DNA of 34,225 bases from an uncultured bacterium. Its GTDB lineage: Bacteria; Verrucomicrobiota; Kiritimatiellia; RFP12; UBA1067. Under the pieces are notes generated by a model. It saw only the letters and a list, made by a program, of their open reading frames with translations. It did no database searches and had not been told where the DNA came from. Below, piece after piece: positions 1-34,225 of this stretch; the stretch's first letter is position 1; every line of letters begins with the position of its first letter. The DNA is taken from assembly GCA_902803135.1 (NCBI GenBank), contig CADCPA010000155.1, positions 1 to 34,225 of the forward strand, in the 5' to 3' direction. Both the position numbers and the translations under genes were made by a program.

Positions 1-991
1 CCTTCGGCAGCAGCAGGCTCAATCCGTAATAGGAGACCGGCACGAGGAGAACGCCGCCGAGCAGCGTCGCCGCGACGCGCACCGCCAATTTGCGGGCGAC
101 GTGGTTCAGCACGCACATGCGGATGGAGAGGCCGAAGAAGTCGCTCTGCGCCTGGGAGAAGACGTTGTCGCGGCGGCGGGCCGGGGCGTCCTTGATGATG
201 TTGAAGAATTCCTCGCGGTGGCGGTTGAAGTCCACCAGGTCGAAACTCGCCTCTGCCGGAGTTTTCGTGCGGCCGGAGTAGATCGTCCAGATCTTCGGCA
301 AATCCTTCGTATGGAGCACGCGCGCGAGGTTCCAGCACACGGTGCCGTAGGTGCGGGCGAAGTCGTAGAGGCTCGAGAAGGCGTCGCATTTGTTGAGCAG
401 CACGCGGAGCTTGAATTCCATGCCGCTCAGGCATTTCGCGAAGACGTTCACCGTCTCGCCTGTCGTGCCGGGCTTGTCTGGATCGAGCAGGAAGAAGACC
501 ATGTCGCAGAGCGCGGCGAGCAGGCGCACGACGCCTTCGAAGTCGTAGGAGCGGTTGACGGTGTGCTCGGCGGTGTCGATCATGCCGGGGCTGTCGATGA
601 GCGTGACCGTCTTGAGGAGAGGCCGGTTCCGCACCTTGATGCGCAGGTGCTGGAGGAAGTTGCCGCCGAAGAGCTTGAGCTCGGCGAACTCCTCGGGCAG
701 ACGGGCGATCGCGGCGGGGCCGCAGATGTCCTCTTCCGTTTCGCCGTAGACGAGCAGGGTGAATCCGTCGTCCGTCGGCGCGAGGCCGACGTCCTGCACG
801 GCGTCGCCGCCGACGAGTCCGTTGATGAGGGACGACTTGCCGGCCGAATGGTTGCCGAGGAACAGCATGCACGGCGTACCGTCCTTCGTCACGGTCGTGC
901 GCGAGAAACGGTAGTAGTAGCTCTTCGCGAGCGCGCCGAAGCGGGCATAGGCAGTCTGGGCGAGTTCTTCAAAGGTATTCATGTCGGACAT
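1..991 (-). CDS. Dynamin/EHD-like GTPase, C-terminus beyond window
   Basis: This reverse-strand gene is open from 991 to the window edge (about 330 residues seen, no stop reached). All GTPase signatures are visible: P-loop GNHSAGKS at residues 46-53, a probable switch-I Thr near 73, DSPG at 133-136 and NKCD at 200-203. That layout, and the FLGNHSAGKSSLIN wording, resemble EHD/dynamin-like large GTPases, which bind and remodel membranes. The last visible residues (about 300-330) form a strongly hydrophobic stretch that could be a membrane-inserting segment. The start at 991 is supported by AGGAG about 8 bases upstream; Met at 982 is an alternative. The gene is divergent from mraZ. The GTPase call is firm. 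The membrane-remodelling role is inferred from the family, and the missing C-terminus prevents assignment to a subfamily. Confidence 0.85.
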   Translation of the reverse strand, partial: MSDMNTFEELAQTAYARFGALAKSYYYRFSRTTVTKDGTPCMLFLGNHSAGKSSLINGLVGGDAVQDVGLAPTDDGFTLLVYGETEEDICGPAAIARLPEEFAELKLFGGNFLQHLRIKVRNRPLLKTVTLIDSPGMIDTAEHTVNRSYDFEGVVRLLAALCDMVFFLLDPDKPGTTGETVNVFAKCLSGMEFKLRVLLNKCDAFSSLYDFARTYGTVCWNLARVLHTKDLPKIWTIYSGRTKTPAEASFDLVDFNRHREEFFNIIKDAPARRRDNVFSQAQSDFFGLSIRMCVLNHVARKLAVRVAATLLGGVLLVPVSYYGLSLLLPK

Positions 992-1017
992 GTCGGTCTC
1001 TCCTTGGGTTGTGTGAC

Positions 1018-1026
1018 AGTATAGCA
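1018..1026 (-). promoter_or_regulatory. Extended -10 promoter of the GTPase gene
   Basis: Read on the minus strand, TGC-TATACT (1026 down to 1018) matches an extended -10 element (TGn followed by a 5/6 match to TATAAT). No convincing -35 lies 16-18 bases upstream, as is common for extended -10 promoters. Transcription would begin near 1011, leaving a leader of about 20 bases that contains the AGGAG ribosome binding site. Confidence 0.5.
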
Positions 1027-1096
1027 TATTCTGACCGATTTTGCCTGCGCGACGATTTCGCTTGCGCGTTGCTCTGGCGGCCATGTGCCGAACGCG

Positions 1097-1134
1097 CGTG
1101 GGGCCGGGTGTGGGGGTACGTGGGGCCGGGTGGG
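1097..1134 (+). repeat. G-rich repeat with three GTGGG boxes at 10-bp period
   Basis: The 14-mer CGTGGGGCCGGGTG occurs at 1097-1110 and again at 1119-1132. Within it GTGGG starts at 1110, 1120 and 1130, exactly 10 bp apart, and once more at 1098 (12 bp off). Three TGGGN boxes separated by 5 bases is the operator described for MraZ in Enterobacteria. The same run of G tracts also satisfies a G-quadruplex pattern. It lies about 135 bp upstream of the mraZ -35, so a regulatory role would need action at a distance or an unseen promoter. Confidence 0.45.
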
Positions 1135-1187
1135 GTGCGCGCGGGCGGGAGGGGTGGCGGGCCAGATTTGAGGGGTGAATTTATAAT

Positions 1188-1231
1188 GGCAAAAATGAGA
1201 GGTTTTTGCCGTAAAACGCGCAATGCGTTTT
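1188..1231. other. Two tandem perfect inverted repeats
   Basis: GGCAAAAA (1188-1195) pairs perfectly with TTTTTGCC (1203-1210) around a 7-base loop. Two bases later AAAACGC (1213-1219) pairs with GCGTTTT (1225-1231) around a 5-base loop. T-rich runs follow at 1243-1259, but they start 11 bases after the second stem, too far for a standard intrinsic terminator. They may be protein-binding sites or a weak terminator of unknown transcripts entering from upstream. Confidence 0.4.
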
Positions 1232-1268
1232 CGGCCCAAAAATTTTTTCATTTTTTTTTAATTTCGTC

Positions 1269-1297
1269 TTGACTCTTGGTGTCAGAAAGTGTTTAAT
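1269..1297 (+). promoter_or_regulatory. Sigma70-type promoter of the mraZ operon
   Basis: TTGACT (1269-1274) and TTTAAT (1292-1297) are separated by exactly 17 bases, each matching the consensus at 5 of 6 positions. The A/T-rich stretch 1238-1265 directly upstream could serve as an UP element. The start of transcription would be about 1304, so a protein starting at 1309 would be almost leaderless, whereas one starting at 1366 would have a leader of about 60 bases. Confidence 0.7.
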
Positions 1298-1313
1298 AGT
1301 GTCAACAAATGTC
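1279..1313 (+). promoter_or_regulatory. Putative MraZ operator: four RTGTY boxes, 10-bp period
   Basis: GTGTC (1279), GTGTT (1289), GTGTC (1299) and ATGTC (1309) begin exactly 10 bp apart. The second is preceded by AAA, the third by ATA and the fourth by CAA, giving an AAAGTGTY-like consensus. MraZ proteins bind short direct repeats at this spacing (TGGGN in E. coli, AAAGTG-type in mycoplasmas). The array covers the spacer, -10 element, start site and first codon of mraZ, the expected place for autorepression. The match is by pattern only. Confidence 0.6.
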
Positions 1314-1788
1314 AGAACAAGGCACACAGAGCGTCGAGAAAACGATTGGACGGCCCATCGCACTGATGGGCACGTTCGAGCGCAATCTCGACCCGAAGAA
1401 GCGCTTGACGATTCCTAGCGTCTGGCGTGACGCTCTGGGGCCCGGTTTCGTCTATGTCATGCCGGATGCGACGCGGCGGTGCATTCAGCTCATCCCCCGG
1501 GGTGTGATGGAAGCGCGGCTGGCGAAGTATCAGGAGCTGGCTCTGGGCAATCCGGAGATCAACGAAGTGCTGGACGCGATCGGTGCGGTTTCGGAAATGC
1601 TGGAGTTCGACGTTCAGGGGCGCATCCGCATCAGCGACAAGCTGCTTGCGTTTGCAAACCTCAAGGGTTCCGTCACGTTGAAGGGCTCTGTTCGCATGGC
1701 CACGATCTGGCCGGCCGAAGAGAAGTCCGGCGACATGGAGGAACAAGTGGCCAAATTGGGGGCCGCGATGGCGAAGATCCAATTCTAA
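1309..1788 (+). CDS. mraZ: Transcriptional regulator MraZ
   Basis: MraZ is a ring-forming DNA-binding protein that controls the dcw cluster and usually represses its own promoter. The two SpoVT/AbrB-like halves are visible: the first around residues 20-40 (GTFERNLDPKKRLTIP) and the second around 95-120 (FDVQGRIRISDKLL). The first half has DPKKR where D-x-K-G-R is usual. As drawn the protein has 159 residues, longer than the usual 140-150. Met at 1366 would give 140 residues and begin where E. coli MraZ begins. Neither start has a clear ribosome binding site, so the start is unresolved. It is the first gene of the mraZ-rsmH-ftsL-ftsI-murE run. Confidence 0.93.
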   Translation: MSEQGTQSVEKTIGRPIALMGTFERNLDPKKRLTIPSVWRDALGPGFVYVMPDATRRCIQLIPRGVMEARLAKYQELALGNPEINEVLDAIGAVSEMLEFDVQGRIRISDKLLAFANLKGSVTLKGSVRMATIWPAEEKSGDMEEQVAKLGAAMAKIQF

Positions 1789-1801
1789 GGAGGGATGGCG
1801 G

Positions 1802-2722
1802 ATGCACATTCCCGTCCTTCTGAAGGAGACGGTCGACGCGCTTGCGGTCAAACCTGGCGGCGTGTATATTGACGGGACACTGGGGCGAGCCGGCCATGCG
1901 TGCGAAATCCTCGCGCGCGCCGGAACCGGAGCCGTCCTCGTGGGTATTGACCGCGACACGCAAGCGCTTGCCGAGAGCGCCGAACGCCTTAAGGCCTTTC
2001 CCTCGGCACGGGTGAAAGTCGTACACGGGTGTCATGGCGACCTCGCGCGGATCGTGCGCGACGAAGGGATAGGTGAAGTCGATGGGATTCTGCTTGATCT
2101 GGGCGTTTCGAGCCCTCAATTGGACGAGCCCGAACGGGGATTCAGCTTCCGGGGGGATGGACCCCTGGACATGCGGATGGATCGGTCGCGCGGGCTGACG
2201 GCAGCCGAGTTGGTGGCGACGGCGGATGAAGCGGCGTTGACGGACTTGTTTCGCACGCTCGGTGAAGAACCGAACGCGCGGCGCATTGCCCGGGCGATCG
2301 TGTGGGAGCGGACGGGGCACCCGCTTGCAACCACGATACAGTTGGCGGAGCTGGTGGAGAAGACGGTGGGGCGCAGGGGAGCGCACCATCCGGCAACGCG
2401 GGTGTTCCAGGCGTTGCGCATGGCGGTGAACGACGAAGTCGGAGAACTGGAACGCGCGCTCGAAGGAGGTCTGGGTCTGCTGAAGAGCGGAGGCCGCTTT
2501 GCGGTGATCACCTTCGAGAGCATTACGGACCGGATCGTGAAGAAGTTCTTCGCGGCCCATGCCGGTCGAATGGTCTCGCTCCAGCAGGGGGGCGAGCGCT
2601 GGGAGGGGATTCTCCCGCGTGTCCGGCTGGCGGCGCGCCACGCCGTGACGGCGGGCGAAGAGGAGTTGTCGGTGAATCCGCGTTCGCGGAGTGCGAAGCT
2701 ACGGGTTGCAGAAAGGGTCTAG
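1802..2722 (+). CDS. rsmH: 16S rRNA (cytosine-1402-N4)-methyltransferase RsmH
   Basis: RsmH methylates C1402 of 16S rRNA in the decoding centre using S-adenosylmethionine. The 306-residue length is normal. Family signatures in order are DGTLGRAGH (24-32, SAM loop, usually DGTLGGGGH), LDLGVSSPQLD (98-108), PLDMRMD (121-127), HHPATRVFQALRMAVN (195-210) and TFESITDRIVK (237-247). The last is usually S-F-H-S-L-E-D-R, so the His and Glu are replaced here. AGGAGG at 1788-1793 lies 8 bases before the ATG, 13 bases after mraZ. Its place directly after mraZ is the conserved dcw order. The call is secure; whether the altered C-terminal motif affects activity is unknown. Confidence 0.95.
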   Translation: MHIPVLLKETVDALAVKPGGVYIDGTLGRAGHACEILARAGTGAVLVGIDRDTQALAESAERLKAFPSARVKVVHGCHGDLARIVRDEGIGEVDGILLDLGVSSPQLDEPERGFSFRGDGPLDMRMDRSRGLTAAELVATADEAALTDLFRTLGEEPNARRIARAIVWERTGHPLATTIQLAELVEKTVGRRGAHHPATRVFQALRMAVNDEVGELERALEGGLGLLKSGGRFAVITFESITDRIVKKFFAAHAGRMVSLQQGGERWEGILPRVRLAARHAVTAGEEELSVNPRSRSAKLRVAERV

Positions 2723-2724
2723 TC

Positions 2725-3189
2725 ATGCGTCGCAAAAACAGAAGAATCAGAAAAAGCGTGTCGAACAAGGCGAGTTCGATGATCGCTCTCGTTTTCCTGA
2801 TTGTCATCGGCGGCTTGGCGGGCCTGTTCTACATCCGGAGCGACTGCAAGTGCACGCTCATCCAGCGCGAGATCGACAAGGCGGAGCGCGAGCTCGCCGC
2901 GCTGGAATCGGACTACGTGCGCGAGATGGCGCACTGGGGCGCGATGAAGACGCCCGAGAAGCTGGCGGAACACCTGACGCGCTTTGGACTCGAGATGAAG
3001 TTGGCGCGCCAGGACCAGCTCGTGCGCATGAACCGCGACGGCCGTCCGGAACCGAACCAGGTCACCGTGAAGCGCGCCCGCGAGCGCGCGAACAACATGG
3101 CCAGCATGGCGTCGGTCTCCCGCACGCCGGCCCGCCCGTCGCCGTCTTCCCGCGGCGTCAACCTGAAGGACCGGACGGCGCGTCGCTGA
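2725..3189 (+). CDS. ftsL: FtsL-like septum formation protein
   Basis: The 154-residue protein has a very basic N-terminus (about 1-15), one membrane segment (about 18-37) and a charged heptad-like region with coiled-coil potential (about 45-72), then a basic, Ser/Pro-rich tail. FtsL proteins have this bitopic plan and share little sequence, so the assignment rests mainly on topology and on the position between rsmH and ftsI. In the divisome FtsL pairs with FtsB-type proteins to activate FtsW/FtsI. AAAGGG lies about 7 bases before the ATG, which starts two bases after the rsmH stop. The C-terminal tail after residue 110 is longer than in most FtsL proteins. Confidence 0.7.
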   Translation: MRRKNRRIRKSVSNKASSMIALVFLIVIGGLAGLFYIRSDCKCTLIQREIDKAERELAALESDYVREMAHWGAMKTPEKLAEHLTRFGLEMKLARQDQLVRMNRDGRPEPNQVTVKRARERANNMASMASVSRTPARPSPSSRGVNLKDRTARR

Positions 3190-3211
3190 GGCCGTCTGGA
3201 GGGAGGACCGT

Positions 3212-5041
3212 GTGAAGTTCACGGGCGTCGGCGACCAGCTCCGTTTTGCCATTGCTCCCGTCGTGATCGGCGTATTCGCGCTCGTTGTCGCGACGCGTCT
3301 CGTCTATCTGCACTGCGACTTGGTGAAGACGTCGCTCCCGGTTCCCAACTACTATTTCGACCGGGTGAAAGAAGGCCGCCGCGGCTCGATCTTTTCGGCT
3401 GACGGCATGGCGCTCGCCCAGACGACGACGCGCTGGGAATACCATCTCGACCCGAAGACGGCGCTCAAGGATCCCGTGCGCCCGAATCTGCCGATGCCTT
3501 CCGAGACGCGCATGGAGCACATCCGGCTCGTCGCGGACAATCTCGGACTCGACCAGGGCAAGGTGATGGACGCCTATGCGCGGCAGGATTCGCGCTTTGT
3601 CTTCCTGGCCGCCTCGAGCGATCCCGAAGTGCACGACGCGCTGGCGGATCCCAAGCGCCATCTCAAGGAGCTCTCCATTTCCGAGAAGCAGATTCGCGTC
3701 TATCCGCAGGGGCATCGCCTCTCCCACGTGCTCGGCTTCGTGAGCAAGGACCCGACCAACTCGATCGGCGGCGCGGGTCTCGAACTCAAGTACGAGACCT
3801 ATCTGAAGGGGATGTCGGGCCAGATCCACGGCATGAAGGATGCGGTCGGACGGGAAGACCGCAGCCGCCGCGACCTCGACATCGACGCGAAGCCCGGGTG
3901 CGACCTCCATCTGACGATCGACAACAACATCCAGTACGCGACCGAGCGGATCCTGCGCAAGGGCCTGGCCGAACATCGCGCCGAACGCGGCTGGGCGATC
4001 GTACTCTCCGTGAAGACGGGTGCCGTGCTGGCAATGGCCTCGCTGCCGGACTACGAACCCGAGAAGTTCAACAAGTGCAAACCCGAGGACCGCATCAACC
4101 GCGCCATCTCCGAAGTCTACGAGCCCGGCAGCGTGATGAAGACGATCACGGCCTGCGCCGTGATCAACGAGGGACGGGTGGGGCCGGACACGATGGTCAA
4201 CACGGCGCGCAACGATCCGAACTACTATCGCCTGCCGGGCGACGTGGGGCACAAGTGGGAGGAGACGATGAGCGTGCGCGACGCGCTCGTCCATTCGTCC
4301 AACATCGTGTTCGGCAAGCTCGGCTTCGATCTGGGGCCGACGCGTCTGCACCACTACATGACCCGGTTCGGACTCGGCCACAAGACGGGCATCGAGCTTC
4401 CCGGCGAGGAAGGCGGCATCATCCCGCTGCCGCAGAACTGGGACAAGGTGAAGTGGTCGCGCGCCCCGATCGGCCAGGGCGTCGCCGTGACCGCCCTGCA
4501 GCTGGTCGCCGCCTACGCCTGCATCGGCAACGACGGCGAGATGGTCAGGCCCTACATCGTCGAGAAGGTCGTGCAGGGCGACGGCGAAGTCGTGTACGCC
4601 CACCAGAAGCCGCTGCCGGACCGCGTTCTCAAGCCCGATGTCGCACGCAAGGTACGGGCGATGATGACGGGCGTCGCCAAGAAGGGCGGTACGGCCCGTC
4701 GCGCCGCGGTACCCGGCTATTCGGTGGCCGGCAAGACCGGCACGGCGCAGATGAAGGAAGGCCGCGGCTATTCGTCCACCAACTTCCACGCCTCCTTTAT
4801 CGGCATCGTGCCGGCGACGTGTCCGGAAATCGTGATTCTCGTGACGTTCCAGAAGCCGTTCTACTGCCGGAGCAAAGCGACGTCGGAAGCCGAGGGCGTA
4901 CCGGTCTTCAACCATCAGGGCGGCATCTGCGCAGCCCCGGTCTTCCGCGACATCGCCAAAGTGGTGCTGCGCTATCTGGAAGTCGAACCCGACATCCCCG
5001 AGGAAGTCCCGGACGAGGACGACGACGATCTGGAGACATGA
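3212..5041 (+). CDS. ftsI: Penicillin-binding protein, FtsI type (septal transpeptidase)
   Basis: A class B penicillin-binding protein that cross-links septal peptidoglycan. A cytoplasmic N-terminus is followed by one membrane anchor (about 11-33), the PBP dimerisation region (RRGSIFSADGMALAQ near 56-70) and the transpeptidase domain. Its catalytic motifs are S307-V-M-K310, S362-S-N364 and K508-T-G-T511. The 609 residues fit the family, with an acidic C-terminal tail (EVPDEDDDD). The GTG start at 3212 is supported by a strong GGAGGGAGG at 3197-3205. It follows ftsL by 22 bases and ends one base before murE, so the genes are probably co-translated. FtsI rather than another class B PBP is inferred from the dcw position. 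Confidence 0.93.
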   Translation: MKFTGVGDQLRFAIAPVVIGVFALVVATRLVYLHCDLVKTSLPVPNYYFDRVKEGRRGSIFSADGMALAQTTTRWEYHLDPKTALKDPVRPNLPMPSETRMEHIRLVADNLGLDQGKVMDAYARQDSRFVFLAASSDPEVHDALADPKRHLKELSISEKQIRVYPQGHRLSHVLGFVSKDPTNSIGGAGLELKYETYLKGMSGQIHGMKDAVGREDRSRRDLDIDAKPGCDLHLTIDNNIQYATERILRKGLAEHRAERGWAIVLSVKTGAVLAMASLPDYEPEKFNKCKPEDRINRAISEVYEPGSVMKTITACAVINEGRVGPDTMVNTARNDPNYYRLPGDVGHKWEETMSVRDALVHSSNIVFGKLGFDLGPTRLHHYMTRFGLGHKTGIELPGEEGGIIPLPQNWDKVKWSRAPIGQGVAVTALQLVAAYACIGNDGEMVRPYIVEKVVQGDGEVVYAHQKPLPDRVLKPDVARKVRAMMTGVAKKGGTARRAAVPGYSVAGKTGTAQMKEGRGYSSTNFHASFIGIVPATCPEIVILVTFQKPFYCRSKATSEAEGVPVFNHQGGICAAPVFRDIAKVVLRYLEVEPDIPEEVPDEDDDDLET

Positions 5042-5042
5042 G

Positions 5043-6158
5043 ATGAGGATCTTCGGCATTACCGGGACGAACGGCAAGACGACGACGACGTGGATTCTGC
5101 GCGAATTCCTCGGCGGCGGCGGCATTGTCACCACGGTCGAGGTGGATACGGGCGCCCGCCGGTTCTCGTCGGGTTATACGACGCCGCCGTTGAAGGCGCT
5201 GAAGGAAATCTTCGCCGAGATGGAGGCGAACGGCCTTCAGGACTGCGTGATGGAGGTCTCGAGCCATGCCATCCACCAGCATCGCACGGGCGATACGGTG
5301 TTCGCAGGCTGCGCCTTCACGAATCTCACCGAAGACCATCTCGACTACCACAAGACGATGGAGGCGTACTTCGAGGCGAAGGCGGACCTCTTCCGCCGCC
5401 TGGCCGTGGCGAATCCCGGGGCGCCCGCGGCGATCTGCGTGGACGGTCCGTACGGGCGGCGTCTCGCCGAGATGTGCCGCGCGCTTCCGCTGACGGTGTC
5501 GACCTGCGGCTTTTCCGCGTCCGATCCCGCGTTCATCGACGAGATCCGCACGCGCTGCCCGCTCGTCGGCGACTACAACGTGCAGAACGTGCTTCTGGCC
5601 GCGGCTCTTGCCGAGGCGGCCGGTGTGCCGCATGAGACGATCCGGGCGAAACTGCCGGCGCTGACGCCGCGCTGGGGACGGCTCGAACGCGTCGAGACGG
5701 CGAGCGCGGCGGACGTCTTCGTCGATTTCGCGCATACGGACGACGCGCTCGCGAACGTACTGTCGACGGTGAAGGCCTTCACGAAGGGGAAGGTGTGGGC
5801 CGTGTTCGGCGCCGGCGGCGACCGCGACACGAAGAAGCGTCCGCTGATGGGCGCGGCGGCCGCGCGGTACGCGGACCGTCTCGTCGTCACGAGCGACAAC
5901 CCGCGCAGCGAGGATCCGAACGAAATCATCAGGATGATCGTCGCCGGCATTCCGGCCGGAACCGACTACGCGGTGGAACCCGACCGTGCGAAGGCCATCC
6001 ACTACGCGCTCGCCCAGGCGTCCGCCGGCGATGCCGTCGTCGTGTGCGGCAAGGGCCACGAGACGACGCAGACGATCGGGCGGCAGGTACTGCCGTTCGA
6101 CGACCGCATCGTCTGCCGGGAGTTTGGCGTCAAGAGTGAAGCGTGCAGAGTCGGGTAG
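5043..6158 (+). CDS. murE: MurE-like UDP-MurNAc-tripeptide ligase lacking the N-terminal domain
   Basis: Mur ligases add amino acids to UDP-MurNAc peptides using ATP. The P-loop TGTNGKTT is at residues 7-14, followed by VMEVSSHAI, FTNLTEDHLDYH and, near the C-terminus, D285-N-P-R288, the motif that marks meso-diaminopimelate-adding MurE. The protein has 371 residues against the usual 480-510. The whole first domain, which binds the UDP part of the substrate, is absent because the P-loop starts at residue 7. About 40 residues before GDYNVQN in the central domain are also missing. I see no in-frame upstream extension: the frame before 5043 is ftsI coding sequence in another phase. The ligase family is certain; activity as a normal MurE is not. 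Confidence 0.85.
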   Translation: MRIFGITGTNGKTTTTWILREFLGGGGIVTTVEVDTGARRFSSGYTTPPLKALKEIFAEMEANGLQDCVMEVSSHAIHQHRTGDTVFAGCAFTNLTEDHLDYHKTMEAYFEAKADLFRRLAVANPGAPAAICVDGPYGRRLAEMCRALPLTVSTCGFSASDPAFIDEIRTRCPLVGDYNVQNVLLAAALAEAAGVPHETIRAKLPALTPRWGRLERVETASAADVFVDFAHTDDALANVLSTVKAFTKGKVWAVFGAGGDRDTKKRPLMGAAAARYADRLVVTSDNPRSEDPNEIIRMIVAGIPAGTDYAVEPDRAKAIHYALAQASAGDAVVVCGKGHETTQTIGRQVLPFDDRIVCREFGVKSEACRVG

Positions 6159-6179
6159 GGGAAATTCCGCGAGTTGGGC

Positions 6180-6608
6180 ATGAAGCGTTTCTTCAGATAT
6201 TTGATGGTGGCCGGCCTGATGGCGTGCGGGGGCTGCAAGACGCCGTGGGCGCTCGGCAGCGTGACCGAATGCCTGCCGCGACATGTCGAGAAATGCCGTC
6301 CCGACACGGCGTTTTTCGTCGAGAAAAATCCCAAACGGGCGAAATTCGTCCTGTCGGCGATCGAGTCGGCTTTGCGGAATCGGGGTTTCGAAGTCGTGTC
6401 GAAAGCCGCCGAGAGCGACGTGCTCGTGCGGGTGACGGTCGACGCGTGGGAATACAACGATGCGGGGTTCTCCGGTTTCGGCGAGCGCAACGACATGATT
6501 TTGACGATCGCGCTCGTCGACCGCCGGAAGGGCACGGTGACGGGACGCTGGCGGGTTGAGGTGAAATCCGATCTGCGGATTCTCGCGCGGTGTGTGGACA
6601 AATTCTGA
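6180..6608 (+). CDS. Small predicted lipoprotein
   Basis: A 142-residue protein with a short basic start, a hydrophobic core and the lipobox-like L-M-A-C ending at Cys16, followed by another Cys at 19, so it is probably lipid-anchored. The mature part has an alternating beta-like pattern (DVLVRVTVDAWEYND; MILTIALVDRRKGTVTGRW) of the kind seen in small periplasmic or outer-membrane lipoproteins. I do not recognise the family. The start is ambiguous: TTG at 6174 is in frame and AGGGGA lies about 12 bases before it. It is followed 10 bases later by the ketosynthase-like gene and is probably in the same operon. Confidence 0.65.
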   Translation: MKRFFRYLMVAGLMACGGCKTPWALGSVTECLPRHVEKCRPDTAFFVEKNPKRAKFVLSAIESALRNRGFEVVSKAAESDVLVRVTVDAWEYNDAGFSGFGERNDMILTIALVDRRKGTVTGRWRVEVKSDLRILARCVDKF

Positions 6609-6618
6609 GGGGGCGTGC

Positions 6619-7251
6619 ATGACCGGCGGCTATCGAATCGAGGCTTTTGCCAGTTGGAGGGCGACGGCGGACACGCCGAAGCCGGACATTTCCTTTGTTC
6701 CGCCGATGGAGCGCCGTCGTCTGACGGGCGTCGAGCGTGCGGCGCTGTCCGTCGCGTGGCAGGTGAGGTCCGAAGGGGACATCCCCGTCGTCTTCGCGTC
6801 CCGCTGGGGCGAAATCGGCGTCACGGCGAAGCTCATGCAGCAGTTCCATGCGGACGGGGAAATGTCCCCCGCGGGCTTCTCGGCTTCGGTCCACAACGCG
6901 ACGCCGGGCGCGTTTTCCCTCCTGACGAAGAACCATGCCCCCTACACCGCCATCGCGGCCCGCGCGCGCTCGCTCGAGGCGGGTCTCCTTGAAGCGCTGG
7001 CGCTGAAGCGGCCGGTCGTGTTCGTGTACGCGGAAGAGGCGACGCCGGAGCTCTATCGCGGTTCTTTCGGCGACGAGCAGGTCGCCTGCGCCGTCGCCGT
7101 GCGTCTGGCACCTGCGGACGACGCGACGTTCCAGGCCGCGTTCCAGGTGGCGGACGACGTGCCGCCGCTCGCAGTCGACGCCTTTGTCGCGTTCCTTGAA
7201 GGGCGCCTCGCGCGGATTTCCTCCGCCTCGTTCACGCTGGATCGCACCTGA
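6619..7251 (+). CDS. Beta-ketoacyl synthase-like chain-length-factor protein
   Basis: The 210-residue protein resembles the short ketoacyl-synthase-like family (Pfam Ketoacyl-synt_2 type) found in aryl polyene and related lipid pathways. Recognisable stretches are SVHNATPGAFSLLTKNHAPYTAIAA-type sequence near residues 90-120 and FEAGLLEAL-like ARSLEAGLLEAL just after. I see no ketosynthase active-site Cys in the expected context, so a non-catalytic, chain-length-determining or scaffold role is likely. GAGGGGG lies about 7 bases before the ATG at 6619. The acyltransferase gene begins one base after its stop. In aryl polyene loci these two genes are commonly adjacent, but no acyl carrier protein or further pathway gene follows here. 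Confidence 0.7.
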   Translation: MTGGYRIEAFASWRATADTPKPDISFVPPMERRRLTGVERAALSVAWQVRSEGDIPVVFASRWGEIGVTAKLMQQFHADGEMSPAGFSASVHNATPGAFSLLTKNHAPYTAIAARARSLEAGLLEALALKRPVVFVYAEEATPELYRGSFGDEQVACAVAVRLAPADDATFQAAFQVADDVPPLAVDAFVAFLEGRLARISSASFTLDRT

Positions 7252-7252
7252 G

Positions 7253-7993
7253 ATGCGCGTGCTTCGCAGCATTCTCGGCGGCGGCTTCTTCGTCGCCTAC
7301 GGCCTCGGCAGCCTCCTGATCGGCGGGGTGCTGTTTCCGCCGCTCGCGCTCGTCGGCGCGCGGCGGGCCATGCGTGCGCTGGTACGGGCGAGCTGGCGGC
7401 TGTTCGTGGGGTGCGCACGCCTGACCGGCCTCTTCACGGTCGAAATCTCCCCCGAAGACCGCGCGCGGCTGGCCTCCTGCCGCGGACGCGTCGTCGTCGC
7501 CAACCACATCACGCTCATCGACATCGTCATCCTGACGGCGCTGCTGCCGGACGCGACGGGCATCGCGAAGGCGGCGGCGGGGCGCAACTGTTTCTATTCG
7601 CTCATCGTGAAGGGGATGTTCCTGATCAACGACGATCCCGTGCGCATTCTCGACGCGGCGTCCGCAATGCTGGCAGCGGGCGTCAACCTCGTCGTATTCC
7701 CCGAAGGCACGCGTACGCTCCCGACGGCGACGTCGCGTCCTCTCCATCGCGGCGCGGCCCAGATCGCGCTGCGCGCCCAGGTGCCGGTTCTGCCCGTTTC
7801 AATCGTCTGCGACCCGCTCGTGCTGGCGAAGGGACAGCCGTGGCACGATCTGGCGGAACACACGATCGTGTGGCGTCTGCGGGTCCACGACGAGATTCCC
7901 GTCGTCGCGTTTCCATCCGCCGGCACGCCCCGCGCCTGCGCCGCGGCTTTGACTGAAACTGTCGGCCGCACGCTGTTCGGAAGTGTCCGGTGA
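7253..7993 (+). CDS. 1-acylglycerol-3-phosphate acyltransferase-like protein (LPLAT)
   Basis: A membrane-associated acyltransferase of the PlsC/lysophospholipid acyltransferase family. It carries the catalytic NHITLID (residues 84-90, H85 and D90) and the phosphate-binding FPEGTRT (149-155). A hydrophobic N-terminal segment (about 10-35) probably anchors it. The 246-residue length is typical. The start follows the upstream stop as TGAGATG, so translation is probably coupled to the ketosynthase-like gene. The substrate could be lysophosphatidic acid, or a specialised acyl chain made with the neighbouring gene product; the sequence alone cannot decide. Confidence 0.85.
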   Translation: MRVLRSILGGGFFVAYGLGSLLIGGVLFPPLALVGARRAMRALVRASWRLFVGCARLTGLFTVEISPEDRARLASCRGRVVVANHITLIDIVILTALLPDATGIAKAAAGRNCFYSLIVKGMFLINDDPVRILDAASAMLAAGVNLVVFPEGTRTLPTATSRPLHRGAAQIALRAQVPVLPVSIVCDPLVLAKGQPWHDLAEHTIVWRLRVHDEIPVVAFPSAGTPRACAAALTETVGRTLFGSVR

Positions 7994-8123
7994 GCCGTAG
8001 TCATGAAGACGGTGCACTGCACACTGACCACTATCCATGCGGCGTCTCTTTTGGTACAATAGACACCGTCCTTGTCAGATGTGTCGAGACGTTGAACCAG
8101 TATAAAACGTAGGAAGAGCGAGC

Positions 8124-9500
8124 ATGAACGAAGAACGGTTTCCGGTTGCCGGACGCAGTCTCCGGCTGTTTCTGGCCAGCTGCTGCGCGCTCTGGGGCGC
8201 GCAGGGGCTGCTGGCGGCGGACGGCGAAGCCGAACGGGCGCGGCGGGGCGGCGAGTCCCTCGTGTCCAACTGGCATCTGGGGCCGTTCTTCGAATACCGA
8301 CGCACCGCACCCGGCGACGCTTCGTTCTGGGCGGTGCGCCCGTTCTATTCGCAGGTGCGCGATCCGGCGACCGACACGTTCGTCTACGATGCCGTGTGGC
8401 CGCTGGCGACGCTCCACGACCACAAGGACGCGTCGTGGTGGCGTGCGCTGATCGCGTACGGCGACGCGCGGGCGACGGATCCGACCTGGAGCTTCGACAT
8501 CTTCCCGTTCTGGTTCTCCGGGGCGGACCGGAAGGACGACGGCTACTGGGGCTTCTTCCCGTTCTACGGCCACCATCCGCATTTCCTGCTGATGGACGAC
8601 TGGACGTTCGCCCTCTGGCCGCTCTGGCACACCTATACGGTGAAAGACGTGCGCAGCCACGCCGTGCTGTGGCCGTTCATCACCTGGCGCGACGAACCGC
8701 GCGCCGGCTTGGGCGTGTGGCCGTTCTACGGCTACAACCACCAGCGCGAAAGCCTGCACCATTACGTGCTCTGGCCGTTCGTCACCTGGGCGTCGTACGA
8801 CGAAGACCGCGACACCTCGGGCGCGGGTTCCTCGTGGTGGTTCTTCCCGTTCTACGGCGAAGTGCGCCGGGCGCGCGAGTCGCAGACGATCGTCTTCCCG
8901 ATCGGCTTTTCCTACACGACGGCGGACAACTCGCGCACGAAGGCCGAAGACACGACGCGCTGGCGTCTCTTCTGGCCGTTCATCGAATCCCTCCATTCCC
9001 CGTCGCGCGACCGTCTCTCCGTGTTTCCGTTCTGGGAACAGGTGACGGGCTACGCCTTCGACGAAGGGCGTCCCGCCGAAGAGCAGACATGGCGCGTCGG
9101 CTGGCAGCTGATCGAGAACACGAAGCTCGAGACGGCGAACAGCGTGGAGAAGCGCTTCAACTTCTTCCCGTTCTTCACCTGGGAACGCCGCTGGTTCCGC
9201 GGTCCGAAGACGGCGGAACCCGACAGGAAGGCGGCGAAGGCGGCACGCACGCCGATCGATACGGACGCCGAACCCGACGACAGCTATTTCCGCATCTGGC
9301 CGTTCTGGAGTTCCGAGACGGTGCGGGGCCGTACGCGCAGCCGCACGCTCGAACTGATGCCGATCCGCCACAGCGAAGGCGTCGAACGCAATTGGGCGCC
9401 GTTCTGGTCCCTCTGGGAGCGCGACGACCGTCCCGACGGCCGCACGCGCCACTCGATTTTCTTCAACCTCGTCCATTGGCAGACGGAACCTTCGAGTTGA
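8124..9500 (+). CDS. Exported WPF-repeat protein, family not recognised
   Basis: The 458-residue protein has a likely signal peptide (basic, then hydrophobic 14-30, cleavage near ALA-AD). The rest is built from about 17 copies of a short aromatic motif, W/F-P-F/L followed by Y, W, I or V. Their prolines lie at residues 54, 73, 93, 128, 146, 166, 184, 200, 218, 242, 259, 285, 302, 349, 393, 413 and 426. In the regular part the spacing is 16-20 residues. Each motif is preceded by alternating small/aromatic residues and followed by polar, charged loops, suggesting short beta hairpins, perhaps a barrel or propeller at the outer membrane. The start is backed by AGGAAGAG about 7 bases upstream. No function can be assigned. 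Confidence 0.8.
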   Translation: MNEERFPVAGRSLRLFLASCCALWGAQGLLAADGEAERARRGGESLVSNWHLGPFFEYRRTAPGDASFWAVRPFYSQVRDPATDTFVYDAVWPLATLHDHKDASWWRALIAYGDARATDPTWSFDIFPFWFSGADRKDDGYWGFFPFYGHHPHFLLMDDWTFALWPLWHTYTVKDVRSHAVLWPFITWRDEPRAGLGVWPFYGYNHQRESLHHYVLWPFVTWASYDEDRDTSGAGSSWWFFPFYGEVRRARESQTIVFPIGFSYTTADNSRTKAEDTTRWRLFWPFIESLHSPSRDRLSVFPFWEQVTGYAFDEGRPAEEQTWRVGWQLIENTKLETANSVEKRFNFFPFFTWERRWFRGPKTAEPDRKAAKAARTPIDTDAEPDDSYFRIWPFWSSETVRGRTRSRTLELMPIRHSEGVERNWAPFWSLWERDDRPDGRTRHSIFFNLVHWQTEPSS

Positions 9501-9553
9501 AGGTGAGAGGGTGAGATGGGGAGAGGGTTGAGGGATGAGAGGGTTTTAAGGTG
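9495..9553 (+). repeat. Degenerate purine-rich GRTGAGRGG repeat after the WPF gene
   Basis: From the stop codon of the preceding gene, degenerate 7-10 base units (GTTGAAG, GTGAGAGG, GTGAGATGGG, GAGAGG, GTTGAGG, GATGAGAGG) follow one another almost without gaps. The stop TGA is itself part of the first unit. Shorter relatives abut the stop codons at 10796 and 20087. The meaning is unknown; it looks like an interspersed intergenic repeat. Confidence 0.5.
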
Positions 9554-9586
9554 GTTTGAATGCCAAACAAAGGAGAATGGAATAAC

Positions 9587-10798
9587 ATGAAGAATCTCAA
9601 GCTTGTCGTTCTGTCCCTTGCAGCCGCGCTGTGCGCCGGCCGCGTATCCGCCGACGCGGCCGCCGATGCCGCGCTCGCCGCGCACCTGCCGCAGATCTTC
9701 GCGCAGGCGGCGGAGCAGTACCGCGGTCTCCTGAAGCAGATGGAGAGCCAGCCGGCGAACACCCATCCGAAGCGCTGGGAGAACGGCAAGCTCGTGACGG
9801 TCAAGCCGCTGGACTGGTGCAGCGGGTTCTTTCCCGGTTCGCTTTGGTATCTCTATGAATACACGAAGGCCGAGGACTTCAAAGCCGCGGCCGAGAAGTA
9901 CACGGCGATCCAGGACCCGGTGCGCCGCTATACGGGCAACCACGACATCGGCTTCATGCTGATGACGTGCGCCGGCAACGGATTGCGTCTGGCGCCGAAG
10001 CCGGAGTACAAGGCGCTTCTGATGGACGGCGCCGCGTCGCTCGCGAAGCGCTATCGCCCCGACATGAAGCTCATCCGCAGCTGGGGTCCGATCGACAACA
10101 TGAAGGAATATCTCGTCATCGTCGACAACATGATGAATCTCGAGCTGCTCGAGTGGGCGTCGAAGAACGGCGGCGACGCGAAGTTCGACGTCCTCGCGCG
10201 CGACCAGGCGGACATGACGGACGCCAACCACTTCCGTGCGGACGGTTCCGCGTTGCACGTCCTCAACTACGATCCCCGGCATCCGGGCCGCATCCTCGAG
10301 TACCGTGCGGGCCAGGGCGCGACGGTGACCGGCACCTGGAGCCGCGGCCACTCCTGGGGCATCTACGGCTTCACGATGATGTACCGCGAGACGAAGAATC
10401 CGAAGTACCTCGCGCGCGCGGTGAAGAGCGCCGAATACGCGATCAACCATCCGAACATGCCGGCGGACGGCATCCCGTACTGGGACTACTCGTGTCCGGG
10501 CGAAGAGCGCGACTCGTCGGCCGGCGCGATCATGGCCTCCGCGCTCATCGAGCTCGCGGGCTATGTGGAAGGGGCGCAGGCGGCGAAGTACCATGACTTC
10601 GCGGTGAAGGAACTGACCGCCCTGGCATCCCCCGCCTACTTCGCGGCCGTTGGCGCGAACGGCAACTTCCTCCTCATGCACGGCGTCGGCAGCAAGCCGG
10701 CCAACAGCGAGGTGGACGTGCCGCTGAACTACGGCGACTACTATTTCCTCGAAGGCCTCCTCCGCTTTGCGGGGAAGGGCCGGCGAGTTGAACGTTGA
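9587..10798 (+). CDS. Unsaturated glucuronyl/uronyl hydrolase, GH88 family
   Basis: GH88 enzymes remove the 4,5-unsaturated uronic acid left at the non-reducing end of oligosaccharides after a polysaccharide lyase has cut. The (alpha/alpha)6 fold family is recognised from DWCSGFFPGSLWYLYEYT, TGNHDIGFMLM and DNMMNLELLEW. The two catalytic Asp candidates, D120 (in NHDIGF) and D180 (in DNMMNL), are about 60 residues apart, as in characterised members. A signal peptide (1-21, cleavage near VSA-DA) predicts export. The 403-residue length is normal. The ATG at 9587 is preceded by AGGAGA at 9571-9576. The heparinase-like gene follows within 13 bases, suggesting sequential action. The substrate (glycosaminoglycan or other uronate polymer) is not known. 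Confidence 0.9.
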   Translation: MKNLKLVVLSLAAALCAGRVSADAAADAALAAHLPQIFAQAAEQYRGLLKQMESQPANTHPKRWENGKLVTVKPLDWCSGFFPGSLWYLYEYTKAEDFKAAAEKYTAIQDPVRRYTGNHDIGFMLMTCAGNGLRLAPKPEYKALLMDGAASLAKRYRPDMKLIRSWGPIDNMKEYLVIVDNMMNLELLEWASKNGGDAKFDVLARDQADMTDANHFRADGSALHVLNYDPRHPGRILEYRAGQGATVTGTWSRGHSWGIYGFTMMYRETKNPKYLARAVKSAEYAINHPNMPADGIPYWDYSCPGEERDSSAGAIMASALIELAGYVEGAQAAKYHDFAVKELTALASPAYFAAVGANGNFLLMHGVGSKPANSEVDVPLNYGDYYFLEGLLRFAGKGRRVER

Positions 10799-10811
10799 GA
10801 GGGGCGTTGAG

Positions 10812-12674
10812 ATGGAAAAGCTTCTGGTGATGACGACGATGGCGGCGTGCGTGTTCGGCGCGTGCGGCGCCGCGTCGGAAAAGCGCGTGGCGGAAATCGC
10901 GGCGACGCTCCCGGCGCGTCCGACGGCGGAAGGCGCGTGCGCGGCGGACCGTGCGGCGTGGGGCCGCCTTGCGGCGACGAAGGAAGGCGCGGCGGCCGTC
11001 AAGGCGGCCGAGGAGCGCCTCGGCCAGCCCGTGCCCGACGCGCCCGACGCGAAGTATCTCGAGTTCACGCAGAACGGCAACCGCCGCAACTACGAAGCCG
11101 ATCTGTCCCGCCGGCTCTCGAATTTCAAGACGCTGCTGAAGGCGGAGTGCCTGGAGGCGAAAGGGCGCTTTCTGCCGAAGCTCGTCGCGTACGTGGATGC
11201 CATCTGCGCGATGAAGAGTTGGACGCTGCCCGCGCACGACGGTTCGCTCAGCTGCTTCAAGGGGACGCCGCACGTCGATCTTGTGAGTTCGGCGATTTCG
11301 CTCGACCTCGCGTTCTGCTCGGCCTGGCTCGGCGACGCGCTGCCCGCCGCGACGCGCGCGAAGATCCTCTCGGAAGTCGACCGCCGCACGTTCCAGCCGC
11401 ATCTGCGCCACGCGCGCGGCCAGGAGAAGATTCCCGGACACTGGTGGTTCCACGGCGGCAACAACTGGAACAGCGTGTGCAACGCCAACGTCGTGCGCGC
11501 GGCGCTGATGCTCGTCGAAGACCGCACGCTGCGCGCCGAGTTCGTCGCGCTGGCCGAGGAGAGCGTGCCGTATGCGCTGGCCGGCTATACGGCGGACGGC
11601 TACTGCTCCGAAGGCATGGGCTATTGGAACTACGGCTACGGCCACCATCTCGAGATGGGCCTCGCGCTGCGCGCGGCGACGCAGGGCGCGGTCGACCTCT
11701 TTGCGGACGCGAAGACGAAACGCGTCATGGAATATGCGTACGGCTTCCAGATCCAGCATGGCCTCTCGCCGCACTTTGCGGACGGTGGCGGCAATCCGAG
11801 TCCGCTCTATCTCGCGCTGGGCCGTCAGGTCTGGCCGGACCTCGTCGACTCCAGCGCGCTCAAGGTGCCGCTGCTCGCCGGCGATCCCGCACAGTTCGCG
11901 CTGCGCGCGTTCGGACAGGAACCCGCGCCGACGGAGCCGACGCGCGACATCCTGCCGATCCGCTCCTGGTTCCCCGACGCCCAGGTGCTCGTCTCGCGCG
12001 TCTACCATCCCGCGCGCACGCTCTCGTTCGGCGTGGCGATGAAGGGAGGGCACAACAACGAACTCCACAACCACAACGACGTGGGTTCGTATACGGTTAT
12101 GCTCGACGCCTGTGAAATGGCGGGCGATCCGGGCGGCGAGGTCTACACGCGCCGCACGTTCTCGGGCCGGCGCTACGAGTCGAAGGTGCTGAACTCCTAC
12201 GGACATCCCGTGCCCGTGATCGGCGGCAAGCTCCAGCCCGCCGGACGGAAGGCCGCGGCGAAGGTGCTCACGAGCGCGTTCTCGCCGGACAAGGATGTGC
12301 TCGTGCTGGACTGCACGGCGGCGTATGCGTCCGTCGTGCCGGCGCTCGTGTCGCTTGTGCGCACGTTCGAGTTCGACCGCACGGCGGACCGCTTCACGGT
12401 GACGGACAAGGTCGCGTTCAAGGCGCCGACGACGTTCGAAGTGCCCGTGATCACCTACCGCACGTGGAAGAAGGATGCGGACGGTCTGCACTTCGTCTTC
12501 GACAAGTCCGCGGGCGTCCGCAAGATGGAAATGTCCGTGGCGGCTTCCGCGCCGCTGACGTTCTCGGTCGAGGACATCGAGAACCCCGGCCGCGCCACCG
12601 CGCGGCGCCTTTCCTTCCGGTTCGCGGAGAGCGTGACGTCCGCCACGCTCGCGACGACCTACGCGACGCACTGA
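10812..12674 (+). CDS. Heparinase II/III-family polysaccharide lyase
   Basis: A 620-residue exported protein (signal peptide about 1-24) of the heparinase II/III superfamily, which cleaves uronate-containing polysaccharides by beta-elimination. An alpha-helical toroid region (about 60-340) contains WWFHGGNNWNSVCN (near 211) and GYCSEGMGYWNYGYGHH (near 263). A beta-rich C-terminal half starts before HNNELHNHNDVGSY (near 414), the His/Asn-rich signature typical of the family. The start at 10812 follows GAGAGGGG. It follows the GH88 gene by 13 bases, so the two probably work as a lyase-then-hydrolase pair. Heparin, chondroitin, alginate or other uronans are all possible substrates. Confidence 0.85.
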   Translation: MEKLLVMTTMAACVFGACGAASEKRVAEIAATLPARPTAEGACAADRAAWGRLAATKEGAAAVKAAEERLGQPVPDAPDAKYLEFTQNGNRRNYEADLSRRLSNFKTLLKAECLEAKGRFLPKLVAYVDAICAMKSWTLPAHDGSLSCFKGTPHVDLVSSAISLDLAFCSAWLGDALPAATRAKILSEVDRRTFQPHLRHARGQEKIPGHWWFHGGNNWNSVCNANVVRAALMLVEDRTLRAEFVALAEESVPYALAGYTADGYCSEGMGYWNYGYGHHLEMGLALRAATQGAVDLFADAKTKRVMEYAYGFQIQHGLSPHFADGGGNPSPLYLALGRQVWPDLVDSSALKVPLLAGDPAQFALRAFGQEPAPTEPTRDILPIRSWFPDAQVLVSRVYHPARTLSFGVAMKGGHNNELHNHNDVGSYTVMLDACEMAGDPGGEVYTRRTFSGRRYESKVLNSYGHPVPVIGGKLQPAGRKAAAKVLTSAFSPDKDVLVLDCTAAYASVVPALVSLVRTFEFDRTADRFTVTDKVAFKAPTTFEVPVITYRTWKKDADGLHFVFDKSAGVRKMEMSVAASAPLTFSVEDIENPGRATARRLSFRFAESVTSATLATTYATH

Positions 12675-12702
12675 TTTAAAAAAAAAAATTTTAACATCCC
12701 GC

Positions 12703-12731
12703 TTGCACGTTCGAGGTTTTTCTGCTATCCT
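12703..12731 (+). promoter_or_regulatory. Promoter of the exported-protein cassette
   Basis: TTGCAC (12703-12708) and TATCCT (12726-12731) are 17 bases apart. Just upstream is a run of eleven A within TTTAAAAAAAAAAATTTTAA (12676-12695), a good candidate UP element or bent DNA. Transcription would start near 12738, giving a leader of about 53 bases that contains a T9 tract and the AGGAGG of the next gene. Confidence 0.6.
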
Positions 12732-12790
12732 TACAGCCAAGGTGAAATAGTAACTTTTTTTTTAAAGGGTACTCTAGGAGGAATTCAGCG

Positions 12791-13882
12791 ATGCTCATGA
12801 CAAAGAAAGAGCTTGCGGTTGTGTGCGGCGGCCTGTTGATGGCCAGTGCCGCTTTCGCGGCCGATGATGTGGTGAAGGAGTCTTTCGAATCGTACGATCC
12901 CGGTGTGGCCTTGTCGACGCTCGGGACCGTGTGGTCGGGTTCCGGCAGCGTGGCGGCGTTGGAAACCGTCTATGCGCAGGCGGCCGGCTTCGTGATTCCC
13001 GAAGCGGATCACGCGAAGATTCTTTCAATCGACGACTCGGTGCGCTACACGCCGGCGACGGCGTTGAACGACGGCGATCCGGCGCTCGTGGACATGATGG
13101 TTCAGGCGATGGTCCCGGAGGAAGCCCTGACGGATCCGACGGACGCAGACGTTCAGATTGCGGTCGGCGTCGACAAGGGAGAAGGTGAGAACAAGGGCGT
13201 CCTCAAGGTGTGGTGCACGCCGAAGGGCGGGACGTCTCCGGCTTGGTGCGCGCTGAAGAACGTCGACGGCGGCACGTGGCATCGCGTGACCTTCGTCTTC
13301 GACTATGTGGCCGGCTTTGCGCAGGTCCGCATCGACGGCGAGCCGGTCATGACGGCCAACGGTTCCCTGACGGTTTCCAGCGATCAGGCGGGTGCGTGGT
13401 ACAAGTTGGCCGCCGCCAAGACGAAGCTCACCTCGGTCGAGGTGGTCGGTACGACGGGCCTTGACGATCTGCGCATCGCCGTCGGCGACGACGTGGTGGC
13501 TGCGGCCAATGTCGAGGGTCCTGTCGACGGCGTCAAGTATGCCTGGTTCGACAAGAACGGTCTTGCCTGGGATACCGACCTCACCCAGCCTGCGTTCGAC
13601 GGTTCGGGCCTCACGCTCATGGCGAAGTACGAGACGGGCCTCTCCCCGTTCGACGGCGAGAAGTTCGCGCTCAAGACGATGGCGATGTCGGGCGACAAGA
13701 CGACCTTCACGATTCCGAAGATGACGCCTCCGGATGGCTACACGGTCCGTCTCGTCTACGCGTCGGATCCCGGGTTCACGAAGGATGTCGGCAATGTTCC
13801 GGTCACAGCCGGCAATACGACGGTCGAGGTTTCGGGCCTCACGGGCTCGCTTTACTACTACCGTCTGGAAGCCGTCAAGTAA
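12791..13882 (+). CDS. Exported protein with LamG/concanavalin-like region
   Basis: A 363-residue protein with a clear signal peptide (MTKKELAVVCGG then hydrophobic, cleavage near AFA-AD, residue 23). Residues about 25-240 have the beta-sandwich look of LamG/concanavalin-type domains: FESYDPG at the start, GTWHRVTFVFDYVAGFAQVRIDGEPV in the middle and LDDLRIAVGDD at the end. The C-terminal part (about 290-363) resembles a fibronectin-III-like strand set. A perfect AGGAGG (12776-12781) sits 9 bases before the ATG. It is the first of four exported proteins in a row. No enzymatic motif is visible; carbohydrate binding is possible but unproven. Confidence 0.7.
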   Translation: MLMTKKELAVVCGGLLMASAAFAADDVVKESFESYDPGVALSTLGTVWSGSGSVAALETVYAQAAGFVIPEADHAKILSIDDSVRYTPATALNDGDPALVDMMVQAMVPEEALTDPTDADVQIAVGVDKGEGENKGVLKVWCTPKGGTSPAWCALKNVDGGTWHRVTFVFDYVAGFAQVRIDGEPVMTANGSLTVSSDQAGAWYKLAAAKTKLTSVEVVGTTGLDDLRIAVGDDVVAAANVEGPVDGVKYAWFDKNGLAWDTDLTQPAFDGSGLTLMAKYETGLSPFDGEKFALKTMAMSGDKTTFTIPKMTPPDGYTVRLVYASDPGFTKDVGNVPVTAGNTTVEVSGLTGSLYYYRLEAVK

Positions 13883-13918
13883 TTCGGGCGTAGCGAATCT
13901 AGCAAGGAGAGTTTGAAC

Positions 13919-14662
13919 ATGAAGAAGATGTTTGTGATGGCTGCTGCGATGGGGCTTGCGGTTGCGAGCTTCGCGGCGATGGACGACGCGCTCCTGACGT
14001 TTGCGACGCAGGGCCCCGACAAGTACGCGGATGGCACGACGGTGCTCGACGGCGAGTGCTACGCGCTCGTGTGGACGGCCAACGGCGCGGAATTCGGCGG
14101 TTTCAAGGCCGACGGCACGCCGGCGGCCGCGACCGACAAGCTGATCCTCTGCGCCCCGCTCGCGAAGAACGGCGCGTGCGTGCAGACGCTCTTCCAGATT
14201 CCCGCCGAAACGGCGGCGGCGCTGGAAGGCAAGGGCACCTACTCGGTCTATCTGCTCGACTCCCGCGTGAAGGCGGCTGACGGCACGACGACGCTCGCCA
14301 AGCGCGACGCGGCGAACTTCCCCGTGCTGGTGAACGGCACGGAGTCGGTCGGCGAGAAGACGGACGCCGCTTCGGCCGGCGCCGTGACGATGAAGCTCGC
14401 GGCGACGGCGGTCGGCGGTGCGACGGTTGCGACGGAGACGATCGTCGACGTGCCCACGATCACGGGCATCAAGATCGAGGGTGCGAAGGTGACGGTGAAG
14501 GTGAGCGGCATGTCGCCGATCGCCACGTACAAGGTCGTGACGGGTGCCAAGCCCGGTCAGATTTCCGAGAAGATCGATGCGACGGTGAAGGGCGACACCT
14601 TCGAGTTCGCAAAGCCCGAGGGCGCCTTCTTCAAGGTCATCGGTACGCGCAACTTCAAGTAA
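13919..14662 (+). CDS. Exported protein of unknown function
   Basis: The 247-residue protein has a signal peptide (MKKMFVMAAAMGLAVASFA, cleavage near residue 20) and no recognised domain. The mature part is rich in Ala, Thr, Val and Lys with alternating beta-type sequence (AVTMKLAATAVGGATVATE). Its last 75 residues (ITGIKIEGAKVTVKVSG onward) resemble a small beta-sandwich also plausible for the end of the preceding protein. AAGGAGAG is about 8 bases upstream of ATG 13919; an in-frame TTG at 13915-2 is less likely. It is probably cotranscribed with 12791-13882. Confidence 0.7.
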   Translation: MKKMFVMAAAMGLAVASFAAMDDALLTFATQGPDKYADGTTVLDGECYALVWTANGAEFGGFKADGTPAAATDKLILCAPLAKNGACVQTLFQIPAETAAALEGKGTYSVYLLDSRVKAADGTTTLAKRDAANFPVLVNGTESVGEKTDAASAGAVTMKLAATAVGGATVATETIVDVPTITGIKIEGAKVTVKVSGMSPIATYKVVTGAKPGQISEKIDATVKGDTFEFAKPEGAFFKVIGTRNFK

Positions 14663-14696
14663 TCTCCCTAGGGATTTCTGGAAAGGATTTGACAAG

Positions 14697-15452
14697 ATGA
14701 AATTCAAGACAGTTCTCTGTGCGCTGGCCGTGGCTGCGATGGCGCCGGTTTTCGCGAACCAGACGAGCAGCAACGTGTGCGGTTGGTTGAAGGTGACGAG
14801 CGCGCTCAAGCAGACGATCGTCGGCGTGCCGTGGGTTGAAGTCAACGGTACGGGCGATGCGGCCGTCAAGGTCGCCAAACTCGTGAAGACGGACAATCTG
14901 ACGGCGGGCGACAAGCTCTACTTCTATCAGGCGGACGGCAACAAGTGGATGGCCTGGAACCTGGCGAACGGTGCGTGGGAGCCGATGACGACGGTTGGCG
15001 AGCTCAATTTCGTCCTCGCGCCGACGGCGGCCGACCAGGGCATTCAGCGTGGCCAGGCGCTCATTCTCGAGCGCAGTTCCACGGAGACGCCGTTCTTCCT
15101 CTACGGCCAGTATTCCGCGAGCGAAGTTCCGGCGCAGACGGTGACGGCCGGTACGGCTGAAGCGCCGACGAACACGCTCCTCGCGAGTCCGAAGGCCGAA
15201 GCCTACGACCTGAACGGCGATGGCAAGATCACGGGCGCCGGTGCGACGGATACGATTGTCATCCCGCTCAACGGCGGCGACTCCACGGTCTACCAGCTCA
15301 AGGATGGCGTGTGGGGATACTACAAGCTGACGACGAAGACGGTCGGCCAGCGTACGTTCAAGAGTCAGGTCTGGACGCCCGCGGAAGCGATTCCCGCCGG
15401 TACCGGCTTCTGGTATGTCTCCCGCGGCGGCGCGGCGACGATCAACTGGTAA
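14697..15452 (+). CDS. Exported protein with an EF-hand/dockerin-like calcium loop
   Basis: A 251-residue protein with a signal peptide (MKFKTVLCALAVAAMAPVFA). The mature protein starts NQTSSNVCGWLKVTS. Near residue 173 it has DLNGDGKITGAG, which fits the D-x-N-x-D-G-x-I calcium-binding loop of EF-hand and dockerin modules, though only one such loop is seen. The ends are beta-rich, and aromatic-rich strands (KLYFYQADGNKWMAWNL) suggest a compact extracellular domain. GGAAAGG lies about 10 bases before the ATG. It lies in the same run of exported genes. Function unknown. Confidence 0.7.
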   Translation: MKFKTVLCALAVAAMAPVFANQTSSNVCGWLKVTSALKQTIVGVPWVEVNGTGDAAVKVAKLVKTDNLTAGDKLYFYQADGNKWMAWNLANGAWEPMTTVGELNFVLAPTAADQGIQRGQALILERSSTETPFFLYGQYSASEVPAQTVTAGTAEAPTNTLLASPKAEAYDLNGDGKITGAGATDTIVIPLNGGDSTVYQLKDGVWGYYKLTTKTVGQRTFKSQVWTPAEAIPAGTGFWYVSRGGAATINW

Positions 15453-15485
15453 CCTCCTTCAGCGAAATTGAAAAGGGAAATGACA

Positions 15486-15998
15486 ATGACGAAGAAACTG
15501 ATGTGTGCGTTTGCCCTCGTGTGCGGCGCAATGGTTGCCCAGGCGGACTTCCTCTGGTGGCAGGTCGACCCGGTCTCGGGGCGTGAGTTCTCGCTTGCGG
15601 ACCTCTATGTGACGGATGGCACCACGTCGACCGCTCTCGACACCGTCCAGCCGGCGGATGCCGATCCGACTACGGGCTTGGGCACGAAGGTTGAGACCGT
15701 GAGCACGGACGTCTCCGGCTACACGAGTTCCCAGTATTCCTTCTTCGTGGAGCTCGTCACGTACTCCGACGCGAACTACACCACGGTGACCGGCACGCAG
15801 AAACTGGATGCGGTTTCCTACGATTCCCTCATCACGGCCGGCTACATCACGGGGGCGAGCCAGGGTCCGGGTCTCCCCTCGGCTCCGGCGCCGTCGGGCG
15901 GTTACAACCTCGGTGGCAATGTTCCGGAGCCGACGAGCGGCATGCTGTTCCTGCTCGGCGGTGCGCTGATGGCTTTGCGCCGTCGCCGTCGGGCTTAA
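15486..15998 (+). CDS. PEP-CTERM sorted exported protein
   Basis: A 170-residue protein with a signal peptide (MTKKLMCAFALVCGAMVAQA) and a complete C-terminal PEP-CTERM signal: VPEP, then a hydrophobic helix (SGMLFLLGGALMAL), then R-R-R-R-R-A at the very end. In bacteria with exosortase (Xrt), such proteins are cut at this signal and sorted to the envelope or an extracellular matrix. No exosortase gene lies in the window. The mature part is small and Thr/Ser/Asp-rich with no known domain. The start is chosen because AGGGA lies about 7 bases before 15486; Met at 15480 is also in frame. It is the last gene of the exported cassette. Confidence 0.85.
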   Translation: MTKKLMCAFALVCGAMVAQADFLWWQVDPVSGREFSLADLYVTDGTTSTALDTVQPADADPTTGLGTKVETVSTDVSGYTSSQYSFFVELVTYSDANYTTVTGTQKLDAVSYDSLITAGYITGASQGPGLPSAPAPSGGYNLGGNVPEPTSGMLFLLGGALMALRRRRRA

Positions 15999-16024
15999 GT
16001 CCAAACAGACTAACTGAAAAACCT

Positions 16025-16054
16025 GCGGGGCGGACCGGAAACGGCCTGCCTCGC
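16025..16054. other. Strong GAAA-capped hairpin between cassette and membrane gene
   Basis: The arms 16025-16037 and 16042-16054 form a 13-bp stem with one A/C mismatch and two G-T pairs, closed by a GAAA tetraloop. It is followed by TTGCAT, not by a T-run, so it is not a standard intrinsic terminator on this strand. It sits between the PEP-CTERM stop and the next ribosome binding site, so it could stabilise the upstream mRNA or limit read-through. Confidence 0.5.
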
Positions 16055-16074
16055 TTGCATAAGGGAAACAACGC

Positions 16075-18459
16075 ATGTCTCGTCACTACCACGATGAAGA
16101 GGAGAGTTCCGAGCGTCAGGTCTTTGCCCAGCGCGAGCGTCTGAGCCTGCCGGACTGGATTCTGGCGGCTACGGCGGCGGTGCTCGTTTTTGTCGGTTTG
16201 TCGGTGTTTGCCTTTCCGAGTCTGAGCCCGGACGTCTGGGGCGATGCGGCGGTCGCGGCAGGGCTGCGTCCGCCGTCGTCCATCTTTCCCGGCCTCTGGC
16301 GCGTTCTCGCCGGCGTGTTCTACATGGGCGGCGTCGGCGCGGGCGATGCCGCGCTGCCGTGGCTGGGGCGTCTCTGCGGTGCGCTGACGGCGGGTGTTTC
16401 CTTCTTGTTCTTCCGCGTGCTGGTCGCCCAGCTGGTGCGTCTGCGTCTGCGCTACGCCCCCCGGCGGCACCGCGTGGTTCGACTGTCCGCCTTCGCCGGC
16501 GCGCTGTTCTTCGCGTGCTCCGATCCGATGTGGCGTGCGGGCCAGGCGTTTTCTCCGGGCGGACTCCTGATGCTGATGGTCCTGGTCTCCCTCATCTGCT
16601 TCGTGCAGTTCCTGCTGAGCGGCCGGATTCTCACGGCGATTGCGGCTCTGTTCCTCGGCGGCGTCATTACCGCTGAAACGCCGTATGGTTTCGTTCTTCT
16701 GGGCTTTTGCTGGTACGGCTATCAGCGTGCCTATCGCCGCGGTTCGCTCAGCGACGACAATCCGCTGCTCGACACCGGCGCCGGACAGTCGGCGCGCTGG
16801 CTCATTTCCTTCGTCTGGGTGCTCGGTCTCGCCTGCGGGATTGCGGCGAACTGCGTGTCCTTCATCCGCCTGCATGGTCTCGAGGCGGTCGGCAAGGTCG
16901 GTGGCGACATGCCGCTCATGTATCTCAAGGGGTGGTGGCACAATCTGATCGGGGTGGCGAATCCCCTGGGCTGGGCGCTTGCGCTCGGCATCTGCCTGTT
17001 GACGTTCGCCGTCGCGCTGGCCATGTTGCCGCGCGCGTCCGACGAAGAGCGTCTGCTCCCGTACCATGTGGGCTTCCTGACCTGCATCACGGGGCTCTTG
17101 GCTTTCGCGCAGCTGGCGATGTTGAGTCCGCTGTGGTTCTGGACGTGGAGCGATTCCATCAAGATCCATTCGGCGTTCTTCCTCCAGCTTCTCATGCTGG
17201 CCTGTTCCGGCACCGTGGTCTGCGCGCTCGTCGTTTTCGGCGTCGAGGCGGCCTGCCGCGATTACGAACGTCTGCAGCAGCGCCACTTCAGGCGGTTGAG
17301 CCAGGGCGGACGTTTTGTCCTGTATGTCATTGCATTGGCGTTTCTCGCTGCGGGCGTGCTGCCCGGCCGCGTGCAGACAGCGACGCGCGCGATGCTGGCC
17401 ATCATCGACGACTATGCGCGTGAAGTCGTTGCGGAGTGCGGGCCCGTCCACTGGATTTTCACGGACGGTTCCTACGATGCCCGCTACGAGCTCCTCGCCG
17501 CCGAGCAGAAGAAAGACCTCTACGCGATCTCGCTCATGGGCAGCAGCTCGTACTACGACCAGTATCTCCGTCTGCGCGGCAAGCTCGACAACGAAGACCG
17601 CACGGCGCTGAGCGTCAACGGCGCCACCGGCCTTCGCGCCTGGATGCTCGAGAAGCCGGAGCGCATGGCCGATGCCGCGGTGCAGCAGGGCTTCGAGCTC
17701 TGGAAGCGCCAGGGCAAGGAACTGCCGCCGTGCTCGGGCGTGCTGGCGCGTCCGGTGGGCATGGACGAGGCCGACATGCTCAAGGGCGTCGCGAACAGCA
17801 AGAAGCTCGCCGAGCGGATTGTCGCGTTCTACGCGGCCGGCGGCATTGCGAAGTCGGCCAGCTTCTCGTTCACCGAGCTGTTCCGCTTCGCCCAGTGGCG
17901 CATCTCGCGTCTGGCCCGCATGCGTTCCGAGCGTGCGGACCGCGCACAGGACGTGGCCACGGCCGAGGCGGACCTGAACATTTCCGAGCGTCTGGACGAC
18001 TACAACAGCTCGCTTCAACGCATTCTGGCCGACATGGAGCATGCGCGCGAGACGACGCTGCGCCAGGTGACGCCGCGCGAAGGCCTCCAGCTGGCGCTGG
18101 CGCGTGCGGACTTCGCGCTCGCCGCCAGCTATGCGCGCCCGATTCTCAAGGCGATTCCGGACGATCCCGAGGCGAATTTCGGCCTGGCGATGAGCTATGT
18201 CAAGCAGCAGCAGTGGGCGCGTGCGGCGGAACACCTCAAGGTCTTCGCCGAGAAGCGTCCGCAGGAACCGTCGGCCTGGAACAACCTGGCCATGATCTGC
18301 CTGAAGATGAACCGGTTTGCGGAGGCGGAGCGCCACGCGAAGAAGGCGTTGGAGCTGATTCCCGAATCCGCCGAAGTGAAAGATACGATTAAACAGATCG
18401 CGGAGGCGAAGGCGGCGGCGGAGGGGGCTGAGCCCAAGGCGAAAAAAGGAGACAAATGA
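16075..18459 (+). CDS. Polytopic membrane protein with C-terminal TPRs (DUF2723-like)
   Basis: A 794-residue protein. The cytoplasmic N-terminus (about 1-25) is followed by about ten hydrophobic helices between residues 26 and 445. A soluble region follows (about 450-660), then two or three tetratricopeptide repeats (about 672-775; DDPEANFGLAMSYVKQQQWA and EPSAWNNLAMICLKMNRFAE). The early part, with SPDVWGDAAVAAG and PGLWRVLAGVFYMGG, resembles DUF2723-type membrane proteins related to GT-C glycosyltransferases; this is a weak resemblance. TPRs at the C-terminus suggest partner binding. AGGGA precedes the ATG. It overlaps the next gene by ATGA, so the two products probably act together. Position after a PEP-CTERM cassette hints at envelope glycan or sorting functions, by context only. 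Confidence 0.7.
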   Translation: MSRHYHDEEESSERQVFAQRERLSLPDWILAATAAVLVFVGLSVFAFPSLSPDVWGDAAVAAGLRPPSSIFPGLWRVLAGVFYMGGVGAGDAALPWLGRLCGALTAGVSFLFFRVLVAQLVRLRLRYAPRRHRVVRLSAFAGALFFACSDPMWRAGQAFSPGGLLMLMVLVSLICFVQFLLSGRILTAIAALFLGGVITAETPYGFVLLGFCWYGYQRAYRRGSLSDDNPLLDTGAGQSARWLISFVWVLGLACGIAANCVSFIRLHGLEAVGKVGGDMPLMYLKGWWHNLIGVANPLGWALALGICLLTFAVALAMLPRASDEERLLPYHVGFLTCITGLLAFAQLAMLSPLWFWTWSDSIKIHSAFFLQLLMLACSGTVVCALVVFGVEAACRDYERLQQRHFRRLSQGGRFVLYVIALAFLAAGVLPGRVQTATRAMLAIIDDYAREVVAECGPVHWIFTDGSYDARYELLAAEQKKDLYAISLMGSSSYYDQYLRLRGKLDNEDRTALSVNGATGLRAWMLEKPERMADAAVQQGFELWKRQGKELPPCSGVLARPVGMDEADMLKGVANSKKLAERIVAFYAAGGIAKSASFSFTELFRFAQWRISRLARMRSERADRAQDVATAEADLNISERLDDYNSSLQRILADMEHARETTLRQVTPREGLQLALARADFALAASYARPILKAIPDDPEANFGLAMSYVKQQQWARAAEHLKVFAEKRPQEPSAWNNLAMICLKMNRFAEAERHAKKALELIPESAEVKDTIKQIAEAKAAAEGAEPKAKKGDK

Positions 18460-19232
18460 GGAAATGCGTTGGAATGGCGGCGGCGTTGGTCGCCGCGACG
18501 GTGATGGCGGCGTCGACGATCGAGAAGGCCCCCGCGTTCGAAAAGGTGCCGGCGCAGGCGAAGAAGATGCTGAAGGGCGCCGTGGGCAAGCCCGTGGAGA
18601 CCGGTCTGGTGTTTGCGAACGGTCAGTACATCCGTCCTCCCTACCGTGTCGCCCGCATCGGTACGGCCATCTACATCAACGACATTCAGGTGACGGACCA
18701 GATCCAGCCCTGGCGCAAGTTCCTCGCGACCCAGCCCGGCTACACGGGCAACGTGCCGGCGAAGGCGAATGACAACGGCGGAGAGGCGAAGAGCCTTGAC
18801 GAGCTGTTTGCGGACGACGAACCGGAGCAGGCGAAGGGCGGCTCGGCCGTTGAAGAGCCGTTCTCGCCGAATGCGAAGAGCGCGGCGCTTCTCCGTGAAA
18901 TCGACGAGTACCGCACCGATGTCCAGCGCAAGCTGCGCGCGGGCAACATCTGTTTCTTCGGTTCCCGCTATGCGCGCGTCATCGTCGAGCCGCGCCTCGC
19001 GAAGGGCCTGCTGGCGGCCCTGCCCGAAGCCATGCGCGATGCGGAAGACGGTGTCGACCTCGAGACGCGCGTGCGCGCCAAGGGGTTCGTCTTTCTGAAC
19101 CGCACGCTGTGCATGGATCTGGTCGACCACCGTCCCGACTACCTGAAGCTGATCGACCGCCGGAAGCATCTGCAGGAACTCGAGCGGCTGGAGGAAATCG
19201 AAAAGCGCAACGCGCAGGAGCGGGGTCGTTGA
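18456..19232 (+). CDS. Exported protein coupled to the TPR membrane protein
   Basis: A 258-residue protein with a likely signal peptide (MRKCVGMAAALVAATVMA). The mature part has a beta-type segment (ANGQYIRPPYRVARIGTAIYINDIQVTDQI, near 54-83), an acidic linker (SLDELFADDEPEQ) and a helical, charged C-terminus (about 140-258) with coiled-coil potential. I do not recognise the family. It starts inside the stop of the preceding gene (ATGA) and ends in TGATG overlapping the methyltransferase start, so it sits in the middle of a tightly coupled operon. A periplasmic partner of the membrane protein is the simplest inference. Confidence 0.65.
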   Translation: MRKCVGMAAALVAATVMAASTIEKAPAFEKVPAQAKKMLKGAVGKPVETGLVFANGQYIRPPYRVARIGTAIYINDIQVTDQIQPWRKFLATQPGYTGNVPAKANDNGGEAKSLDELFADDEPEQAKGGSAVEEPFSPNAKSAALLREIDEYRTDVQRKLRAGNICFFGSRYARVIVEPRLAKGLLAALPEAMRDAEDGVDLETRVRAKGFVFLNRTLCMDLVDHRPDYLKLIDRRKHLQELERLEEIEKRNAQERGR

Positions 19233-20089
19233 TGGAGCTCACGTCGCCATCCAACCCGAAGATCAAATACGTGGTCAGACTTCGCAGTTGTTCGGCGCGC
19301 GAAGAATCGGGTGAGATGATCGTCGAAGGGTTCCGCGAGTGCCGTCGTGCGCTCGACAACGGGTATCGTCCGCATGCCATCTTCCACTGTCCCGAGCTCT
19401 ATCTGAAGAACGAGAACGAGCCGTCCCTCGTGGCGGACTGCCTCCGCCTTGGCGCCGAGGACTACTGCTGCTCGAAGACGGCGTTTCTCAAAATGGCGTA
19501 CAAGGACCGTCCGGACGGCCTGCTCATGGTCGGCCCGCACGTCACCAAGCGCCTCTCCGACCTCCGGTTGCCGCCGCAGGCGCTCGTCATCGTGACGGAA
19601 GCCATCGAGAAGCCGGGCAATCTCGGCACCATCCTCCGCAGCGCGGACGCGGCGAACGCCGGCGCGGTCATCGTGTGCGACCGCACGACGGACGTCCACA
19701 ACCCCAATGTCGTGCGCGCCTCGACGGGCACGATGTTTTCCGTGCCGATCGTCGAAGCGACGAGCGAGGAGGCGTTGGCCTGGCTGCGGGAACGCGGATT
19801 CAAGATTCTCGCCGCGACGCCCCATGCCGAAAAGCTCCACTTCGAAGTCGACCTCACGGGCAACGTCGCCCTGGCGGTGGGCGCGGAGCAGTATGGCCTG
19901 ACCGCGAAGTGGATGGACAACGCCGATTTGCGCGTGCGCATCCCCATGTTGGGCCTGGCGGATTCGCTCAACGTGAGCGCGGCGACGACGATTCTGGTCT
20001 ACGAGGCCGTGCGGCAGCGTATCGCCGCGGGAATCGACCACGTGCCGGCGTACGTGCCGTGGCACGGCGAAGGTACGCATGACCATTGA
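19232..20089 (+). CDS. SpoU/TrmH-family RNA 2'-O-ribose methyltransferase
   Basis: A SPOUT-class enzyme that methylates ribose 2'-OH in rRNA or tRNA with S-adenosylmethionine. The N-terminal substrate-binding domain (1-105, with SNPKIKYVVRL and EGFRECRRAL) resembles the 23S rRNA-directed (RlmB/TsnR) branch. The three SPOUT motifs are KPGNLGTILRSADA (128-140), HNPNVVRASTGTMF (156-169) and VALAVGAEQYGL to SLNVSAATTILVYE (212-258), including the knot residues. The 285-residue length is typical. The ATG overlaps the previous stop (TGATG). The target RNA cannot be assigned from sequence. Confidence 0.9.
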   Translation: MELTSPSNPKIKYVVRLRSCSAREESGEMIVEGFRECRRALDNGYRPHAIFHCPELYLKNENEPSLVADCLRLGAEDYCCSKTAFLKMAYKDRPDGLLMVGPHVTKRLSDLRLPPQALVIVTEAIEKPGNLGTILRSADAANAGAVIVCDRTTDVHNPNVVRASTGTMFSVPIVEATSEEALAWLRERGFKILAATPHAEKLHFEVDLTGNVALAVGAEQYGLTAKWMDNADLRVRIPMLGLADSLNVSAATTILVYEAVRQRIAAGIDHVPAYVPWHGEGTHDH

Positions 20090-20114
20090 CGCTTGAGAAG
20101 TTGAGGAGATGACG

Positions 20115-21176
20115 ATGAAGAGAATTGTGCTTGTGACGACGGCGCTGCTGGCCGGTCTGACCCTCCGGGCCGCGCCGCAGAAGTCGGTGGCCGGCGCGGC
20201 GCCGGGCGGACAGTCCCCCTATGCGACGGACGCCTATCCGGGCTTCGACGGCCTTGACGAAATCAAGAAGCCGGAGCGTCGCGAGAAGAGCTGGTGGTTC
20301 GGCGTCAAGCGCGATACGCCCGCCGAGCAGTACGCCTATGCCAAGGACCTCGAGTCGAACGGTGATCTCGCCGGTGCGGCGAAGGCCTGCGACGCGCTGG
20401 TGCGCGAATGGCCGTCCTCGCTTGAAGCGCCCCAGGCCCAGCTGCGCTTTGCGAAGATCCTCGCCCAGCAGGAGGACTATGAAGAGGCGTTCAAGCAGCT
20501 CGAATACATGTTCGACTTCTACGCGCGGGATTGTCCGTACCAGGAACTGGTGGACTGGGGCTACCAGCTCGTCAACACGATGGTGGACAAGAAGAAGACC
20601 TGGTTCGGCTTCACTTTCCTCTCCAACCGTCTCGTGCGCCAGCACTACGAGTCGATCGTGCGCCGCGCGCCCGGCGCGTCCTATGTGGCCGAGGCCATGC
20701 TGAAGATCGCCAAGCTGCGCGAAGACGATCAGGAATACGAAGAAGCCCAGAAGGTCTACGCGATGCTGCAGAGCAAGTATCCGCTGCGTCCCGAAGCGCG
20801 CCTGGCCGGCTATCGCGAAGCCGCGGCGCGCATGTGGCTCTGCCGCCGTCTCGCCTACAATCAGGCGCGCTGCAAGGATTCGCTGAGCTTCCTGCGCCAT
20901 CTGATGGCCCGCTATCCGGACCTCGAGCAGACGGCGGAAGTCAAGGCGTGGGAGACCGAGCTCGTCGACTACATGGCGGAAGACGCGTATCAGCATGCGA
21001 AATCGTACGACAACAAGCGTCGCACGCGCCATGCCGCCCGTTCCTCCTGGGAGCTCTTCCTCAAGAACTATCCCGAGTCGTCGCACGCCGACGAGGCCCG
21101 TGCGCGCATTCTCGAGCTTTCGACCGATCCGGCGGCCGCGAACGTGTTCCGCGTCGGCGGGGCGGACAACAACTGA
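20115..21176 (+). CDS. BamD/YfiO-like TPR protein
   Basis: A 353-residue exported TPR protein. A signal peptide (MKRIVLVTTALLAGLTLRA) is followed by repeats: AEQYAYAKDLESNGDLAGAAKACDALVREWP (about 70-100), PQAQLRFAKILAQQEDYEEA (about 105-125), YVAEAMLKIAKLREDDQEY (about 190-210), and a final HAARSSWELFLKNYPESSHADEARARI. This is the pattern of BamD and related outer-membrane assembly proteins (E. coli BamD has about 245 residues). No lipobox Cys is present, unlike BamD lipoproteins. GAGGAG is 7 bases before ATG 20115; ATG 20109 is in frame but too close to it. An LptE-like gene follows 11 bases later, consistent with outer-membrane biogenesis. BamD versus a general TPR protein remains open. 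Confidence 0.7.
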   Translation: MKRIVLVTTALLAGLTLRAAPQKSVAGAAPGGQSPYATDAYPGFDGLDEIKKPERREKSWWFGVKRDTPAEQYAYAKDLESNGDLAGAAKACDALVREWPSSLEAPQAQLRFAKILAQQEDYEEAFKQLEYMFDFYARDCPYQELVDWGYQLVNTMVDKKKTWFGFTFLSNRLVRQHYESIVRRAPGASYVAEAMLKIAKLREDDQEYEEAQKVYAMLQSKYPLRPEARLAGYREAAARMWLCRRLAYNQARCKDSLSFLRHLMARYPDLEQTAEVKAWETELVDYMAEDAYQHAKSYDNKRRTRHAARSSWELFLKNYPESSHADEARARILELSTDPAAANVFRVGGADNN

Positions 21177-21187
21177 AAGGATCTGCC

Positions 21188-21703
21188 ATGAAACGCCGTA
21201 CGCTTCTTCTCCTGCTGCCCGCATTTCTGCTGTGCGGCTGCGCCGGATACCGTTGGACCTCGCGCGTGCCCGAGGAAATCCGCACCGTCGCCGTGCCGGT
21301 CTTCCAGAACAAGACCCAGCTGGCCGAGCTTGGTCCGATGACGACGCAGTACACCCTGCGCGAATTCCAGCGCGAAGGCACGTTCTCCATCCGCCGTTCC
21401 GGGGATTCCTCGATCGAGGTCCAGGGCGTGGTGACGAAGGCGGACTTCTCGCCGGTCGCCTATGAGCGCGGCTACGGCATGCGCGCAGGCGAATACCGCT
21501 GCTTCGCGACGGTCGAGGTGTCCATCGTCGACAAGGACAACGGCAAGGTGCTGCAGGCGAATCGTCCCTACTCGGCCGAGACGACGATCTCGGTGCAGGG
21601 CGATTTGCTCACCGCGAAGCGCAATGCCGTGCCGCGTCTGGCGAGCGAGTTCGCGCGTCAGATCGTCGACGCCGTGCTGAGCTATCCCTACAACAAGCAG
21701 TAA
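21188..21703 (+). CDS. lptE: LptE-like LPS-assembly lipoprotein
   Basis: A 171-residue lipoprotein with the lipobox L15-C-G-C18 after a basic, leucine-rich signal. The mature start AGYRWTSRVPEEIRTVAVPV and the following FQNKTQLAELGPMTTQYTLREF fit LptE (family features: GY then a Pro, I-x-V-P-x-F-x-N-K-T and an amphipathic helix). LptE is the lipoprotein plug partner of the LptD pore that inserts lipopolysaccharide in the outer membrane. AAGGA precedes the ATG by 7 bases. LptD is not in the window. The assignment is by family pattern and neighbour BamD-like gene. Confidence 0.75.
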   Translation: MKRRTLLLLLPAFLLCGCAGYRWTSRVPEEIRTVAVPVFQNKTQLAELGPMTTQYTLREFQREGTFSIRRSGDSSIEVQGVVTKADFSPVAYERGYGMRAGEYRCFATVEVSIVDKDNGKVLQANRPYSAETTISVQGDLLTAKRNAVPRLASEFARQIVDAVLSYPYNKQ

Positions 21704-21709
21704 GCCTCG

Positions 21710-22723
21710 GTGAAGCCTGCAGAGGAAGACCTTTTGGCGGCGCTCCAGCGCGGACTGCCGCTGACGGCGCGTCCGTTTGCCGAGCTGGCCGACGATTTGT
21801 CCTGCTCCGAGCAGGATCTGCTCGACTGTCTGGCGCGGACCCGAGCGGACGGAATCGTCCGCCGTTTCGGCGCCGTGTTCGATACGCGGCGCCTCGGTTA
21901 CAAGTCCGCGCTCTGCGCGGCGGCCGTGCCCGTCGCCGAATTGGACGGCCTGGTCGCGCGCATTGCGCCGCTCGTCGGCGTCACGCACTGCTATCTGCGC
22001 GAAACGCCGGCGGGGACGGCATCCGCGGCGGCGGCGGACCAGCCGAATCTCTGGTTTACGCTGAGCTATCCGGCGGACATCTTCCCGGCGATGGCCGATG
22101 AGGTTTCCGCCCGTCTCACGCCCTACGCGGTGCACGTGCTGCCCGCCCTCAAGCGCTACAAGGTCGACGTCGTCTTCGGCGCGGCGACGCGTGCGCGCGA
22201 AGAGCAGGTCGACGACGACCTGCCGCCGCTGACGTCCCGCGAACGCCGCCTCGTCGGCGCGTTGCAGGGCGACACGGAGGTCCGATCCGACTATTTCGCC
22301 GGCATTGGCGAGAAGATTGGCCTCAAGGAATGGGATGTGCTGTCGATGCTCGAGGTCTGGCGCCGCAAGGGCCGCCTCAAGCGAATCGGTCTTCTGCTCC
22401 AGCACCGCGCGGCGGGCTGGATCGCGAACGGCATGTGCTGCTGGCGCGTGGAAGGGGATTCCACTGAAGCCGGTCGCGCGCTGGCCGCCCGCGACGAGGT
22501 GACGCACTGCTACGAGCGTCCCCTGTCGCCGGGCTTCCCGTACAATCTGTTCGCGATGGTCCATGCGCGGGCGCTGGATGAATCGCTCGCGCAGTTCGCG
22601 GCACTCGATGCGCATCTCGCCGAGACGCTCGGATCTCCGCTGCCCGGCACGCTGCTCCTCTCGACGCGCGAGTTCAAGAAGACGTCGATGACATTCTTCG
22701 CCGGCGCGCCCTACGGCGTTTGA
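21710..22723 (+). CDS. ahbAB: Siroheme decarboxylase, AhbA-AhbB-like fusion
   Basis: A 337-residue protein made of two homologous halves, each an Lrp/AsnC-like winged helix plus a ferredoxin-like part: about 1-165 and about 170-337. Both halves have a similar motif, GVTHCYLRE in the first and EVTHCYERP in the second. The RRFGAVFDTRRLGYKSAL stretch is characteristic of AhbA/AhbB/NirDL-type siroheme decarboxylases, which turn siroheme into 12,18-didecarboxysiroheme in the alternative (siroheme-dependent) haem pathway or the haem d1 pathway. AhbA and AhbB are usually separate proteins, so this is a fusion. The GTG start at 21710 lies 7 bases after lptE with a weak ribosome binding site. A radical-SAM enzyme follows convergently. 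Confidence 0.8.
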   Translation: MKPAEEDLLAALQRGLPLTARPFAELADDLSCSEQDLLDCLARTRADGIVRRFGAVFDTRRLGYKSALCAAAVPVAELDGLVARIAPLVGVTHCYLRETPAGTASAAAADQPNLWFTLSYPADIFPAMADEVSARLTPYAVHVLPALKRYKVDVVFGAATRAREEQVDDDLPPLTSRERRLVGALQGDTEVRSDYFAGIGEKIGLKEWDVLSMLEVWRRKGRLKRIGLLLQHRAAGWIANGMCCWRVEGDSTEAGRALAARDEVTHCYERPLSPGFPYNLFAMVHARALDESLAQFAALDAHLAETLGSPLPGTLLLSTREFKKTSMTFFAGAPYGV

Positions 22724-23673
22724 CCTCCCGGAGGTGCGTCGGGGGTGCGGCAGGTTCCGCGGCGGCCGAGCGGGTTTGAGGCCTGCGCGAGGAGGGCGCG
22801 GAAATCGCAATCGACGTCGCGGATGTTGCCGCAGGACACGTCGATGAAGCCGCAGGTCTGCAGGTCGCCGACATGGGAGAGAAATGCGAAGCCGCGTCCG
22901 CCCAGGCAGCCGCAGGGCGGCCGCATCTGCGCCGCGGGCGCATGGGCCGGCTTCCAGCCGCCCCAGTAGGCGGGGGCCGAGGGACAGCATGTTTCCTTGA
23001 CCGCGAGCGGCCCCTCCACGGCCTTCTGAAACGCCCAGTCCAGCACCCGGCGCGTCTGCTCGTCGGAGAGCGCGTAGTCGGCGATCGCCTTGCCGCGTCC
23101 AACCGGCACGAGGAAGAAGAGATCGAGCTGGACGGCGCCGAGTGCGACGGCGCGCGCGTAGATTTCGGGCAGGCGGTCGACGTTGAGCGTGGAGACCGTC
23201 GTGTTCACCTGGAAGGGCATGCCGATTTCGCGGGCGACGGCCATCGCGCGCGTGACGTTGTCGTAGGCGCCGGGCACGCCGCGGAATGCGTCGTGGGACG
23301 CGGCATCGGGTCCGTCGAGGGAGAAGGAGCAGGCCCTGACGCCGGCGTCCTTCAGGGCGCGCAGACGCGCTTCGGTCACCAGCAGGCCGCACGGGGCCAT
23401 CACGCTGCGGATGCCGTTCGCCGTGGCGTCCGCGACGAGTTCGAGAATGTCGGGGCGCAGCATCGGCTCGCCGCCGGTCCAGATGACCATCGGCTTCGGC
23501 TCCGCCGCGGCGAGCGAGGCGATGACGCGCTTGCACTCGTCCGTCGTCAGTTCGTTCCGGTAGGGCATGTCGGTCGCGCCCGCGCGGCAGTGGCGGCAGT
23601 GAAGGGGACAGCGCCGCGTCACTTCCCAGGCGACGACGCGCGGCGGCATGAAGTTGGAACTTGTGTTCTCCAT
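22711..23673 (-). CDS. AhbC/AhbD/NirJ-like radical-SAM enzyme
   Basis: Radical-SAM motif CPLHCRHC (C-x3-C-x2-C) lies about 22-29 residues from the chosen start, with WTGGEPMLRPDI further on. The C-terminal half has Cys-rich CGCLGGRGFAFLSHVGDLQTCGFI and GNIRD, typical of the AhbC/AhbD/NirJ haem and d1 enzymes with an auxiliary cluster. With the neighbouring AhbA-AhbB fusion, a role in removing acetate or decarboxylating propionates of didecarboxysiroheme is likely, but AhbC versus AhbD cannot be told from here. The gene overlaps the convergent neighbour by 13 bases. Start: 23673 is the most family-like; ATG 23700 and 23649 are in frame, and none has a strong ribosome binding site. Length is about 320 residues. 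Confidence 0.8.
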   Translation of the reverse strand: MENTSSNFMPPRVVAWEVTRRCPLHCRHCRAGATDMPYRNELTTDECKRVIASLAAAEPKPMVIWTGGEPMLRPDILELVADATANGIRSVMAPCGLLVTEARLRALKDAGVRACSFSLDGPDAASHDAFRGVPGAYDNVTRAMAVAREIGMPFQVNTTVSTLNVDRLPEIYARAVALGAVQLDLFFLVPVGRGKAIADYALSDEQTRRVLDWAFQKAVEGPLAVKETCCPSAPAYWGGWKPAHAPAAQMRPPCGCLGGRGFAFLSHVGDLQTCGFIDVSCGNIRDVDCDFRALLAQASNPLGRRGTCRTPDAPPGGQTP

Positions 23674-23707
23674 TGCCGATAGTTTATCAAATTTCCGCAT
23701 TTCCCGC

Positions 23708-23737
23708 TTGCCATTCAAGCCGTTTTTTTGTTATGAT
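23708..23737 (+). promoter_or_regulatory. tRNA-Ser promoter
   Basis: TTGCCA (23708-23713) and TATGAT (23732-23737) are separated by 18 bases and both match sigma70 consensus well. The start site would be near 23745, about ten bases before the mature tRNA. The segment is shared with the 5' side of the divergent radical-SAM gene, which argues against that gene starting further upstream than 23700. Confidence 0.65.
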
Positions 23738-23754
23738 ATCCGCGTTCTCCGACT

Positions 23755-23848
23755 GGAGGGATGGCCGAGTGGCTGAAGGCAGCGGTTTGCTAAATCGCCA
23801 TACGGTTTAATCGCCGTATCGGGGGTTCGAATCCCCCTCCCTCCGCCA
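23755..23848 (+). tRNA. tRNA-Ser (anticodon GCU)
   Basis: The acceptor stem GGAGGGA (23755-23761) pairs with TCCCTCC (23838-23844), followed by discriminator G (23845) and encoded CCA (23846-23848). The anticodon loop TTTGCTAAA carries GCT, reading AGC/AGU serine codons. The long variable arm (TACGG...CCGTA) is typical of class II tRNA-Ser, and the T arm GGGGGTTCGAATCCCCC is perfect. Total length 94 bases with CCA. Confidence 0.97.
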
Positions 23849-23865
23849 GTTTGGTTGGTGTTGTC

Positions 23866-23890
23866 ATCCCCAAGAAATTGGGGATTTTTT
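23866..23890 (+). terminator. Intrinsic terminator after tRNA-Ser
   Basis: ATCCCCAA (23866-23873) and TTGGGGAT (23878-23885) form a perfect 8-bp stem with GAAA loop, followed by a run of T to 23890. It ends only five bases before the ribosome binding site of the giant gene (ACGGAGG, 23895-23901). Confidence 0.9.
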
Positions 23891-23907
23891 ATCAACGGAG
23901 GTACCCG

Positions 23908-26900
23908 ATGAATCAGTGGACGAAGAAAGCCGGCTGGGTGCTGGGATGCGCGTTGGGCGTTTCCGGCGTGTTCGCCGCGACGACGATCAATCTGGCCGAG
24001 ACGGAGCTGGCGGCTTCGGACGCCTATACCGTGTCCGGCGGCACCGTCACGCTCGTGAAGCGAGGCGAAGCCTACACGCTCAAGGGCACGGGCAAGTGGA
24101 ACGTCAAGGCCGGCGCCGACTGCTATGTGACGCTGAGCAGCGCGACGAATGCACCGACGGCCGGTGCGGCGCTGGATGCCGACGGACACACCCTGCGTGT
24201 GACCTTGACGGGCACGAGCAGTCTGACCGGCGCCTCCGCGGCGGCGGGCTTGCAGGTCAATGCGGGCTCGACGGTGACGATCGACGGCTCCGGCACGCTC
24301 GTGTGCAAAGGCGACGGCGGTGCGGCCTCCCTCGGCAGCGCGTCCGGGACGGATGCCGGCACGCTGACGGTTCTTTCGGGCACGGTCGACGCGCAGGCCC
24401 CCGGCAACGGCGGCACGGCGAAGTGCGGCGCGGCCATCGGCGCGGGTGCGCACGGCAACGGCGGCGTGCTGACGATCGCGGGCGGCAATGTGACCGCGAC
24501 CGGGACAAAGTGGGGCGTCGCCATCGGCGCCGGCACGACCTACAACACGTCGTACAACGTGAACGCGGGTACCATCCGCATTACGGGCGGCCAGGTCAAG
24601 GCGACGGGCGGCCAGGACGGCGGCGCGGCCATCGGCGGCGGCCACGGCCATGCCAGCGACAAGCGCTACCAGAGCGGCGGCGGCAAGCTCGACATCCTCG
24701 GCGGCACGGTCGAACTCGTCTCCGGCGACGGCGATACGTTCGCGACGATCGGCGGCGGCAAGATCGCGGGTCCGGGCCTCGATGTGACGATCGACGCGGC
24801 GGCAACCGTGACCCTGCAGGCGCGCAACAACAACAACCACCAGTTCGGCTGCCGCGATACGTCCGTGTCGCAGGGTTCGCTCAAGCTGACGAACAAGACG
24901 GGCGCCTCGAACCGCGTGTTCCTCAAGCTGACGGGGAATGACACGACGGACTACCTCCAGCCGAACGCCGGCTATGTGCAGGCAACGGTCGAGGACGGCA
25001 TGACGATCCAGACCTGGACGTCGACGAACACATCCACGGCGACGCGCACGTACAAGGTGGCGGGCGGTGAAGGCGAGGCGGCGGTGCCGGAAGGCTTCGA
25101 CGCGGCGCTCAACCTGTCGCTGCTGCGTCCGGGGGCATCCGGCGAAAACTACACGGTGACGTCGGACGGCATCATCGAGCTTGCGGCGAACAAGAAGTTC
25201 TACATCACGGGAAAGGGTTGGTTTGAGACTTCGGCCGACATGACGCTCAAGCCGCTTGGCGCGTTCGACATCACGCTGGACAACGTCACGATTCGCGGCG
25301 CGAACAACCAGCCGGGCTTTGACGTGAACGGCCAGACCGGCACGCTGCGGACGCTGCAGGGTACGCAGTCGACCATCTGGGGCGGCTATCCGAGCACAAA
25401 GGGCGGCATCAGTCTCGAAAACGCGGCCAGCCATCTGACGCTGGTCGGCGACGGTTCGCTTTTCGTCCATGGCAACAGCCTGGGCGCGGCGGGCATCGGC
25501 GGCGGCCGCGGCGAATCGATGCGCGGCACGCTGGTGGTCGAAAGCGGCACGGTGGAGGTGCGGTCCGGCGGTGCCGTGAGTGGCGGAAAGGCCGGTGCGG
25601 CCATCGGCGGCGGCTATGAAGGCTCCGGCGGCACGGTCGTCGTCAACGGCGGCGTTGTCAAGGCAGTGCCGAGCTGCAGCTGGACGTGCGGCATCGGTGC
25701 GGGCTCGACGCATGAATCGAGCGTCCAGGTGAACGCCGGCTCGATCACGATCAACGGCGGCTGGGTCGAGGCGACGGGTACGAAGGACGGCGGCGCGGCC
25801 ATCGGCTGCGGACACTGTGCGGACGGACGGGACAACTTCACGGGCGGTTCGCTCACGGTCAACGGCGGTACGCTCATCGCCACGGGCTGCGACGAAGGCG
25901 TGGTCGGCGACGGCTACAGCGCGGTCATCGGCGGCGGCAAGAACTCCTCGCGCGGCATGGATGTCACAATCGACGTGGCGGCGACGGTCGTCGTGCAGGC
26001 TCGCAACGGCGTGACGGTCGACTTCGGCTCGACACGCGCGACGGAGGCGACGAAGGGCACGCTGACGTTTACGAACAAGTCGGGCCTGACGGGCTTCCGC
26101 CGCTTCCTCGTGACGGATGTCGGTACGGCCGGTTCGGCGCCGGTCGCCCCGACGACGGCGGACGGTCTGATGGACCGCATCGTCTACCAGGAAGGTACGG
26201 GTACGCGCGGCTTTGCGCGCGCCTGGGCGCTCGATCTTCCGTCCGGTGTCGAACTGCTCAACGTCGAGGTGGTGCCGGCGAACGGCACGTCCACGCGCTG
26301 GACGCTGAACAACGATGTGTATGAAGTGACGGGCACTGAGCCGGCGCTCTATGTGGTCGGTTCGACGACGAAGGCGTTCCGCGCGACGGCCGATGCGGCG
26401 CTCAATCTGGCGGGGGTGACGGTGTCGACGGGCGGTCCTGCGTTCAATGCGAACGGCCATGCCGTGACGCTGAACCTTGAGAACGGTTCGAAGAACTCGT
26501 TCACGGCGACGGGCGACGGGCATGCGGGCATCCGCGTGAACGACTCCGCCACGCTTGTGGTCACCGGCGCGGCGTGGGACGCTGAAAATGCGGGCGAACT
26601 GCTCGCGCAGGGACGCTGGCAGGGCGCGGGCCTCGGCGGCGAGAACGGCGAACGCTGCGGTACGGTGCGCATCGAAGGCGGCGCGGTGACGGCGCAGACG
26701 ACGGGCGACGGCGGCCAGAGCGGTGCCGGCCTTGGCGGCGGCTACGGCGCGGACGGACCGGTGCTCTTCGAGATGATCGACGGCCGGCTCATCGCGGGCA
26801 AGTCGGGCCGACATGGCGCCGGCATCGGCACGGGCTGCGCGTATGGGCGTCCAGACGGGACGATTCTTGATGCGGGGCACATCGTCTTCAGGGGCGGCTT

Positions 26901-29763
26901 GACCGAGGCTTTCGGCGGCGAAGACGGTGGTGCGGCCATCGGTGGCGGGCATTCGAAGCCGAAAAACGCCACCGGCGGCGGCACGATCGAATTCCTGGGC
27001 GGGCAGGTGATTGCGACGGGCGCGAAGGGCGACAGCGAGGCGGCGGTCATCGGCGCGGGCAAACAGGGCGGCTACGGCAGCGACGTGACGCTCGACGTGT
27101 CGGCGTATCTCGAAATCCACCGCGGCGACACGACGAACACGTGGGCCATCGGCAGCGTGGGCGTGGGCGGCTATGATGCCATCGCCGAAGGCCACAAGGG
27201 TTCGCTCGCGCTGACGAACGCGAAGGGCATTACGGAGCCGACGCAGTTCTATTTGTGCGACTTCTGCAACGACCTGATGGCGTCGACGGGGTCGGGTCTC
27301 GCGCGGACCAACACGGCCGATACGGACACGCTCAAGGTCTATCCGGTGATGTGTGCGTCGGGCGGCGTCGGCGAGTACGGTCCCGCCAGCGTGCAGGACG
27401 CCTTTGTCGACCTCGCGACGGCGAGCGGCGAGACGGCGTACTACAGCGTGTCGGGCTCGACGGTGACGATCAAGGACGGTGCCCAGGTGACGATTTCCGG
27501 CAGCGGCAAATCCGTCGTCTGCGCGGGCGATGCGACGGTGGTGCTCGCGAATGCCACGCTGGACGGCTTCACGACGGGGTCGCATGCGGTGGACGTCAGG
27601 CTCTGGGGCGTCAACAAGACGACGGGGCAGGGCGGTAAGGCCGGTCTCACGGTGAGCCCGGATGGCTCGGTGCGCATTTTCGGCGACGGCGAGCTGACGG
27701 CCCAGGGCAACGGCGGCGGCGCGGGCATCGGCGGCGACTGGAACATGGGCACGGCCGGTAGCATCACGATCGACGGCGGAACGATCAACGCGGCGGGTTC
27801 GCAGAAGGGCGGCGGACAGTGCGGTGCCGGCATTGGCGCGGGCGGCTACGGTTCCTGCGACATCATCACGATCAACAACGGTCTCGTGAATGCGACGGGT
27901 ACGCGCTGGACGGCGGCCATCGGCGGCAGCGCGAATGCGAACTGGGGCGGCACGCCGCGCGTGGGCAAGATCACGATCAACGGCGGCGTAGTGAACGCGA
28001 AGGCCGACATCTCCGGCGGTTCGGCGATCGGCAGCGGCCACGAGGCGGCGAACAATGTGACGCCCTCGATCGAAATCGAAATCAACGGCGGCACCGTCAC
28101 TGCGCAGACGGGTCTTGGCGAAGGCGCTTCGGACTTCAACGGCGCCGTCATCGGCGGCGGCCGCAAGTGCACGGACGTCAAGGTGACGATCTCCACGGCG
28201 GCCAAGGTGACCTGCTCGTATGCGGGCGGCAACAACTGCGCCAGTGCGCGGGCGGACATCGGTTCGTCGGTGCCGGGCACGGCGGGTTCTCTGACGATCG
28301 TGCCGAAGGCGGGAACGGAGAACCAGGTGTTCCTTGTGACGTCGGCGATGGACGTCTTCAGTTCCGAGCAGGTGACGCTGGCGAATCCGTCCGTCGCGCT
28401 GCAGGTGGCGAAGACGGCGCAAGGCGGCGGCTTCTCGTACGCGCTCACGCCGGCGGCCGGTCTCGTGTGGACGGGCGCGGGCGACGGCGTGCATTGGAGC
28501 GATCCGGCGAACTGGAACGGGACGCTCGACGCGACGGGCTCGAACGGCACGATCATCTTTGTCGGCGCTGCGGCGGCGACCGAGAACGACGTGGGCCCGA
28601 TTGCCGTGACGGGCCTCCGTACGGCGGCGGACATGCCGGTCGCGATCGCGGGACAGCCGATTCTCGCGCCGGGCACGCTTGAACTGGAAGGCGAGTTCAC
28701 GTTTGCCTCGTTCACGGTGGGCCGGGAACTGAAGGCGTGTGCGCCGGGCGCGACGGTGAACGGCACGGGTTTCGTGGGCGTGCTGGGTCCGAACTATCCC
28801 GCGCCGGTCACCTTCAAGTCGGGTACGTTCACGGTCGGCCTGCTGACGGCACCGACGCAGGCCGGCGCATTCGTGGTCGGCGACGCGGCGACGGTCCACG
28901 TCTACGAGGCCGCCGCGCCGTCGGACAATGTCTTCTCCTGTCTGCAGCGGACGGATGGTACGCTCGTTCTGGACACTGCGCTGCCGGTGGTCTATAGCCA
29001 GGCCCAGCTCGGTGGCGCGGGCACGCTTCAGTTTAAGAAGGGACTGCTCCTCGCCGGCTCGATGGGCAGCGCCAATTGGATTGGTTCGGCGACGTTCCTC
29101 CTGGGCGGCGATGTGGCGGGCGACATGATCGACTTCCATTGCATCTATGGTTCGGGCGAGGGCCTCGTGTGGCAGCCGATGGCGAACGACGTCGTCTTCG
29201 ACGACACGGTGAGCCTCGAGGGCGTGGCCGTGGTACAGACGACGGATGCGGCGGGCGATCCGCGCACGGTGACCTTCGCGCGTGGACTTATGAGCCGTGC
29301 GAAGGGCACGGCGGCCGGCAATGTGGACATTGCCGAGGGCAGCTGCACGCTCGCCGTCAAGGGTTCGGGTGCGGTGAAGGTGCAGGCGGCCGCAGTGCCG
29401 GGACGCGGCATCGCGTTCAACCAGAACCTGAACGTCGAGGACACGGCGACCTTCGCGTTCGGAAAGGATGCGACGTGGAACGGCAGCGGCTTCCTCTCCG
29501 TCGGTGCGACGGCGACCCTTGCGGTCGATGCGTCGTCGACGACGCTGCCGTCCGTCAAGCAGGCCACATTCGCCGCCGGCGCCACGGTGCGCATCGACGG
29601 CGCGGAGAGCTGGACGGGCGTTCAGCCGCTGCCGCTGCTGCAGGCGGCGACGTTCACGGGCAAGCCGGCCGGCATGCTGGCGAACGGCAAGGCGGTGACG
29701 ACGGCCATCCGCGACGGCGTGCTGTACGCGATTCGCGGCGGCCTGGCCATCCTCATCCGCTGA
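23908..29763 (+). CDS. Giant exported beta-helix-like repeat protein
   Basis: A 1951-residue protein with a signal peptide (MNQWTKKAGWVLGCALGVSGVFA). Residues about 24-1515 are four tandem modules of about 340-400 residues (starts near 24, 411, 794 and 1176). Each opens with a beta-rich segment and then has five turns marked A-x-I/L-G-x-G: e.g. AAIGAG, VAIGAG, AAIGGG and ATIGGG in module 1. Turn 4 always has a His after the motif (GHGH, GHC, GHS, GHE) and turn 5 a Lys/Arg (GGGK, GGGK, GAGK, GGGR), then DVTIDxAATV and a KGTLTFTNKSG-like end. This looks like the Cthe_2159/GTITIxGGTVTA-type right-handed beta-helix group. Residues about 1518-1951 contain a W-x-G-x-G...W-S-D-P-A-N-W strand typical of autotransporter-associated repeats but no barrel. 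No PEP-CTERM or other anchor is seen. The start is backed by ACGGAGG 6 bases upstream. Function unknown. Confidence 0.85.
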   Translation: MNQWTKKAGWVLGCALGVSGVFAATTINLAETELAASDAYTVSGGTVTLVKRGEAYTLKGTGKWNVKAGADCYVTLSSATNAPTAGAALDADGHTLRVTLTGTSSLTGASAAAGLQVNAGSTVTIDGSGTLVCKGDGGAASLGSASGTDAGTLTVLSGTVDAQAPGNGGTAKCGAAIGAGAHGNGGVLTIAGGNVTATGTKWGVAIGAGTTYNTSYNVNAGTIRITGGQVKATGGQDGGAAIGGGHGHASDKRYQSGGGKLDILGGTVELVSGDGDTFATIGGGKIAGPGLDVTIDAAATVTLQARNNNNHQFGCRDTSVSQGSLKLTNKTGASNRVFLKLTGNDTTDYLQPNAGYVQATVEDGMTIQTWTSTNTSTATRTYKVAGGEGEAAVPEGFDAALNLSLLRPGASGENYTVTSDGIIELAANKKFYITGKGWFETSADMTLKPLGAFDITLDNVTIRGANNQPGFDVNGQTGTLRTLQGTQSTIWGGYPSTKGGISLENAASHLTLVGDGSLFVHGNSLGAAGIGGGRGESMRGTLVVESGTVEVRSGGAVSGGKAGAAIGGGYEGSGGTVVVNGGVVKAVPSCSWTCGIGAGSTHESSVQVNAGSITINGGWVEATGTKDGGAAIGCGHCADGRDNFTGGSLTVNGGTLIATGCDEGVVGDGYSAVIGGGKNSSRGMDVTIDVAATVVVQARNGVTVDFGSTRATEATKGTLTFTNKSGLTGFRRFLVTDVGTAGSAPVAPTTADGLMDRIVYQEGTGTRGFARAWALDLPSGVELLNVEVVPANGTSTRWTLNNDVYEVTGTEPALYVVGSTTKAFRATADAALNLAGVTVSTGGPAFNANGHAVTLNLENGSKNSFTATGDGHAGIRVNDSATLVVTGAAWDAENAGELLAQGRWQGAGLGGENGERCGTVRIEGGAVTAQTTGDGGQSGAGLGGGYGADGPVLFEMIDGRLIAGKSGRHGAGIGTGCAYGRPDGTILDAGHIVFRGGLTEAFGGEDGGAAIGGGHSKPKNATGGGTIEFLGGQVIATGAKGDSEAAVIGAGKQGGYGSDVTLDVSAYLEIHRGDTTNTWAIGSVGVGGYDAIAEGHKGSLALTNAKGITEPTQFYLCDFCNDLMASTGSGLARTNTADTDTLKVYPVMCASGGVGEYGPASVQDAFVDLATASGETAYYSVSGSTVTIKDGAQVTISGSGKSVVCAGDATVVLANATLDGFTTGSHAVDVRLWGVNKTTGQGGKAGLTVSPDGSVRIFGDGELTAQGNGGGAGIGGDWNMGTAGSITIDGGTINAAGSQKGGGQCGAGIGAGGYGSCDIITINNGLVNATGTRWTAAIGGSANANWGGTPRVGKITINGGVVNAKADISGGSAIGSGHEAANNVTPSIEIEINGGTVTAQTGLGEGASDFNGAVIGGGRKCTDVKVTISTAAKVTCSYAGGNNCASARADIGSSVPGTAGSLTIVPKAGTENQVFLVTSAMDVFSSEQVTLANPSVALQVAKTAQGGGFSYALTPAAGLVWTGAGDGVHWSDPANWNGTLDATGSNGTIIFVGAAAATENDVGPIAVTGLRTAADMPVAIAGQPILAPGTLELEGEFTFASFTVGRELKACAPGATVNGTGFVGVLGPNYPAPVTFKSGTFTVGLLTAPTQAGAFVVGDAATVHVYEAAAPSDNVFSCLQRTDGTLVLDTALPVVYSQAQLGGAGTLQFKKGLLLAGSMGSANWIGSATFLLGGDVAGDMIDFHCIYGSGEGLVWQPMANDVVFDDTVSLEGVAVVQTTDAAGDPRTVTFARGLMSRAKGTAAGNVDIAEGSCTLAVKGSGAVKVQAAAVPGRGIAFNQNLNVEDTATFAFGKDATWNGSGFLSVGATATLAVDASSTTLPSVKQATFAAGATVRIDGAESWTGVQPLPLLQAATFTGKPAGMLANGKAVTTAIRDGVLYAIRGGLAILIR

Positions 29764-29786
29764 TGCGGGATTCGGAAAGGCAGACA

Positions 29787-30734
29787 ATGAGAACGCTCCT
29801 CGGTTTGACGGTCGCGGTGTGCGCGGCGATGGCGGCTTCGGCGGCGGATGTTTCCGTATGCAAGTTTCCCGACGGCAAATCGGGCGCGTTCCTGCTCGCC
29901 TTCGACGACGGCTGCCCGTCGCAGCTCGCGCATGCGATTCCGGTGTTGGAGAAGTACCGCGTGCCGGGTACGTTCTATCCGATTACGGAGGCCGGGCATT
30001 TCAAGGCGCGCAAGGCGGATTGGATCAAGGCCGCGAAGAGTCCGTACGTGACGCTCGGCAACCACACGTCGACGCATCGGGGCGTTACGACGCCGGACGA
30101 GCTCGACAAGCAGCTCGCGGATGCGAATGCGGTGTTGAAGGAGATGCAGCCGGAGTTGCCGTGGCCGCGGCTCATCTCCTTCGCCGTACCGGGCGGCGTG
30201 CCGTGGAAGATCGAGCCGGCGGAGCTGAAGGCGAAGCTCGACGCGCAGCACCTCGTGGAACGGCCGAAATTCCAGACGCCGCCCTGGTTCTGCAAGACGG
30301 TGGCGGACGCCGAAGCCTATATCGACCGGTGCATCGCCACGAAGCAGATGGGGCACATCGACTTCCACGGCATCGGCGGCGACTGGCTCTCCAATCCGAC
30401 CGAATACCTCGAAGGCGTCGCGAAAAAGCTGGATTCGGTGCGCGACCGCCTGTGGCTCGCACCGGCCGAGGACTGGAACAAGTACACGGCCGAGCAGGCC
30501 GTGGCGCAGGTGAAGGTCGAGAAGGAGACGGCGAACGAAGTCGCGCTGACGGTGTCGCTGGGCGCGCTGGATCCGGCAATCTACGATTTCCCGCTCACGC
30601 TCGAACTGAAGACGGACTGGAAACGCGTCCGGCTCGAGGCCGGGTGTGCGGTTTCCGAGCTTGCGGCGCAGGACGGAAAGGTGAAGTTCTCCGTGCCGGC
30701 GGGTGTGAAGGCCGTGCTGAAGAAGCTGGATTGA
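29787..30734 (+). CDS. Exported polysaccharide deacetylase-like protein
   Basis: A 315-residue NodB-fold protein with a signal peptide (MRTLLGLTVAVCAAMAASA). The NodB signatures are LAFDDGCPSQLAHAIPVLEKY (D40-D41, the metal/catalytic Asp pair) and LGNHTSTHRG (H93 and H97, the H-x3-H metal ligands). This predicts metal-dependent removal of N- or O-acetyl groups from a polysaccharide or peptidoglycan. The C-terminal 90 residues are beta-rich and probably an accessory domain. AAGG is about 7 bases before ATG 29787; an in-frame ATG at 29763 overlaps the stop of the giant gene and could be used instead. It is close enough to the giant gene to be in the same transcript. Confidence 0.85.
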   Translation: MRTLLGLTVAVCAAMAASAADVSVCKFPDGKSGAFLLAFDDGCPSQLAHAIPVLEKYRVPGTFYPITEAGHFKARKADWIKAAKSPYVTLGNHTSTHRGVTTPDELDKQLADANAVLKEMQPELPWPRLISFAVPGGVPWKIEPAELKAKLDAQHLVERPKFQTPPWFCKTVADAEAYIDRCIATKQMGHIDFHGIGGDWLSNPTEYLEGVAKKLDSVRDRLWLAPAEDWNKYTAEQAVAQVKVEKETANEVALTVSLGALDPAIYDFPLTLELKTDWKRVRLEAGCAVSELAAQDGKVKFSVPAGVKAVLKKLD

Positions 30735-30753
30735 CGCGGTGAGGGAACGGGTG

Positions 30754-32373
30754 ATGCGCGTGCGGTGGCCGATGCCGAACATCGGGATGGTCGCGGCGGT
30801 GGCCGCGGCGGGACTGGCGTTCGCGGCGGGGGCGCGCACGTTCACGCATCCGCTCGAGCGGGTCGCCTCGGTGGATCCGATCCGCTCCCAGGCAACCAAC
30901 GATTCGTTCATCATCCATCTCCTGTACGAGACGATTCTCAAGATCGACTATTTCGCGCGGCCCTACAAGCTGTCGCCGGGCGTGTGCGAGCTGCCGGACG
31001 TGTCGGCCGACGGGCTCGAATACACGCTCACGCTGCGTGAAGGCGTCGCCTTCAACCCCCACGAGGCGCTGGGCGGGAAGGGGCGTCCTGTCACGGCGGA
31101 GGACGTCGCCTACACGTTGCGGCGGCTGGCCGATCCGAAGAACGCCTCGGGCGGCATGTGGACCATGTCGTGCGTCAAGCGGATCGACGTGCTCGACGCG
31201 CGCCGTCTGAAGATTACGCTCACCCGGCCGCAGCACGTCTTTCCGTGGTTGCTGGCGATGCCGTTTACGGGCGTTGTGGCGCGCGAGGGCGTGGAGAAAT
31301 ACGGGGCGCGCTTCGGCGGCGAATCCGTGGGATCGGGTCCGTACCGCCTCGCGGCCTGGCGCCGCAACCACCAGATGAGCCTCGAACGGATGCCGGCCTG
31401 GCATGGGTGGAAAGAGATCAAGACCGAGCCCTACGACCGAATGGAGTTTCCGGTCGTGGACGACACGTCGACCAAGTGGCTGATGTTCCTCGCGCATGAA
31501 GTCGACTTTCTGCGCGGCATCGCGACGGACAACTGGGACGCCATCGTGGGGCCGGACGGTCACCTGCTGCCCGAACTGTACGCCAGGGGCGTGCGTCTTC
31601 ATTCCACGCCGATGCTCGAGACGACGTTCATCGGCTGCAACATGAAGGACCCGGTCCTCGGCAAGAACCGCAAGCTACGCCAGGCGCTCAACTGTGCGTT
31701 CGACTTCGAAACCTGGAACAAGTTCAGCAACGGACGCCTGCTTCCCTGTTCGGCCCCCGTGCCGCCGGGCATCGAAGGGTACCTCGACACGCCGAACCCC
31801 TATTCCTACAATCCCGAGAAGGCGAAGCGGCTTTTGCGCGAGGCGGGCTATCCCGACGGCATCGATCCGGCAACGAGACGGCATCTCGTCCTGGAGATTT
31901 CGCTCGGCAATCCCTCGCAGGCGATGCGCGAGCAGATGGAGCTGATCATCGAGTTCTACGACCGCGTGGGCATCCGTCTCGAGCCGCGCTATCTGACGTG
32001 GAACGCCTTTCTGCAGGCCGTGGACGAAGGGCGCACGGCGCTGTTCCTGCTCGGCTGGGTGGCGGACTATCCCGACGCCGAGAACTTCATGCAGCTGTTC
32101 CACTCGAAGAACGTCTCGCCCGGCGCCAACCATGCGAACTACGTCAATCCCGAGGTGGACGCCCTCTACGACCGGGCGATGGCGACGCTGGACAAGGCGG
32201 AGCGCCTGGCCTGCTGGCGGAAGGCGCAGGAGATCGTGCGCGAGGATTGTCCGCTGATCTGGCTCGACTGTCCCAAACGCTACTGGCTCTCGTGGAAGCA
32301 CGTCGGGAACTTCATCCCCTCCGACTTCATGAATGGCGCCGAGAACTTCAGCTACGTCGCGGACGGGGACTGA
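30754..32373 (+). CDS. ABC transporter solute-binding protein, family 5
   Basis: A 539-residue periplasmic substrate-binding protein of the peptide/nickel/oligopeptide type (SBP_bac_5). A signal or anchor segment (about 10-28) is followed by the family core: EYTLTLREGVAFNPHEALGG, PVTAEDVAYTLRRLADP, SGPYRLAAWRRN and PNPYSYNPEKAKRLLREAGYPDGI, ending with the typical DCPLIWLDCPKRYWLSWKHVGNF. Substrate is probably a peptide, but family 5 also binds oligosaccharides and others. GAGGGA (30741-30746) lies 7 bases before ATG 30754; the GTG at 30739 is less likely. Its end abuts the convergent permease gene (32374). No cognate family-5 permease or ATPase is in the window. Confidence 0.85.
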   Translation: MRVRWPMPNIGMVAAVAAAGLAFAAGARTFTHPLERVASVDPIRSQATNDSFIIHLLYETILKIDYFARPYKLSPGVCELPDVSADGLEYTLTLREGVAFNPHEALGGKGRPVTAEDVAYTLRRLADPKNASGGMWTMSCVKRIDVLDARRLKITLTRPQHVFPWLLAMPFTGVVAREGVEKYGARFGGESVGSGPYRLAAWRRNHQMSLERMPAWHGWKEIKTEPYDRMEFPVVDDTSTKWLMFLAHEVDFLRGIATDNWDAIVGPDGHLLPELYARGVRLHSTPMLETTFIGCNMKDPVLGKNRKLRQALNCAFDFETWNKFSNGRLLPCSAPVPPGIEGYLDTPNPYSYNPEKAKRLLREAGYPDGIDPATRRHLVLEISLGNPSQAMREQMELIIEFYDRVGIRLEPRYLTWNAFLQAVDEGRTALFLLGWVADYPDAENFMQLFHSKNVSPGANHANYVNPEVDALYDRAMATLDKAERLACWRKAQEIVREDCPLIWLDCPKRYWLSWKHVGNFIPSDFMNGAENFSYVADGD

Positions 32374-33837
32374 TCATTTCATCGATGGCAGCACGATGCC
32401 GCGCAGGATGATCTTCTGGCAGGCGAGGAAGACGATCGCCGTCGGAATCGAGACGAGCACGAAGCCCGCCATGACGCACCAGGGCTGCCCGCCCATCTGC
32501 TGGCTCATCTGGTACATCCACACGGCCAGGGTCCAGTTCGATTCCTTCTGGCACACGAGGAAGGCCCATTCCCACGAGTTGTAGGCGGCGACGAAGCTGT
32601 TGAGCGCGTTGACTGCGAGAATCGGCGTCGTCATGGGCAGGGTGATCTTGAGGAAGACGGTGCCTTCGGAGGCGCCGTCGATCGCGGCGGCCTCGTAGAG
32701 CTCGCGCGGCAGGGCGTCGAAGAAGCCCTTGAGGATGAAGATGCTCATGCCGCTGGCGACGGTGGGAAGCACGAGTGCGGCAAGCGTGTTGAGCAGCCCG
32801 AGGTCGCGCACGAGCAGGAAGCCGGGGATGGCCGTGACGGCGGCGGGGAAGGCCATCGTCGCGAGGAGGAAGAGCAGGATCTTCTCCGTGCCGCGCAGGC
32901 GGAAGCGCGAAAGGGCGTAGGCCGCGAGCGGGTTCACCGTGAGATGGGCGAGCACGGAGAGGATGACCAGCAGGAGCGTGTTGAAGAAGGCGCGTCCGCG
33001 TTGGAACAGATACTGGCCGACGAGCCTGTAGTTTGCGGCGCAGGAACGGAAATAGTCGCGGCGACCGTGCTCGATGAACTGCACCGCGAGGGCGCACCGC
33101 AGTTTTTCCCGAATGGACTCCGCCTCGTCCGGCGTCGTCTTCCCGAGAAAGGGGAGGGTACGGCAGACGTAGTCGCCGTCCGCCCGCATGGTCTGGCGGT
33201 AGGAGTCCTTGAACTTCAGCCACATCTCGTACTTTGGGTCGCCATGGGCGGGCTGGTAGGAGGCGTGGCCGAGCGGGAGCTTCGATTCCGCGGTGAAGGA
33301 GACGTCGAAGAACGAGCGGTAGCGCACGGGCCACGTGCGGTTCAGTTCGTCGAGCGTGATCTGGGAGGAAATGAACGGGGCGACGTCGCGGGCGTCGTAG
33401 GAACAGGTCGTGTAGTCGAGGTTCCAGTTCGCGCAGATGTCGCGGAAGGCGACGGCGCGCTGCTTCCAGTCCGCAAACACGGCCGCGTTCGTGCGCGCCG
33501 GCTCGAGATGGGTCTCGGCGAAGCGGGCGACGCCGTCCCGGTCGCGGGCGACGGAGATCCAGCTGCCCCAGTTTTCGGGGGCGTCCGGAAAGACGTCGCG
33601 CGGGAAGCGGGGAAAGTAGGTCGCGACGGACCTCATGAAACGATCGCTTCGGTTCCACAACGCGCGCGGCACGAATTCGTGCCGGTTGTAGTCGTAGGGA
33701 CCGGAGACGCTGGCGGTGAGCATCACCGCGAACGGATAGACCATCGTGAGCCCGCCGAGCGCGAGCAGTCCGTAGACGATCCCGAGGAAGAGCTTCCCCT
33801 TGAAGGATCGACGTTCGCTCGCCAGCAGCACGCCCAC
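32374..33837 (-). CDS. MalG-like sugar ABC permease with large extracytoplasmic insertion
   Basis: A 487-residue inner-membrane permease. The EAA loop that contacts the ATPase is clear: ELYEAAAIDGASEGTVFLKITLP (about 379-401). A first membrane helix (about 17-42) is followed by about 235 hydrophilic residues (46-279), then five more helices (from about 283). Ordinary MalG-type permeases have about 275 residues and no such insertion, so the extra segment must lie outside the membrane, in the periplasm. It contains Trp/Tyr-rich helices and five Cys. The start is GTG at 33837, 21 bases after aspS, with no strong ribosome binding site, so it may be translated after aspS. The other transporter parts are not in the window. 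Confidence 0.85.
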   Translation of the reverse strand: MGVLLASERRSFKGKLFLGIVYGLLALGGLTMVYPFAVMLTASVSGPYDYNRHEFVPRALWNRSDRFMRSVATYFPRFPRDVFPDAPENWGSWISVARDRDGVARFAETHLEPARTNAAVFADWKQRAVAFRDICANWNLDYTTCSYDARDVAPFISSQITLDELNRTWPVRYRSFFDVSFTAESKLPLGHASYQPAHGDPKYEMWLKFKDSYRQTMRADGDYVCRTLPFLGKTTPDEAESIREKLRCALAVQFIEHGRRDYFRSCAANYRLVGQYLFQRGRAFFNTLLLVILSVLAHLTVNPLAAYALSRFRLRGTEKILLFLLATMAFPAAVTAIPGFLLVRDLGLLNTLAALVLPTVASGMSIFILKGFFDALPRELYEAAAIDGASEGTVFLKITLPMTTPILAVNALNSFVAAYNSWEWAFLVCQKESNWTLAVWMYQMSQQMGGQPWCVMAGFVLVSIPTAIVFLACQKIILRGIVLPSMK

Positions 33838-33858
33838 GGAATGGTGTCCGTCGATGTC

Positions 33859-34225
33859 TTACTTGACGGGCTTGACGTCGCCTTCGTTCGTTCCGCGGAT
33901 CTTGATGTGAAGCTCGCGGAGCTGCTGTTCGGTGACGTAGTTCGGCGCATTCATCATGAGGTCCTGAGCCTTCTGGTTCATCGGGAACGCGATGACCTCG
34001 CGGATGTTGGGCGTGTCCTGGAGCAGCATGACCATGCGGTCGACGCCCGGGGCGATGCCGCCGTGCGGCGGCGCCCCGTACTGGAACGCGTTGTAGAGGC
34101 AGCCGAACTTCTGCTGCACGACTTCCTTCGGGTAGCCGGCGATCTCGAACGCCTTCTCCATGATGTCGATGCGGTGGTTGCGGATCGCGCCCGAGGAGAG
34201 CTCGATGCCGTTGCACACGACGTCG
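33859..34225 (-). CDS. aspS: Aspartyl-tRNA synthetase, C-terminal part
   Basis: The visible 121 residues are the end of a bacterial-type class II aspartyl-tRNA synthetase; the 5' part is beyond the window. Class II motif 3 is complete in [20 protein letters not shown], and the tail [38 protein letters not shown] is typical of AspS. The IELSSGAIR stretch replaces the usual IELGGGSIR. The enzyme attaches aspartate to tRNA-Asp (or Asp/Asn in non-discriminating forms). It ends 21 bases before the permease gene, on the same strand. Confidence 0.95.

Follow-up and report, generated by a model that had tools for sequence, protein, structure and literature searches.

The window analysed is a stretch of 34,225 nucleotides from a rumen bacterium of Lentisphaerae type, and it contains a gene for a protein of 1951 amino acids, largely built of four tandem modules with five A-x-I/L-G-x-G turns each. 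In every module a His follows turn 4 and a Lys or an Arg follows turn 5. The gene, its modules and the conservation of these residues are established. The protein is proposed to be secreted, probably to the cell surface, and to bind carbohydrates or mediate adhesion multivalently, with a site to which His and Lys/Arg would contribute; the chances of this reading are judged about even. It is probably a protein of a known broad kind, and its C-terminal tail is not catalogued in Pfam or NCBIfam.

The open reading frame starts at the ATG at 23908 and ends with the stop codon at 29761-29763; a GGAGG at 23897-23901 is its Shine-Dalgarno sequence. The homologous modules span approximately residues 26-1505, and the remaining 450 or so C-terminal residues are something else. 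An antisense frame of 2018 amino acids (23731-29787), rich in Arg and with no sign of repeats or homology, was taken as a presumable by-product of high GC content. The features, all on the + strand, are the following.

23908-29763, +: whole gene, 1951 amino acids, one open reading frame, matched over its full length by the orthologues
23908-23976, +: signal peptide-like N-terminus (MNQWTKKAGWVLGCALGVSGVFA), from reading of the sequence
23983-25092, +: module 1, five-turn beta-helix (predicted)
24643-24645, +: His246, after turn 4 of module 1
24760-24762, +: Lys285, after turn 5 of module 1
25093-26274, +: module 2, five-turn beta-helix (predicted), with the gene's one PF18889 repeat over the Pfam cut-off at 25744-25812
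25813-25815, +: His636, after turn 4 of module 2
25939-25941, +: Lys678, after turn 5 of module 2
26275-27399, +: module 3, five-turn beta-helix (predicted)
26950-26952, +: His1015, after turn 4 of module 3
27061-27063, +: Lys1052, after turn 5 of module 3
27400-28422, +: module 4, five-turn beta-helix (predicted)
28039-28041, +: His1378, after turn 4 of module 4
28162-28164, +: Arg1419, after turn 5 of module 4, an Arg that both orthologues share
28423-29625, +: C-terminal region without repeat, starting LVWTGAGDGxxxSDPxNW, kept in the orthologues
29626-29760, +: C-terminal tail (...IRDGVLYAIRGGLAILIR), belonging to a C-terminal family found across the genus

Turns were counted by a regular expression, which finds five of them in each of modules 1, 3 and 4, and in module 2 five plus one spurious match overlapping a loop. 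The total of 20 turns, in four modules of five, agrees with the earlier note, and so does its placing of the two residues: His is found after turn 4 in all four modules, while turn 5 is followed by Lys in three modules and by Arg in the other. Some turns deviate slightly from the motif (ASLGSA, VAIGAG, CGIGAG, AGLGGE, AGIGGD, AAIGGS, SAIGSG).

Orthologues were found in two genomes of the same genus, RUG10619 and RUG14821, taken from their RUG isolate names to be rumen metagenome-assembled genomes; identity is about 50% over the whole length. The earlier note had made the conservation of these residues in homologues a test of its proposal, and all eight are present in both orthologues (His 4/4 and Lys/Arg 4/4 in each, module 4 again having Arg). 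The two orthologues are 95.8% identical to each other and thus together represent one extra lineage, so that the sample amounts to two lineages of four modules, and the modules themselves arose by duplication, a caveat on any count of modules. In an alignment of the 12 modules, none of the 321 columns is more conserved, on the Jensen-Shannon measure, than that of His, and that of Lys/Arg comes seventh. Compared by Fisher tests with other residues of the same type, p is 0.07 for His (4/4 kept vs 6/14) and 0.013 for Lys/Arg. Module 1 is 52% identical to its orthologous module, above its identity to the other modules of the same protein (31-37% in the same alignment; a separate comparison put the modules at 36-47% identity to module 1). 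On these identities, the four-module layout appears to be older than the split, each copy having retained its residues on its own.

In related proteins of the same order, the two residues are much less frequent: of 515 turns, 12 (2.3%) are followed by His and 55 (10.7%) by Lys/Arg, and neither is enriched in penultimate or last turns. Such relatives, identified with the module profile in 29 of 59 sampled genomes of the order, have from 3 to 18 turns per module. The search was performed on the whole family (115 genomes) and on 388 genomes of the phylum. Full-length module matches are found in three genomes only, all with E < 1e-113; the next-best matches are at about 1e-29, and most of them reach only to about position 245 of the 373 in the profile, short of the final coil and the cap. 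Judging from these matches, the His/Lys pattern thus characterises a single orthologue group and not the wider family. Single-module relatives, which the earlier note had suggested looking for, did not emerge, the full-length module being found nowhere outside the three orthologues. A five-turn module of another protein (G004:C1, L043 frame 2, residues 1084-1200) has a His after turn 4 (AGIGTGH) and a Glu after turn 5; this His is probably there by chance.

The ability of the modules to fold as a beta-helix, put forward in the earlier note, is supported by two AlphaFold models. For modules 1-2, predicted from a 6-row alignment, mean pLDDT is 80 and pTM 0.56. When this model was compared with the PDB by Foldseek, the top match was Cthe_2159 (4PHB, E 8e-4, and 4PEU), with a probability of 1.00 and TM values, by target, of 0.58 (4PHB) and 0.54 (4PEU). 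The second model, comprising module 4 and the C-terminus, also matches Cthe_2159 with a Foldseek probability of 1.00; its mean pLDDT of 60 is lowered by the C-terminal region, where values are low in the first part (of 28423-29625). The modules are accordingly predicted to be right-handed parallel beta-helices with PF18889-type repeats. DSSP assigns bridges to the I-G pairs of turns 3, 4 and 5 in module 1 (model residues 181-182, 217-218, 256-257) and likewise to pairs 571-572, 607-608 and 649-650 in module 2, so that the residue three places further on should share one edge of adjacent coils. By this predicted strand register, His and Lys/Arg would lie on the same edge of adjacent coils and not on opposite faces, the arrangement which the earlier note had regarded as contrary to its idea. 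The loops after turns 3 and 4 exceed in length those typical of relatives and could form a pocket; the loop following H246 is predicted with low confidence (pLDDT about 61, block mean).

The main rival to glycan binding is a purely structural role, in which His and Lys/Arg would serve to cap, or to brace, the two final coils along with the long loop that follows turn 4, with no ligand involved; the protein could still be an adhesin or a stalk. This explanation is a serious one, judged somewhat less probable than glycan binding. It is consistent with the position of the residues just before the C-terminal cap, with neighbouring conserved columns that are mainly structural Gly, Ala and Ile, and with the matches of relatives stopping at about position 245 of 373, which would make the last coil and the cap special to the orthologue group. 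Conservation over effectively two lineages could also reflect such a role. However, His is the most conserved column of all and its side chain comes after the turn, not in the core, whereas a structural His usually accepts other polar residues in its place.

The relationship to known families was analyzed by profile searches. One repeat of the gene, at 25744-25812, scores 28.4 bits against PF18889 (Beta_helix_3), above the curated cut-off of 27 bits; hmmscan of the whole protein gives 21.2 bits, under the cut-off. PF18889 is matched by 9 of the 12 modules, with a best E of 4.4e-10. The repeat is held in common with the family (A-x-I-G-x-G ... ITINGGTVTATG), whereas the regular plan of four five-turn modules and the fixed His and Lys/Arg differ from the relatives, in which these residues are variable. 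The Pfam model of PF14262, the family of Cthe_2159, does not match the protein but does match other genes in the genus, and hhalign against four PF14262 proteins of the same genus yields a non-significant probability of 28%. PDB sequence searches with the protein and the module profile returned nothing meaningful, and none of the lyase families was matched by the protein sequence. Thus Cthe_2159 (4PHB, 4PEU) is resembled in predicted fold, by two models of different modules, with an undetectable sequence relation, and membership is only in the PF18889 repeat group. Giant frames with PF18889-type beta-helices, of up to 4937 amino acids and many modules, are abundant in the order, several per genome; they often end differently (...RFFRLRA, ...FYKVVVE; loci L043-L048, G000:C133:36000-48000).

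Cellulose and polygalacturonic acid are both bound by Cthe_2159, a protein related to PL9 pectate lyases (PMC6712302). Among the stalk domains listed for fibrillar-adhesin-like proteins is PF18889 (PMC8286594), and in a study of fibrillar adhesins a Cthe_2159-related cluster shows similarity to the part of a Lactobacillus reuteri adhesin that binds pectic acid (PMC9210967). The protein described here is likewise long, secreted and multi-module, with a stalk-type PF18889 repeat; among the features that define fibrillar adhesins, neither a known adhesive domain nor a known anchor was found in Pfam and NCBIfam scans. The fold match to a binder of cellulose and pectate tempers, at the level of prediction, the view of the earlier note that no known activity is visible.

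The same note had seen no anchor. This holds for the known types covered by those scans, but the C-terminus carries a tail common to many exported proteins of the genus, with a putative anchor role. The last 45 residues, which match no Pfam or NCBIfam model, resemble the extreme C-terminus of other large frames of the genus, with the consensus W-T-x-x-P-x-N...T-V-x-F...D-D-G-L-Y...G-x-x-I-I-V-R/K-stop; the copy in the 1951-residue protein is a divergent member. Of the 16 genomes of the genus, 15 contain matches to the iterated tail profile, up to 30 in each of two genomes, and a stop codon directly follows the match in 20 of 20 fetched sites. Across 193 genomes of the class, C-terminal matches are limited to this and two further genera of the family; those in a third genus besides are partial. 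The tail may be a lineage-specific sorting signal, and probably directs export or retention. SprA_N, searched for as a mark of T9SS, is absent from the 16 genomes, but also from the control genomes. A small PEP-CTERM protein is encoded elsewhere in the window (15468-15998; TIGR02595, 28.1 bits, cut-off 16), and the organism therefore probably also has an exosortase system.

The gene is preceded, 60 bases away, by a tRNA-Ser (23755-23848), with a terminator-like hairpin between them at 23866-23885; a tRNA-linked island was considered and rejected, since the orthologues have no tRNA nearby. The next gene encodes a polysaccharide deacetylase (PF01522) of secreted type. If it starts at the ATG at 29787, the gap is 23 nt, which suggests that the two genes are co-transcribed in this genome. 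A conserved operon was rejected, as neither orthologue has a deacetylase beside it. The rest of the window holds the cell-wall genes mraZ, mraW, a PBP and a Mur ligase, as well as genes for a GH88-like protein, the PEP-CTERM protein and a family 5 solute-binding protein.

A multivalent glycan-binding surface protein is favoured on the basis of the fold match to Cthe_2159, the adhesin literature and the stalk role of PF18889. Glycan binding is supported by the retention of all eight residues, by the rarity of His in the family, by the predicted Cthe_2159 fold and by the deacetylase encoded next; against it stand the lack of a sequence link to PF14262 and the absence of a deacetylase neighbour beside the orthologues. 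As proposed, each module would fold as a right-handed parallel beta-helix resembling Cthe_2159, in which the His of coil 4 and the Lys/Arg of coil 5 would be stacked along a shared edge, close to the C-terminal cap, adjoining the longer loops after turns 3 and 4. The pair would most likely be part of a polar site, present four times per protein and suited to an acidic glycan, pectin for example, and the tail would probably drive export or retention. A bolder version, in which the module is a new Cthe_2159-like unit for glycan recognition or cleavage, with four stacked His-Lys/Arg sites, held at the surface by an undescribed C-terminal sorting tail, is considered unlikely.

PL9 enzymes use a Lys as base. 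Each module might be a polysaccharide lyase or another enzyme, with His and Lys as catalytic residues, and the relation of the fold match to PL9 pectate lyases (PMC6712302) speaks for it; however, a sequence link to PL9 or PF14262 was not found and the module alignment shows no conserved cluster of acidic residues for calcium (nine positions ahead of His, and likewise of Lys/Arg, the Asp columns are D/S and not invariant), which makes catalysis quite improbable. A metal-binding repeat with the four His as ligands agrees with a His invariant in 12/12 modules, but is hardly credible with one His per module and no further His, nor any Cys or Glu, conserved among the aligned modules.

The protein offers a clean, testable case of position-specific residues kept across diverged beta-helix modules, in rumen bacteria and in PF18889, a family about whose ligands little is known. 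If the tail is a sorting signal, it would open the surface proteome of the genus; should pectin or some other acidic glycan of plants be bound at the site, this would help to explain how these bacteria attach to fibre.
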